DNA of 64,000 nucleotides from an uncultured Pseudomonadota bacterium (GTDB lineage Bacteria; Pseudomonadota; Gammaproteobacteria; Methylococcales; Methylomonadaceae), in assembly GCA_903867225.1 (NCBI GenBank), contig CAIPQN010000042.1, positions 38,992 through 102,991 of the forward strand, in the 5' to 3' direction. The notes beneath the pieces are model-generated. The model made no database searches, was not told where the DNA came from, and saw only the letters and a program-made list of their open reading frames with translations. The position numbers were made by a program, and so were the translations under genes. This document shows, in pieces, positions 1 through 64,000 of this stretch (position 1 is its first letter; each line of letters begins with the position of its first letter).

Positions 1-2
1 GA

Positions 3-116
3 GTTCGTGTGATTTATTTTAACGTTACAGAACAAGGTACAGTCATTTTAATTACCTTGTATCAAAAAACAGAACAAACCAACATCACCAAAAAAGAAAT
101 TAAAAAGGCAACTTAA
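3..116 (+). CDS. C-terminal fragment of RelE/HigB-like toxin (truncated by window edge)
   Basis: Open frame from the window edge: VRVIYFNVTEQGTVILITLYQKTEQTNITKKEIKKAT*, ending 1 bp before the antitoxin ATG; toxin-antitoxin gene order. Confidence 0.6.
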   Translation, partial: VRVIYFNVTEQGTVILITLYQKTEQTNITKKEIKKAT

Positions 117-425
117 ATGGACATCGAAAAAATAGCACAAGCAATTGAAGCCGATGCAGGAATGCAACTTGACGATTTACGGCAGGGTTTAGCCGAAATG
201 AAAAATGGCATGGGGCGAGTGAATACGCCAGAGCAAATTTTGCTCCGAACAGTTCGCACAAAAATTCGATTATCACAACAACGTTTTGCCGAAGTGATTA
301 AAACGCCTGTTTCAACGTTACGAGATTGGGAACAAGGACGATTTAAACCTTCAGGCGCGGTATTGTGTTTATTAAAAATCATCGACAAACACCCAGAGCT
401 GATTTCAGAACTCGAAACCGTTTAA
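117..425 (+). CDS. XRE-family HTH antitoxin (HigA/NadS-like)
   Basis: HTH motif LSQQRFAEVIKTPVSTLRDWEQGRFKPSG; starts directly after the toxin stop. Confidence 0.8.
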   Translation: MDIEKIAQAIEADAGMQLDDLRQGLAEMKNGMGRVNTPEQILLRTVRTKIRLSQQRFAEVIKTPVSTLRDWEQGRFKPSGAVLCLLKIIDKHPELISELETV

Positions 426-1322
426 TTACTGCATTTCATCGTTACTTAAATAATCCCGTAACCCTTGAAACAACGTGTGACGTAATTCATTCGGACTAAT
501 CACTTGTACATTTGGCAACCAATATCGAATCAGTGGCAAAATCTGGTGATCGTGTGCAATCCGCGACGACACAATCAAACTGCCATCTTCCAAGGTTTTG
601 TCGATTTGTTGATTTGGCAATAAATCGCGTCGTTTGAAATACTGCGCCACAGAACTATCAATTTTCAAAACCACTTCACGTTTATTTTCAGCAAACCAAA
701 TGCTGTCTTCTTGTTCGATAATTTGATGCGTTGCCGCGTCGGGCTTGAACGTGTCACATTCGATAACAATGCCTTTCATTTGCGTGAAACAAAACGCTTT
801 CAACATATTTTCGACTTTGGCGGCGAGATACCAAATTGCTTTGTGATTCACGAGTTTGTAGGGTTCAGCGCGATAGATTTTTTCTTTGTATTCAAATTGC
901 ACGATTCTATGCTGCAAAATCGCCTGTTCAAGTTGTTTAAATTCGTGGCTTTTTTTCGACAAATCTTCGTAATGATGCCCTTTGACCAAATAGGCTTGCG
1001 AAATACGCGAGTCGAAAAGCTCACGCAAAAAGTCATCTTTTAATTTTGGAAATAACGCTTTGATGCCAGATAAACAGGCGAAACGTTCAACGTCTTTGAT
1101 ATTGAGTTTGCCCAAATAAAACGATTCGAGATAAAACAAATTGCCGTCTTTTCGCAAAGGCAAATAAGCGAAACGGTCAAGTAAATCACGTTGAATGGTG
1201 CGAACGGTAACGTTGAATTCGAGAGCGAGTTCTTTGGGGTCGAGTTTTTCACCTTCGTTCAGTTTTTTCAGAATTTCGGTTAAGCGAACGGCAGTTTTAT
1301 CGTGTTCAGTGGTTTTTGTCAT
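426..1322 (-). CDS. HTH/WYL-domain transcriptional regulator
   Basis: DeoR-like HTH (LALEFNVTVRTIQRDL) plus WYL-like segment (KAIWYLAAKVE); start set at MTKTTEHDK. Confidence 0.75.
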   Translation of the reverse strand: MTKTTEHDKTAVRLTEILKKLNEGEKLDPKELALEFNVTVRTIQRDLLDRFAYLPLRKDGNLFYLESFYLGKLNIKDVERFACLSGIKALFPKLKDDFLRELFDSRISQAYLVKGHHYEDLSKKSHEFKQLEQAILQHRIVQFEYKEKIYRAEPYKLVNHKAIWYLAAKVENMLKAFCFTQMKGIVIECDTFKPDAATHQIIEQEDSIWFAENKREVVLKIDSSVAQYFKRRDLLPNQQIDKTLEDGSLIVSSRIAHDHQILPLIRYWLPNVQVISPNELRHTLFQGLRDYLSNDEMQ

Positions 1323-1577
1323 GGTGATTTTCAGTAGATTTGAAAGAATGACAAAAACGATAACATACACCGACGACAGGTTATGTCATTTTCACCTAAT
1401 CAAATTAAACTGCATTAGCTGTTGTATTATTTGAAATCAGGGATGAAATTTAAGGAATTTTGAATTTAGTTTGCGAAATTAGCATGAATACTTCAACATG
1501 AATCCAGCAGAGTCAAGAAACACAATTAGCAACAAAAATAAACGTTACTTGGTTAAACCACAACAGGAATTAACAAA

Positions 1578-2852
1578 ATGAATTTATCTGAAAAAATTAA
1601 CGTCCAAAACTATATGCAAACATTAGGACAGCAAGCCAAAGCAGCGGCACGCATCTTAAGTCATACCGATACTAATTTAAAAAATCGTGCGTTGATTGCG
1701 ATTGCGAACGCGCTCCAAGAAAGTAAAGCTAATTTGATTACCGAAAACCAAAAAGATTTAGTTGCGGGTAAAGAAAACGGGTTAGACGACGCGGCGTTGG
1801 ACAGATTAACGCTTTCGCCAAAAGGCATTCAAATCATGATTGACGGGCTGATTCAAGTGGCTTCGTTGCCCGACCCGATTGGTGAAATTACCGATTTAAG
1901 TTATCGTCCGAGCGGCATTCAAGTGGGACAAATGCGCGTGCCGTTGGGGGTAATTGGGATTATTTACGAATCACGTCCGAATGTAACGATTGACGCGGCG
2001 GCGTTATGTTTAAAATCAGGAAATGCGTGTATTTTGCGCGGTGGTTCGGAGGCAATTCATTCAAATCGTGCGATTGCCGCGTGTGTCACTCAAGGTTTGA
2101 TTGAAGCCGAATTGCCACCAACCGCCGTGCAAATCGTTGAAACTACCGACCGTGCGGCAGTCGGCGAATTGATTACGATGAACGAATTTGTCGATGTGAT
2201 TGTGCCACGCGGCGGTAAAAGTTTGATTGAACGCATCAGCAAAGAAGCGACGATTCCCGTCATTAAACATTTGGACGGTATTTGCCATGTTTACATCGAC
2301 GACAAAGCGGACATCGACAAAGCGATTCGAGTGGCGGTAAATTCTAAAACCCACCGTTACGGCGTGTGCAATGCGGTGGAAACCTTGTTGATTGCTGAAA
2401 ATATCGCGCCAGAAGTGTTACCGCAATTGGCAGAAATTTATCATTCAAAAGGCGTGGAATTGCGTGGTTGTGCGAAAACGTGTTCGTTACTGAAAAACTG
2501 TATTCGCGCCACAGAAGAAGATTGGCAAACAGAATATCTTGCGCCGATTTTATCGATAAAAATCGTGAGTGGCATCGACGAAGCCATGAATCACATTCAT
2601 CAATACAGCTCGCAACACACCGAATCCATTGTGACGGAAGATTACACCTTGGCGCGACGGTTTTTGCGCGAAGTCGATTCCAGTTCGGTGATGGTGAATG
2701 CGTCAACGCGTTTTGCGGACGGTTTTGAATACGGTTTGGGTGCAGAAATTGGCATCAGCACCGACAAATTACATGCACGCGGTCCAGTTGGATTAAATGG
2801 TTTAACATCATTGAAATATATCGTGTTGGGTGACGGACATATTCGAGCATGA
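1578..2852 (+). CDS. proA: Glutamate-5-semialdehyde dehydrogenase
   Basis: Full-length 424 aa; motifs [31 protein letters not shown] and [20 protein letters not shown]. Confidence 0.95.
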
Positions 2853-2965
2853 ACATTCGCACAAATAACAGTTAATCATATTTAACAAGTTTGATTAATG
2901 GTGGTGAAAATTTACAAAATTAAATGTTTTGCACATTTTTACCACCCTCGTAATTCAGTCGTGCT

Positions 2966-3241
2966 TTATGAAGTTGTAGGTGCAATATAACCCTCAGGCT
3001 TTTCGTTATTGCCTTCAAATAAAAATTTACGTCGTTCAGCAGCTAAAAATGTTCGTGCTTTGGGGTCAAAACTCGCCAAACGATTTTCGTTAATTAACAT
3101 CGTTTGTTGACCTAACCACGATGTCCACGCGCCTTTTGAAATGTGTTCAAAAATTTCCAAACCTTGTTCACCTGGAAATGGTGGCGCGTCTAAACCTTCT
3201 GCCTCTGTGCCAAGTTTTACGCAATAAATCATTCGTGTCAT
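2966..3241 (-). CDS. yggX: Fe(2+)-trafficking / oxidative damage protection protein
   Basis: [27 protein letters not shown]...[14 protein letters not shown]; 4-nt overlap with mutY. Confidence 0.93.
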
Positions 3242-4284
3242 AAAAAATCCTCTGTGAGTTGGGTTAAAAGTATATTGATAGGCGCAGGTAAAGCGCGATT
3301 TTGCCATTGTTGGCGTGTGTGAAAATTAAGATTTTCTTCTGCTTGAACTTCAAGACACAACGGCGTGTAATCCAAATGATAATGAGAAAACGTGTGCCGT
3401 TGTGTCGTTAAAAATTGCTGATGTTGAATCGTTAAATTTCGTTCATCACACCAAGTTTGCGCGTCTTCGATCGTTGACACTTCGGGCAAACTCCACAATC
3501 CGCCCCAAATGCCTTTCGTCGGGCGTTGTTCCAACCAAATTTGTTGCTGTTCATTACGAATCACTAAAAAAAGCGTTTGTTTAATCGGTGATTTTTTAGC
3601 GGGTTTCGACGACGGATAAAGTGCCACCGTTTGTGTCAGAAATGCGTTGCAAAATTTTGACATTGGACAATCAAAACAACGTGGTTTGCTGCGTGTACAA
3701 AGCGTTGCCCCTAAATCCATAATAGCTTGTGTGTAATCGTCACCGCGTTCAGAAGGCGTAATTCTTTCACTCAATTCCCACAACTGTTTTTCAATTGCAC
3801 CCTGCCCTGTCCAACCTGAAACTGTATAAAATCGCGTCAAAACACGTTTCACATTTCCATCAAGAATTGGCTGTGATTGTTGAAATGCAATGCTTAAAAT
3901 CGCGCCTGCTGTTGATTTTCCAATACCTGATAATGCCAATAATTCGGGCAACGTATTCGGAAAATAACCGAGTTGAATAATCGTTTGCGCGGCTTTATGT
4001 AAATTTCGAGCGCGAGCGTAATAACCTAACCCCGCCCAACGTAATAAAACGTCGTCAAGTGGCGCGGCGGCTAATGTTTCAACCGTTGGGAATTTTTCAA
4101 TGAACGCTTCAAAATACGGGATTACGGTGGCGACTTGTGTTTGTTGCAACATAATTTCAGACAGCCACACGCGATACGGCGATTTATCTTGTTGCCACGG
4201 TAAATCTTTTCGCCCATGCGTGTCGAACCACGTCAATAAAGTCGAGGCAAAATCAAACTCATCAGGGATTTTTTCTAGCGTCAT
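3238..4284 (-). CDS. mutY: A/G-specific adenine glycosylase
   Basis: HhH-GPD ([23 protein letters not shown]) and FeS cluster [17 protein letters not shown]. Confidence 0.95.
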
Positions 4285-4327
4285 GCTATGATTTTAAACT
4301 CGTCAAAATAATAAAAAGGAAACGACA

Positions 4328-4588
4328 ATGTTATTAGCAAAATTTGCCGCCGTAGCAGTTTTGGTTTGGTTTTTTCACACCGCAAAAGAAAACGGGCAAG
4401 CACCATTCAAATGGGCAATTATTGGTTTAATTGGTTTCGGCATAACGTGGGAAATCGCGCATTTAATTACGGATTCAGTAACTAGCAACCGATTATTTGC
4501 CGCAACCGTTCCCGCAATTATTGGTTTCGCGGCAACGTGGTTTATTCGTCAAAAATTATTACTCGATGCCAAAAACGAAAACGCCTAA
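4328..4588 (+). CDS. Small hypothetical membrane protein
   Basis: 86 aa with several hydrophobic segments; purine-rich region before ATG. Confidence 0.6.
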   Translation: MLLAKFAAVAVLVWFFHTAKENGQAPFKWAIIGLIGFGITWEIAHLITDSVTSNRLFAATVPAIIGFAATWFIRQKLLLDAKNENA

Positions 4589-4590
4589 AA

Positions 4591-4630
4591 CACAAAAGGC
4601 GCAAGACTGTTGAGCCTTGCGCCTTTTGTT
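4591..4630. terminator. Bidirectional intrinsic terminator
   Basis: acaaaaggcgcaag...cttgcgccttttgt hairpin with T tract between convergent genes. Confidence 0.85.
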
Positions 4631-4643
4631 TTATCACTCAAAC

Positions 4644-5249
4644 TTATAATTTAGCTGCGTTGCTCGCTAAGTATTCTGCAACACCTGCTGGATTTGCATT
4701 CATACCTGCATCGCCTTTATTCCAACCTGCTGGGCAAACTTCGCCGTGTTCTTCATGGAATTGAAGTGCGTCAACTAAACGAATTAACTCGTCAATGTTA
4801 CGACCAATTGGTAAATCATTCACGATTTGAACGCGAACTTTGCCAGTGGTGTCGATTAAGAACGCGCCACGATATGCAATGCCCACGCCTTCAACAGCAA
4901 CATCGTAAGCATTTACAATTGAATGACTTAAATCTGCTGCCATCGTATATTTCACTGCGCCAATACCACCTTGATTGATTGGTGTGTTGCGCCACGCGTT
5001 GTGTGTGAAATGTGAATCAATAGACACTGCAATAACTTCCACATTACGTTTCGTGAATTCTTCCATGCGGTGATCTAATGCAATCAATTCGCTTGGGCAA
5101 ACGAATGTGAAATCTAACGGATAGAAAAAGACAATCGCATATTTGCCTTTTGTGTTTTCTGCAAAATTAAATGAATCGACAATTTCACCTGTACCTAAAA
5201 CGGCTGGAACTGTGAAATCTGGGGCTTGTTTACCAACTAAAACACTCAT
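4644..5249 (-). CDS. Typical 2-Cys peroxiredoxin (AhpC/TSA family)
   Basis: FYPLDFTFVCPSELIALDHRMEEF and HGEVCPAGWNKG resolving Cys. Confidence 0.93.
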   Translation of the reverse strand: MSVLVGKQAPDFTVPAVLGTGEIVDSFNFAENTKGKYAIVFFYPLDFTFVCPSELIALDHRMEEFTKRNVEVIAVSIDSHFTHNAWRNTPINQGGIGAVKYTMAADLSHSIVNAYDVAVEGVGIAYRGAFLIDTTGKVRVQIVNDLPIGRNIDELIRLVDALQFHEEHGEVCPAGWNKGDAGMNANPAGVAEYLASNAAKL

Positions 5250-5341
5250 GTAAAACTCCAATGATGAAAATAAAAATGACTGAAAACTGCCGTTTAAGGC
5301 GGACGGTGTAATTCTACACTAAAAAAGTCGGAAATCGTCTA

Positions 5342-5368
5342 GGTAAGCGCGAATTTATCGCGCTTACC
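5342..5368. terminator. Strong hairpin, possible terminator
   Basis: ggtaagcgcga-attta-tcgcgcttacc, 11-bp perfect stem; little T tract. Confidence 0.5.
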
Positions 5369-5376
5369 GTTTGATT

Positions 5377-6381
5377 TTAGTTTACCGTTTTACCAGCTGT
5401 TGCAGGTAATGTTGGCATTTTTTGTTTTGGGAATTCACCCGTTAAACCATTTAAAAACGCCACAATGTCAGCGGTTTCGTCTTTTGATAATTCTTTATTT
5501 AACTGCAATTTTGCCATTACATTGACTGCTTCAGTTAATGTCGCGACTGAACCGTTATGGAAATAAGGTGCTGTTAAAGCAACATTTCGCAATGTTGGCA
5601 CTTTCCAGAAATGTTCGTCTTCCACTTTTTTAGAAACATCAGCAACGCCTTTGTCTTTGGTGAAATGGAATTTTGCTTCTAAATAACCGTCACCATTCAT
5701 TGGGAATTTTTGGAATACGCCCGCGCCATTAAACGCTGCGCCACTATGGCAACTGGTACAACCGAGTTCGGCAACTTTTTCCATGCCACGAATTTGTTGG
5801 GCAGATAAAGCTGATTTATCACCACCAATAAATTTATCATAAGGACTATTTGGTGTAATTAATGTGCGTTCATAAGCAGCAATCGCCTTAGTCGCAGTGT
5901 CTTTAGAAATCGTATCTTTACCAAACGCTTTTTCAAATGCTTTTTGATAACCATCAATTGCTTTTAAACGCGCCACTACGTCATCCCAACTTTTCATTCC
6001 CATTTCAACGGGACTTGTCACAGGACCTGCGGCTTGTGCTTCTAAAGTTGCTGCACGACCATCCCAAAATTGCACTTTGTTAAATGCCGAATTCCAAACA
6101 GTTGGCGCACTTCTTCCGCCCAATTGTGCTTGTACGCCCATTGAATGTGAACGATTGTCTTCACCACCCAACATTGTGTTATGACAAGATGCACAAGACA
6201 CCGTACCCGTTGAAGACAAACGCGGGTCGTGATAAAGCATTTGCCCCAATTCGATTTTTTCAGGCGTACTTGGATTGTCAGCAGGTTCTGGTGCTTGCGT
6301 TGGCAAAACGTCCCACGCATTGGCGACTGACATCGAACCCACTAATGCTAATGCGGTAACTAATGAACGAATTTTAAACAT
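5377..6381 (-). CDS. Di-heme cytochrome c peroxidase (MauG/CcpA family)
   Basis: Two CXXCH motifs (CASCH, CTSCH) and signal peptide MFKIRSLVTALALVGSMSVANA. Confidence 0.9.
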   Translation of the reverse strand: MFKIRSLVTALALVGSMSVANAWDVLPTQAPEPADNPSTPEKIELGQMLYHDPRLSSTGTVSCASCHNTMLGGEDNRSHSMGVQAQLGGRSAPTVWNSAFNKVQFWDGRAATLEAQAAGPVTSPVEMGMKSWDDVVARLKAIDGYQKAFEKAFGKDTISKDTATKAIAAYERTLITPNSPYDKFIGGDKSALSAQQIRGMEKVAELGCTSCHSGAAFNGAGVFQKFPMNGDGYLEAKFHFTKDKGVADVSKKVEDEHFWKVPTLRNVALTAPYFHNGSVATLTEAVNVMAKLQLNKELSKDETADIVAFLNGLTGEFPKQKMPTLPATAGKTVN

Positions 6382-6521
6382 TTTTATCTCTCCTAAAATC
6401 TTATGAAACATCATTTTTATTTTTAGATTAAACACCCATGACGAAAAACATCGACATTTTTTGGGCGGTGGTAAACTTTAACACATTGAACAATCTAGTA
6501 GAATGTTTCAAAAAATGTGTT

Positions 6522-6535
6522 TTGATGTGTATCAA
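6522..6535 (-). promoter_or_regulatory. FNR/ANR-type box upstream of cytochrome c peroxidase
   Basis: Perfect TTGAT-N4-ATCAA palindrome (TTGATGTGTATCAA on + strand); -10-like TACTAG at about the class II distance on the minus strand. Confidence 0.6.
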
Positions 6536-6548
6536 TTAACCCGTAGAT

Positions 6549-7424
6549 TCACCGTAACAACGATTGAATAGCATTTTTTAAATCTGGATAAACAAACTCA
6601 TAACCTAACTCGTTAATTTTGACAGATGACACACGTTGTCCTCCAAGAATTAAATCAGCACGTTCACCAAGTAGCAATTTTAAAAACCAATCAGGCATAT
6701 TGAAAAATGCAGGTCGAGAAATTATCGTGGCAAGTGTTTTTGTAAATTGGTCGTTGGTCACAGGTTCTGGAGCAGTCATGTTATATGCGCCTTCCGCTTC
6801 TGCGTTGTCCAATAACTTAATTACAATCGCAACGTAATCATCGATATGAATCCAACTCATCCATTGTTTGCCATCACCCATGCGCCCACCCAATCCCAAT
6901 TTGAATGGCAGCAACATTTTTTTTAAAAAACCACCCGACGAATCCAAAACTAAGCTTGTTCGTAAAATACAAACTCGAATGCTCGATTTTAATGCCGCAT
7001 TTTCCCAAGCTGAACACAACGTTGCACCAAAATCAGAGCCAGCCGATGTAGATTCATTTATAACCACGTCGCCCGTATTACCGTAGTAACCAATGGCAGA
7101 ACCACTAATTAACACTTTGGGTTTCTGATTAGCGATTTCAATATGTTTCACCAACTCTTCAGTCAACGTAACACGGCTATCCCATAAACATTTTTTACGC
7201 TCATCCGTCCACGGTTTATCGACAATCGGTTCACCTGCCAAATTTATTACGGCATCATAAATTGTTTCGGGTTGCCATTCACTTAACGATGCCATTGCCT
7301 TGCAGCCATTCGGCACAAAAGCAGGTCTACGACTTAAAATTGTTAAATCATGACCGTTTTGAAGTAAAGCGGAACATAACTTTTTTCCAATTAAACCTGT
7401 TCCGCCAGTAATCAAAATTTTCAT
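6549..7424 (-). CDS. TIGR01777-family NAD-dependent epimerase
   Basis: MKILITGGTGLIGKKLCSALLQNGH...GSAIGYYGNTGDVVINE; 4-nt overlap with upstream gene. Confidence 0.9.
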   Translation of the reverse strand: MKILITGGTGLIGKKLCSALLQNGHDLTILSRRPAFVPNGCKAMASLSEWQPETIYDAVINLAGEPIVDKPWTDERKKCLWDSRVTLTEELVKHIEIANQKPKVLISGSAIGYYGNTGDVVINESTSAGSDFGATLCSAWENAALKSSIRVCILRTSLVLDSSGGFLKKMLLPFKLGLGGRMGDGKQWMSWIHIDDYVAIVIKLLDNAEAEGAYNMTAPEPVTNDQFTKTLATIISRPAFFNMPDWFLKLLLGERADLILGGQRVSSVKINELGYEFVYPDLKNAIQSLLR

Positions 7425-8785
7425 TCGTGGTTGCCCGTTAATGTTTTCAAGAACGCGACCACTTTATTCACTTCATCATTGGTGAAATCTTTATCGCGCT
7501 GAACTTTCGCCATGATGCGAACAGCATCTTCTAGTTTAGCCACTGAACCATCATGAAAATAAGGGTGCGTGAGTTCGACATTTCTCAATACGGGAACTTT
7601 GAAAAAATGACGATCTTTTTCTTGTTTCGTGACGTTGAAACGTCCGTTATCCACTTCTGATAATTGCCCGCCGCGTAATTTGAAATAATCATTTTTTACG
7701 CCCATTTTTTCAAACGATAATCCACCCAATGCAGCTCCAAAATGGCAAGACGTACAATTTTCTTTGAATAACGCATAACCTGCTTTTTCATCGGCAGTTA
7801 AAATGGTGTTATTTCCGCGCAAATACTGATCAAAACGTGAATTTGGCGTAACTAACGATTTTTCAAATGTCGCAATCGCATCCGTCACGGTCGTTTTGGT
7901 TAATCCTTGCTCTGCGTACAATTTATCAAAAGCAATTTGATAATCAGAAACCTGTTTTAGTTTTTCGACTACATCATCCCAATTCGCGCCCATTTCTGCT
8001 GGACTTGCTACAGGCCCCGCCGCTTGTTCTTGTAAATCTTTGGCACGACCATCCCAAAATTGAGCAATGTTATACATCGCGTTATAAACAGTAGGTGAAT
8101 TGATAGGACCTTGCTGACCTTTAATTCCAGTGGCTACTTTGGTTTGATCGGTGCCGCCTTTATTTAAATCGTGGCACGATGAACAGCTCAACGTGTTATC
8201 ACCCGAAAGTAATTTTTCGTGGAAAAGTTTTTGACCGACAGCGACTTTTTCAGCATCTAAATCGACTTTTAATGGCAACGGTTGCACGGGTTCGCCTTTT
8301 AAATCATTTGCAGAATCTGCACTGAGCGGCAATTTTGCCCGTTCTTCCGAAATCCAATCAAGAATTAGTTTTTGTTCATCTGCACTTAATTTATCTGTCC
8401 AGTGCATCGAAAGATATAACGCAGGCGGCATACTGTTGTTTTTTAAAACGCTTTCCAATCGCGCCAACATTAACGGCGTAAAAGTATTTTCGCCGCTATA
8501 AAGCTGTTGAGATAAAACCAATCTATCACTCGCATTTTCAATATCTTTTGCCATGAGTTGTTTGGCGATGGGAAATGATGCGTAAATTGGCATTCGTGTC
8601 ATGCCAGGCGAATGGCAATCGACGCATTTATTTTGAAAAATTTCTGATACTTTCGCAAATCGTTCTGAGCTTCCAGATACCACAGGAATTGGCTTATTTT
8701 CGCCCGAAAATCCGAGCATATTTGAAATTGGCAACGCTAAACCAGCAAGTGCTAATGCAAATACATATAATGTTTTGTTATTCAT
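7421..8785 (-). CDS. Tri-heme cytochrome c peroxidase (N-terminal haem-binding domain plus di-heme CCP)
   Basis: Three CXXCH motifs: CVDCH, CSSCH, CTSCH; 4-nt overlap with fusion gene. Confidence 0.88.
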   Translation of the reverse strand: MNNKTLYVFALALAGLALPISNMLGFSGENKPIPVVSGSSERFAKVSEIFQNKCVDCHSPGMTRMPIYASFPIAKQLMAKDIENASDRLVLSQQLYSGENTFTPLMLARLESVLKNNSMPPALYLSMHWTDKLSADEQKLILDWISEERAKLPLSADSANDLKGEPVQPLPLKVDLDAEKVAVGQKLFHEKLLSGDNTLSCSSCHDLNKGGTDQTKVATGIKGQQGPINSPTVYNAMYNIAQFWDGRAKDLQEQAAGPVASPAEMGANWDDVVEKLKQVSDYQIAFDKLYAEQGLTKTTVTDAIATFEKSLVTPNSRFDQYLRGNNTILTADEKAGYALFKENCTSCHFGAALGGLSFEKMGVKNDYFKLRGGQLSEVDNGRFNVTKQEKDRHFFKVPVLRNVELTHPYFHDGSVAKLEDAVRIMAKVQRDKDFTNDEVNKVVAFLKTLTGNHE

Positions 8786-11700
8786 GATGTTATTTCCGAA
8801 ATGAATTGGTTTGTGTTCGAGTATTCAACATTTGCAAGTCCATATACTTGAGTCGATTCTTTAAGTGTGAATTCGCCTAAATGTTTAAATTCCCAAGATT
8901 CCGCTGCGATTGTTTTAATGGATTCATCAATCGCCACGATTTTATTTGCATCTCGTGCAAACATACTCAAATAAACAGCTTGATCAACACTATCGCCTAA
9001 AACGGTGTAATCCATTTTGATGGACGAACCGACATTACCTTCAATAATACCACCCGCCGCAAGTCCAAATCCGCAAGTTATCGTATTAAAAACAGGCGCG
9101 TTATTTTTCAATAATGTGAATTTTTCAAACGCATCGACACACGCCGCAACGGCAGCATCGACTTCGTTTTGTGTAAACTGCGCCACAATACAACCGCCTG
9201 CATATTTAGCTATTTGTCCGCCATATTGCACAAATGAGGTTGAACAAATTTCTAAATACTGATTAACGACACTAATAAGTTCTTCAGCAGAGAAATTTTT
9301 AGAAAGCGTTGTGAAATCAGTGATGCTGCCCGACACTAGAATTTTCCCTGTCTTTTTTATGGGAATCGTCAACGGATTCACGCCGTCCATCAAAAATTTA
9401 AGCAATGCTGGCTGCGTATAACGCCCGATGGTGCTATACAATTGTGCAATGTTTTGTAGCATCATGCTAATTGCTAATAACATCAAATCATTACTTTCAT
9501 TAAGCGCAACCGTTTTCATGCCCCAATCTGTGAAAAGCCGTTCTTCACATCCTGTTTCCGAACTCAAAATAGTGATGTCACTGTGGCGCGAATCACGACT
9601 AATTTTTTCCACTAACTCATCGACTATTTTTTCTTCACCTTCCAAAATTTGGAAAAAATAATCGTGTACCGAAATCAAAATTCCTGTCACATCGCGTTTT
9701 TGATTGTTAATACTCGAAAGTCGTCCGATTTCAATAATATCTTCTTCGCTCAGCAAGGCATTTAATTTACTGACGTAAGTCAATCTTTTCATGCCTAATG
9801 AAACAGTAGGATTTTCTGTTTCAGATTGATGATTAATCAAATTACGAATCGCTTTTCCCATCAACCAGCCGCTTTGTACTAAGGCTTTCAAATCTTCTTG
9901 CGTGATAATTTTCAATTCACAATCAGTCAAACAACGAACCGTTTCCACCCGACGATTTTGATGCAGCGGTAAAATCTCACCGAAATAATCACCTGCTGCT
10001 AATTCTCTGATTTTGCGTCCATTTTGAACAACTTTTAAATTACCCGAATCAACCGCATAAGCCATTTCAGCGGCATCGCCTTCACGGAAAATTTCATCGC
10101 CCGCTTTGAAGTGCATTTTTTGTAAATGTGCCGTTTGAGCTTGCGCTAATACAGTAATATCATTGCGAAATGCGAGAACTAAAAACCAATCAATAATAAT
10201 TCGTAGGTTTCTTTCCAAGCCAGGAACGGATAACAAATCAAACAACCGCGAAACAAACCACGCAGGTTCACCACTAAAAACAATGCCAGCCACACGGCAT
10301 AAAGAGTACATTCCCATGTTGTAAGGTTTAAACAAATGTTTTCGCGCTTTGAACGCCCGTGAAGCATAACCTTGAGAACTCGCCCAAGCGTTAAATCCCG
10401 CGTAAAAACCTAAATCGACTTGATCATTTGTGAAAATAAATTGAGCATCACGCATCGTTTGGCTGGTCTCGGTTATCCAGATATTTTCAAATGATTTAAG
10501 ACGTAATTCATCGTCAATTAAAAAAGGTTCGCTCAAATTTCCACGCCCAACAAACGGAATACTGGGGAATTTCAATGCGGCATTGACGACAAGACCTACC
10601 GATTGAATTCGTCCGCTTGAAAAAAACAAATCGCGCTGCGTAATACTGGTGATTTGTTCGTCCAAATGGTCAATCACACCCGCTTTTTTTAGATATTTAT
10701 CACGCGCTTTTGAAATTTGTTTTTCAAAATCAGAACGAATTTGTCCTTGTTCTTCAAAAAGGTGAACACGCCAACCCAAATCACGCAACACCGAATACGC
10801 CGATTCTGCGGCGCGTAAAATTTGACTGATTTCAACCGCGATGGCTGAAGCACATTCGCCTACGCCAATCACTGCAAAGGTTAATAAACGAATTTTTTCT
10901 GATGAATCATTACAAAATTCGGCTTCTTCAACCAAATCCAACACGCGCTGTCTAATACGAAGTGCGTCCGCCACCGAATCAATCGGACACGAATGTGCTT
11001 TCATGCCTGAAATGTTAAAAACGCTCGATTTTGGATTAAACGCAAGAATTAAACTGTCGTAATTTAGTTCAATAATTTCGTTATTTTTACGTTTAGCAAA
11101 CACCTTTTGGTTGATTTCATCAATCGATTCTAACTGTCCGATAACGATATTGGTTTGCTGAACAATGCGTCGAAACGGATTCACCACATTTCCTGGTTGA
11201 ACCGTTCCACCAATCACTTCGGGTAAAAATGGTACAAACAAAAAGTTTGCTTGTTCATGTAACAAAGTGATTTTAACGTTTGAGTATTGCCCAATTAGTT
11301 TTTCAATTTTTAACGCAGCGTGTAACGCCGAAAGCCCACCCCCTACAATCACAATATGCGCGGGTTTATCTTTTGGAATTGGACGTTGTAAATGTCCTGC
11401 TGAATTGATGAGGCACGACAAGACCACACCATAAAACAAAATATGCTCGGTTGGCGTTTCAGGCAAAAGTAAGGCAAAGATAGAAAATGCCGTTAGTAAA
11501 AAAAACGACAACGGACGCAATAACACCCCCGCAATCATCAACACACCTGCACTCACTTCAACCAACGCCATCACAAGCGTAAAGGCTTCGGGATTCGCTG
11601 ACAAAATGGGCAAATCGTAATAAGTAATAATGCCGATAGAGAGATTCGGCTGCATCACTTTAAAAAATACACCCAAGTACAATAACGTCGTTCCCGTCAA

Positions 11701-12435
11701 AATCCGCATTATCGCTTGAGCGCGTTGACGCGGTTGATCTGCCAACCAAGATTGTAAATTTTGAAATACTGGAATTATCGGCAACGTTAAATAATGTCTG
11801 CCCGCACCTTGTAACACGAGATAAATACTTGCACCAACTAACGCGCCCGCATAAGCAAAAATAGCTTCACCGTATAAATAACCACCGAGAATACTTAGCA
11901 AAATCAGCAAAGCCGCAAATATCCGAACATAAAAACCAAAAAGAATCGTCAGTCCCAAAACAATTTCAGCCCAACGCAACCATGCCCAATCAGAACCCAG
12001 TTGTTTTAAATCAAGGTCAGGGGCAAAAAATGTTGGAGATGTGAACGGTTCAATACCAAAACGAGGTTCGGCACCAAAAGCCGAAGATAATAAAATCCAA
12101 GCAAGACATACACGAAGAATGCGCGGAACATTATCGCCATAAGACGCTAATCGCGCTTGTAAATCGGGGAATAATTCACGCGCTCCTGTGAATCCTAACC
12201 AAACCCAACCAATAATGAAAAGTGAAAACGCCGAAATCATAGACAAATTCAACGGCGAAAAATGTGAAAATAAATTGGGATGCGGTTTTGAATTCCATTC
12301 TTGGATTTGCTCGGGTGATAAAATCCAACGCTCATGTGCTAAAACAGCATCAGAAAAAAACAGCATCAAAAATAGGCTGCAAAATACAAATAATGTTTGC
12401 CGAACGTGTCGAGCATTTAAGTTGTCGATAATCAT
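8782..12435 (-). CDS. DoxX-like / NDH-2 oxidoreductase / cNMP-binding / BLUF / degenerate class III cyclase-like fusion protein
   Basis: Continuous 1217-aa ORF. DoxX-like TM region ~12435-11380; FAD fold HIVIVGGGLSALHAALK ~11370; cNBD-like HFKAGDEIFREGD...GDYFGEI ~10125-9880; BLUF from 9792 (LTYVSK, NNQKRDVTGIL, YFFQILEGEE, DWGMK); cyclase-like fold ~9360-8800. Confidence 0.88.
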   Translation of the reverse strand: MIIDNLNARHVRQTLFVFCSLFLMLFFSDAVLAHERWILSPEQIQEWNSKPHPNLFSHFSPLNLSMISAFSLFIIGWVWLGFTGARELFPDLQARLASYGDNVPRILRVCLAWILLSSAFGAEPRFGIEPFTSPTFFAPDLDLKQLGSDWAWLRWAEIVLGLTILFGFYVRIFAALLILLSILGGYLYGEAIFAYAGALVGASIYLVLQGAGRHYLTLPIIPVFQNLQSWLADQPRQRAQAIMRILTGTTLLYLGVFFKVMQPNLSIGIITYYDLPILSANPEAFTLVMALVEVSAGVLMIAGVLLRPLSFFLLTAFSIFALLLPETPTEHILFYGVVLSCLINSAGHLQRPIPKDKPAHIVIVGGGLSALHAALKIEKLIGQYSNVKITLLHEQANFLFVPFLPEVIGGTVQPGNVVNPFRRIVQQTNIVIGQLESIDEINQKVFAKRKNNEIIELNYDSLILAFNPKSSVFNISGMKAHSCPIDSVADALRIRQRVLDLVEEAEFCNDSSEKIRLLTFAVIGVGECASAIAVEISQILRAAESAYSVLRDLGWRVHLFEEQGQIRSDFEKQISKARDKYLKKAGVIDHLDEQITSITQRDLFFSSGRIQSVGLVVNAALKFPSIPFVGRGNLSEPFLIDDELRLKSFENIWITETSQTMRDAQFIFTNDQVDLGFYAGFNAWASSQGYASRAFKARKHLFKPYNMGMYSLCRVAGIVFSGEPAWFVSRLFDLLSVPGLERNLRIIIDWFLVLAFRNDITVLAQAQTAHLQKMHFKAGDEIFREGDAAEMAYAVDSGNLKVVQNGRKIRELAAGDYFGEILPLHQNRRVETVRCLTDCELKIITQEDLKALVQSGWLMGKAIRNLINHQSETENPTVSLGMKRLTYVSKLNALLSEEDIIEIGRLSSINNQKRDVTGILISVHDYFFQILEGEEKIVDELVEKISRDSRHSDITILSSETGCEERLFTDWGMKTVALNESNDLMLLAISMMLQNIAQLYSTIGRYTQPALLKFLMDGVNPLTIPIKKTGKILVSGSITDFTTLSKNFSAEELISVVNQYLEICSTSFVQYGGQIAKYAGGCIVAQFTQNEVDAAVAACVDAFEKFTLLKNNAPVFNTITCGFGLAAGGIIEGNVGSSIKMDYTVLGDSVDQAVYLSMFARDANKIVAIDESIKTIAAESWEFKHLGEFTLKESTQVYGLANVEYSNTNQFISEITS

Positions 12436-12498
12436 AACATATAGCCTTCTAAATTAAATCTTTAGCTGCATTGGTTGCACATAAATCATCAGTTTTTC

Positions 12499-13125
12499 TT
12501 ATTCGTCACCACGCCCTTTAGGAATCATCATTTTGCCAAGTTGACGGGCTGTGAACCATGTAAATATCCGAAAACTTAACAACAAAGAAATGATAATTGC
12601 ATAGAGTAATGGTTCTGCAAGATTACCTTTGAGTTGCCAAAAGTAATGAATCACCGAAGCAATCGCTGCTAAATAAACCCAACGATGTAATTTTTTCCAA
12701 TTTTTCCCTAATTTTTTCATCGCGAATTTTGATGACGTTATGCCAAGCAAAAAGACAATAATGTAAGCAAACACACCGAACCAAATATAAGGACTTTCGA
12801 TAATATCCATGATGATAAGTGACCAGTTAAAATTATGGTCAACCAGTAGATAAACTAAAAAATGCAACGAGGCATAAAAAAAAGCAAATAAACCAAATAA
12901 TTGGCGATATTCAGGCATACCGCGCCAGCGCGTGATAGTTTGAATAGGCGTTATAGTTAGCGCAATACATAAAAATCGCAATGACCAATCACCTAAACGA
13001 ATATGCACGGCTTGAATCGGATTTGAACCTAAATTGTCGAAGACAACATCCAATCCCAACAATAATAACGGCAATAAACAAACAACTAATGTTACTGTCC
13101 ATAAATTTTTGATTAACGCATTCAT
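12499..13125 (-). CDS. msrQ: Heme-binding membrane subunit MsrQ (YedZ)
   Basis: Ferric-reductase-like TM protein, TITRWRGMPEYRQLFGLFAFFYASLHFLVYLLVD; 1-nt overlap with msrP. Confidence 0.88.
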   Translation of the reverse strand: MNALIKNLWTVTLVVCLLPLLLLGLDVVFDNLGSNPIQAVHIRLGDWSLRFLCIALTITPIQTITRWRGMPEYRQLFGLFAFFYASLHFLVYLLVDHNFNWSLIIMDIIESPYIWFGVFAYIIVFLLGITSSKFAMKKLGKNWKKLHRWVYLAAIASVIHYFWQLKGNLAEPLLYAIIISLLLSFRIFTWFTARQLGKMMIPKGRGDE

Positions 13126-14075
13126 TAGAAAAAATGCCGTAAGTCCATGTCTTTATACAACGATGCTACTTGCTCACCGTAACCATTAAACAACTCAGTT
13201 TGCCGACGCGACGTAAAAAAACCACTGCCTAATAATCGTTCACTATTTTGACTCCAACGAGGATGGGAAACGGCTGGATTTACGTTTGCATAAAAACCAT
13301 ATTCTTGCGGCGCGGATTTATTCCACGTTGTCAAAGGTGGCTTTTTCAATAATTCAATTTTGACAATCGCTTTAATACTTTTGAATCCATATTTCCAAGG
13401 CACAACTAAACGTAACGGTGCGCCATTTTGTTTTGGTAATTTTTCGCCATACATTCCCACCGCCAGCATCGTTAAAGGGTGCATTGCTTCATCGATTCGC
13501 AAACCTTCAACATAAGGAAAATCCAACATTTTTTTCTCACGTTGATTTGGCATTGTTTCAGGTTGTTCAATCGTTGTGAATTTTACAAATTGCGCGGTTG
13601 AAAGTGGTTTTGCCATTTTCAATAAATTCGCCAATGAAAAACCAACCCAAGGCACAACCATTGACCAACCTTCAACACAGCGAAAACGGTAAATACGTTC
13701 TTCAAGCGTTTGTTGACTTAAAATATCTTCTAAATGATAAGTCGCAGGTTTTTCAACTTCACCGCTTATTTCAACTGACCACGGATCAATCACCATCGAT
13801 TGCGCCAATTTAGTGGAATCATCTTTGTTAAACGTAAATTCGTAATAGTTTGTATAGTTTTTAACTAATTCAACAGGTGTTGGTTTTAAAGAATTATCTG
13901 GCGTTGCGCTTTTTGCTAAATTTGAGAAAACTTTATTATCGCCAGCAAAAGCAGAAGGTATATTCGCACCTGCCAAGGTTAAACCTAACATTTGGATAAA
14001 TTTACGTCGCTCTTGGAAAATTTCAGGTGGCGTAATTTCACTGCTCGGAATGTCTTTTTCTGTTTTTATTATCAT
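13125..14075 (-). CDS. msrP: Protein-methionine-sulfoxide reductase catalytic subunit MsrP (YedY)
   Basis: TAT-like ERRKFIQMLG, molybdopterin Cys in YRFRCVEGWSMVVPWVGF. Confidence 0.92.
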   Translation of the reverse strand: MIIKTEKDIPSSEITPPEIFQERRKFIQMLGLTLAGANIPSAFAGDNKVFSNLAKSATPDNSLKPTPVELVKNYTNYYEFTFNKDDSTKLAQSMVIDPWSVEISGEVEKPATYHLEDILSQQTLEERIYRFRCVEGWSMVVPWVGFSLANLLKMAKPLSTAQFVKFTTIEQPETMPNQREKKMLDFPYVEGLRIDEAMHPLTMLAVGMYGEKLPKQNGAPLRLVVPWKYGFKSIKAIVKIELLKKPPLTTWNKSAPQEYGFYANVNPAVSHPRWSQNSERLLGSGFFTSRRQTELFNGYGEQVASLYKDMDLRHFF

Positions 14076-14087
14076 GGTGAAAACCTG

Positions 14088-14921
14088 CTATTTCTTGCCT
14101 TTTGGAATCCAGCTCAATAACTGCATTATTTTTCGTTCAGTAATGAACGCAAGTGAAAACAATTGCACAAAATTTTCAGCTTCTACCAAATCAAGCCCTA
14201 AATTTTCAGGGACTAATTCTTTGCGAGTCTTAAACATTTTGTCCCAAATGGCTAAAACAATGCCGTAATTGCTGTCATGTTCTGAACGCAAAGTAGAATG
14301 ATGAGTACGATGTAACGCGGGGGTAATGATAAATTGTGAAATTTTATCTTCGTTTGGAACTTCGATATTCGCGTGATGAAAGAAGATGAAAAATAATTCA
14401 ATAATTTCAATCGACAAAACAACGTAAGCATTTACGCCAATAAAAATTACGAATGCACATTTGTAGACAATTTCGAGCAATAAATCAAAAACGTGAAAAC
14501 GAAATCCCGTTGAAACATTGAAACTTTTATCGCAATGATGGATTTTGTGAAATCGCCACAACCATTCATATTTATGACTTGCACGATGCCACGCATAAAT
14601 CGCTAAATCAAACAGTGCAAAGGCAAGTAACCATTTGATAATTCCTTCATCTAAATTCGATAACAAACCGTAAGACGAAAATTGTTGAGCAACAAAAAAT
14701 AGCGATGAAGCTCGCAATAAACTCAAAATCACATTGTTGACTACAAATGCAGTGGTATTAGTGACGAACGATGTTTTATAGTTTTCGGCGGAAAACTGGC
14801 GATACGGTTTTTTCTTTTCAACGGCAAGCAAAAAGAAAAACGCTACAATCGCAAGCCCAAAAAGAATTTGAGTAAATACCGCGCCGCCATTATTCGTAAC
14901 AAGTTCTGTTTCATTCATCAC
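14088..14921 (-). CDS. Sterol desaturase / fatty acid hydroxylase superfamily protein
   Basis: His boxes HRASH, HKIHH, HRTHH with TM segments. Confidence 0.88.
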   Translation of the reverse strand: MMNETELVTNNGGAVFTQILFGLAIVAFFFLLAVEKKKPYRQFSAENYKTSFVTNTTAFVVNNVILSLLRASSLFFVAQQFSSYGLLSNLDEGIIKWLLAFALFDLAIYAWHRASHKYEWLWRFHKIHHCDKSFNVSTGFRFHVFDLLLEIVYKCAFVIFIGVNAYVVLSIEIIELFFIFFHHANIEVPNEDKISQFIITPALHRTHHSTLRSEHDSNYGIVLAIWDKMFKTRKELVPENLGLDLVEAENFVQLFSLAFITERKIMQLLSWIPKGKK

Positions 14922-14942
14922 AACACCTTCTAAAATTTATAA

Positions 14943-15398
14943 TTATTTCGACATTGCGTTCAATAAACCGTTCAATTCTTTGATTTCATTCGTTGCGTTT
15001 ACTTGTTCTGTGATGTCGTATTGCACACCCAAATAGTAAAGAACTCGTTTTTTCTTATCGAATAAGGGTGTGATTTTTAAACGATTATGAAACAACGTGC
15101 CGTCTTTTTTGTAATTGCGTAAGGTGACTTCTAACGCTTCATTGTTTTTCATTGCTTCAGCAATTTCATAACGTGCTGGCTGGTCACGGTCTTCGCCTTG
15201 CAAAAAACGACAATTATGCCCAATGATGTCTTCCTGGCTATAACCTGTTAAACGCTCAAACGCTTTGTTTGCATAAACAATCGGCGCATCTTCTAAATCG
15301 GGGTCTGCCAACGTCACACCATTAACACATTCGTCCAAAATAGCCGAAAGTATTTGTGGAATTAAACCGCTTGAATCTTTTTCAACAATAAAAGGCAT
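14943..15398 (-). CDS. Short LOV (PAS) blue-light photoreceptor
   Basis: Canonical GHNCRFLQGEDRDQP flavin-adduct motif, NYKKDGTLFHNRL, YYLGVQYDITEQ; no effector domain. Confidence 0.9.
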   Translation of the reverse strand: MPFIVEKDSSGLIPQILSAILDECVNGVTLADPDLEDAPIVYANKAFERLTGYSQEDIIGHNCRFLQGEDRDQPARYEIAEAMKNNEALEVTLRNYKKDGTLFHNRLKITPLFDKKKRVLYYLGVQYDITEQVNATNEIKELNGLLNAMSK

Positions 15399-15429
15399 AA
15401 CATCAACTCCAAAAAATTAAGTTTAAAAA

Positions 15430-15915
15430 TTAGTGACATTCAGCAACGACTAAATTTTTGATATTTTCAACCACGTTTTCTGCGCCATCTTCGATAGCAA
15501 CGCGAATCAGTTTTTGAAATGGACGCATAAACACATCAAGCTCAAGCAACTCAAACCGAAAGGTGAGTTTTGTTGGCGTTGTATTTTCATCGCATTCAAA
15601 CAAATAGGTGTGCTTGTAAGGTGCATTGATGCCTTGAAAACCAAACAATGTATGTGGCTGGTAATCTGTAATTTCAAAAACAGATTCAATTTTTGCCCCA
15701 TTATCTTTACGAATTTGTTTTGCTTTTGCGCCAACAGAAACGTTTTTGTTGTCGTCTAATGGTTCAAAATGAACGACTTCAACAGCCCATTTTGGGTAGT
15801 TCTCAAAAAAATTTTCACCGACAAAATGAAAAACGCGATCTATCGTTTTATCGATGCTAACAGTTGCTTCACCCAAAATAGGACTAGAAGAATCAAACGG
15901 AAACTTGAGTTGCAT
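15430..15915 (-). CDS. SRPBCC family protein
   Basis: START/polyketide-cyclase-like pattern (STIDRVFHFVGENFFENYPKW..., FRFELLELDVFMRPF). Confidence 0.7.
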   Translation of the reverse strand: MQLKFPFDSSSPILGEATVSIDKTIDRVFHFVGENFFENYPKWAVEVVHFEPLDDNKNVSVGAKAKQIRKDNGAKIESVFEITDYQPHTLFGFQGINAPYKHTYLFECDENTTPTKLTFRFELLELDVFMRPFQKLIRVAIEDGAENVVENIKNLVVAECH

Positions 15916-15942
15916 AAAAATATCCTTGTTGAAAGAAAACCA

Positions 15943-16437
15943 TTACTTGCCTAGCAAACTGTTACGTCCACTTTCTGCAAAGGATACAATATCAGCCGTC
16001 AAATCCCCATCAATTTCTAGCTCTTGTAGAGCGTTTCTCAAATGTTCAATTGCAACATCGTAATGTGAATCTTCAGGCATGAACTTCAACAAATGGCTGT
16101 GACTATCACACAATAATTTAGAACTGGGATTATCTTGGGAAATTATGTAACCGAAAAACGCCAAACTTGAATCAGGATATAACTCTTTGTCTTTAAATCT
16201 AGCAAACGCGGACATAAAAAAACGAGTCAGTAACGCTTTAAATTCGTCACCACTCGTTGAATTATGTTGAGAGATAAATTTTGTTAATGATTTTAGTGTA
16301 TCAAGTTGTTCTTTTCGTCCGTCGTCACAAAAAAAACGGGTGACACGATAATCATCGATTATTTTTTGATAAAAAACCTCAACTAATCGATTAAATTTTT
16401 CATCGTTTAAACGTTCATACAAACTTAAATCACTCAT
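15943..16437 (-). CDS. Truncated (group 1-like) globin
   Basis: LYERLNDEKFNRLVEVFYQKIIDDYRVTRFF...CDSHSHLLKFMPEDSHYDVAIEHLRNAL; GAGGATT before ATG. Confidence 0.75.
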   Translation of the reverse strand: MSDLSLYERLNDEKFNRLVEVFYQKIIDDYRVTRFFCDDGRKEQLDTLKSLTKFISQHNSTSGDEFKALLTRFFMSAFARFKDKELYPDSSLAFFGYIISQDNPSSKLLCDSHSHLLKFMPEDSHYDVAIEHLRNALQELEIDGDLTADIVSFAESGRNSLLGK

Positions 16438-16470
16438 CGTAAATCCTCGCGTTGTACCCAAAATAAATAC

Positions 16471-16490
16471 TGAAATTTTGTGAAATTTTG
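16471..16490. repeat. Perfect tandem 10-bp direct repeat in operon leader/promoter region
   Basis: TGAAATTTTG TGAAATTTTG. Confidence 0.7.
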
Positions 16491-16544
16491 CGAGTAATCT
16501 ACACTAAGTTTTTTAAAAGTCATAGCTTATTAGTAGGAAATTAA

Positions 16545-16646
16545 ATGAGATTCTATGCAGCTAAAAATACATCTAAAGTCGCCGCTACTGGGGAATTTTT
16601 TAGCGATGACAGAGCAAATCTTCGGACTGACGAAATAATAAATTAA
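16545..16646 (+). CDS. Possible 33-aa small ORF
   Basis: ATG...TAA: MRFYAAKNTSKVAATGEFFSDDRANLRTDEIIN; preceded by taggaaa; otherwise unsupported. Confidence 0.25.
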   Translation: MRFYAAKNTSKVAATGEFFSDDRANLRTDEIIN

Positions 16647-16788
16647 CGCTAAATTTTTTCATTTTTCATAACCATTACCTTAAATAAAATAGTAATACTA
16701 TCAATAATGTAAATTAAAAATCGCTTGTTGACGCTATGGTTTTTGTTTTGTAATATCGCCAAATACTAATCAAAAAATAATAAAAATA

Positions 16789-19326
16789 ATGCTTAGAAAT
16801 CTCGTGCAACGTCCATTCTTTATCTATTTTCTGCAAATTGTTGGAATAGCGGTGGCTTATTTTATTGCAGGGAAATTAGGTAATTTACTCGTCATTCCAC
16901 CTAATTATGCGACGGTGGTTTTTCCTTCGTCTGGCGTGGCGTTAGCGGGTGTTCTACTTTATGGAAAACGAGTAGGCTTCGGCATATTACTTGGCGCATT
17001 TTTGTTTAACGGTTCGATTATTGTCACCGCAAGCGACTTGTTAGGAAGTTTAAATTCAGCACTCATCACATTAGCCATTGCAGGTGGCGCAACACTTCAA
17101 GCCTTCGTAGGGGCTTATTTAATTCAACGATTTGCTGCAACGCCCAACTTTTTATCCTGCAAAAAAAATATCCTGTTATTTTTCTTTTTTGGCGGATTTG
17201 TCAGCGCGTTAATAAATTCGACACTTTCCGTTTCATTATTGGTCGCCACTGGGCGAATGTCCGCTGACACTTTTTTCTCAAATTGGCTGTATTGGTGGGG
17301 CGGTGATGCGTTAGGTATTATTATTTTCGCACCGTTAATGTTGATTTGGTTGGCGCAAAAAAGTCCCGTTTGGCAAGGCAGAAAATGGAAAATTACAACG
17401 CCTATTCTCACGCTATGTTTTCTGACTATCGCGGTTATTTCTTACGACATAAAAATCAGTAATGAACGAACTAAAATGGAATTTGAACAACGTACAAAAG
17501 AATTGGCTCTGGTGTTAAAAACATCAATTAACACGAAATTAAATGTCTTTCACACGCTCCATAGTTTTTATATGTCCTCATTATTGGTTGATAGAAATGA
17601 ATTTCGATTATTTGTTTCAGAACAATTAGAGAATTTTGACGGTATTAAAGCAGTGCAATGGGTTCCGATTATTTTGGCGGCTAATCGAGATGCTTACGAA
17701 AAAAGTGTACAGAAAGAAGGTTTCCCTCATTTTCAAATTACGGAACGTGATTTGAATAACAATATGACACGCGCTGCCACTCGCTCAGAATATGCGCCTA
17801 TTGATTTTAATGAACCCGCTCAAGGCAATGAAATGGTTAGCGGGTTCGATAATTATTCCAGTCAGTTACGACATGATTTGCTTAATAACGCTAGAGATAC
17901 AAACAGACTTATCGTCAGTCCGCCTATTGTATTGATGGACAAACGTGATTCATTGGGTTTTGTCGCCTATATGCCAATTTATAAGCCAAACCTACCCATC
18001 CAGAATTTGCAAGAACGACGCGATGCCATTACAAGCTATCTGGTGGCGGCATTTCGAGCAGGTGATTTAGTGATGGACGCATTCAAAAATCAGAATTTAA
18101 CGAATTTTTCTTATCGTTTAAGTGACATTAATGCGCCAGCTGATAAGCAATTATTATTTGCCAGTGATGATTTTAATTTATTAAAAGAAAATGAATCGTT
18201 AATAAAACTCAACGCGTCAAACGAGTTAAGGACTCAGTTAAAATTTAATGTCGGTGGTCGAGTGTGGCAATTTGAAATCATACCAACACCCTATTATTTT
18301 GTTCAGCACAACACCACAAACATCCATTCGATTTTGTTGGTAGGATTTGGATTGATGATATTCACGATAACGAATGCGCTGATATTTGCGATGCGTGATT
18401 ATGAAAAAGAAATCAATGCCATTCAACTTTCTATTTTCAATGAAGAGTTGACACTTCAAATTGCTGAAAAAAACAAACGAACACAAGAACTTTTTGAATC
18501 AGATGAGAAAAATAAAATTTTAGACAATCAAATTCTCCACATGCAAAAGCTCGAAAGTATCGGGCGACTCACGTCTGGCATGGCGCACGAATTTAACAAC
18601 ATTTTAGGTTGCATCATCGGTTATAACGAGTTGAATCAATATGTCAGCGAAGACATGACGGAAGAAAATTTAAAAGCTGAACTCGATAACAACATCAAGC
18701 AAGTGAATTTAGCCGTCAAACGCGCAGACGATTTGATTAACAAAATGCTGACGTATTGTCGCCAAGATGAACTGAAAATAAAAAAGGATGTGCAACCTAC
18801 ACAAGAAGTTATTCACAAAGTGTTAGACATTTTACGTCCTGGATTAACCAGTCGAATCAAAATTAATTTTTTAGATACCTGCAATATCAATGGTGAAGAT
18901 TGCGACACTTGTGGACTGAAAAATCTTTGTGAAACGAACGTTCAAATGGACGCGATGGATTTGGAGCAAGTTCTGATAAATTTAATGACGAATGCACGAG
19001 ATTCGATGCAAAAAAGAGGCGGTGTTATCAACATTTCAGTAAAACTCAATCGTGTAAAAGCCTTTTGTGTCGCGTGTTCAGCACCGTTGGATGGTGATTT
19101 TATTGAGTTGAGTGTGGTTGATAATGGTGACGGGATTGAACAAAAATTTATTAGTCGGCTTTTTGATCCATTTTTCACCACCAAACCACAAGGCGAAGGC
19201 ACGGGATTAGGATTATCGACCACGAGTGGTATTGTGCATCGTGCTGATGGACATATTTTGGTTACGTCGCATCAAGGCGAATTTAATCACGGCACAACGT
19301 TTAGATTATTATTTCCGATTGCGTAG
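16789..19326 (+). CDS. MASE1-CHASE hybrid-free sensor histidine kinase
   Basis: MASE1 (GKLGNLLVIPPNYATVVFPSSGVALA), CHASE (VQWVPIILAANRDAYE), HisKA (LGRLTSGMAHEFNN-like), HATPase (DNGDGI, GEGTGLGLS). Confidence 0.9.
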   Translation: MLRNLVQRPFFIYFLQIVGIAVAYFIAGKLGNLLVIPPNYATVVFPSSGVALAGVLLYGKRVGFGILLGAFLFNGSIIVTASDLLGSLNSALITLAIAGGATLQAFVGAYLIQRFAATPNFLSCKKNILLFFFFGGFVSALINSTLSVSLLVATGRMSADTFFSNWLYWWGGDALGIIIFAPLMLIWLAQKSPVWQGRKWKITTPILTLCFLTIAVISYDIKISNERTKMEFEQRTKELALVLKTSINTKLNVFHTLHSFYMSSLLVDRNEFRLFVSEQLENFDGIKAVQWVPIILAANRDAYEKSVQKEGFPHFQITERDLNNNMTRAATRSEYAPIDFNEPAQGNEMVSGFDNYSSQLRHDLLNNARDTNRLIVSPPIVLMDKRDSLGFVAYMPIYKPNLPIQNLQERRDAITSYLVAAFRAGDLVMDAFKNQNLTNFSYRLSDINAPADKQLLFASDDFNLLKENESLIKLNASNELRTQLKFNVGGRVWQFEIIPTPYYFVQHNTTNIHSILLVGFGLMIFTITNALIFAMRDYEKEINAIQLSIFNEELTLQIAEKNKRTQELFESDEKNKILDNQILHMQKLESIGRLTSGMAHEFNNILGCIIGYNELNQYVSEDMTEENLKAELDNNIKQVNLAVKRADDLINKMLTYCRQDELKIKKDVQPTQEVIHKVLDILRPGLTSRIKINFLDTCNINGEDCDTCGLKNLCETNVQMDAMDLEQVLINLMTNARDSMQKRGGVINISVKLNRVKAFCVACSAPLDGDFIELSVVDNGDGIEQKFISRLFDPFFTTKPQGEGTGLGLSTTSGIVHRADGHILVTSHQGEFNHGTTFRLLFPIA

Positions 19327-19336
19327 GCGATAAATC

Positions 19337-19376
19337 AAAAAAAGCCCCGTCTTTTAAAATAAGACGGGGCTTTTTT
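19337..19376. terminator. Bidirectional intrinsic terminator
   Basis: aaaaaagccccgtctt-ttaaaat-aagacggggctttttt. Confidence 0.92.
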
Positions 19377-19397
19377 ATGTCAGCAAAACGACGGATT

Positions 19398-20939
19398 TTA
19401 AGCGACCAAAGGCGGAACACCGATAATCGTTAATCCCATGTCTTGAAGCATGGCAACATCTAAAGGTGAGATTGTTCTCACCTCCCCTTTTCCGATGGCA
19501 TCTGACATTAAATCGTTTGCAACCATCACATGATAATACGCTGAACCATCGCCAGCACTGGCAGGATCTAAAGCCACTGGATTATTTCCATTCGCGGCTT
19601 GAGCGTGTGTTCCTGTGAAAACAGGCGAATTATTTTGCATTGAAACTAACGCATCGTAAGGGGTTTTCAAACCACCTGTTGCATCAAGATTTCCCGTGAA
19701 TGCTAAACCATGCAAAATTTCATGCGTCAAAATGCTGGTTAAATCGTATTTTCCCGCGACAGGCGTGCCGCTGAATGACATTTGACTAAGATTTGCGAGA
19801 TTGATGTAAAGCGTTGCATCAGGCATTGAACCATTAGAATCCATTCCAGACACCGAATCAGCCAAAAATTCTGTCGTTTGTGACGCACCATTTGAACTGG
19901 TTGAATTCACCATACTAGCCGTTGCTTCGGCTAATGTTTTGGGAGTCGTTTGTTCGGTTAAAATTTGAAGATTAAATGTCGCTTTTGAGCTGATATATTG
20001 CCCGATATTCTCCAACGCGGTTTTAACATTCGCTTCCACATTCGCAAGATTGCTGCCCAAATTGGCTTTGCTGAAATCGACTGAATACTTAAGATTTGTA
20101 CCGCCAGAAATCGTAGTAGGTGTGGCTGGTGTGGTCGGGTCTGTGACCGTTACACCCCATGAATTCCAATACCGAAATGATCCTGTGATTTCCCATGACG
20201 CATTGAGCGTTTTATCGGCGAATTGAATTTGAGAACCTGTTGCGGATTGATTCACGTCAACATAAGCCACATCGTTTCCATTTTTATCCGAAACAACGAC
20301 CGTTCCACCTTGAACATCGTAGGAATAATCGCTCGAATTGCCATCGAAAACGATAGTTTCAACGGTACGGGAAACCTCCACGCCTGTGACACCATGAGCC
20401 AGCGTGATTTTTTCCTGCCCCGAATTGCCATAAACTATCAAATCGTTAGTTGTTGCGGTGAAATTTTGATTTTTGTCTAATTGGATTTCAGACAAATTGA
20501 AAACAGCATTTCCCAACGTGTCCAATGACAGCGTTCCAACGGCATTTGAAAAATTCAATGCTTCGTTGTGATTAGCTGCAACGCTAATGGTCGCTAAATT
20601 TCCCGCCGCTGAATTGATTGCCAATGTGCCTTGCGTTGAAACTAATGCACTCGAATCGAATTTAATACCGCTCAACGTGACTGATTCCACGGACGAATCA
20701 ATTTTGATGCCGCTGATATTTTGAGCGATAGTGATTTTTTCAGAACCTGTATTGCCGTGAATACTCAAACCGTTAGTTTTTACGGTGTACGATTGATTAA
20801 CGCCGATATTTACATCTGTTCCAGTAATCGTAGTCGGTGCAGGAACTTTTCTGTGTGAAAACGAATTGAACGGATTGAAATTAAACATCGAATTAAAATC
20901 AAACATCGAATTAAATAATGAATCGTAGTTATTGAACAT
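19398..20939 (-). CDS. Predicted secreted zinc metalloprotease with repeated beta-rich N-terminal modules
   Basis: HEXXH in LTHEILHGLAFTG; duplicated modules (TNGLSIHGNTGSEKITIA / TNDLIVYGNSGQEKITLA). Confidence 0.7.
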   Translation of the reverse strand: MFNNYDSLFNSMFDFNSMFNFNPFNSFSHRKVPAPTTITGTDVNIGVNQSYTVKTNGLSIHGNTGSEKITIAQNISGIKIDSSVESVTLSGIKFDSSALVSTQGTLAINSAAGNLATISVAANHNEALNFSNAVGTLSLDTLGNAVFNLSEIQLDKNQNFTATTNDLIVYGNSGQEKITLAHGVTGVEVSRTVETIVFDGNSSDYSYDVQGGTVVVSDKNGNDVAYVDVNQSATGSQIQFADKTLNASWEITGSFRYWNSWGVTVTDPTTPATPTTISGGTNLKYSVDFSKANLGSNLANVEANVKTALENIGQYISSKATFNLQILTEQTTPKTLAEATASMVNSTSSNGASQTTEFLADSVSGMDSNGSMPDATLYINLANLSQMSFSGTPVAGKYDLTSILTHEILHGLAFTGNLDATGGLKTPYDALVSMQNNSPVFTGTHAQAANGNNPVALDPASAGDGSAYYHVMVANDLMSDAIGKGEVRTISPLDVAMLQDMGLTIIGVPPLVA

Positions 20940-21101
20940 AAATGACCTCGTCTAAAAAGTTTTGGTTAACACAACTGCTAAAAAGCATCATTTGCAAAAT
21001 GATGACTTCGATGCAATCTTAGCGATAAGTGTACCAAATTATTAAATAATTTATCTATTTGAAAAATATCTATTTTTGTAAAAAATACTTGTGTAAAAAA
21101 T

Positions 21102-21135
21102 GGGTTAAAAGAACCACAACTGGTTTTTTTAACCC
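21102..21135. terminator. Hairpin terminator
   Basis: gggttaaaagaacca-caac-tggtttttttaaccc, ~15-bp stem with one G-U. Confidence 0.75.
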
Positions 21136-21146
21136 TGTATCAAAAC

Positions 21147-21899
21147 TTACAACGAATCGCCAATGGTTTTGTGATAAAAAGGCCAATTCGTGACGTGTAG
21201 ATATTTTCGTATGGGCGATTTAATGACCGATACACAAAGCGCAATCGAAAATAAACACCACACTGCCGCATATTCATTCGGATCATCAGTCGTAATGTCT
21301 GAAATCCAAGGTCCCATGAAATAGTGAAACAACACGAATTTCCATGATCCGTAAAGTGTTGGCAAAACAAATGCCACCAAAATATACGCCAAAACGTGCA
21401 AGCCCCAATTAAAATTAAATAGCCATTCAACAGGGTGCGAAAGCAAGCCATTCAACGGCATTTGCCATGCAATGTGCCACGCGCCAGAAACGGAACAAAT
21501 ATGCGGACCACAGAAACCTTCTGTTCCAATCACGCATTCACCCGCCCACGCGAACGGATACATTTTAAACAAAATCAAAATCGAACCCGCTGCACTCATT
21601 GTGTAAACAGCGGTGCGGATTTTTAATTTCACACTTTCAGGAATGAAATACATTGCCACCATATTGACAAAAAACGGCTGAAACGCAACGTGCAAATAAC
21701 CCAGCATCGTCAGTATTTGATTATTCGGGTTGTCACACAAATCGATATAAACGTAAGTGAACGCCTGCAATAATTCCATTAGCGCAAAATACGTTAATGG
21801 AATCCATAATTCTTTTGATTCGCCTTTTTTTGCAATGTAATAAGCCGTCCCTAAACCAACCGCTGCTAATACACCCGATGCTTCACCACTCCAACACAT
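21147..21899 (-). CDS. DUF5765-like multi-pass membrane protein
   Basis: MCWSGEASGVLAAVGLGTAYYIAKKGE...; at least six hydrophobic segments; family name recalled, not searched. Confidence 0.6.
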   Translation of the reverse strand: MCWSGEASGVLAAVGLGTAYYIAKKGESKELWIPLTYFALMELLQAFTYVYIDLCDNPNNQILTMLGYLHVAFQPFFVNMVAMYFIPESVKLKIRTAVYTMSAAGSILILFKMYPFAWAGECVIGTEGFCGPHICSVSGAWHIAWQMPLNGLLSHPVEWLFNFNWGLHVLAYILVAFVLPTLYGSWKFVLFHYFMGPWISDITTDDPNEYAAVWCLFSIALCVSVIKSPIRKYLHVTNWPFYHKTIGDSL

Positions 21900-21936
21900 G
21901 ATTTTTCCTCATCAAATTTTATAATTATTATTTTAG

Positions 21937-21957
21937 TAATTCTCATTATGAGAATTA
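21937..21957. promoter_or_regulatory. 21-bp palindromic operator-like site
   Basis: TAATTCTCAT-T-ATGAGAATTA, perfect dyad 38 bp upstream of the DUF5765-like gene. Confidence 0.6.
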
Positions 21958-22279
21958 AATAGCCTCAGGAATAGGATAACAAAACCTTTGGGCATAAATT
22001 CCATCATCTGTCGTTAATTGTCAAAATTAACATATCGAGTTTATGCTCGAATATCATCAAAAAATGTCTGTTGAGTCGGGAGTGCCGCTCTAAATTGCTG
22101 TCATTTTTGGAATCACAGTGAAGAAATCTTAGCCAAATTATCTCATTTCAACTCAAATAATCGGGAAATTATTTTTGCCTGAATCTTAAAAAAAATGTCG
22201 CAAATAATTGACCATTAATTTAACAATGGTTTATATTTTGCCGCGTACAAAATTTTCCAATTTTAAAAGGGTGATTTCA

Positions 22280-22465
22280 ATGACAATGACAATAGCAGCA
22301 ATGATTCCAACTATCACACAAACCCTTGCGGGGATAAACAATCCAGAACCAGTTAAACAGATTGGTTCTGCAGATATTGAAGCCAGTGCAGGGGCAAGTT
22401 GCTCAGGAGCTTCAACAGGTAGTGTGGGGAGTTCTTGTGGAAATTCCATCGATACTTACGCTTAA
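22280..22465 (+). CDS. Orphan 61-aa Cys/Ser/Gly-rich peptide
   Basis: AAAAGGGTG Shine-Dalgarno 5-8 nt before ATG; ...EASAGASCSGASTGSVGSSCGNSIDTYA*; followed by a hairpin. Confidence 0.6.
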   Translation: MTMTIAAMIPTITQTLAGINNPEPVKQIGSADIEASAGASCSGASTGSVGSSCGNSIDTYA

Positions 22466-22477
22466 AAATATATTTCA

Positions 22478-22504
22478 CTGCACGGACGACAATTGTTCGT
22501 GCAG
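22478..22504 (+). terminator. Hairpin downstream of the small peptide gene
   Basis: ctgcacggac-gacaatt-gttcgtgcag, 10-bp stem; no strong T tract. Confidence 0.5.
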
Positions 22505-22565
22505 TTCTGACAAATAATACCTTTCATGCCGTTTCCAAAATCAGTACGCTACTCGATTAACCCGT

Positions 22566-23966
22566 TCATTTTTCTGCTTGTTGTCTGTCCAAAATAATTA
22601 AATCACCGCCTAACGCCTTGTGCAACGCTACATTTTGCTGTGCGATAGTCGCTAAACTTTCAATTTGTAAAATTTGCGTTTGATACGTTGTTTGCTGCGC
22701 TTGTAAAACATCGAGAAATCCCGTCAAGCCTTTTTCATAACGTTCGGTTGCAATATCTAGCACAGTTTGATTTGAGTGAATCGCTTGCGACAAAGCGTCA
22801 TAACGTTGTGATTCATTTCGATATGAAACTAACGCGTTTTCGACTTCTTGAAATGCCGTTAAAACGGTTGATTGATACGCTAAAAAGGCTTGTTCAAATT
22901 GCGCGTCTTTCGCTTCGATATTTGCCTGCAACTTTCCCCAATTAAACAGCGGCATCGTAATGGTTGATGCACTTGACCACGATTTTCCCATTGGCGTGAA
23001 ATCGGTAATTTTCAAATTTTGCAGTCCAATAAACGCCGCTAAATTCACTTTCGGATACAGTTCAGCCGTCGCAATACTGACGTAAGCATTTGCAATCGCC
23101 ATTTGTCGTTCGGCTTTGCGAATATCGGGGCGACGTTGCAGTAATTCAGACGGTAAATTTGTGATTGAAAGTGTTGAAGTTGGAATTGGTTTTGAATCAG
23201 AAAAACGTTTCGCCAGCGCATTCGGTTCACGTCCAAGTAAAACACTCAACGCATGAATCGCGTGTTTAATTTCGGTTTCATAACGCGGTAAATTTGCCGC
23301 TGTGTTATCAAATTGAGCTTGCGCTTGTGCGACTTCCAACGCGTTCGCCAAACCATTTTGTTGACGGACTTGTGTGAGTTTGACTGTTTCAGCCTGTGCG
23401 GCAAGTAATTCTTGAAGCGTGGCGACGAGTTTTTGATTCGTTCGCAACAAAATATATTCTCGCGCCACTTCGCCTTGTAACGTCAATAAAACATCGTGAC
23501 TATTTTCTGTTTCAATTTCAATCGACGCATCAGCGGCTTCGATGGCGCGTTGAATGCCACCAAAAAAATCAATTTCCCATGCCGCATCAAAACCGAGTTG
23601 AAAGATATTGATTGCTTGATTTGCAATGGGATTTACACCACCTGCAGATGAATTATTAAATCGACGACTAGCGACATTTTTCGCACTCAAACTCGGCAAA
23701 CCTGTTGCGATTGTTTCACGTCGTAAAATCCGCGCTTCTTTTACACGCGACAACGCTTGTTTTAAATTCAAATTAGCTGTCGTCGCTTCAACAATTAAGC
23801 CGTTTAACGTCTCGTCATTAAACGATTTCCACCATTCAGAAGCTGTTTTTTGTGTGGCAACGTCTTCGCTCCATTTTTCAGGTATTGGTATTTCGGGCGG
23901 CTTATAATCTCGTCCGACAACGCAAGCATTTAAAACTAACGGCAAGATAAAAATTAACTTTTTCAT
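22566..23966 (-). CDS. RND/ABC efflux outer membrane lipoprotein (NodT/TolC family)
   Basis: Lipobox LPLVLNACVVG; LLQRRPDIRKAERQMAIANAYVSIATAELYPKVNL. Confidence 0.92.
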   Translation of the reverse strand: MKKLIFILPLVLNACVVGRDYKPPEIPIPEKWSEDVATQKTASEWWKSFNDETLNGLIVEATTANLNLKQALSRVKEARILRRETIATGLPSLSAKNVASRRFNNSSAGGVNPIANQAINIFQLGFDAAWEIDFFGGIQRAIEAADASIEIETENSHDVLLTLQGEVAREYILLRTNQKLVATLQELLAAQAETVKLTQVRQQNGLANALEVAQAQAQFDNTAANLPRYETEIKHAIHALSVLLGREPNALAKRFSDSKPIPTSTLSITNLPSELLQRRPDIRKAERQMAIANAYVSIATAELYPKVNLAAFIGLQNLKITDFTPMGKSWSSASTITMPLFNWGKLQANIEAKDAQFEQAFLAYQSTVLTAFQEVENALVSYRNESQRYDALSQAIHSNQTVLDIATERYEKGLTGFLDVLQAQQTTYQTQILQIESLATIAQQNVALHKALGGDLIILDRQQAEK

Positions 23967-23967
23967 T

Positions 23968-24393
23968 TTATGGGTTTGCTCGTAAACAGGAAAAAATGTC
24001 TTTCACATCAACATAAATGAAATAAAAAACGGGCGTGTCAAAAAGTAGGATTTCGTCGTAACGGATTTGAGTTTGTTCGCAGGTTTTTGAGCAATTGGTT
24101 TCGTCCAACGTGATGCAATACGTCACAGGGATTTCAACCTTGTCGCCGTTTTTGTGAATGCCATCGACAATAAATTCATAAAAATGCGCGAAAAAATCAT
24201 CAAAGTTTTTTCGGTCAAAATCTAAATCTGCAAAGGCGGCGGATTCGTCGATGGGTTTGAAAGATTGAATGTTTCGTGCAACAAAAAAATTTTCGACTGT
24301 TGGTAAAATCAACTCACGTTTAATTTTTTCGACATTTTTAACGCCAAAATAGCCAACAAACTGACTTTTGGATTTTGAGCTAAATTCAATCAT
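23968..24393 (-). CDS. Hypothetical protein
   Basis: 141-aa ORF, stop 1 nt before the OMF start codon; tight operon spacing; no recognised family. Confidence 0.6.
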   Translation of the reverse strand: MIEFSSKSKSQFVGYFGVKNVEKIKRELILPTVENFFVARNIQSFKPIDESAAFADLDFDRKNFDDFFAHFYEFIVDGIHKNGDKVEIPVTYCITLDETNCSKTCEQTQIRYDEILLFDTPVFYFIYVDVKDIFSCLRANP

Positions 24394-24657
24394 TTAAACT
24401 GTTTGGGTGAGTTTTAATTCTTTACGAACTATATCGTTAATTAACGCTTCTAATTTTTTACGATTTGAACCATAGTTTTTATTGATAAAATCTAAAATGT
24501 CACCGTGAATTTTTACAGGTTCAGGTTCTAAACAGCCTTCTCTGAATTCATTCATTTGTTCGTCATTGATAATTCCAATTGAATGAAATCCGCTCATCGT
24601 GTCATAAACAGCCTCAAGCACTTTACTGTTATTTTTAATTTTCGTTTTAGTTTTCAT
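24394..24657 (-). CDS. Type II antitoxin, HigA-like N-terminus with BrnA-like C-terminus
   Basis: SKVLEAVYDTMSGFHSIGIINDEQMNEFREGCL then DILDFINKNYGSNRKKLEALINDIVRKEL. Confidence 0.6.
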   Translation of the reverse strand: MKTKTKIKNNSKVLEAVYDTMSGFHSIGIINDEQMNEFREGCLEPEPVKIHGDILDFINKNYGSNRKKLEALINDIVRKELKLTQTV

Positions 24658-24658
24658 T

Positions 24659-25036
24659 TTAAATTTCCGTTATCTCATTGGTTTTCACGGCAAGGGTAAT
24701 TTGAATGTCAGTGGCTGACAATATGATTTTAGCTGCCTTTTTTAATTCTTTTAATTGTTGCGAGTCGATGTTATCACGCTGATTTTTTTCAAATCCCAAC
24801 ATAAAAAACCAACGGTCATTTTTGTTAGTAGCAATCAATGTTCGGATGCTTCCACTTTTGCCACGATTCGGCAAAGCCACTCGCTTTTTAAAAACGCCAC
24901 CGCCTAAATCGGCATCAATTAAACCACGTTCCATTTCTTCAACCGCGTTAAGTAATAACGCATCGGTTAATTCTGTTTTTTCTAGCCAATTTGAAAAGTA
25001 GCGAGTTTTGAAAATGCGTTTGTTTGTTTCAATCAT
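24659..25036 (-). CDS. RelE/HigB-like type II toxin
   Basis: FKTRYFSNWLEKTELTDALL...GGGVFKKRVALPNRGKSGSIRTLIATNKNDRWFFMLGFEKNQRDNI. Confidence 0.8.
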   Translation of the reverse strand: MIETNKRIFKTRYFSNWLEKTELTDALLLNAVEEMERGLIDADLGGGVFKKRVALPNRGKSGSIRTLIATNKNDRWFFMLGFEKNQRDNIDSQQLKELKKAAKIILSATDIQITLAVKTNEITEI

Positions 25037-26384
25037 GGGTTAGGTAGATTTGTTGAATGGCTGAAAAATCCGCTTTAAATACGCGTAAACAATTCTTTTG
25101 TAATCTCTCATGTACGCCATCTAAAAACTCATTTCTTCCAAAATTAGGAATTACAAATTGATTCTTTACTACAGCAGTCGGCTTTACTTTTTGTAAGGTT
25201 AATTCATAACAAAGCTGTTTAGTTATATCACGTTGTATTTTTTCGTTATGGTCAATGAAACAGCTTTTATCCATATATTTCCAATCGAAAATGACAGTGT
25301 AGTTTAAATCTTGAAATACTAAATCAGGACGCATCCAACGTTTTTTATAATTAGGAAAACGAAATTCAATAAAAAATGGATCGTCAAAATCTTCTTTTTT
25401 GTAAATTGAGAAATAACCTGCTGATTTAGAATTTGAAACGTGTCTACTATTAAATACAATGTTTGTATCCGCATAAAGAATGCTATTTACTCCATTATTA
25501 AAATCTCTAAACGCCCACGTCGCACACATATCCTCCCAAACCGACGAAAAATTACTAATTCCCCAAAACGTTCCGTCTTCGTGCGGGTTGTCCATGTCTA
25601 ACTCGCCATAAAGAAACGTTTCAATCGCTTCGTAAAGTCGCCAATAATCTTCGTCTTTGTACGCGGTGCGTTTGTCGATGTCGTCTAAAACACCTTTGAG
25701 CGTGCGAATCGTGGTTTCAAATGTTTCTTCGTTAAACAACGATTCTTCATGACTTAAATGTTGCTCGCTGAAACGATGCGCCAATTCTTGCACACGCGGT
25801 TCGATGTCTTCTTCCAATTCGTTTTGCAATTCCGACACAATGAAACAAAACAAATCAATCAGCGTCGTTGATTCATAACGCAACGTTTGGCGCGGCAAAT
25901 CCATTTTGTCGATATAAATCACGTCATTCGGCAAATAAATCGCTCTGTCCAAATAGCGGTCAATTTTGGAATAATCGACTTTTTCATCTGCGCCAATGCG
26001 CCGTTCCATTTGGTCTAACGCCAAATCACGATAAACGTCTAACAAATTTTCGATTAACGCGATTTTGCTATAAAGCACCACGTCGTTATCTTCTTTGTTT
26101 TTGAAACGATAGCCGTCTTTTTCTTTCTGAATTTGGTCTTTTCCTGTGGGACGAGTGTCTAAAATGTTTTGTCGCCAATTGTCGCGTTCAAACTTTTGAA
26201 ACGTGCGATACATTTTGAAAAATAGCTCTTTCGTAGCCTCAAAATCATCTTCGGGAAAATCATCAAAACCGTGCGGCAAACGAAATTCGACTTCGCCTTT
26301 TTCATTTCGCCGAATACCGACAAAGGAATTCGTGCTTTCAGAATCACAGCGTTTGGTGAGTTTTAAGGTTTTGAAATTAAACAT
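25029..26384 (-). CDS. LlaJI/McrC-like restriction endonuclease subunit
   Basis: PD-(D/E)xK-like MRPDLVFQDLNYTVIFDWKYMDK; 8-nt overlap with the McrB-like gene. Confidence 0.7.
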   Translation of the reverse strand: MFNFKTLKLTKRCDSESTNSFVGIRRNEKGEVEFRLPHGFDDFPEDDFEATKELFFKMYRTFQKFERDNWRQNILDTRPTGKDQIQKEKDGYRFKNKEDNDVVLYSKIALIENLLDVYRDLALDQMERRIGADEKVDYSKIDRYLDRAIYLPNDVIYIDKMDLPRQTLRYESTTLIDLFCFIVSELQNELEEDIEPRVQELAHRFSEQHLSHEESLFNEETFETTIRTLKGVLDDIDKRTAYKDEDYWRLYEAIETFLYGELDMDNPHEDGTFWGISNFSSVWEDMCATWAFRDFNNGVNSILYADTNIVFNSRHVSNSKSAGYFSIYKKEDFDDPFFIEFRFPNYKKRWMRPDLVFQDLNYTVIFDWKYMDKSCFIDHNEKIQRDITKQLCYELTLQKVKPTAVVKNQFVIPNFGRNEFLDGVHERLQKNCLRVFKADFSAIQQIYLTHD

Positions 26385-28605
26385 TTTTGAAGTTATCTAT
26401 TTTCTCAATAAACAAATCCACCTGTGTCGCAAAATCCCCAAACGTAATCAGCGGTAATTCATCATGTTTTGTGTCTTTTCCAAATAGCAAATCAATCAAC
26501 GGTTTTTTATCGCGGTTAAAAACGCTGTCCCACAAGAAAAACATCAATTTGTTTTGAATGCTTGATTTTTGAATCACGTCGTCGGTGATGAAAAAATGCC
26601 CGATTTGTTTATCTTCAATGCCACGAATGGATTTGTGATTGCTTTTGATAAACGCATTCAATTTGCTGACAAATGCTTGCCATTCAACACGATTTTCAAA
26701 CGCCACGCCTTCGGCTGAAACCGTGTTTGAATCCACATCAATAAATTCCCATTCCCAACGGCGTTTGAATGCGCTATCCATGTAATAAATCGAACTATCC
26801 GACGTGTTCATGCTGGCGAGAATCGATAAATTTGGCGGAATTTTTATCGTTCGATTTTCAAAATGGCACAACAATTTTTTCTGCAAAATCTCGGTTTTAA
26901 TTTCTTCTTCGCCAAACAGATACGAAGTGACTTTTTTAACTTTTCCTTTTACGTTCGCATGTTCTGTTAAGTCACACAATTCAAGTAACCGATTAAAAAT
27001 AATTTCATTCACGCTCACTTCGTAACTCGACCAGCCGTCAGGTTCACGGTCAAGCAACTGAAAAATCGTGCCGAAAATCGCCGCCGAATTTCCACGATTG
27101 ATTTCGTCAATCACCAGTGCGACTTTTTCAACTTCGCTGTCGTTATCTTGCGCGGCGATGATGTTTTTGTAGGCTTGCGAAAGAGCTTTTAAAAAATGTC
27201 CTTCATAGAATTTATATTGCACATTACCGCCGACCGTTATCGGCATCAATTTTCCGACAAAATCGCCGTAAGTGTATTCAGGATGAAACACGGTTTTGAT
27301 GACGTTAGCAGGCATTTTTTCAACATCAATCAATAATTCATACGGAATAATATGCTTGTCGATTTGGTAACTTTTGCCCGTTCCAGGACTGCCGAAGAGG
27401 ATTTTTTGTTGGTAGGTTTTCATGTTTGTTTTTATCAACGATGTTGTTAATGGGTCTTTGATTATTTTTAAATTGGGTATGGTTAAAACATTTTTGGGAA
27501 TTTTCACACACTCGTCTAACCACAGTTTTTTTAAATTTTTTAAATTTGCAAAAGATTCAGGCAGTGTTTTTAATTGATTATTCTTTAATGCCAAATTTGT
27601 TAGATTGGTTAGGTTTCCAAAAAACTTGGGTAATGCAGTTAATTGATTTTCATGTAAGAATAATGCAGTTAGGTTAACCAAATTGCCAAAAGATTCAGGT
27701 AGTGTTTTTAATTGATTATTCTTTAATACCAAACCTGTTAGATTGGTTAGGTTTCCAAAAGACTTGGGTAATGCAGTTAATTGATTATCATATAAAGCCA
27801 AATCAGTTAAGGAAGTTAAATTACCAAGCGATTGTGGCAATTCAGTTAGTTGATTATCATGCAAAATTAAATTAGTTAAGGAAGTTAAATTACCAAGCGA
27901 TTCTGGTAATTTAGTTAATTTGTTACTTCGTAAATATAATTCATTTAAATTAATCAATTTTCCAATAGAACTTGGAACTTCTGTTAATTGATTACCTTCT
28001 AAATATAACTCTCGTAAAGAAATTAAATCACCAATAAATTCAGAAACGTTGGTTAATTTGTTATGTCCAAAACTTAAAATCCTTAAATTAGTCAGTCTAC
28101 CAATAGAATTTGGAATTTTTGTTAATTGATTGCCTTCTAATGCCAGCCAATCCAAAGAGGTTAAGTGACTAAGAAATTCAGGAAGATTTGTAAGTTGATT
28201 ATTATTTAAGTCTAACCTTTGTAAGTTGGTTAATTTGCTAATAACTTCTGGAATTTCTGTTAATTGATTACCGTTCAAATACAAAGCAGCTAAAGCAGTT
28301 AAATTCCCTAGAGATTCAGGAAGAGCTTTGAGTTGATTGTCTTGAAAACTTAGCTCTCTTAAATTTGTCAATTTGGCAATAGCTTCTGGAACTTCTGTTA
28401 ATTTATTTCCTTCTAAATCCAATTTTTGATTTATCCAAATAATTTTTTTATTTCGAGGTAATTGCTCATCTGAAATTTTATTTTCATCTGCCCAAACAAA
28501 AAGCTCATCCATCCATGCAGTGTCTTTTGGCAACGGTAATAAATGAGTTTGAATTTGTTGCTTTTGCCGTGATTGTAAAAGCGGTAAATTTGATTTTTGT
28601 GCCAT
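26377..28605 (-). CDS. Leucine-rich repeat protein fused to McrB-like AAA+ NTPase
   Basis: ~14 LRRs (LTELPQSLGNLTSLTDLALYDNQ type); Walker A GSPGTGKS; Walker B VALVIDEINRG; MNTSDSSI signature. Confidence 0.85.
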   Translation of the reverse strand: MAQKSNLPLLQSRQKQQIQTHLLPLPKDTAWMDELFVWADENKISDEQLPRNKKIIWINQKLDLEGNKLTEVPEAIAKLTNLRELSFQDNQLKALPESLGNLTALAALYLNGNQLTEIPEVISKLTNLQRLDLNNNQLTNLPEFLSHLTSLDWLALEGNQLTKIPNSIGRLTNLRILSFGHNKLTNVSEFIGDLISLRELYLEGNQLTEVPSSIGKLINLNELYLRSNKLTKLPESLGNLTSLTNLILHDNQLTELPQSLGNLTSLTDLALYDNQLTALPKSFGNLTNLTGLVLKNNQLKTLPESFGNLVNLTALFLHENQLTALPKFFGNLTNLTNLALKNNQLKTLPESFANLKNLKKLWLDECVKIPKNVLTIPNLKIIKDPLTTSLIKTNMKTYQQKILFGSPGTGKSYQIDKHIIPYELLIDVEKMPANVIKTVFHPEYTYGDFVGKLMPITVGGNVQYKFYEGHFLKALSQAYKNIIAAQDNDSEVEKVALVIDEINRGNSAAIFGTIFQLLDREPDGWSSYEVSVNEIIFNRLLELCDLTEHANVKGKVKKVTSYLFGEEEIKTEILQKKLLCHFENRTIKIPPNLSILASMNTSDSSIYYMDSAFKRRWEWEFIDVDSNTVSAEGVAFENRVEWQAFVSKLNAFIKSNHKSIRGIEDKQIGHFFITDDVIQKSSIQNKLMFFLWDSVFNRDKKPLIDLLFGKDTKHDELPLITFGDFATQVDLFIEKIDNFKNV

Positions 28606-28644
28606 ATTTTCTCCTTGTGTTGTGGCGATAAATTATTGCAATAA

Positions 28645-29589
28645 CTACAAACCACTCGCGCCATTTACTTCAATAAAAACATCCATTTGTTGCCCAACAT
28701 AGGCTGTTAAATCTTTCGGATTAAATTGATACAACGCTTGCAAAACGCGCGTATCCACTCGTTCTGTGCTGTCACCCGTCAGCGATTTTTTCGGTACAAC
28801 AAACGGCTCAACATAAGCGAGTTGTAAATCCACTTTAAATTGTCGATTGCCACGCAAATACGCAACCGCTTTTGAATTTTTATCAAATCGCCACGCATCG
28901 TTTTCATCAATATCGACGCGAACGTGCAGCGTTTTCAAATCGCCCAAAATCAAAAGCGGTTTTGATAACGCACCAGCCGTTGCAAATTCACCCGCGCGAA
29001 CATTGACTTGTAAAACATCGCCATCAATCGGCGCACGAACAATCAAACGATCTAACGTGGTTTCAGTTTGTAAAATCGCAGCTTGCGCTTGTTCAACAAA
29101 GGCGTTTGCACTTTCTAATTTTGCTTTGGCAACCGCGAGCGCGTTACGTCGTTTTAGAACTTCTTCGCCGCTGATGGCTCTTGAATCTGAATCTGAAACT
29201 GCATTTGCCAAATCAAATAACGATTGTGTGTCAGCAACATTCGCTTTTGCGACTAAAACATCGGCTTTGGCTTTGGCTAAATCGGCTTTTTTCATTGCCA
29301 ATTCCGCTTGATTTTCACGGTCATCTAAATAAAAAAGCGGTGTGCCTGTGCTGATTTTATCGCCAACTTTTACCACGACTTTGCTGACTAATCGCGCAAG
29401 TGGTGAGCCGATGGCAATATTTTCATTTTTTGGTTCGATAATTCCCGCGCCAGCAATGAAATTTTGAAATGGCGCAGATGCTGGTTCAACTAACGCAGGT
29501 GCAATCGGAACAGGTTTGTTACTGTTCACAACGGTGTAAGAGGCAAATAAAAATCCAGCAGCGGCAAGTATCGGAAGGGTATATTTCAT
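28645..29589 (-). CDS. HlyD-family membrane fusion protein of ABC exporter
   Basis: AGAGIIEPKNENIAIGSPLARLVSKVVVKVGDKISTGTPLFYLDDRENQAEL; coiled coil; 4-nt overlap with ATPase gene. Confidence 0.88.
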   Translation of the reverse strand: MKYTLPILAAAGFLFASYTVVNSNKPVPIAPALVEPASAPFQNFIAGAGIIEPKNENIAIGSPLARLVSKVVVKVGDKISTGTPLFYLDDRENQAELAMKKADLAKAKADVLVAKANVADTQSLFDLANAVSDSDSRAISGEEVLKRRNALAVAKAKLESANAFVEQAQAAILQTETTLDRLIVRAPIDGDVLQVNVRAGEFATAGALSKPLLILGDLKTLHVRVDIDENDAWRFDKNSKAVAYLRGNRQFKVDLQLAYVEPFVVPKKSLTGDSTERVDTRVLQALYQFNPKDLTAYVGQQMDVFIEVNGASGL

Positions 29590-30284
29590 GTAGTTCTCAA
29601 CGGTTCAGAAATTTTAACAATATGCCCATCATCCATTTCAGCCATTCGGTCGGCAAAATTAAAAATGCGCGAATCATGCGTCACAATCACTAACGCGCGA
29701 TTTTTATCAACTGCGACTTCTTTTAATAAATTCATCACATTATGTCCACTGGTATGGTCTAACGCGCTGGTCGGTTCGTCGCAAACAATTAGACGCGGGC
29801 TGTGAATTAACGCTCTGGCAATGGCTACGCGCTGTTGTTGACCGCCTGAAAGTTGCGAAGGAAAAGATTTCCAACGTTCGCCCAAACCAACCCGCTCCAA
29901 AACTTCAATGGCTTTCTTTTTGGCAACGTCGCGTTTTTCACCATTGATAATTAGCGGCACAGATACATTTTCAGCGGCATTTAACGACGGTAATAAATTA
30001 AATGCTTGAAAAACAAAACCGATTTGCGTGGCGCGAAAACGTAATTTATCTTTGCTTTTCATGGTTAATAAGTTTTCGCCAAATAATTCGCATAAGCCTT
30101 CATTTTGGTCGAGAATACCTGCGATAACTGAAATTAGCGTTGTTTTTCCACACCCTGAAGGTCCTACGAGCATCATCAATTCAGCTAATCGAATTTCTAA
30201 ATTAACACTATTCAACGCAGTCACTATTTGACCGCCTGTGTCATAGGTTTTGGTTAAATTTTCACAACGGACGGCGATATTCAT
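29586..30284 (-). CDS. ABC transporter ATP-binding protein (MacB/LolD type)
   Basis: Walker A GPSGCGKTT, signature LSGGQQQRVAIARAL, DEPTSALD; ATGA overlap with upstream gene. Confidence 0.95.
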   Translation of the reverse strand: MNIAVRCENLTKTYDTGGQIVTALNSVNLEIRLAELMMLVGPSGCGKTTLISVIAGILDQNEGLCELFGENLLTMKSKDKLRFRATQIGFVFQAFNLLPSLNAAENVSVPLIINGEKRDVAKKKAIEVLERVGLGERWKSFPSQLSGGQQQRVAIARALIHSPRLIVCDEPTSALDHTSGHNVMNLLKEVAVDKNRALVIVTHDSRIFNFADRMAEMDDGHIVKISEPLRTT

Positions 30285-31348
30285 TGCCAATTTTCATCAA
30301 TCAATGTGTGATAACCGCGTTTTTCGATAAATTGTAAAAACTCTTTTTTATCAGTTTTATCAGTCGTTGGAAATTCAACTTGTATTTCGTCGGATAGTTT
30401 TTTCAAAACGGCATCACCAACTACATCCGCAAACTTGCCGCGCAACGCTTTTTCATACCATCTAAGCAAATCACTTTCGGTCACGATACTTTGGATTTTT
30501 GATTTCCAACCCATTTGATTCAGTAACGAAACGATAATTTTTTGCTCCGTATCTTTGCAAACAATAACAATTCGGTCAGCTGATACAGACGACACAATGT
30601 TTTCAGCTAATTCTTCGATTAAAGAAAGGTGTTTAATTTGAATTGCTAAACCAAAATTTGCCCACATATCCAAACCACGATCAGCCGCATTTGTTACGCC
30701 GACACGGTTAATTCTAGCTTTAAGATTTATCGTGGTTTGTTCTGGGGTAAGTTGAATTACGCTTTTTGCAAAATCGGCGAATTCTCTGAGAATATCAGTC
30801 TTATCAGGGTTCATACTCACTTCAACGGACACTTCAAGAGCTTCAACTAAAACAGCAAATAACGCATAAACGATGATTTCATAAACTTTGTCGATACTTC
30901 GGCGCAATCCCGCTTCATGCCAAAACATAGCCAAAAATTCATCCAACTTAAAATCCGTTTTATCATGTATGACACAATAATCTAAGCCTGTAGACACTTG
31001 GCTGAAACGTTGTAAAAATTTGCGGTAAATGTACGCTTCAACAATACCGTTTGTGGCTCTGTTTTCTTTCCCTAAAATTTCTAAAATCGCTGGTGGCACA
31101 GCATTATCGTTAAAAATATCATCTTGATAACGTGCCGATGATGTACTTGTGCGACCTAAAAACTGAATGCAAATTACGTCACGCCATTTTTTTGATTTTG
31201 TGCGATAAGTTGTCAAATCCGAAAGTGTGATGTCTTGTTCGATTCTGTAACGGTAAAGAATTTCAGCAATTTGAATCGGTTTGTAAAGATGCACTCGCGC
31301 CTTATCAATGACTTTGTCTAACGCTTGTTTTGCTTCAATGATGTTCAT
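30281..31348 (-). CDS. HaeII-like type II restriction endonuclease
   Basis: 355 aa beside a m5C methyltransferase; RVHLYKPIQIAEILYRYRIEQDITLSDLTTYRTKSKKWRDVICIQFLGRTSTSSARYQDDIF recalled as HaeII-family-like. Confidence 0.65.
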   Translation of the reverse strand: MNIIEAKQALDKVIDKARVHLYKPIQIAEILYRYRIEQDITLSDLTTYRTKSKKWRDVICIQFLGRTSTSSARYQDDIFNDNAVPPAILEILGKENRATNGIVEAYIYRKFLQRFSQVSTGLDYCVIHDKTDFKLDEFLAMFWHEAGLRRSIDKVYEIIVYALFAVLVEALEVSVEVSMNPDKTDILREFADFAKSVIQLTPEQTTINLKARINRVGVTNAADRGLDMWANFGLAIQIKHLSLIEELAENIVSSVSADRIVIVCKDTEQKIIVSLLNQMGWKSKIQSIVTESDLLRWYEKALRGKFADVVGDAVLKKLSDEIQVEFPTTDKTDKKEFLQFIEKRGYHTLIDENWQ

Positions 31349-31355
31349 TTTTGCC

Positions 31356-32303
31356 TTAAATTAAATTCAGTTGTTTAGGTTCTGGTTTAGCAGTTTGTTG
31401 CAATTGCAAGGCGTTAATCATTTCACCTGCAATCGCTTTAATCACAGGAACAGAAACCGAATTCCCCGCAACTTTTCGCAATGACGAATAAGGCAACACA
31501 ATTTTAAAATCATCGGGAAAACCTTGTAATCGCAACATCTCTCTATCGGTTAAACGCCGCACGCCATTTACAACTAAATAGTTATAACTTCCACCTGCTC
31601 TCAAGGCGCAAGAATAAGGCAATGCTGAAATGTTACCGCCGATATTCTCATGCCATATTGACGGAAAAGGCGGTGCACCTTTGACAGCATTCAAGCGTTT
31701 TTGTTTAATCGTTTCAGATAGAAAATAACTCGGTGCAATGCCATCATCGTTTTCTAAAAATTCGCTCAACGGCTTGTAATATCCCAAAGGTTTTGGAAAA
31801 TCGAAGTGAACCGCTTGTAAAAAACCCACGATATAAATCCGTTCTCGTTTTTGTGGCAAACCAAAATCTAACGAATTAAAAACTTTGCTATAAACGGTGT
31901 AACCTAAATTTTTGAGCTTTTCCAAAATCACCGCAAACGTTTGACCATTATCGTGAGTGGTAAGGCGTTTAACGTTTTCTAACAAAAATGCACGCGGTCT
32001 TTTCGTTTCAAGTATCTTTTCAATGTTAAAAAATAATGTGCCGCGTGTGTCTGCAAAACCTAAGCCTTTCCCTGCAATACTGAATGGCTGACAAGGAAAA
32101 CCCGCTAATAAAATATCGTGGTCTGGAATGTCGTTTGGTTCAATTAAATTGATGTCACCGTGTGGCAATTCATCAAAATTCGCGTGATACATCTTTTGTG
32201 CATCTTTGTCCCATTCAGAAGTAAAAACGTTTTTACAGCCTTGTGATTCAAAACCTAAACGAATCCCACCAATGCCTGCGAATAAATCGATTATTTTATA
32301 CAT
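31356..32303 (-). CDS. DNA (cytosine-5-)-methyltransferase
   Basis: DLFAGIGGIRLGFE, GFPCQPFSIAGKGLGF, ENVKRL, QKRERIYIVGF, GNSVSVPVI. Confidence 0.95.
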   Translation of the reverse strand: MYKIIDLFAGIGGIRLGFESQGCKNVFTSEWDKDAQKMYHANFDELPHGDINLIEPNDIPDHDILLAGFPCQPFSIAGKGLGFADTRGTLFFNIEKILETKRPRAFLLENVKRLTTHDNGQTFAVILEKLKNLGYTVYSKVFNSLDFGLPQKRERIYIVGFLQAVHFDFPKPLGYYKPLSEFLENDDGIAPSYFLSETIKQKRLNAVKGAPPFPSIWHENIGGNISALPYSCALRAGGSYNYLVVNGVRRLTDREMLRLQGFPDDFKIVLPYSSLRKVAGNSVSVPVIKAIAGEMINALQLQQTAKPEPKQLNLI

Positions 32304-32312
32304 TTTTAATAT

Positions 32313-33473
32313 TCAACTTTTAAACACAATGGCAGGCTCCAAACGAATGACTTTGAGAATGCTAATAAGCGCGGCAAACATACAAATAAAACTCACACCT
32401 AAACCGCTAAAAATCAGTAATTGCCACGGAAATTTAAATGCCAAAATCGAATGTCGCATGGCATAACCAAATAATGCCGTTAATCCAACACCCATGCCAT
32501 AACCTGTACTTCCAACCAAAACGGCTTGCAACAAAATCATTCGTAACAACGTCCAATTACTCGTTCCCATCGCTTTTAAAACCCCAAATTGGCGCAAATT
32601 TTCAAGCGTAAAATTATAAAAAGTTTGTCCCGCAATCGCCGCACCGACAATAAAACCGAGCGTAATTGAAATACCGAAGTTAATCGGAATGCCTGTGTTT
32701 TTCATGAAATAGTTGAACGTCAAATCCATGAATTCTTGTTGCGTGTAAGCGGCTAAACCTGTGTTTGTGCGAATACGTTTTGTGAGTTCGGGGATATTTT
32801 GTCCCGCTTTGGCTTTTACCAAAACGAAAGACAGTAATTTACGTTCACGCGGGGCATACGTTTTGGCACGCGAATAAGTCGTGTAAATCGTGGGTTGAGA
32901 TTGAAATGTACGGGTGACTTTGGCGATTCCAACGACGATTGCACGGCGGTCATTAAGTTCTAAATTATCGCCCACTTTGAGCGGAATTTTTTTGCCGCCT
33001 TCGATTAAAGGCGGTTTTGCGAGTTTTTCATTTGCGCCATCAAAATCAACAATAACGCTGTCGCTACGTCGTAAATCGTCGAGTTTTCCTTCAACTAAAA
33101 TGGCAGGTGCGCCGATTAGCGTGGTGTCATCCAAACCAATCACGGTGCAATTTTGAAATGTACCGTCTGACATTCGCGCTTTTTGCATTCCTTTGTACAT
33201 GGGCATTGCCCATTCCACACCTGACACGCCACGAACACGATAAAGTTCAGTATCTTGCAACGATTTTATGTCGTCGATGAATTGCACTTTTTCATCCATT
33301 ACCCAAATATCAGGTAAACCAACATCTGTGATAAAGCTATAAGAACGCGCCATTAATCCCATGAAAATCGCGGGTTGTTGGGTCATAATTAACGAGGCAA
33401 ACGTTAAGCCCATCACAATGCCAATGTATTTGCCTTTGTCGCCCATCAACATTTTTATTGCGATGTAATTCAT
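32313..33473 (-). CDS. ABC transporter permease (FtsX/MacB/DevC-like)
   Basis: N-terminal TM, periplasmic domain, LRQFGVLKAMGTSNWTLLRMILLQ. Confidence 0.9.
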   Translation of the reverse strand: MNYIAIKMLMGDKGKYIGIVMGLTFASLIMTQQPAIFMGLMARSYSFITDVGLPDIWVMDEKVQFIDDIKSLQDTELYRVRGVSGVEWAMPMYKGMQKARMSDGTFQNCTVIGLDDTTLIGAPAILVEGKLDDLRRSDSVIVDFDGANEKLAKPPLIEGGKKIPLKVGDNLELNDRRAIVVGIAKVTRTFQSQPTIYTTYSRAKTYAPRERKLLSFVLVKAKAGQNIPELTKRIRTNTGLAAYTQQEFMDLTFNYFMKNTGIPINFGISITLGFIVGAAIAGQTFYNFTLENLRQFGVLKAMGTSNWTLLRMILLQAVLVGSTGYGMGVGLTALFGYAMRHSILAFKFPWQLLIFSGLGVSFICMFAALISILKVIRLEPAIVFKS

Positions 33474-33483
33474 AGTTTGCCTT

Positions 33484-34065
33484 TTATCGAATCAAAAAAT
33501 TCCGTAATAAATCGTGTCCGTGTTCAGTCAAAATAGATTCAGGGTGAAATTGAACCCCTTCAATATCAAGTATTTTGTGCCGCACACCCATAATTTCATC
33601 GATTTCACCTTGTTCATTTTGTGTCCATGCTGTGATTTCTAAACATTCAGGTAAGCTCGATTGTTCGATGACTAACGAGTGATAGCGCGTCGCAGTAAAG
33701 GGATTATTCAAACCGTTAAAAACACCCGTGTCAGCGTGATAAACAAGCGACGTTTTACCGTGCATAATTTGTTTTGCGTGAATCACATTGCCACCAAACG
33801 CATAACCCATACTTTGATGACCTAAACAAACGCCTAAAAGGGGAATTTTCCCCGCAAAATGCAAAATCGTTTCGACCGAAACACCCGCTTCTTTGGGTGT
33901 GCAAGGTCCTGGTGAAATGACGATTTTGTCAGGATTCAATGCGGCAATATCAGTAACCGAAACTTGGTCATTGCGAACGACAATGACTTCTGCGCCGAGT
34001 TCACCAAAATACTGCACCAAGTTGTAAGTAAATGAATCGTAATTATCGACCATGACGATTTTCAT
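33484..34065 (-). CDS. trpG: Anthranilate synthase component II (glutamine amidotransferase)
   Basis: [47 protein letters not shown]. Confidence 0.93.
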
Positions 34066-35549
34066 AGTTGTTCTCCTTCTAAACCCGCTTCTGCCATTGT
34101 CACCGCCCGAAACACTGCGCGTCCTTTATTCATCGTTTCATCCCATTCACTTTGCGGCACAGAATCATAGACAATCCCCGCGCCTGCTTGAATATGTAAT
34201 TTACCGTCTTTAATCACAGCCGTTCTAATCGCAATTGCCGTGTCTAAATTTCCCGTCCAACCGATATAACCGACCGCGCCCGAATAAACGCCGCGTTTTA
34301 CGGGTTCGAGTTCATCAATAATTTCCATTGCGCGAATTTTCGGCGCACCACTCACTGTTCCAGCGGGAAAAGTTGCTGCTAAAACATCAAACGCACTATG
34401 CCCTTGTTTCAACTTTCCTGTGACATTTGAAACGATGTGCATAACGTGTGAATAACGCTCCACAATCATTTTTTCGGTTAATTGAACTGTGCCGATTTCA
34501 GCGACCCGCCCCGCATCGTTGCGCCCTAAATCAATCAACATCAAATGTTCTGCAATTTCTTTTGGATCAGCGAGTAATTCTTTTTCCAGTTCTAAATCCT
34601 GTTCAGGCGTAACACCACGTCGGCGAGTCCCCGCAATAGGGCGAACAGTGACCGTTTCATCTTCCAATCGCACCAAAATTTCAGGCGATGAACCGACGAT
34701 ATGAAAGTCATCTAAATTCAAATAAAACATATATGGCGACGGATTCAAACAGCGCAACGCACGGTATAAATTAAGCGGCGCGGCGGTGAATGGAATAGTC
34801 ATCCGTTGCGACAAAACGACCTGCATAATGTCGCCATCAGTGATGTAATCTTTGGCTTTTTCAACGGCATTTTTAAAGCCATTTTCAGTGAATCCCGAGA
34901 CAAAATCACTTTCTTGAACCGTTTTAGGATTTAAATGGTATTGCGGCTTACCTTTTGATTCGCGCAATTTTTCCGCCAATTCCTGCAAACGGTTTTGTGC
35001 GTTTTCATACGCATTTTCGTCGTGTGGATTGGCGTGCGTAAGCAATAATAATTTTCCTGACAAATTATCAAAAACTAATAATTCTTCAGAAACCATCAGC
35101 AAAATATCAGGTGCGCCGATTTCGTCAGGTTTTGTAATTTTACAAACACGCGGTTCAATGTAACCAATCGTTTCATAGCCGAAATACCCCACTAATCCAC
35201 CGTTAAAACGTGGTAATTCTTCAACGTCTGGAACGTTATAACGTGCTTTGAATTTTTCAATCCATTCGAGCGGATTTTCATGCGTCACACTTTCAATAAT
35301 TTCATTTTCAAATGAAACGGTAATTTGTTTGCCAAACACTTTCACAATCGTCTTGCATGGCAAACCAATAATTGAATAACGTCCCCATTGTGCGCCGCCA
35401 TGAACAGATTCAAATAAATAAGAATATGCGCCGTCTGCGAGTTTCAAATACGCACTTAACGGCGTATCTAAATCGGCGAGAATTTCACGACTAATTGGAA
35501 TGCGGTTGTAGCCTTGTTTTGCGTAATTAGTAAATTGTTCAGGAATCAT
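34062..35549 (-). CDS. trpE: Anthranilate synthase component I
   Basis: [47 protein letters not shown]; start set at [12 protein letters not shown]. Confidence 0.93.
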
Positions 35550-35706
35550 AATTTCGAGATATTTTGAAAGCGAATAATGCGCGAAAAGATAGCATAATTC
35601 GCGAAATCGCGCCAAACCACGATAAATTTTCAGCAATTTTTATTGTGGTAAAAGTGATTTACAATGACATCTACAAAAAATCCGTTAATTGCCGTTAATT
35701 AAAAGG

Positions 35707-36369
35707 ATGATTCCAAAAAACATGAAAAGGAACGAAATGTATCGCGTATTACGCAAATCCCCAAAAACTATCGGAATGACATTAAGTCTTACTTTTTTGG
35801 TTATGTTTTCTGAATTAGGATTCGCTTCAACAAATCACTCAATTCTATTGGTCGGCGATTCTGTAATGGAGGCTCTTTCTTCACGTTACACGCATGCTGC
35901 ACAAAATTTTATTGGTGGAGATTTAAAATTTCACGCCAAAGTTTGTCGAAAACTAACCACATCGGGATGTTTACATGGACAACCTGAAAGTGCTTTGAAC
36001 GTTTTAAAAGGAAATCAAGGTGTTGATACCGTCGTTATTTTGATGGGACATAACGATGATCGCGGAGTACGTTTTCGTCAAAAAGTGAATGCGCTTATGA
36101 ATGAAGTTTCTGATACACATCATGTATTTTGGATGACGATGCGTGAAATCAGTCACAGTTATCGTGAAGCCAATAAAATGATAAAAGAAGAGGCTGCATT
36201 GCATAAAAATACTCGCGTAATCGATTGGGCAGAAATTAGTAGAAATCAATCTTCGTGGGTGGTTCGAGATGGAACGCACTTAACCGCAACAGGTGCGAAA
36301 AATATGGCTTCTGTTATTGCAAAAGAGCTGCAAAATTTGGATCGCAATGAATTATCTTCAACGCATTAG
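35707..36369 (+). CDS. SGNH/GDSL-like hydrolase, exported
   Basis: Block I LLVGDSVMEAL, block V DGTHLTATG; N-terminal hydrophobic segment; exact start uncertain. Confidence 0.7.
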   Translation: MIPKNMKRNEMYRVLRKSPKTIGMTLSLTFLVMFSELGFASTNHSILLVGDSVMEALSSRYTHAAQNFIGGDLKFHAKVCRKLTTSGCLHGQPESALNVLKGNQGVDTVVILMGHNDDRGVRFRQKVNALMNEVSDTHHVFWMTMREISHSYREANKMIKEEAALHKNTRVIDWAEISRNQSSWVVRDGTHLTATGAKNMASVIAKELQNLDRNELSSTH

Positions 36370-37105
36370 TCGAGTTTTAGCGATTTCTGTTGTGGCAAAT
36401 CTTTTTTCCTGTTCGGTCATTGGAAATGAAAATAAGGTAGCAATTGCAACTGATTTACCCAAAAAATCGCACATTCAAGAGCGTTTATTATTTATTGGTG
36501 ATTCCCATTCAGTGGGTATATTTGGGCGATCTTTAACGGAACTTTTGCAGCAAAATTTCCCTTATGTAGCGATAACAGCGGTTGCAAGCTGTGGCAGTGA
36601 ACCGCGTTGGTGGTTAGAAGGTAAAGCCACAAATTGTGGACTTTTAACACACGAAGCAAACGGTTTTGAAAGCAAAGTTCTCAAAGGTAACACGCCAAAA
36701 CTTCACGAACTTTTGAATAAGGTTAAACCAAAAATAACCATTGTCGCATTGGGTTCTAATTTGGTATTAATGAAAGAAGAGGATCGTGAAAATTACACTG
36801 AAAAAATGATGGCAATGGTTGAAGATAAAGGAGGGCAATGTATTTGGATTAGTGCGCCAGATGCTCGAAAATTCAGCGCATCTGACCTGAACGATGTTTA
36901 TGCGTTACTCAAAAAACTTTCCAAATTACATCATTGCAAACTTATCGACAGTCGAAAATATACAAAATATCCAAATTCAGGTGGAGATGGGCTACATTAC
37001 GGCGGCAAAGAAGGCGCGTTGATTGCTACACAATGGGCAGAAAAAATCTTTGATGGCATTAAGCCTTCACTATCAAAATTATTTGAACATCACCACAATC
37101 GCTAA
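36347..37105 (+). CDS. SGNH/GDSL-like hydrolase, exported
   Basis: LLFIGDSHSVGIFGRSL, GGDGLHYGGKEG; overlaps the previous gene end. Confidence 0.7.
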   Translation: MNYLQRISRVLAISVVANLFSCSVIGNENKVAIATDLPKKSHIQERLLFIGDSHSVGIFGRSLTELLQQNFPYVAITAVASCGSEPRWWLEGKATNCGLLTHEANGFESKVLKGNTPKLHELLNKVKPKITIVALGSNLVLMKEEDRENYTEKMMAMVEDKGGQCIWISAPDARKFSASDLNDVYALLKKLSKLHHCKLIDSRKYTKYPNSGGDGLHYGGKEGALIATQWAEKIFDGIKPSLSKLFEHHHNR

Positions 37106-37125
37106 ATTATTCACTTATAAAAACC

Positions 37126-39150
37126 ATGACAGTCACAAAACCAAACGCTTATTTATTTTACTTAGACGGACTTCGTGCCATCGCTATTTTAGCGGTATTG
37201 GCTTTTCACAGCGACAATACTTGGTTATCTGGCGGTTTTTTAGGCGTTGAAATCTTCTTTGTGATTAGCGGTTTTATTATTACAAAATTGCTTTTAGATG
37301 AATGGCAAAAAAATGGACGTTTAGATTTAAAACGATTTTGGTTTCGTCGCTTACGTCGTTTAATTCCTGCGGCTTTCACTATGATGTTAGCAACATGGAT
37401 TTGTGTGTTGCTGTTTTTTCCTGATGAAATAAATCAAATTTGTGACGATTTAATTTACGGAATGACGTTCACAAATAATTGGAATTACATTATCAATGAA
37501 CGGTCTTATTTTGATTTGATTGGGCGACCTCGATTATTTGAACATTTGTGGTCATTGGGCATTGAATTTCAATTTTACGTTGTGTGGGCAGTTGTAAGCA
37601 TTGTGTTATTTAGACTTCCGCGTTGGGTTGCTTGCATTGCGGTTTTAGTGTTTGCATTGGCATCCAGTTATTTCATGGCAACGCTTTATGACCCAAATTC
37701 CGATCCATCACGAGTTTATTTCGGAACAGATACACGAGTGAGCGCACTTTTTATTGGATCGTTGGTTGCATTTTTAATTCGCTCGCCTGAAATTATTATT
37801 TTGAATAAATCAAAATTCCAACTTCTTAATTTTTCAGCGTTATTTGGTGTTATCGGTTTAGTTTTATTTTGTGTTTATGCAAAATCGTCAGACGCTTTCT
37901 TATATCAAGGCGGTTTTTTATGCGTTTCAATTTTAACGGCTGTGGTCATTGGATTATGCTTGATTATTTCGCAGCAAAACTATTTCAGCTTTGTTTTGAT
38001 ATTGTTGAGTAATCGCGTTTTTCGGGCAATTGGCGTTCGTGCTTATGGTATTTATTTATGGCATTGGGCGATTTTTGGCTTGACGCAACCATTTGTCGAT
38101 GTGCCACTAGAAGGCTTATCGCTTTTAGCATTTCGCATGACATTAACATTTCTTTTTTCAGAAATAACGTTTCGATTCATTGAAAAACCGATTCGCAACG
38201 GTTGTATTGAACGCACTATTGAAACTGTTTTTAAATCAACAGGTGGCGAACAAAAAAAATATATTGCGTATTGGACGTTAACAGGTGCAGTAAGTTTAGT
38301 CGGTTGTTCAGGTTTAATGATTGCGACGGAACAGGAATTAAATGTTGCTCAACAACACGTTATTAATGAAGCAGCTGAAAATGTATCGCCGATTATAAAA
38401 ACAAAACCTGTAAAATTAGACGTTGAGCGAATCATTTTTAACCCTGAATTAAATTCAAGTTTGTTGGAAGCGGTAATAGGAAATGCTGTTTTTATTCAAG
38501 ATAAAGCAATGATAACAGCTGACGCTCAGGGAATGGTGAACGGACAAAATTCAACCGATATGGCAATTGAACAAAATGATATTAGTGTTGACGTGCCGCA
38601 AAATAATTTACAAATTGACCGAAATAAAAATGGCAAAGGTTACATTAACCGCATTAGAACAATTGATGATATGGGCAAAAAACCTGCAGTCTTTTTGTTG
38701 GGCGATTCGGTGATGGTGGGAGCAACGCCTGAATTATTAAAACGTTTGCCAAAATTAAGCATTGATTCACAAGTCGGACGACAATTAAGCAAGGGAATTC
38801 AAATTCTGACCGAACGTAAAAATAACGGTGTGCTGAGTGATACGGTAATTATTCATTTGGGAAATAATAGTCCGATTAACGCGAATCAAATGACGGCATT
38901 GGTAAATTTATTGAGTGACACCAAGAAAATTATTTTGATCAATTTGAAGCTGCCGAGGAATTACGAGTCTGCAAATAATCGTTTATTTAGTGATATGGCG
39001 AATAAAAATAAAAATGTCACTGTCATTGATTGGCGTGAAAACAGCATGAATGCCAAAAATATTTTTGGCAAAGATGGCATTCATTTGACTGCGAATGGTG
39101 CGAAACTTTACGCAGGGCTGATTTCAGAAGTGTTAGCCGTTCAAAAATAG
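37126..39150 (+). CDS. Acyltransferase-3 (OafA-like) with C-terminal SGNH domain
   Basis: FYLDGLRAIAILAVLAFH...GGFLGVEIFFVISGFII; C-terminal FLLGDSVMVGATPELL and DGIHLTANG. Confidence 0.92.
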   Translation: MTVTKPNAYLFYLDGLRAIAILAVLAFHSDNTWLSGGFLGVEIFFVISGFIITKLLLDEWQKNGRLDLKRFWFRRLRRLIPAAFTMMLATWICVLLFFPDEINQICDDLIYGMTFTNNWNYIINERSYFDLIGRPRLFEHLWSLGIEFQFYVVWAVVSIVLFRLPRWVACIAVLVFALASSYFMATLYDPNSDPSRVYFGTDTRVSALFIGSLVAFLIRSPEIIILNKSKFQLLNFSALFGVIGLVLFCVYAKSSDAFLYQGGFLCVSILTAVVIGLCLIISQQNYFSFVLILLSNRVFRAIGVRAYGIYLWHWAIFGLTQPFVDVPLEGLSLLAFRMTLTFLFSEITFRFIEKPIRNGCIERTIETVFKSTGGEQKKYIAYWTLTGAVSLVGCSGLMIATEQELNVAQQHVINEAAENVSPIIKTKPVKLDVERIIFNPELNSSLLEAVIGNAVFIQDKAMITADAQGMVNGQNSTDMAIEQNDISVDVPQNNLQIDRNKNGKGYINRIRTIDDMGKKPAVFLLGDSVMVGATPELLKRLPKLSIDSQVGRQLSKGIQILTERKNNGVLSDTVIIHLGNNSPINANQMTALVNLLSDTKKIILINLKLPRNYESANNRLFSDMANKNKNVTVIDWRENSMNAKNIFGKDGIHLTANGAKLYAGLISEVLAVQK

Positions 39151-39153
39151 GGT

Positions 39154-39261
39154 GGTGTTCCAACGCTGTGGATTTATGGTTTAACCATTTTAATCAACCT
39201 ATTTTACGACAAAGTGTTGCTGACTTATTGAAATAATCGCATCCACAGAGTTTGAAACACC
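39154..39261. repeat. Imperfect inverted repeat (~20 bp arms, ~67-bp spacer)
   Basis: ggtgttccaacgctgtggat (39154-39173) versus atccacagagtttgaaacacc (39241-39261). Confidence 0.6.
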
Positions 39262-39270
39262 TCCTTTTAA

Positions 39271-41553
39271 TCACACCCGTGCCGTAATACCTATATGGCG
39301 TAATAATGCGTTACAAGATGGTTCACGCCCCCGAAATTTTTTAAATAATTCTATCGCGTTGTCACAGCCACCCATTTCTAAAATGTTAGTTAAAAATGAT
39401 TCACCTGTTTCGGCATCAAAAATTCCTTTTTCTTCAAACAACGAAAAAGCATCACTCGATAATACCTCAGCCCATTTGTAACTGTAATATCCTGCAGCGT
39501 AACCACCCGCAAAAATATGCGAGAAACTATGTGCAAAACGATTAAATTCTGGCACTGGCAATACCGCTACTTTTTCACGAATCATATTTAAAATTTCATA
39601 CACTCGCCCTCCCCTATTCGGATCAAAATCACGATGAATATGAAAATCAAATAAACCGAATTCTAATTGTCGAACCATTGTCATTCCCGCTTGAAAGTTT
39701 TTTGCAGCGAGCATTTTTTCAAATAGTGCTTCGGGTAATACTTGACCTGTTTGATAGTGGCTTGAAATTAGCGCAATTGCATTTTTTTCCCAACACCAGT
39801 TTTCCATGAACTGACTAGGTAATTCAACAGCATCCCATTCAACACCGTTAATCCCAGAAACACCTAAATAATCAACTTGAGTTAAAATGTGATGCAGTCC
39901 ATGTCCAAATTCATGGAACAGTGTTGTTACATCATCGTGCGTTAAAAGAGAAGGTGTGTCATTTGTCGGCGGCGTGAAATTACACACCAAAAATGCCACG
40001 GGTAATTGAACCTCATTATCGCCCAATCTACGCCGTCCGATGCAATCGTCCATCCACGCGCCCCCACGTTTTTTTGATCGGACAAATAAATCTAAATAAA
40101 AACGTCCCCGCTTCTGACCTGCCCTATCATAAACTTCAAATAATTGAACCGATTCATGCCAACGGTCAAATGCTTGAATTTCGGAAATTATTAAACCATA
40201 CAAGCGATTTAAAATTTCAAATAAACCACTCAAAACCTTATTAACTGGAAAATAACTTTTCACTTCTTCTTGTGACAATTGGTAATAATGTTGACGCATT
40301 TTTTCAGATAAATAACTTACATCCCACGCTTGTATGTTTTCGATGCCGTAATTTTCGAGTGCAAATTTTTCTAAATTAGCTAAATCTTGATGCGCTTGTG
40401 GTAACGATTTATCAGCTAAATCTTCCAAAAATGAAATCACTTCATAAGTCGAATTTGCCATTTTTGTTGCTAATGACAAATCAGCGTAATTGGAAAAACC
40501 GAGTAATCGGGCTTCTTCATGACGTAATGCAAGAATTTTTTCCATAACATCGGTATTATCAAAATCTTTTTCAGACGCACGACTAACAAACGCAGTGTAA
40601 TGTTCACAACGCAATTCTCGATTATCTGCATAAGTCATGACCGCTAAATACGATGGAAACTGCAACGAAATTAACCAACCACTTTTATTTTTATTTCCAT
40701 GTTTCACATGAAACATCTCGGCACTTTGTTTTGCTTGCGCCAAAGCTGTTTCTGGTAATCCAGCTAATTCATTTACGTCTGTTATTAATTTCGTCCACGC
40801 ATTAGTTGCATCTAAAACATTTTCTTCATAGCTGCTGGTCAATAAACTTAATTGTTGCGAAATTTCTTTATAACGTTGTTTTTGTTCTTCTGGTAATGCC
40901 ACACCAGACAATTGAAAATCGCGTAACGCATTCGTAATTACTTTTTGCTGGGCTTTTGTAAGAAGTTTGAATGTTTCATGTGAAACAATCGATTTATAAG
41001 CGTGGAACAATTTTTCGTTTTGTCCCATTTCAGTTGTGTAATTACTCAGCTTTGGTAAGCAAGCATTATAAGCATCGCGTAATTTGTCGTTACTCATCAC
41101 TGAATTTAAATGGTTAACAGATGACCAAGCCTTATTTAATTTATCTTCAGCCATTTCAATTGACACGATTAAATTCTCCCAAGTATAGACATCATTTGCA
41201 TTCAATGAATCGGCAACAATTTTTCGAGCATTCGCCAATAACTCATCAATTGCGGGTTCAATATGTTCTGGTTTAATTTTGCTAAAATGCGGTAAATCAG
41301 TTTGGTTTAATAATGGATTTGTCATTTTCAAGGATTTAATAAAAGAGAGTAGGGCAGGGGAGTCAAAACGCCAATTCAAATAACATTGTGTTTCGACATC
41401 ATATAAAACAGGAATTAGCGTAGCAAATCGAGTTTGCCAGACTTCGTGTTCGGAAATATCAATATTTTCGGCAACGATTTTATTTTCATTTAAAAGTATT
41501 TGCGCTTCGTTACACAAATGACAACCTTCCGTACCGAATAATAATAAACGCAT
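39271..41553 (-). CDS. prlC: Glutaredoxin-like (DUF836) domain fused to oligopeptidase A (M3 peptidase)
   Basis: MRLLLFGTEGCHLCNEAQILL at N-terminus continuous with TNPLLNQTDLPHFSKIKPEHIEPAI; HEFGHGLHH zinc site. Confidence 0.9.
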   Translation of the reverse strand: MRLLLFGTEGCHLCNEAQILLNENKIVAENIDISEHEVWQTRFATLIPVLYDVETQCYLNWRFDSPALLSFIKSLKMTNPLLNQTDLPHFSKIKPEHIEPAIDELLANARKIVADSLNANDVYTWENLIVSIEMAEDKLNKAWSSVNHLNSVMSNDKLRDAYNACLPKLSNYTTEMGQNEKLFHAYKSIVSHETFKLLTKAQQKVITNALRDFQLSGVALPEEQKQRYKEISQQLSLLTSSYEENVLDATNAWTKLITDVNELAGLPETALAQAKQSAEMFHVKHGNKNKSGWLISLQFPSYLAVMTYADNRELRCEHYTAFVSRASEKDFDNTDVMEKILALRHEEARLLGFSNYADLSLATKMANSTYEVISFLEDLADKSLPQAHQDLANLEKFALENYGIENIQAWDVSYLSEKMRQHYYQLSQEEVKSYFPVNKVLSGLFEILNRLYGLIISEIQAFDRWHESVQLFEVYDRAGQKRGRFYLDLFVRSKKRGGAWMDDCIGRRRLGDNEVQLPVAFLVCNFTPPTNDTPSLLTHDDVTTLFHEFGHGLHHILTQVDYLGVSGINGVEWDAVELPSQFMENWCWEKNAIALISSHYQTGQVLPEALFEKMLAAKNFQAGMTMVRQLEFGLFDFHIHRDFDPNRGGRVYEILNMIREKVAVLPVPEFNRFAHSFSHIFAGGYAAGYYSYKWAEVLSSDAFSLFEEKGIFDAETGESFLTNILEMGGCDNAIELFKKFRGREPSCNALLRHIGITARV

Positions 41554-41574
41554 CGTTTTACCGTATTTTACAAA

Positions 41575-41600
41575 ATAAAAAAGCGCGAAATTCGCGCTCA
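41575..41600 (-). terminator. Intrinsic terminator on minus strand
   Basis: GAGCGCGAATTTCGCGCTTTTTTA read on minus strand. Confidence 0.7.
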
Positions 41601-41611
41601 CATTTTTATAT

Positions 41612-41649
41612 GTTCAAGGTGAAAGTGATTTTTGCATTTCACCTTGAAC
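41612..41649. other. 13-bp perfect hairpin stem between hpf and the prlC fusion
   Basis: gttcaaggtgaaa...tttcaccttgaac. Confidence 0.7.
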
Positions 41650-41662
41650 CGCTCATCACGTT

Positions 41663-41950
41663 TTAATGATCTGCGTGTTTTTCTTTATGTTTCAAAATTT
41701 GACGATCCAATTTAGAAACTAATTCATCAATTGCCACATACATATCTTCTTGATGATCTTCTGCAAAAAATTTTGCTCCCGCAAAATGCAAAGTTGCTTC
41801 TGCTTTTTGTACTAATTTTTCCACGCTTAAAATGACGTGAACATCCGTCACTTTGTCAAAATGACGTGCTAATTTTGCAAATTTTTCGTCCGTGTGCGCT
41901 TTTAAGGCATCGGTAATTTCTAAATGATGACCGCTAATAATAACTTGCAT
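41663..41950 (-). CDS. hpf: Ribosome hibernation-promoting factor
   Basis: MQVIISGHHLEITDALKAHTDEKFAKLARHFDKVTDVHVIL; downstream of rpoN. Confidence 0.93.
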   Translation of the reverse strand: MQVIISGHHLEITDALKAHTDEKFAKLARHFDKVTDVHVILSVEKLVQKAEATLHFAGAKFFAEDHQEDMYVAIDELVSKLDRQILKHKEKHADH

Positions 41951-42011
41951 AACTAATTCCTTGATAAATATAAAACGTACAAAGTGGAAAATTCAACGGG
42001 CGTTTTTGTTT

Positions 42012-43493
42012 TTATAATAAACGCTTGCGTTGACTGGACGAGGAAATAAACATCGCTTCACGATATTTAGCCACGGTTCTACGAGCAACGTTGATGCCCT
42101 TCGTTTTTAAAAACTCAGCTATTTTACTATCACTGAGTGGTTTTGTGACATTTTCATTGCCGATAAGTTCTTTAATCAATGCACGAATGGCTGTTGATGA
42201 ACATTCACCTCCGCCATCAGTGGAAACGTGGCTTGAAAAAAAGTATTTAAATTCAACAATTCCATTCGGCGTGTGCATATATTTTTGCGTAGTCACTCGT
42301 GAAATGGTGGATTCATGTAATTCCAATTCTTCCGCTACATCGCGCAATACCATCGATTTCATTGCGATTGAACCATGTTCAAAAAATGCAGTTTGCTTTT
42401 CAACAATACAACGCGCCACCCGTAATAATGTGTCATTACGACTGTGTAGGCTTTTGATAAACCATTTTGCTTCCTGCAAATGTTCTTTCATGATGGTATT
42501 GTCTTTACCTGTATCAGATTTTTTAATTAAACCTGCGTACATTTCATTGACTCGCAATTTTGGCGCAATTTCTGGATTCAAGTCAACATGCCAATAATCG
42601 TTAATTTTCCGCACATAAACATCTGGTACAACGTATTCCGACAACGTACTTTGAATTTGCTCACCAGGCTTTGGGTCTAACGTTCTAATCAACGCCACAA
42701 TTGAGTCTAATTCTTTTTCGGTGACGGCTAATTTGCGTACCAATTTACTTTGTTCATGTGTGGCAAGCAAATCCAAATGACGCATCACTAAAATTAACGC
42801 ATCGGCTTTGTACGGCGTATTATCGGGCAGCTGTAATAATTGCAAACGTAAGCAATCACTTAAATCTACTGCAGCTACTCCAGCGGGATCAAAATGTTGA
42901 ATTCGATGTAATACCGCATGAACTTCATCAAGTTCTAAATCAGGCATTTGATCATGCAAATTTTGAAAAATATCGTCCACAGTCGTAGTTAAATAGCCTT
43001 CTGTATTAATAGAATCAATAATCGCAATCGCAATCGCAAAATCGTGTTCGGAAAACGATACTAAATCCAGTTGTGCCAGTAAATGCGCCTGCAAACTTAA
43101 CGTGCTAGTGCGCTGACTTTCAAATTCACCCTCGAAATTCGACGTTTCTTGAATTGCTCCAAAATCATAATCGGGCAGAGTGGGTTCATATTCGGTTTCG
43201 TAAATATCATCCCACGAGGAATCTGTTGGTAAATCATCAGGAATATCTGTTTGTGAGCCTTCACTGCTGTGTAATAAATCAAGGTTATCGCTTTTTTTAT
43301 CATGCAAAGGAACGTCAAGTGAAAATGAACCAAATTCATCATCTTCTAATTCCAACATAATGTTGGATTCTAACGCCTGTTGAATCTCCTGTTGCAAATC
43401 CAGTGTAGACATTTGCAATAATTTTATCGCTTGTTGTAACTGCGGGGTCATCGATAATTGATGACCCATTCGTAAATTTAAAGATTGCTTCAT
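42012..43493 (-). CDS. rpoN: RNA polymerase sigma-54 factor
   Basis: Q-rich N-terminus LRMGHQLSMTPQLQQAIKLLQMSTLDLQQEI; RpoN box ARRTVAKYRE. Confidence 0.97.
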   Translation of the reverse strand: MKQSLNLRMGHQLSMTPQLQQAIKLLQMSTLDLQQEIQQALESNIMLELEDDEFGSFSLDVPLHDKKSDNLDLLHSSEGSQTDIPDDLPTDSSWDDIYETEYEPTLPDYDFGAIQETSNFEGEFESQRTSTLSLQAHLLAQLDLVSFSEHDFAIAIAIIDSINTEGYLTTTVDDIFQNLHDQMPDLELDEVHAVLHRIQHFDPAGVAAVDLSDCLRLQLLQLPDNTPYKADALILVMRHLDLLATHEQSKLVRKLAVTEKELDSIVALIRTLDPKPGEQIQSTLSEYVVPDVYVRKINDYWHVDLNPEIAPKLRVNEMYAGLIKKSDTGKDNTIMKEHLQEAKWFIKSLHSRNDTLLRVARCIVEKQTAFFEHGSIAMKSMVLRDVAEELELHESTISRVTTQKYMHTPNGIVEFKYFFSSHVSTDGGGECSSTAIRALIKELIGNENVTKPLSDSKIAEFLKTKGINVARRTVAKYREAMFISSSSQRKRLL

Positions 43494-43529
43494 TGGCGAT
43501 AACCCTTTGATTTAATAACTTTATTGCAA

Positions 43530-44252
43530 CTACAAACTAAAATTCGTGCCTAAATACACGTCGCGGACTTCTTTGTTAGCAACAATTTGCTCTGCATTCC
43601 CTTCGGCGATAACTTGTCCATCACTTAAAATATAAGCACGGTCGCAAATGTCGAGTGTTTCACGCACGTTATGTTCGGTAATTAAAATGCCGATACCGCG
43701 TTGCGTGAGATGTTGAATAATTTTTTTAATATCATCAACCGAAATCGGATCAACGCCCGCAAACGGTTCATCAAGTAAAATAAATTTTGGATTTGAGGCG
43801 AGGGCGCGGGCAATTTCAACGCGCCGCCGTTCACCCCCCGATAAACTTAATGCCAACTGATTTTTTAAGTGTGTAATACTGAATTCATCCATTAAATCCA
43901 TGATTTTTAATTCAATTTGACCTGCCGTTAAATCATCACGCAATTGTAAAACCGCCCGCAAATTATCCGAAACACTTAATTTACGAAAAACCGACGGTTC
44001 TTGTGGTAAATAACCAATCCCATTTTGAGCGCGAACGTGCATTGGCATTGTCGTTATCGTTTTTCCATCAAGCGTAATTTCACCCGCATCGGCTTTAACT
44101 AACCCAACTAGCATATAAAAACTGGTGGTTTTTCCTGCGCCATTTGGACCTAGTAAACCGACGACTTCGCCTGTTTTGATTTGTAACGAAACGCCTTTGA
44201 CGACAGGACGTTTATTATAATTTTTGTGTATTTGTGTCGCGGCGAGAATCAT
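43530..44252 (-). CDS. lptB: LPS export ABC transporter ATP-binding protein
   Basis: [32 protein letters not shown]; gene order. Confidence 0.95.
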
Positions 44253-44255
44253 AAT

Positions 44256-44768
44256 TTATGGTTTTGGCTGAATGACAACGTGAACGCGCTGTTTACTGTT
44301 ATCGGTTGAAGCACTTTTATCACCCGCTTTAACGAGCGAGGTTTTAATGTCGTATTCAATATAATCACTTGAGTACGTTCCGTTTCCTTGTAAAACCGTC
44401 GCGTCACCAATCAAAACCAGTAAATTACGTTTAGGATAAAACTCGCCAGTCGAAGCCTGACCTGTAATATCTTTTCCACCCGCGCTGGGCGTTTGTTTGA
44501 AGCGTGCTGATTTGCCTGAAAAGACTAATTTTTCAGCTTCGCCACCTTTGAAATGCACATCTAATTTATCCGAATTAACCCGAATACTGCCTTGTGTCGC
44601 AACAACATTTCCTGTGTAAGTGCTAAGTTCAGAGCGTTCATCATACGTCGCACCATTTGAATCAATGGTAATCGGCTGTTTCGCATCGCTTTCGAGTGCG
44701 AATAAATTTGTGCTGTAGAGCAGGGCGGCGCATAGCCAAAGTTGTTTATTTTTTATCATAATTGCCAT
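44256..44768 (-). CDS. lptA: LPS transport periplasmic protein LptA
   Basis: KQPITIDSNGATYDERSELSTYTGNVVATQGSIRVNSDKLDV. Confidence 0.92.
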   Translation of the reverse strand: MAIMIKNKQLWLCAALLYSTNLFALESDAKQPITIDSNGATYDERSELSTYTGNVVATQGSIRVNSDKLDVHFKGGEAEKLVFSGKSARFKQTPSAGGKDITGQASTGEFYPKRNLLVLIGDATVLQGNGTYSSDYIEYDIKTSLVKAGDKSASTDNSKQRVHVVIQPKP

Positions 44769-45312
44769 GTACTTTTGCTAATAATTCTAAATGAACAGGT
44801 GAACTAAATGTCGCCTTCATGCCTAAACCCGTAGTCAGATTTTCGCCGCTGCGTAATTCGGCGAATTCGTTTGTTTGCGCGAAAGAAGTTTTAGGATAAA
44901 CCGTTAAATTTGAAGTATGAATAATCAACTCGTGTCCTTGTGAACTGGCAGCGCGTTCAATTTCAACTTTTCCATTCAATAATAATGTTTCCCCACCTTT
45001 TTCTAATTCGCCTGTTTCAGAATGACAAGTCCACGCAGGATTTGGGGAGTTATAAAAAAACATTAACGGGTTTTCTAGCTGTGTTGTGCCGTCGTCGCTG
45101 TAATGTGCCATTTTATTGGCAGTTAAATGTGAAGCCAAAACACCTTGCTCATTCATTTGCCACTTTGCGTAACCGACACTGAAAAAATCTGCGCTGTGTT
45201 CAACCGCTTCACGTCGTTCAACATCTTCATTTACCAGCCATTTTGCGAATAAACTGCTCATGATTGCCAGCGCAATGACATAACCATAAAAAGCGTTATG
45301 TTTGGGCATCAT
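44746..45312 (-). CDS. lptC: LPS export protein LptC
   Basis: Single TM then OstA-like fold; between lptA and kdsC. Confidence 0.88.
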   Translation of the reverse strand: MMPKHNAFYGYVIALAIMSSLFAKWLVNEDVERREAVEHSADFFSVGYAKWQMNEQGVLASHLTANKMAHYSDDGTTQLENPLMFFYNSPNPAWTCHSETGELEKGGETLLLNGKVEIERAASSQGHELIIHTSNLTVYPKTSFAQTNEFAELRSGENLTTGLGMKATFSSPVHLELLAKVHGNYDKK

Positions 45313-45839
45313 TGCAAATAATCCGCCAAAATCGTTTCAAAATTATCTTGTGATTGCATAATCATGTCACACACTTCGCGCACCGCACCAAGTCCGCCAC
45401 CGATTGTCGTTGTCCAATCTGCACAAGCAATAACAGCTTCATTTGCATCGGCAACCGCAATCGCCAAACCCACTTGCGTCATAATCGGTAAATCCACCAC
45501 ATCATCACCGACATAAGCAACTTGTTCGGGCGTTAAATCTAATTTCTGTAGCAAATCAGCAAACGCGGCACGTTTATCACGTTGATTTTGATAAACCAAC
45601 GAAACGTCTAATTCTTCCATGCGTTTTGTGACAATGAATGATTCACGTCCAGAAATCACCGCGATTTCAACGCCTGTTTGTTGCAACATTTTGATGCCAT
45701 GCCCATCACGCGCATGAAACGCTTTGAATTCATTGCCTAAATGGTCAAAGAACAATTTTCCGTCTGTCAAAACGCCATCAACATCTAAAATTAAAAGCTG
45801 AATTTGACGGGCTTGCTCCATTACTCGAACTGGTATCAT
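45309..45839 (-). CDS. kdsC: KDO-8-phosphate phosphatase
   Basis: LLILDVDGVLTDGKLFFD, VAYVGDDVVDLPIM. Confidence 0.94.
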   Translation of the reverse strand: MIPVRVMEQARQIQLLILDVDGVLTDGKLFFDHLGNEFKAFHARDGHGIKMLQQTGVEIAVISGRESFIVTKRMEELDVSLVYQNQRDKRAAFADLLQKLDLTPEQVAYVGDDVVDLPIMTQVGLAIAVADANEAVIACADWTTTIGGGLGAVREVCDMIMQSQDNFETILADYLQ

Positions 45840-46817
45840 TTAAACTATCCCCGCACGAATCAAATCGTGCATATTTAACGCGCCACACACTTTTTGCTGG
45901 TCATCAACCACGCACAAAGCACTAATTTTCTGTTGTTGCATAATTTGCATTGCTTCTGCTGCCAAACAATCGGCGTGAATAACTTTGCTATTTTTGGTCA
46001 TGACTTCGTGAATTTCACAATTTGGCAAACTCAGATTGTTGCCGAGTAATCGCCGTAAATCGCCATCGGTAAAAACTCCCAGCAATTCATTTTCTGAATT
46101 TATAACCGCTGTCATGCCTAATTTTTTAGTTGTCATTTCTAAAATTGCACCACTAACCGAGGTGTTTTTACTAACTTTTGGAATGGCTGAATCAGTGTGC
46201 ATAATATCGCTGACTCGCAATAATAAACGCCGTCCCAATTGTCCACCAGGGTGCGAAAAAGCAAAATCATCTCGTGTAAAACCACGCGCTTCTAATAACG
46301 AAACTGCCAACGCATCACCCATTACTAATGCCGCTGTTGTACTGGAAGTTGGGGCTAAACCGAGCGGGCAGGCTTCTTGTTCAACACTTACATCTAAATG
46401 AATTGTGGCGAATTTTGCAAGTGTCGATTCTGAATTTCCTGTTAAAGCAATCAGCGAAATGTTGAGCCGTTTTATCAATGGCAAAATCGCTAAAATTTCC
46501 GTTGTTTCACCTGAATTTGATAAAGCCAAAATCACGTCTTGCGCGGTAATCATACCCAAATCACCGTGACTTGCTTCACCCGAATGGACAAAAAAAGCAG
46601 GCGTTCCCGTACTTGCTAACGTCGCAGCTATTTTTCCGCCAATATGTGCCGATTTTCCAACGCCAGTGACAACAATTCGACCTTTGCAGGCAAATAGTAA
46701 TTTACACGCTGCCACAAAATTGGCATCAATGCGGGAAGCTAAATTAGCAACGGCTTGTGCTTCAACTTGAATGACTGCGAGAGCTAATTCCCGCAGCGCG
46801 TCATCATGGATTTTCAT
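45840..46817 (-). CDS. kdsD: Arabinose-5-phosphate isomerase
   Basis: SIS domain GVGKSAHIGGKIAATLASTGTPAFFVHSGEASHGDLGM plus two CBS domains. Confidence 0.94.
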   Translation of the reverse strand: MKIHDDALRELALAVIQVEAQAVANLASRIDANFVAACKLLFACKGRIVVTGVGKSAHIGGKIAATLASTGTPAFFVHSGEASHGDLGMITAQDVILALSNSGETTEILAILPLIKRLNISLIALTGNSESTLAKFATIHLDVSVEQEACPLGLAPTSSTTAALVMGDALAVSLLEARGFTRDDFAFSHPGGQLGRRLLLRVSDIMHTDSAIPKVSKNTSVSGAILEMTTKKLGMTAVINSENELLGVFTDGDLRRLLGNNLSLPNCEIHEVMTKNSKVIHADCLAAEAMQIMQQQKISALCVVDDQQKVCGALNMHDLIRAGIV

Positions 46818-46921
46818 AGAGAAATAGGCAAAATTACAATGACGTTATTATGCCACGGTTTATGGAATTGATGTTGCTTGCGAATAAATAGAACTAAAAA
46901 AAACCGTGTCAATATATTATT

Positions 46922-46937
46922 TGGCACAATTACTGCA
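46922..46937 (+). promoter_or_regulatory. Putative sigma-54 promoter of the fliL operon
   Basis: TGGCACAATTACTGCA with GG/GC at canonical -24/-12 spacing; one mismatch in TTGC (CTGC). Confidence 0.65.
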
Positions 46938-47046
46938 AATAAAATGCAACAACAATAACGTCGCTTGTCGTTATTGGTTTATAGGTATAATTGCCAGCAT
47001 ATTTTCTGGTGTTTTCGTTAAATGAACAAACGTATAGGTTGTCGAT

Positions 47047-47544
47047 ATGGCTCAAATGGAACAAGACGAAGCGGCTGAAAAGCCATCTAAAAAACCCTTA
47101 ATTATTTTGGTACTTGCTATCATTCTTTCGTTATCGGCTGGTGCAGGTGGAATGTTCTATTACATGAAAATGCAAGCAGAAAAAGCAGTTGAAATAGCAT
47201 GTGCTGAACCACCACCGCCTGTTATAACTACAGTTTATAATGAACTTTCAAAACCATTAGTGGTTAATTTCCCACAAAACTCCTCAGTGCGTTTAGTGAA
47301 AATTACATTGTCGATTGCAGCAGATGATGCAGCGACAATTGCTGTTTTAAAGAAAAATGAACCCATGATGATGAGCAATTTGCTGATGCTTATCAGCGGA
47401 CAAAATACTGACGGTTTAAAAACGCATGAAGGCAAAGTCGCTTTGCGAAATGCAATTTTTGATGACGTGACTGCGATGCTTGAAAAAATGTCGCCAGAAT
47501 CAGAAATCAAAGAAGTTTATTTCACTTCATTTATTATGCAATAA
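47047..47544 (+). CDS. fliL: Flagellar basal body-associated protein FliL
   Basis: Single TM; position before fliM; C-terminus EVYFTSFIMQ. Confidence 0.92.
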   Translation: MAQMEQDEAAEKPSKKPLIILVLAIILSLSAGAGGMFYYMKMQAEKAVEIACAEPPPPVITTVYNELSKPLVVNFPQNSSVRLVKITLSIAADDAATIAVLKKNEPMMMSNLLMLISGQNTDGLKTHEGKVALRNAIFDDVTAMLEKMSPESEIKEVYFTSFIMQ

Positions 47545-47553
47545 CACAGAATT

Positions 47554-48576
47554 ATGAGCGACTTACTTTCACAAGCAGAAATTGATGCCTTATTGAATGG
47601 CATGGGTGGCGGTGGTGATGAAGACTTTGATTCGGGTGGTGGTGCTGACGATGAAGAATCGAGCGTCTATTCCGAAGAAGTTGCCGAGGAAATGAAAGAG
47701 CGTGGCATCGTTAAATCGTATGATTTAGCGCATCAGGAACGAATTGTTCGTGGTCGAATGCCAACGCTGGAAATGATTAATGAACGTTTTGCACGGTTAT
47801 TACGCGTTTCTGTTTTTCAGTTTATTCGCCGTTCGGCTGAGATTTATATTTCAGGTATTCAAATTAAAAAGTTTTCTGAATTTACCCAAGGCTTGCTCGT
47901 TCCTACCAGTTTAACGGTAATTCGTGTAAATCCTTTGCGTGGTAAAGCCTTGATTATCATGGAGCCGAGTTTGATTTTTACGGCGGTAGATAATTTCTTT
48001 GGTGGCGGCGGATTTTTTGAAAATGCACCCTCAGAAGGCAAAGAATTTACCAATACAGAAATGCGAATTGTGATGATTTTTGTCGAATTGATTTTTAAAG
48101 ACTTAAAAGAATCATGGAAACCCGTTTTGGGATTAGATTTTGAGTATTTAAGTTCTGAAATCAATCCACGTTTCGCGAACATTATTGAACCAACAGAATT
48201 AATTGTGGTGTCTACATTTCACGTTGATTTGGAAGGCGGCGGCGGTGATATTCACATCGCGTTACCTTACGCAATGCTTGAACCTATCCGAGATTTACTC
48301 GATGTTATCAACACCAGCCAAGATGATGTTGATGAAAATTGGTATGACTCACTTTACCGCGAAGTAATGCGCGTTGAAATGCCAGTTAACAGTATTTTAG
48401 TTGAAAAAAATATGTCGATTCGCAGCGTGCTACAACTTAAAAAAGGCGATGTGATTCCGATTGATTTACCTGATCTTGTGTCATTGAATGCCGCACATGT
48501 TCCTATATTTACAGGAAAAGTTGGGATTTCTGATGGCAATTACGCGGTTCAAATTACTGACCGCATTACTAATTAA
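47554..48576 (+). CDS. fliM: Flagellar motor switch protein FliM
   Basis: LLSQAEIDALLNGMGG; ERIVRGRMPTLEMINERFARLLR. Confidence 0.97.
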   Translation: MSDLLSQAEIDALLNGMGGGGDEDFDSGGGADDEESSVYSEEVAEEMKERGIVKSYDLAHQERIVRGRMPTLEMINERFARLLRVSVFQFIRRSAEIYISGIQIKKFSEFTQGLLVPTSLTVIRVNPLRGKALIIMEPSLIFTAVDNFFGGGGFFENAPSEGKEFTNTEMRIVMIFVELIFKDLKESWKPVLGLDFEYLSSEINPRFANIIEPTELIVVSTFHVDLEGGGGDIHIALPYAMLEPIRDLLDVINTSQDDVDENWYDSLYREVMRVEMPVNSILVEKNMSIRSVLQLKKGDVIPIDLPDLVSLNAAHVPIFTGKVGISDGNYAVQITDRITN

Positions 48577-48599
48577 AATTATATTGAGCGAGAGTTAAC

Positions 48600-48944
48600 A
48601 TGAGCGAAATGAACGAAGATACAGAAACCGTTGCATTCAAAGAATTTGAAGATTACGAAGGCGAGCAAGAAGCGGTTAATGAAGAAGTTAATTTAGATGT
48701 TATTTTAGATGTTCCCGTCGTCATTTCGATGGAAATTGGACGAACAAACATTAGTATTCGGAATTTATTGCAACTCAATCAAGGCTCTGTTGTGGAATTA
48801 GAACGTTTTGCGGGTGAACCGTTAGACGTTTTAGTTAATGGAATGTTGATTGCCCATGGTGAAGTTGTTGTAATTAACGATAAATTTGGCATTCGTTTAA
48901 CCGACGTAATTAGTCCGTCAGAACGCGTCAAACGCTTGGCATAA
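48600..48944 (+). CDS. fliN: Flagellar motor switch protein FliN
   Basis: ILDVPVVISMEIGRTNISIRNLLQLNQGSVVELERFAGEPLDVLVNG. Confidence 0.96.
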   Translation: MSEMNEDTETVAFKEFEDYEGEQEAVNEEVNLDVILDVPVVISMEIGRTNISIRNLLQLNQGSVVELERFAGEPLDVLVNGMLIAHGEVVVINDKFGIRLTDVISPSERVKRLA

Positions 48945-49300
48945 TGCGACAAAATGAAATTATTTCTAGCACTGATTTCGCCAGTTGGGCGTTTGGGTTG
49001 CTGATTGTTTTAGTAATTTTTGCCATTTGCGTATGGGCAATTCGTCAACTTCAATCAGCAACACAAATCGGCGGGGATCGTTTGCAAATTGTCGGCGGTT
49101 TATCGTTGGGAATGCGTGAAAAATTAGTGTTAGTTCAAGCAGGAAAAAAGCAGTTAATTCTCGGCGTAACACCTAGCCGTATTGAAATGTTACACGTTTT
49201 AGAAGGTGACGATTGTTTGAATAAAATCACGTTTGAACCGTCCGAAAATAGTTTTGCTTACAAATTGAAACAAGTCATGAAAGGAAAAGTTGATGCGTAA
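48944..49300 (+). CDS. fliO: Flagellar biosynthesis protein FliO
   Basis: Single [33 protein letters not shown]; gene order. Confidence 0.88.
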
Positions 49301-50054
49301 ACGTACCGTGATTTTCATTTTATTCACACTCGCAGCACTTGGTTTAAGTGGCGTAGCGTTCGCATTACCATCTGGCATTGAAGCATTGACCGTCACATCG
49401 AATCCGAAAGGTGGTCAAACTTACAGCGTGACATTGCAGATTTTGGCGTTGATGACGATGATGACGTTGTTACCCGCGATGCTGCTGACAATGACTTCAT
49501 TTACCCGAATTATGATTGTGTTCAGTTTGTTACGCCAAGCTCTCGGCACGGGACAAGTGCCAAGCAATCAGGTTTTGCTTGGATTATCGTTGTTTTTGAC
49601 CATTTTTATTATGATGCCTGTTATCGACAAAGTGAATGTTGAAGCGGTGCAACCATATATGGAAGAAAAAATCGATGCAATGCAAGCGATTGAAAAAGCT
49701 TCGATTCCATTTCGCCAATTCATGACAAAACAAACCCGCGAAAGTGATTTAGAATTGTTCGTGCGAATTTCGGGCAAAGCTGAATTGACGAATGCAGACG
49801 AAATTCCATTTTCATTATTATTGCCAGCTTATGTAACTAGCGAAATTAAAACAGCGTTTCAGATTGGTTTTCTCATTTTTTTGCCGTTTCTAATTATCGA
49901 TTTAGTAGTTGCGAGTGTATTGATGTCGATGGGTATGATGATGTTGTCGCCGATGATTATTTCGTTACCTTTTAAAATTATGCTATTTGTTCTCGCAGAT
50001 GGCTGGTCGCTTATTATGGAAATGCTCGCAGCGAGTTTTTTTGTTGGCACTTAA
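49290..50054 (+). CDS. fliP: Flagellar type III export protein FliP
   Basis: [36 protein letters not shown]. Confidence 0.96.
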
Positions 50055-50069
50055 CGGAGCGTCGAACTT

Positions 50070-50339
50070 ATGACACCCGAAATTATTTATACCGTCGCAC
50101 AAAATGCGATGGTCGTGGCAGTTAAACTCACGATTCCATTATTGTTACCAACGCTCGTCGTTGGTTTAATCATTGCGATGTTTCAAGCCGCAACCCAAAT
50201 CAACGAATCCACCCTAACATTTGTGCCGAAGGTCGTGGTGATAGGTGCCGTTTTGCTGTTAGTCGGTCCCGCAATGTTACAACTGTTTCTCGATTATTTT
50301 CGTGATTTAATCAAGGAAATTCCTCTTCTAATCGGTTGA
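50070..50339 (+). CDS. fliQ: Flagellar export protein FliQ
   Basis: 89 aa, LPTLVVGLIIAMFQAATQINESTLTFVPK. Confidence 0.95.
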   Translation: MTPEIIYTVAQNAMVVAVKLTIPLLLPTLVVGLIIAMFQAATQINESTLTFVPKVVVIGAVLLLVGPAMLQLFLDYFRDLIKEIPLLIG

Positions 50340-50344
50340 TTCAC

Positions 50345-51118
50345 ATGAACTTCACCGAAGCACAATTACTTAATACAATGGCAATGCTTACATTTCCACT
50401 GATGCGAATTAGTGCGATGTTTGTATCGATGCCCGTGTTTAGTGTGCGAGCTGTTCCCGCGCAAGTTCGCGTTATTCTTACAGGTATTATTGCCTTTATT
50501 GTTATTCCGTTATTGCCGCCATTGCCGCAAGTTGAAATGATGAGTTACAAGGGTATGATGATTGGTGTGCAACAAGTCGTGATTGGCATTACGACTGGGT
50601 TTATTCTACAAATGGTTTTTGCCGCTGTGATTTTTGCAGGGCAGGGCGTAGCGTATGGAATGGGCTTAGGTTTCGCGTCGATGGTCGATCCACTGAACGG
50701 TCAACAAATTCCTGTCATTTCACAAATTTACATGATTAGCACGACGTTATTATTTTTGAGTTTAGACGGGCATTTGCTTCTAATTCAATTATTGGTTGAT
50801 AGTTTTACGTCGTTGCCTATTGGTGAATCACTCAATACAAATGATGCGTGGTCGATTATTTTGTGGGGTGGGCGGATATTTTCAGACGGTTTATTGCTTT
50901 CGATGCCTGTCGTTATTAGCTTATTGTTGGTGAACGTGATTTTTGGCGTGGCATCAAAATCTGCACCACAATTACAAATTTTCTCTGTTGGTTTTCCGAT
51001 TACACTGATGTTGGGAATTTTACTTATTTGGTTAACATTGCCCGATATGTTGACGTTGATACCCGATATATTGAACGATGGTTATGATTTAATTAAACAA
51101 TTACTACGATTGACTTAA
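50345..51118 (+). CDS. fliR: Flagellar export protein FliR
   Basis: GFASMVDPLNGQQIPVISQIY; gene order. Confidence 0.95.
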   Translation: MNFTEAQLLNTMAMLTFPLMRISAMFVSMPVFSVRAVPAQVRVILTGIIAFIVIPLLPPLPQVEMMSYKGMMIGVQQVVIGITTGFILQMVFAAVIFAGQGVAYGMGLGFASMVDPLNGQQIPVISQIYMISTTLLFLSLDGHLLLIQLLVDSFTSLPIGESLNTNDAWSIILWGGRIFSDGLLLSMPVVISLLLVNVIFGVASKSAPQLQIFSVGFPITLMLGILLIWLTLPDMLTLIPDILNDGYDLIKQLLRLT

Positions 51119-51121
51119 AAA

Positions 51122-52252
51122 ATGGCTGAAGATTCAGGACAAGAAAAAAGCGAAGAACCCACCCAGAAACGCTTAGATGACGCAAAAAAGAAAGGTCAAA
51201 TTGCACGGTCGCGTGAACTGAATACGTTTGTAATGCTGATTATCAGCGCATGGTTACTGATTTCACAAGGCGGACAAGTGGGGCAGGGGTTAATTGAGCT
51301 GATGCAAAGGAATTTCCATGTGTCCCGCGAAACTATTTTTGAACCCCTTACAACTATCGTATTTTTTAAGCAAGCGATGCACGATGGATTGTTGCTTATT
51401 GTGCCATTGATGGTAATTTTAACTATCACTGCTATTATTGCCCCTATTGCCTTAGGAGGTTGGATTTTCAATATGGATACTATCACCCCAAAATTCGACA
51501 AACTCGATCCAATCAAGGGTTTGCCTAAATTATTTTCTGTTAACGGCTTGGTCGAATTACTTAAAGCCTCTCTTAAAATTGCGCTGGTCGGTCTTGTCGG
51601 CTGGTTATTATTCAATTCGATTTTTGCCGAATTATTAGGTTTAAGTTCTGAACCGATGGAACAAGCTGTTATTCATGCCGTCAAACTGATTGCTCATAGT
51701 TTTTTAATTTTAAGTGGCGCGTTAATTTTAGTCGCAGCGATTGATGTGCCGTATCAATTACATAAGCACAGCACCGACTTAAAAATGTCGATGCAAGAAA
51801 TTAAAGACGAACATAAAGAAGCAGAAGGTAGCCCTGAAATTAAAGGACGAATTCGTCGTACTCAAATGGAAATGGCACAAAATCGAATGATGAAAGAAGT
51901 GCCAAATGCCGATGTTATTATCACCAACCCGAGCCATTATGCGATTGCGCTGAAATATGATGAAGGTTCTGGCAATGCACCGATATTGGTTGCGAAAGGG
52001 GTCGATTTAATCGCTGCTCAGATTCGTAATCTTGCGATTGAAGCCAACGTGCCACTCGTTGCAGCACCTCCATTAGCGCGTGCTTTATATTATTCAACTG
52101 AATTAGATAACGAAATTCCACAAGGTTTATATTTAGCGGTTGCTCAAGTATTGGCGTACATTTTCCAATTAAAAGAAGCGGCTAAAACACACGGCACGAA
52201 ACCTGCTGCACCAAAAGATATTAAAGTGCCGTCTGAATTTAAACAGGAATAA
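51122..52252 (+). CDS. flhB: Flagellar export protein FlhB
   Basis: EKSEEPTQKRLDDAKKKGQIARSRELN; NPSHYAIALKY (NPTH-type autocleavage site). Confidence 0.96.
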   Translation: MAEDSGQEKSEEPTQKRLDDAKKKGQIARSRELNTFVMLIISAWLLISQGGQVGQGLIELMQRNFHVSRETIFEPLTTIVFFKQAMHDGLLLIVPLMVILTITAIIAPIALGGWIFNMDTITPKFDKLDPIKGLPKLFSVNGLVELLKASLKIALVGLVGWLLFNSIFAELLGLSSEPMEQAVIHAVKLIAHSFLILSGALILVAAIDVPYQLHKHSTDLKMSMQEIKDEHKEAEGSPEIKGRIRRTQMEMAQNRMMKEVPNADVIITNPSHYAIALKYDEGSGNAPILVAKGVDLIAAQIRNLAIEANVPLVAAPPLARALYYSTELDNEIPQGLYLAVAQVLAYIFQLKEAAKTHGTKPAAPKDIKVPSEFKQE

Positions 52253-52259
52253 CCGCGTC

Positions 52260-54359
52260 ATGGATTTAACTAAACTCAAAGCTATTACAGCATTGCTCGG
52301 CAAAGCCGAACTTGGTGCGCCATTCGTTATTGTCGTCATTTTGTCGATGATAATGTTGCCGCTGCCCGCATTTTTACTCGATATTTTCTTTACTTTTAAC
52401 ATCTCGTTTTCACTGATCATTTTATTAGTCGTCGTTTACACGTTGAAACCGTTAGATTTTGGTTCGTTTCCAACGGTGATTTTGTTAGCGACTTTATTAC
52501 GATTAGCATTAAACGTCGCATCAACTCGTGTGGTTTTATTAGAAGGTCACAACGGCGGTGATGCCGCTGGAAAGGTAATTGAAGCCTTCGGTGCATTTGT
52601 TATCGGCGGGAACTTTGCCGTCGGTTTAGTCGTCTTCACGATTTTGGTGATTATCAATTTTATGGTTGTCACGAAAGGCGCAGGACGAGTTGCCGAAGTA
52701 GGCGCACGTTTCACATTGGACGCGATGCCTGGTAAACAAATGGCAGTTGATGCTGATTTAAACGCAGGTTTAATTACCCAAGACGAAGCGCGGGCGCGTC
52801 GTGCCGAAGTTGCCATGGAAGCGGATTTTTATGGTTCGATGGACGGTGCGAGTAAATTCGTGCGCGGCGATGCGATTGCTGGGATTATCATTTTGTTCGT
52901 GAACATGATTGGTGGCTTGTGCATCGGGATGTTGCAACACGATTTGAGTTTTGCAGATGCGGGCGAAAAATATGTGTTATTGACTATCGGTGACGGTTTA
53001 GTGGCGCAAATTCCATCGTTATTATTGTCTACAGCTTCAGCGTTAGTGGTCACGAAAGTGGGCGCAGGCACTCAAAATATCGGTCAACAAGTCAGCGCAC
53101 AATTATTTGAAAATCCCAAAGCCTTAATGATTACAGGCGGTGTGATTGGTGCGTTAGGTTTAATTCCAGGAATGCCAAATTTGGTATTTTTATTATTGTC
53201 GTCTGCATTAGGTGGTTCAGCGTACTTCATTGATAAACGCCGCAAACAAGTCGCACTTGACGCATTGACGACGAAAAAACCAGAAACAAACCAAGCCCCT
53301 ACTGAAAACCGTGATTTGAGCTGGGAAGATGTTATGCCAGTCGATATTATCGGTTTAGAAGTCGGTTATCGTTTGATTCCTTTGGTGGATAAAAATCAAG
53401 GTGGTCAATTGATGGTGCGTATTAAAGGCGTGCGGAAAAAATTGTCACAAGAATTAGGTTTCTTAATTCCGTCTGTTCACATTCGAGATAACTTAGATTT
53501 AAGTCCAACAACGTATCGTATTTCGTTGATGGGCGTGACGGTGGGAGAAGCGGAAATTGTCCCCGAAATGGAAATGGCGATTAACCCTGGTCGCGTGTTT
53601 GGTGAGTTGGTTGGTAAAGCCTGTAAAGATCCAGCGTTTGGTTTGGATGCCGTATGGATTGAACCAAATCAAAAAGATTACGCGCAAACAATGGGTTATA
53701 CCGTGGTAGATGCGGGAACCGTTGTGGCGACACATTTAAGTCATTTGTTGCAAGCGCACGCGCATGAGTTATTGGGCTACGAAGAAACACAACGAATGCT
53801 CGACAATTTAGCGAAAACAGCTCCGAAATTAGTGGAAGATTTAGTGCCAAAAACATTGACGTTGGGTGTTGTGGCGAAAGTGTTACAAAATTTATTGATC
53901 GAACAAGTGCCAATCCGCGATATGCGTACCATTGCCGAAACATTGGCAGAGTACGGTTCAAAAAGTCAAGATACCGACATTTTGACCTCTGCGGTACGAA
54001 CTGCGCTGGGACGTTTAATTATTCATGAAATTACTGGATCTGCGGATGAGTTAACAGTTATTACCTTAGATAGTGAGTTGGAACAGATATTGCAAAAGTC
54101 TTTACAAACGGCGAGCGAAAACGGTACTGGCGTTGAACCTGGGCTTGCGGATCAAATGCACGATTCATTGCAAGAGAATACGCAACAAATGGAAATAGAT
54201 GGATTATTACCAATTTTATTGGTGTCATCTTATATCCGTCCTTGGTTATCACGCTTCGTTCGCCATTCAATTCCAAATTTACATGTTTTGGCATACAACG
54301 AAATTCCCGCCGATCGGCAGGTGAAAGTCATTGCAAATGTCGGACGACGCACTAACTGA
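52260..54359 (+). CDS. flhA: Flagellar export protein FlhA
   Basis: FPTVILLATLLRLALNVASTRVVL; FTLDAMPGKQMAVDADLNAG. Confidence 0.97.
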   Translation: MDLTKLKAITALLGKAELGAPFVIVVILSMIMLPLPAFLLDIFFTFNISFSLIILLVVVYTLKPLDFGSFPTVILLATLLRLALNVASTRVVLLEGHNGGDAAGKVIEAFGAFVIGGNFAVGLVVFTILVIINFMVVTKGAGRVAEVGARFTLDAMPGKQMAVDADLNAGLITQDEARARRAEVAMEADFYGSMDGASKFVRGDAIAGIIILFVNMIGGLCIGMLQHDLSFADAGEKYVLLTIGDGLVAQIPSLLLSTASALVVTKVGAGTQNIGQQVSAQLFENPKALMITGGVIGALGLIPGMPNLVFLLLSSALGGSAYFIDKRRKQVALDALTTKKPETNQAPTENRDLSWEDVMPVDIIGLEVGYRLIPLVDKNQGGQLMVRIKGVRKKLSQELGFLIPSVHIRDNLDLSPTTYRISLMGVTVGEAEIVPEMEMAINPGRVFGELVGKACKDPAFGLDAVWIEPNQKDYAQTMGYTVVDAGTVVATHLSHLLQAHAHELLGYEETQRMLDNLAKTAPKLVEDLVPKTLTLGVVAKVLQNLLIEQVPIRDMRTIAETLAEYGSKSQDTDILTSAVRTALGRLIIHEITGSADELTVITLDSELEQILQKSLQTASENGTGVEPGLADQMHDSLQENTQQMEIDGLLPILLVSSYIRPWLSRFVRHSIPNLHVLAYNEIPADRQVKVIANVGRRTN

Positions 54360-54383
54360 TTTAAGGGAAACTAAGGACTTCTA

Positions 54384-56270
54384 ATGAAAATTAAACGCTT
54401 TTTTGCAGAAAATATACGACAAGCCATGCAAATGGTACGCGAGGAATTAGGCGCAGATGCGGTTATCATGTCCAATCGTGCTGTTGACGGTGGTGTTGAG
54501 ATTGTGGCGGCGCGTGATTTTGATGAACAAACGGTTCGCTCAAAAAGCACCTCGCATGGCGATGATCAACAACCCGATTATTTCAAACCGTCTTCGTCAT
54601 CTCAACGCGCTAAACGCGTTGATTTGCCCGACTTTCACACAGAAAGAAATAATTTGCACGTCATTAGCAGTCCTCGTAAACAAGAAGATCAGGTTTTCAG
54701 TAGCAGCACCGCTAAACGAGGAATTGATCAATATGTGGGTTACGCAGAAAAAGTTCAATTACGCGGTAATCCAGATGCTGTAAAACACAATTTCAATAAA
54801 GAACCTGCTCGCAAACAAGCGGCACCTGAAGCACCATATTCGCCACCGTCGATTATGATTAAAGTGCCAAAGAAAGCAAAACCACAGCCGCAACCGACAC
54901 ATCAACGTGAACCGATTTATCGTGAGCAAATGCCGCAACGTGAATCGATGTATCGTGACGACCCTGTGCCACAACGTGAACCGATTTATCGTGATGAACC
55001 AATGGCGCAACGTGAGCCGATGTATCGTGATGAGCCGCGACGTGAGCAAATTCCTGCACCGCGTGAAATGTATCGTGAACCGATGCAATCGCGTGAAGCC
55101 ATTATGCCGCAAGCGAGAAATACACAATCTGAAGTTCATCATGAAGCCCATGAATTACGCCAACATTTTAGCAGTAGTGATTATGAAGACGAATTCGATG
55201 AATTTTTAAACGAAGCGGTACAAGAAACTTATGCCGCACCAAAACGTGAAACATCGGCGCGTATTGAACCAATCATTAACGAAATTCCTGAACCTGTGCA
55301 AGCAGCACCAGTCATCGAAGAAAAAGAAAATCCTTCGGAAAAACTATTGCTGCAAGTAACGAAAGAATTAAAGTCGTTACGCAACACGATGGACAGTAAA
55401 TTATCAAGCATAAATTTCGCACATCATTCTCTGAATCCCAATTCCACACCGATTCGCAGCGAGTTATTACAAAAGTTAGCACGAATGAGTGTATCGAAAA
55501 AATTGAGCATTAAAATCGCCAATCGTTTCGCTAATCACACCAATTTCGATTTTGTCTTCACGCAAGCTCAAGAATTACTTGCTAAAGTTTTGCCATTAAC
55601 AACGGATGATTTACTTGAAACAGGTGGTGTTGTGGCATTGGTTGGACCAACTGGTGTAGGAAAAACGACGAGTGTAGCGAAACTTGCTGCTCAATTTTCA
55701 TTGAAACATGGCGCAAATCAAGTCGCGTTAATTACGACAGACAATTATCGAATTGCCGCACATGAACAATTAAATACTTACGGACGTATTTTGAATATGC
55801 CTGTACGAATTGCATCAAGCGCGGCGGAGTTAAGACAGTTAATTCACAGCTTCTCTGATAAAAAACTCATTTTGATTGATACTGCTGGCATGAGCCAACG
55901 CGATATGAAATTGATTGAACAAATCAATACACTTAAAGAAAACGATTTAACGGTGAAATCATATCTTGTTATATCGGCAGCGACCGAATATAAAGCAATG
56001 AATGAAATTATTGATGCGTTTGATACATTCAAACCACAAGCTGTTATTTTGACGAAACTTGATGAAGCGGCAACGATCGGTTCAGCCTTATCATCACTTA
56101 TTGAACATAATTTACCTTTATCTTTTATTACTAACGGTCAGCAAGTTCCCGAAGATATGCGTCATCCGAGTGCAAGAGAATTAGTTGCTCAATGCGTAAC
56201 AGAATTGGATGTTGAAGACGACGATTACGAAGAAAACAACGAAGCGTGGGTGGCTCAAGGATATGCTTAA
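54384..56270 (+). CDS. flhF: Flagellar SRP-like GTPase FlhF with repeat-rich linker
   Basis: ALVGPTGVGKTTSVAKLAAQF, DTAGMSQRD; N-terminal MKIKRFFAENIRQAMQMVREELGADAVI. Confidence 0.95.
   Translation: MKIKRFFAENIRQAMQMVREELGADAVIMSNRAVDGGVEIVAARDFDEQTVRSKSTSHGDDQQPDYFKPSSSSQRAKRVDLPDFHTERNNLHVISSPRKQEDQVFSSSTAKRGIDQYVGYAEKVQLRGNPDAVKHNFNKEPARKQAAPEAPYSPPSIMIKVPKKAKPQPQPTHQREPIYREQMPQRESMYRDDPVPQREPIYRDEPMAQREPMYRDEPRREQIPAPREMYREPMQSREAIMPQARNTQSEVHHEAHELRQHFSSSDYEDEFDEFLNEAVQETYAAPKRETSARIEPIINEIPEPVQAAPVIEEKENPSEKLLLQVTKELKSLRNTMDSKLSSINFAHHSLNPNSTPIRSELLQKLARMSVSKKLSIKIANRFANHTNFDFVFTQAQELLAKVLPLTTDDLLETGGVVALVGPTGVGKTTSVAKLAAQFSLKHGANQVALITTDNYRIAAHEQLNTYGRILNMPVRIASSAAELRQLIHSFSDKKLILIDTAGMSQRDMKLIEQINTLKENDLTVKSYLVISAATEYKAMNEIIDAFDTFKPQAVILTKLDEAATIGSALSSLIEHNLPLSFITNGQQVPEDMRHPSARELVAQCVTELDVEDDDYEENNEAWVAQGYA
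54901..55095 (+). repeat. Degenerate tandem repeats encoding QREPxYRDEPx units in FlhF linker
   Basis: HQREPIYREQMPQRESMYRDDPVPQREPIYRDEPMAQREPMYRDEP... Confidence 0.85.
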
Positions 56271-57132
56271 ACAATTAGATCAAGCGGCTGGCATTCGTAA
56301 GATGAACAAAAATAAACCTGTGCGTGTAATCGCTGTTGCGAGTGGCAAAGGCGGTGTGGGTAAAACGAACATCGCTGTGAATGTCGGCATTTCTTTAGTA
56401 CAAATGGGACAGCGCGTTGTGTTGATGGATGCGGATATGGGCTTGGCGAATGTGGATATTTTGTTGGGTGTTTATCCCAAATACAATTTATCACACGTTT
56501 TGACGGGCGAAAAAACGCTCGATGAAATCATGGTCACGGCACCTTCTGGATTAAAACTGATTCCAGGTGCATCGGGTATTCAAAAAATGACTGAGCTTTC
56601 AACCATTGAACAAGCCGCTGTTATTCGTGCATTTAGCGAAATTGACCAACAAATTGACGTGTTAATTGTGGATACCGCAGCGGGAATTTCATCGAGTGTG
56701 GTGAATTTTTCTCGGGCGTGTCAGGAAATTATTATTGTAATTTGCGACGAACCCACATCATTGACCGATGCGTATGCGTTTATCAAATTGTTGAACCGAG
56801 ATTATGGCTGCAACAGTTTTCAAATTATTACGAATATGGTGCAGACGGTACAGCAAGGCAAAGCGTTATTTCAAAAACTAAATAAAGTGACAGACAATTA
56901 TTTGGATGTGAAATTGCAATTTGTTGGCGCGGTGCCTTTTGACGAGTATTTACGTCAATCTGTACAAAAACAAACACCTGTCATTTTAGGTTTTCCACGC
57001 AGTAAATCCGCTCAAGCAATGAAAGCGATTGCTGTAAAAATAAATAGTTGGCCACTCAAAACACAAGCGGGTGGTTATATCGAATTCTTCATTGAGCGCA
57101 TGGTTAAATATGCACAAAAGGATGCCGCATGA
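56263..57132 (+). CDS. flhG: MinD-like ATPase FlhG/FleN
   Basis: RVIAVASGKGGVGKTNIAVNVGISLVQMGQRVVLMDADMGLANVD. Confidence 0.95.
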   Translation: MLKQLDQAAGIRKMNKNKPVRVIAVASGKGGVGKTNIAVNVGISLVQMGQRVVLMDADMGLANVDILLGVYPKYNLSHVLTGEKTLDEIMVTAPSGLKLIPGASGIQKMTELSTIEQAAVIRAFSEIDQQIDVLIVDTAAGISSSVVNFSRACQEIIIVICDEPTSLTDAYAFIKLLNRDYGCNSFQIITNMVQTVQQGKALFQKLNKVTDNYLDVKLQFVGAVPFDEYLRQSVQKQTPVILGFPRSKSAQAMKAIAVKINSWPLKTQAGGYIEFFIERMVKYAQKDAA

Positions 57133-57380
57133 ACGCACAAACACTTTATTCGCCAAAGTTATCTAATTCTATGCGACTAGATTCAGATATTTCGTTAGGG
57201 CTGATTCAACAAAAATTAAATGTTATTCGCCATGCGGTTCAAGCCGTAAAAAAACAAACGGGGCGAGCATCTAATAATGATGTTGCTACTTATTTGGGCG
57301 TAACACTTGATGAATACATTCATATTTTACAAGACGCGAATACGCGTATATTCCATAATTTCAAACAGGAGGTTGCATGA
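57129..57380 (+). CDS. Stand-alone sigma-3-like domain protein (FliA paralogous fragment)
   Basis: AVQAVKKQTGRASNNDVATYLGVTLDEYIHILQDANTRIF aligns with FliA AIRVLENQTGCAAIDSDVAEYLGISMDEYYRILRDSSNCRVF; ATGA overlaps with neighbours. Confidence 0.75.
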   Translation: MNAQTLYSPKLSNSMRLDSDISLGLIQQKLNVIRHAVQAVKKQTGRASNNDVATYLGVTLDEYIHILQDANTRIFHNFKQEVA

Positions 57381-58105
57381 GTGCCGTAGCTATGTACAGT
57401 TCGGTTCAAATCGGCAATATCGACGCGCAAATCATGCTACACGCGCCATTAGTTAAGCGTATCGCTTACCATTTATTAAGCAAATTACCTGATTCAGTAC
57501 AAGTGGATGATTTAATTCAAGCGGGAATGTTGGGCTTGTTGGAATCCATGAAAAATTACGACGCAAGCAAAGGCGCGAGTTTTGATACTTATGCGGGTAT
57601 TCGGATTCGTGGTTCGATGTTAGATGAAGTGCGCCGTTGTGATTGGGTGCCACGCTCGGTATATAAAAAATCGCGGGTTATTAGTGATGCCATTCGGGTT
57701 TTAGAAAATCAAACAGGATGTGCCGCCATAGATAGCGATGTTGCTGAATACTTAGGTATTAGCATGGACGAATACTACCGAATTTTGCGTGATTCGAGTA
57801 ATTGTCGTGTGTTCAGTATTGAAGAATTAGCGCAAACTGGTGATAATTACCTCGAGGAGTCTTCGGGGGTATCAGAAGCACCGTTAGAAACCGTCACTCG
57901 TGATGGCTTCCAAAAAGCATTGAGTGCTGCAATTGCGAGCTTACCTGAACGCGAACGATTAATTATTTCTTTGTATTACGATGAAGAATTAAATTTACGC
58001 GAAATTGGTCAAATTTTGAATCTTACCGAATCTCGTGTCAGTCAAATCAGTTCTCAAGCGGTACTTCGATTACGTTCTCGACTTAGTGGTTGGATAGATA
58101 CTTAA
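57377..58105 (+). CDS. fliA: Flagellar sigma-28 factor FliA
   Basis: VDDLIQAGMLGLLESMKNYDASKGASFDTYAGIRIRGSMLDEVRRCDWVPRSV; region 4 LREIGQILNLTESRVSQISSQAV. Confidence 0.97.
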   Translation: MSAVAMYSSVQIGNIDAQIMLHAPLVKRIAYHLLSKLPDSVQVDDLIQAGMLGLLESMKNYDASKGASFDTYAGIRIRGSMLDEVRRCDWVPRSVYKKSRVISDAIRVLENQTGCAAIDSDVAEYLGISMDEYYRILRDSSNCRVFSIEELAQTGDNYLEESSGVSEAPLETVTRDGFQKALSAAIASLPERERLIISLYYDEELNLREIGQILNLTESRVSQISSQAVLRLRSRLSGWIDT

Positions 58106-58156
58106 CACATTCACCGTTATGGTCGCTGTGTTAATCACGCAAAAAGGGCATAGCGT

Positions 58157-58372
58157 ATGGATATTTTAAGTATTGTTGGATTTAGCGCAATGAACGCAAT
58201 TCTTACTGGCGTGACCATCGAAGGCGGGGATGTTAACTTATCAGTTAACTCACCCGCCTTTATATTTTGTATTCAATGGCACGATTGGTGCGACATTATT
58301 ACAACAATGGAAAATATCATTCCATTGCCGATAATACTGATGAAAAAGGACGTTTTTAAACTTCCCATCTAA
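58157..58372 (+). pseudogene. Frameshifted N-terminal remnant of MotA/MotC-family flagellar stator protein
   Basis: MDILSIVGFSAMNAILTGVTIEGGDVNLSVNSPAFIF, then FNGTIGATLLQQ in another frame (58269 onward), then PLPIILMKKDVFKLPI in the original frame. Confidence 0.6.
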
Positions 58373-58425
58373 GAAACCCTGTCGTACCACGAATAAAATA
58401 AGTGGGGCGCAAATCGGAGAAAATC

Positions 58426-58599
58426 ATGTTAGAAATTCAAGCTGTCACACCTACTTTTCCTGTTTTTAAAGAAAAAAAAATTCATAAAGATGAATACCGC
58501 ACGCCTGACAAGCCACATCGAAATAATCCAAAATTAGAAGAACAAGAGGAAAAACTAGATGAATCCGCCCCTAGCCAACACATTGACGAACGTGTCTAA
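58426..58599 (+). CDS. Small hypothetical protein (57 aa)
   Basis: ATG after cggaga; hydrophilic; overlaps downstream DUF2802 ORF. Confidence 0.5.
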   Translation: MLEIQAVTPTFPVFKEKKIHKDEYRTPDKPHRNNPKLEEQEEKLDESAPSQHIDERV

Positions 58600-59020
58600 T
58601 GACCTAATGTTAATCGGCTTTAGTATTACGGCGATTATTTTAATCGCGATGCTGTTTGCGTTACTTTGGTTGAGTCGTTTGGTTTCACAATTAAAACGTG
58701 ACTGTGCGAATTTGACCGACATTGTAGATGGCAACAAAAATGATATTTACGGACTGTGTTCAGCGGCATTAACGGTGAATGAAAATACTGCAACTTCACA
58801 TGAAGAATTACACGATTTAAAGCAGCAATTAGCAAGTATTGTCGAAAAAATGAGTGACTTACAGAATGAAATTCAACAAGGTGATTTTGTAAATAGTCCG
58901 TATAACGTCGATATTCGCAAAATTCGTGATGGCGCGAGTGTCGAAGAGTTGATGAAACAATCTGATTTAAGTTATGACGAAGCCGCATTGTTGATTCGTT
59001 TACATGGCGGCAAAGCCTAA
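58559..59020 (+). CDS. DUF2802-like flagellar-locus protein
   Basis: N-terminal TM; C-terminal VEELMKQSDLSYDEAALLIRLHG. Confidence 0.75.
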   Translation: MNPPLANTLTNVSNDLMLIGFSITAIILIAMLFALLWLSRLVSQLKRDCANLTDIVDGNKNDIYGLCSAALTVNENTATSHEELHDLKQQLASIVEKMSDLQNEIQQGDFVNSPYNVDIRKIRDGASVEELMKQSDLSYDEAALLIRLHGGKA

Positions 59021-59052
59021 TTTAAAATTTCAAATAGTGAGAGAAAAACATT

Positions 59053-60096
59053 GTGAATGAAAAGAACAAAAGCGGTTTAAGTTACAAAGATGCGGGCGTA
59101 GATATTGCGGCAGGAAATGCACTGGTTGAGCGTATCAAACCAATTGCGGCAAGAACTCGCATTCCTGGTGTAATGGCGGGATTAGGCGGTTTTGGTTCGT
59201 TATTTGAATTACCACTCGACCGTTACAAAAATCCTGTTTTAGTTTCGGGTACAGACGGCGTTGGCACAAAATTGAGATTGGCGATTGATTCAGGCATTCA
59301 CAACACCGTTGGCATTGATTTGGTTGCCATGTGTGTCAACGATATTATTGTGCAAGGCGCAGAACCGCTGTTTTTCTTAGACTATTTTGCGACGGGAAAA
59401 TTAGACGTAAATACCGCTGCTTCTGTCATTGAAGGTATTGGTAAAGGCTGTGAATTAGCTGGAGCAGCGTTAGTCGGTGGTGAAACCGCTGAAATGCCCA
59501 ATATGTACGCTGATGGTGATTATGATTTAGCGGGTTTTTGTGTCGGTATTGTTGAAAAATCTGAAATGCTCGATGGTAGCAAAGTCAGCGCAGGCGACAA
59601 ATTGATTGGTTTGGCTTCTTCGGGCGCACATTCAAACGGTTATTCGCTAATTCGTAAAATCATCGAACGTAATCAAGCCTCATTAGACGAACCATTCGAT
59701 GGTAAAACGTTAGGCGAAACGTTGTTAGCTCCAACGCGCATTTATGTTAAATCGTTACTTGCATTAATTAAAAAAATTCCTGTTCACGCTTTAGCGCATA
59801 TTACGGGTGGTGGTTTGACTGAAAATTTACCGCGTGTCATTCCAGATAATTTGAATGCACAAATTGATTTGAAATCGTGGCAATTTCCTGCGATTTTCGA
59901 TTGGTTACAAAGCAACGGTAATGTGTCACAAGCTGATATGTTAATTACATTCAATTGTGGCGTGGGCATGGTAATTTGTGTTGCAGCGGAAGATGAAGTC
60001 GCGACTCTAAATTTACTTGCTGAATTAGGTGAAACCGCGTTTGTGATGGGTGAGATTATTGCGGGTGAAGGTAAAGCAGAAGTTCGTTACCACTAA
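59053..60096 (+). CDS. purM: Phosphoribosylformylglycinamidine cyclo-ligase (GTG start)
   Basis: [40 protein letters not shown]. Confidence 0.96.
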
Positions 60097-60108
60097 AAAT
60101 CATAAAAA

Positions 60109-60142
60109 AAGGGCAGGTTCAAAATCTGCCCTTGTCGTTTTT
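60109..60142. terminator. Intrinsic terminator between purM and rsfS
   Basis: aagggcag-gttcaaaat-ctgccctt followed by gtcgttttt. Confidence 0.8.
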
Positions 60143-60485
60143 ACGCTTCTTGAACAATCGGATCGCCGACTGTCCACAATCTTTCCAACTGATAAAGATC
60201 TCGCGTTTGTTGTGTCATCGCGTGAACAATTACATCGCCTAAATCAAGTAACACCCAATCTGAAGTTATGTCGCCTTCCATGCCGAGTGGCATCACACCA
60301 CTTGCTTTGACTTTCATTTCAACGTAATCGCACAACGCTTTTAAATGGCGATTCGATGTGCCTGTGACAACAATCATGTAATCGGTAAAACTGGTTTTGC
60401 CCCGCACGTCTAAAACCGTCATGTTGATTGCTTTGCGTTCGTTTAATTCGCCTTCAACTAAGGCTAAAAGTGCTTCTGTTTGCAT
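60141..60485 (-). CDS. rsfS: Ribosome silencing factor RsfS
   Basis: DVRGKTSFTDYMIVVTGTSNRHLKALCDYVE; SDWVLLDLGDVIVHAM. Confidence 0.94.
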   Translation of the reverse strand: MQTEALLALVEGELNERKAINMTVLDVRGKTSFTDYMIVVTGTSNRHLKALCDYVEMKVKASGVMPLGMEGDITSDWVLLDLGDVIVHAMTQQTRDLYQLERLWTVGDPIVQEA

Positions 60486-60492
60486 TGTGTTC

Positions 60493-61110
60493 CTAAAAAT
60501 AAAGCTGATGTTGATAAATATAATCGATGATCGCGTCGGGTAATAAAAAGCGCGGATTTTTTCGTGTTGCAATCATACCGCGAATTGCCGTCGCAGAAAT
60601 TTCTAATTGCGTGATTTGTTGAAAAAATAAATGACCAGCAAGATGATTTTTCAAAATTTGTTTGTCATTTGTTAAGCGCATTTTGAAAAATTCGTTCAGC
60701 GAATTTAAAGCTGCATTCGGACGTGTAATGACGACGACGTGTGCCAAATCAAACAATTCTTGCCACCGAAACCACGTCGTAAAGTTATTAAACGCATCAC
60801 TTCCCACAAACAAAAGTAGCGGTACGTCTGGGTAATTTGAACGTAATGCTATCAGTGTATCAAACGTGTAGGAACCACCCTCGCGCTGTAATTCTTGAGC
60901 ATCAACAATGAAATCATTTTGATTTTGTGTGACGAGTTGCAACATTTCTAAACGTTGCAACGCACTGGTTGTTGGCAAATCGCGGTGAACGGGTTGGGCG
61001 CAAGGAATTAGCCGAACGTGTTCAAGTTCAAATAATTCCTTTAATTCCAGCGCAGAACGTAAATGTCCATAATGAATTGGATCGAAAGTACCGCCGAATA
61101 TGCCAATCAT
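60493..61110 (-). CDS. nadD: Nicotinate-nucleotide adenylyltransferase
   Basis: MIGIFGGTFDPIHYGHLRSA; ISATAIRGMI. Confidence 0.94.
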   Translation of the reverse strand: MIGIFGGTFDPIHYGHLRSALELKELFELEHVRLIPCAQPVHRDLPTTSALQRLEMLQLVTQNQNDFIVDAQELQREGGSYTFDTLIALRSNYPDVPLLLFVGSDAFNNFTTWFRWQELFDLAHVVVITRPNAALNSLNEFFKMRLTNDKQILKNHLAGHLFFQQITQLEISATAIRGMIATRKNPRFLLPDAIIDYIYQHQLYF

Positions 61111-61178
61111 TCTGTGTATATGAAAATCAATCCTTAGCGTAATCAACTATGAATCTGAAAATTTATGTCGTGCCATTT

Positions 61179-63410
61179 TTAGGCATAAATACTCAATAAA
61201 CCATTTGTGCCATTTGTTTCAATTACTTGACCATTTGCGAATTCATCTACAGATATTCCTTCCGCATTATTATTGCTAGTTACTGGATTACCTTGTGCGT
61301 CAACTTCTTGATTCGCTTGACGATTTCCCTGTCCATTCGCCGACGCATCAGCCATCATTTGAGCTGTTTGTTGTTGTGAACGACCAGAATCATTTGAATT
61401 TGAAGTCGATTGTTGTGAAACATTTACTTCGGCTAACGTTACTTGTTGAGAACTCAACATTTCGCGTAATTTAGGAATCGAGGCTTCTAACGCAGTACGA
61501 ACTTCGCTATTCTGCGCGGTAAATGCAATTGTGGCTTGATCTTGATTCATATCAATTCGTACCGTAATCGGTCCCATATTTTGCGGATTCATTTTAATTT
61601 CAGCACTCGAAATACCGCGATTAGTCATCCACACAATGCGCTCACCCATATCTTGATTCCATTCGGGATGCGAAATAGGTTTCGTCATCGCGGGAACATC
61701 GACTTTGGTATCTTGTATCAATTTATTTACTGCCGTTGAAACCCCTTGTGGAGCTGACTTATCGGCTGCTGATGTTATAGATGCGCCAATTACATCGGTT
61801 TTTTCAGCGGTTAATAACGAAGCAAACGATTTCAAATCGACTGCATTTTGTTTGTTATCAGTTGCTGAATTTAACAAACCATCACTTTGTAAGATAGGAT
61901 TTGACGGCGTATTGTTGCCACCATTATTACCATTATTACCATTATTTGCGGTATCACCACTAGAATTACGACTTGCGACCGCGTCCATTAACAATGTTTT
62001 TGCTGATGTTAGTGTTGGTTTATCAGTCGTTGTCGTGTCAGAAGATGTTTCAACTGCTACTTTTTGAGGTTCAACCTGAACAGATGTCGCTTGAGTTGTT
62101 ACTAATGGCACAACAATCGCATCGGTCATTACTTGAACAATCGGCGTATTAACTTCAGAGGCTTTATTTTCAGATTTGGTAACTGAAGGTGTAACGGTGT
62201 CACTAATTTTTTGTTTATCACTTATCAACTGATTTGCTATTGATGGCAATGCTTCGTTAGCTAATTGAGGTTCAATAGCAGCATCAGCACTCGGTTTATC
62301 TACAGTTAAAATAGGTGCTGTTTGTGTTTGTACAGTTGTTGTTTCAGGGTTAATAATGAGAACTTGTGGAGCAACTTCTGCTGATATTTTCTCTGCAGTT
62401 TGTGTTTGAACATTTTGAGTTTGTTCCGCTGCTATGCCTTCTGATTGCGAGGTAGTTGTGACAGGTGTTTGTACTTGTTCAGGCATTGCCGTTGTGACAG
62501 GTGTTTGTACTTGTTCAGGCATTGCCGTTGTGACAGGTGTTTGTACTTGTTCAGGCATTGCCGTTGTGACAGGTGTTTGTACTTGTTCAGGCATTGCTGT
62601 TGTTGCAGTTGTTTGTACTTGTTCAGGCACATCAATTTGCGTTACTACTGTTGCTGACGTTTGTACTTGTTCAGGCGTTGCTGTTGTTACAGATGTTTGT
62701 ACTTGTTCAGGCGCATCAACTTGCGCTGTTGTTATTACTGGCATTTGTACTGGTGTATCAACTTGCGTTGCTGTTGCCATTGGAGTCTGAACGAATGACG
62801 CTGGTGGCGTAACTTGTTGAGCCAAAATATTAGCAGCTGTATTCACTTGCGTATTAGTTACCGCTTGTTTCACAGCTAATTGCATACTTTCTTGTGTTAA
62901 CGAGGTTGCTGAATTCGCCGTAGGCAATTGGACAGATTGTCCAGCAGGTAAAGTGTCACCTAGTTTTACACCAGACGTAATAAATTTAAGTGTATCCGTT
63001 ACCGTAGATAAAATTGCCGAATCTTCAGCACTCATCATTGCTGTCGCCGTACTGTCTATCGTAGTAGGATTTGCCGAAGACGCATTAGTTGTCAAAGAAG
63101 TTTGTAACAACGTTGGCGTGTTTGCCATCTGAGTTGAATCAGTGGCAAGAGCAGTTGCTGTTGTTGCAGCAGCAAGCATTTCTGTTGTGGTTGGTGTAGT
63201 TGTTATGGCGGTAAGCAACGCAGAAGTTTGTGTTGTCAATGTGGCAGTGACATCAGTTGCTGGAGCGACTAATAAATCCATTTGCGTGTTCAACGCAGTT
63301 GAAAAACCTTCAGAAACAATTGCACCCGCCACTGTTGGTGACGTAGTCGCAGCAGCCCCATCAACAACAGGGGCAAATGTATTTATAGGTGAGGCTGTTA
63401 CGGTAATCAT
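61179..63410 (-). CDS. fliK: Flagellar hook-length control protein FliK
   Basis: T/Q-rich repetitive protein; C-terminal MNPQNMGPITVRIDMNQDQATIAFTAQNSEVRTALEASIPKLREML. Confidence 0.9.
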   Translation of the reverse strand: MITVTASPINTFAPVVDGAAATTSPTVAGAIVSEGFSTALNTQMDLLVAPATDVTATLTTQTSALLTAITTTPTTTEMLAAATTATALATDSTQMANTPTLLQTSLTTNASSANPTTIDSTATAMMSAEDSAILSTVTDTLKFITSGVKLGDTLPAGQSVQLPTANSATSLTQESMQLAVKQAVTNTQVNTAANILAQQVTPPASFVQTPMATATQVDTPVQMPVITTAQVDAPEQVQTSVTTATPEQVQTSATVVTQIDVPEQVQTTATTAMPEQVQTPVTTAMPEQVQTPVTTAMPEQVQTPVTTAMPEQVQTPVTTTSQSEGIAAEQTQNVQTQTAEKISAEVAPQVLIINPETTTVQTQTAPILTVDKPSADAAIEPQLANEALPSIANQLISDKQKISDTVTPSVTKSENKASEVNTPIVQVMTDAIVVPLVTTQATSVQVEPQKVAVETSSDTTTTDKPTLTSAKTLLMDAVASRNSSGDTANNGNNGNNGGNNTPSNPILQSDGLLNSATDNKQNAVDLKSFASLLTAEKTDVIGASITSAADKSAPQGVSTAVNKLIQDTKVDVPAMTKPISHPEWNQDMGERIVWMTNRGISSAEIKMNPQNMGPITVRIDMNQDQATIAFTAQNSEVRTALEASIPKLREMLSSQQVTLAEVNVSQQSTSNSNDSGRSQQQTAQMMADASANGQGNRQANQEVDAQGNPVTSNNNAEGISVDEFANGQVIETNGTNGLLSIYA
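62455..62598 (-). repeat. Four near-perfect 36-bp tandem repeats within fliK
   Basis: gttgtgacaggtgtttgtacttgttcaggcattgcc x4 (last copy ends gct); encodes (PEQVQTPVTTAM)n; degenerate copies continue to about 62720. Confidence 0.95.
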
Positions 63411-63443
63411 CTTATGACCTTTTAAATTTATTTATCGTAATGT

Positions 63444-63899
63444 TTAGGCTGCGTAGCCTGTCAATTTTTTACGCCCCAAACGTGAAGCGTGTTCATCCAT
63501 TTCGGATTGTTCACGTTTATCTTCGTGTTTCTGTTCGATTTTTAAAGCTGATTGCCTGACTTTTTGAATCGCTTGCGTGCTTTGGTGCATTGTTTCCCAA
63601 TGCCTACGTTTTGCCTGTACATCTTGTTCGATACTTTTTAATATCCGCTCTTGACCTACAATCGCCACGTCGAGTTTGTCGATAAACGAGCGAAATTCAA
63701 TCAATCGCGCTACTTTTACCCCTTCTCGTGCGAAAGCATTACATTTATCGACATAATCACTACGATAAACGGTCAAACCATCAACCTGACCTTGCATTTG
63801 GGTATGTTGTCGTTGTGTCAGTCCTAAATTTTCCAACGCTTTTTGTTCTTGATTGGCTTTAATATCAACAATCACCTGTAATCGCTTTGATCTTTTCAT
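63444..63899 (-). CDS. fliJ: Flagellar export protein FliJ
   Basis: 151-aa coiled-coil protein, position between fliK and the probable fliI end. Confidence 0.85.
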   Translation of the reverse strand: MKRSKRLQVIVDIKANQEQKALENLGLTQRQHTQMQGQVDGLTVYRSDYVDKCNAFAREGVKVARLIEFRSFIDKLDVAIVGQERILKSIEQDVQAKRRHWETMHQSTQAIQKVRQSALKIEQKHEDKREQSEMDEHASRLGRKKLTGYAA

Positions 63900-63911
63900 A
63901 AAAATCTCGCT

Positions 63912-64000
63912 TTAACGTAAATTCAATAACAATTCTAGTTCGTGCAAACTTTGTGCAATACCAACAGATTCTTCCATATCCTGCTGCAAAAACTCCAAAA
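63912..64000 (-). CDS. fliI: C-terminal fragment of probable flagellar ATPase FliI (cut by window edge)
   Basis: FLQQDMEESVGIAQSLHELELLLNLR*; position upstream of fliJ. Confidence 0.6.
   Translation of the reverse strand, partial: LEFLQQDMEESVGIAQSLHELELLLNLR

Follow-up and report, generated by a model that had tools for sequence, protein, structure and literature searches.

Architecture and setting of the LRR-McrB module

The window, a 64,000-nucleotide stretch of DNA from an uncultured bacterium of the Methylomonadaceae, contains a reverse-strand module in which a single uninterrupted open reading frame encodes a helical cap, an array of leucine-rich repeats (LRRs) and a McrB-type GTPase motor (the LRR-AAA protein; Table 1). 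An earlier reading made from the letters alone (the sequence-only reading) had proposed a McrB-like AAA+ protein with an N-terminal LRR domain, and profile searches bear out both halves: Pfam LRR families match with E-values of 1e-44 to 1e-42, and the motor matches Pfam AAA_5 (2.4e-5), PADLOC REase_II (1e-32) and NCBIfam McrB (1e-12). The three motifs it had named were all located, GSPGTGKS at residues 405-412, VALVIDEINRG at 495-505 and MNTSDSSI at 599-606; the last, of the NxxD type, is invariant or nearly so in 31 sequences. In a PDB sequence search the motor matched McrB proteins best (6ut3, 8.5e-15), and searches of Pfam, PADLOC and NCBIfam returned only AAA_5/McrB-type matches for the ATPase and none to NACHT or NB-ARC. 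No B3 or other DNA-binding Pfam domain was found in the LRR-AAA protein. Three distant motor homologues, at 30-35% identity, lie on viral contigs.

The roughly 14 repeats first proposed resolve into 12 exact units of 23 residues with a degenerate unit at either end; the 12 motif matches compare with 0.0025 expected from shuffled proteins, among which the maximum was one. An AF2 model of the protein has a mean pLDDT of 87.7, with most of the LRR region between 89 and 98 and the motor also confident. Confidence is low at the N-terminus, at residues 348-366 and at the joint of residues 384-395, which is consistent with a flexible linker between LRR and motor. The methionine just before the motor is kept in headed relatives and is the start codon of headless ones. 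A short internal isoform beginning at Met395, comparable to McrB-S of Escherichia coli, is conceivable: headed loci keep the residue, but it is preceded by no clear Shine-Dalgarno sequence.

Table 1. Features of the module, with related features at other loci. Coordinates refer to the window unless a locus handle (L) is given.
Feature	Coordinates	Strand	Evidence or remarks
Short 5' leader CCACAACACAAGGAGAAAAT, common to LRR- and Mrr_N-headed loci	28606..28625	-	88-94% over 33-34 bp across start codon
LRR-AAA gene, 742 aa: helical cap, LRR head, McrB-type GTPase motor	26377..28605	-	ORF; Pfam/PADLOC/NCBIfam; AF2
Exchangeable head, residues 1-394: leader, cap 'AWMDELFVWADENKISDEQLPRNK', LRR array	27424..28605	-	relatives lack it or have Mrr_N instead; homology ends at this boundary
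LRR array, 12 exact 23-aa units (residues 79-354) plus degenerate flanking units	27490..28440	-	motif matches; per-position entropy
AAA+ GTPase motor from Met395 (start codon of headless homologues)	26377..27423	-	Walker A 405-412, Walker B 495-505, NTSD (NxxD) 600-603
McrC-like/R2.LlaJI-like nuclease subunit, 451 aa, PD354...D367-x-K369	25029..26384	-	Pfam RE_LlaJI 3.3e-9
Optional RelE-family toxin gene inside module	24659..25036	-	Pfam RelE 1.1e-42
Optional presumed antitoxin, 87 aa	24394..24657	-	always adjoins RelE gene; no Pfam match
Conserved third gene, 141 aa	23968..24393	-	ends directly before OprM start codon; found with motor in relatives; no known family or fold
Efflux operon	22566-33473	-	MacB-type permease, ABC ATPase, HlyD, OprM-like
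HaeII-type restriction-modification pair, complete	30281-32303	-	Pfam RE_HaeII 8e-154; C5 methylase
Tandem repeat array	54903-55033		36-bp period, 3.7 copies
Tandem repeat array	62455-62751		36-bp (97% matches) and 84-bp periods
Optional protein of ~220 aa	L010:4949-5632; L011:9058-9723; L012:7065-7727; L026:9052-9726		between motor and nuclease genes
Nuclease genes with differing C-terminal part	L011:9727-11070; L026:9730-11361		head and motor near-identical
Cap+LRR fused to T5orf172 (GIY-YIG-like)	L135:6676-8088; L158:2910-4157; L160:296-2149		includes window's own genome

The nuclease gene overlaps the LRR-AAA gene by 8 bp, and the PD-(D/E)xK-like motif first noticed in it holds up, with RPDLVF at residues 352-357 and VIFDWKY at 364-370; the PD...DxK residues are invariant in 13 homologues. 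Profile comparison gave no significant match to E. coli McrC (hhalign E 0.099); a two-sequence alignment places the catalytic residues of the two proteins in register, an alignment that carries no statistics. No Pfam match to DUF2357 was obtained, though PD...DxK is present, and a PDB sequence search with the nuclease profile gave no match. Downstream, the third gene follows the nuclease gene in all Methylococcales loci with enough sequence, and it is also present in loci of Moraxellaceae, Thioploca, Electronema and Cardiobacterium and on a plasmid of the cyanobacterium Geminocystis; a Nostoc plasmid encodes a weakly similar protein at this position. The third protein has no Pfam, NCBIfam, PADLOC or PHROG match, and a fold search gave nothing below E 0.8 from a model whose pLDDT is only 72. 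The RelE gene is optional, being present in L009, L011, L012 and L050 and absent in L008, L010 and L014-L018. Some relatives encode a further optional protein of about 220 residues with a hydrophobic N-terminal stretch and no convincing Pfam family.

The module lies inside an efflux operon, exactly at the junction of HlyD and OprM, two genes that follow one another directly in four relatives (L180-L183). The same operon is split a second time at a gene junction, between permease and ATPase, by the HaeII-type restriction-modification cassette; permease and ATPase genes are directly consecutive in L179, L181 and L182, and insertion has left the stop codon of the HaeII gene overlapping the likely start codon of the ATPase gene. 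Relatives' modules have only about 20 bp of leader in common upstream of the start codon, and beyond it no common sequence was found between LRR- and Mrr_N-headed loci. Given this short shared leader and the position within an efflux operon, expression of the module probably depends on the host operon. Two tandem repeat arrays lie elsewhere in the window.

Exchangeable heads on a conserved motor

Relatives were sought with the motor alone in a genome-collection scan, 237 genomes of the family and 311 of the order, and the motor was found at E <= 1e-50 in 20 genomes; in a class-wide sample of 369 genomes, only the window was found at this threshold. Most of the loci are MAG contigs, and a motor-based search is biased toward close kin, so that LRR-McrB proteins may also occur in distant groups. 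At least seven further assemblies of related Methylococcales contain fusions of LRR and AAA, and since these assemblies are independent, joining of a separate LRR gene to the McrB gene by misassembly is excluded.

Within the window's genus, motors that are 75-91% identical at the amino-acid level carry an LRR head (the window, L012, L013, L015, L043 and L054), an Mrr_N winged-helix head (L008, L009, L010, L011 and L026; PF14338 at 5e-17 to 6e-22 in the three tested) or, in L014, both in one ORF; in L050 the head is a degenerate LRR remnant. The proposal that the LRRs occupy the slot of McrB recognition domains is thus upheld, as near-identical motors hold a winged helix in the same slot. LRR heads are also found in two other lineages of the family (L016 and L018). 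In other Methylococcales and most of the cyanobacteria examined, the protein starts directly with the motor or has a short extension only, and a set of headless motor, nuclease and third gene is what other Methylococcales commonly have.

In a tree built from motor DNA, the LRR-headed proteins are not a single clade. Forcing the LRR-headed rows into one clade costs 175 log-likelihood units (p-AU 1.4e-6), and forcing the window together with L012 and L013 costs 102 (p 1.5e-5); the window's nearest motor, at 90%, belongs to the Mrr_N-headed L008. The exchange can be followed at a single orthologous chromosomal site, xerC-lpxA, occupied in L014 and L015: the two are 96.8% identical along 2425 bp that take in the flank and a short 5' LRR, and 86% identical again from the motor onwards, whereas the head segments between, about 330 bp (Mrr_N) in one and about 443 bp (cap and LRR) in the other, do not align. 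L054 and the window are 98.2% identical over 271 bp of motor and about 66% in the head, a case that is suggestive only because L054 is a 1.6-kb contig. Between the window and L012 or L013, leader and cap are 83-85% identical and the motor 86%, while the LRR array between them is not conserved, reaching about 66-72% in scattered registers. Taken together, these comparisons show an exchangeable head on a conserved motor.

The nuclease also varies. L011 and L026 have the same head (92.7%) and the first 340 or so nuclease residues in common, and the C-terminal parts of their nucleases are unrelated, so that the C-terminal end of this subunit forms a second variable slot.

What the head may recognise

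Repeat number differs among relatives, from about 3 to 12-13 units. The sequence-only reading had taken many units to be near-identical at the DNA level, which would allow rapid change in number, and here the comparison went against it: among the 66 pairs formed by the 12 units, one (units 10 and 12) is 91% identical, two are 77-78% and the rest 49-72%, which rules out slippage on near-identical repeat DNA for most units. Arrays and heads do turn over, and the visible route is the exchange of entire head segments. Within the unit, variability is highest at concave positions 5, 6, 8, 10 and 11 (2.2-2.9 bits of entropy), while most leucine and asparagine scaffold positions are invariant, with entropy of about 0. 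The scaffold is under strong purifying selection, with dN/dS of about 0.06 against about 0.84 at the concave positions. In recent pairs dN/dS on the concave face exceeds 1, on a handful of changes whose counts are too small to be more than suggestive of positive selection. The variability is equally strong in a T5orf172-LRR paralogue of the same genome, and is therefore a trait of this LRR family and not specific to the LRR-AAA protein.

Most LRR heads have a pI of 5.2-7.8, mostly acidic to neutral and not markedly basic, and D/E outnumber K/R on the concave face in all three LRR heads checked. Head charge is nevertheless weak evidence, because Mrr_N heads are not all basic either. The PDB structural neighbours of the LRR head are Leptospira LRR proteins, SHOC2, internalins and Roco. 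LRR domains normally grip other proteins, and well-known protein binders are among these neighbours. The variable, non-basic concave face and these neighbours favour binding of a protein by the head; the earlier suggestion of a protein sensor is to this extent plausible, with the ligand itself presumed. Matches to T3SS effectors (XopAE, XopL and others) were rejected as identities: they score far under curated cut-offs and cover only the LRR, and thus reflect generic LRR similarity.

Our preferred reading, held tentatively and at somewhat less than an even chance, is that the module encodes a methyltransferase-free defence nuclease of the LlaJI/McrBC type whose trigger is set by the exchangeable N-terminal head, here an LRR domain most likely sensing a protein. 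By analogy with McrBC, the AAA+ subunit would assemble into a ring driven by GTP and recruit the overlapping PD...DxK subunit, and the N-terminal slot would decide what activates the complex. That slot holds an Mrr_N winged helix, presumed to bind DNA, in sister loci; in the window it holds an LRR receptor that would most likely bind a protein which an invading phage or plasmid makes or exposes. Ligand binding would then license ring assembly or GTP hydrolysis, followed by cleavage of DNA, the presumed substrate, with the third protein presumably contributing. These steps are drawn from what is known of the family. R1.LlaJI showed no GTPase activity in vitro (PMC1459862), which we count against this reading, together with the lack of a profile match between the nuclease subunit and E. 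coli McrC and the equal concave-face variability of the T5orf172-LRR paralogue. A further-reaching version holds that a restriction motor nuclease has given up its DNA-recognition domain for LRR cassettes and become a protein-triggered, NLR-like immune receptor, with cassettes of diversified face traded between species at a fixed joint ahead of an otherwise conserved motor; we consider it possible but rather doubtful.

Since headless homologues are common, the core probably works without a head too, and the LRR may only modulate it. In an alternative that we judge unlikely, yet worth serious consideration, the LRR is an accessory scaffold, or an autoinhibitory or oligomerisation domain, and DNA targeting resides in the variable C-terminal part of the nuclease, in the third protein or in both. 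In the headless relatives targeting must indeed lie outside the head, the second variable slot of L011 and L026 would offer a place for it, and many nuclease homologues carry an insert of roughly 100 residues between PD and DxK that is absent from the window protein. Such a role leaves the exchange with Mrr_N at the same position unexplained, however, and a pure scaffold needs no variable concave surface.

A nucleic-acid-binding LRR head, serving an ordinary sequence- or modification-dependent restriction enzyme as an unusual specificity domain for DNA or RNA, is improbable in view of the acidic residues on the concave face and the protein-binding structural neighbours, even though every characterised head in this slot is DNA-binding (PMC7680126, PMC1459862) and relatives use Mrr_N. 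We give similarly little credence to the idea that the fusion lacks a function and is a passing outcome of recombination that joined standalone LRR genes to a mobile McrB module. Scars of head gain do occur: in L015 a short LRR ORF lies one stop codon away from the LRR-AAA gene, L050 retains its LRR remnant, the AAA gene of L043 is frameshifted and the nuclease gene of L008 is split. Against this, all three genes, for the LRR-AAA protein, the nuclease and the third protein, keep open reading frames in the window and in L012, L014, L015, L016 and L018, loci whose motors differ by up to about 28% at the DNA level, and the purifying selection on the LRR scaffold argues likewise.

The characterised McrB and LlaJI heads recognise DNA; if a protein-recognising head is correct, it would show that a restriction motor can be converted to effector-triggered immunity. 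Near-identical natural motors with an LRR head, an Mrr_N head, both or none provide material for head swaps that could test specificity. Annotation pipelines would label the LRR-AAA protein either as a Type II restriction enzyme or as an LRR protein, and the third gene would escape them.

Relation to known systems

The searchable literature, which excludes supplements and subscription papers, contained no description of an LRR-McrB or LRR-McrBC protein. Known N-termini in this slot of McrB-type motors are DUF3578, YTH and B3 domains (PMC7680126). The closest parallel in parts is LlaJI, which has an AAA+ McrB-like R1 with an N-terminal specificity slot and an R2 with PD...DxK, the family that the window nuclease matches. 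R1.LlaJI is the sole specificity subunit of that system, and its N-terminus binds DNA, whereas the window head is an LRR domain and is accompanied by a conserved third gene. LlaJI also has two 5mC methyltransferases (PMC1459862), whereas no dedicated methyltransferase adjoins the window module. The C5 methyltransferase in the window pairs with the HaeII homologue, and a blastp search of the fetched flanks (up to 8 kb) of Methylococcales and cyanobacterial modules found none like it, a search by which dissimilar methyltransferases could be missed; many Bacteroidota relatives have a C5 methyltransferase just upstream of the module. A system that is LlaJI-like in parts but lacks a modification partner needs some way of sparing self-DNA, and a protein trigger would be one answer.

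McrBC of the Type IV class (E. coli, T. gammatolerans) shares with the window a sequence-related motor with NxxD and Walker A and B motifs, and the order of an upstream motor gene and an overlapping downstream nuclease gene. It differs in its head, DUF3578 or YTH in place of LRR, and in a nuclease subunit that profiles do not align between E. coli McrC and the window. CoCoNuTs likewise place a McrB-like motor in systems with unusual extra domains; their motors carry NxD and coiled coils, whereas the window motor carries NxxD and has the LRR fused to the McrB-like motor itself. In the accessible part of a McrBC census, LRRs are mentioned only on the CDC48-like ATPase of some CoCoNuTs (PMC11090510). 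The T5orf172-LRR proteins of the same genus, such as that of L135, have the same cap sequence and LRR type on another domain, possibly nuclease-related, so that the cassette is reused, but they lack a McrB motor and a nuclease operon. Finally, the analogy with STAND/NLR receptors drawn in the sequence-only reading is looser than was stated. It stands as regards the idea of a repeat-domain receptor on a P-loop switch; it does not extend to the motor, which is a McrB-type AAA+ and not NACHT or NB-ARC. One described bacterial NLR-like system uses TPR-like repeats in place of LRRs (PMC13236601). In the window the receptor is N-terminal and the effector is a separate nuclease.
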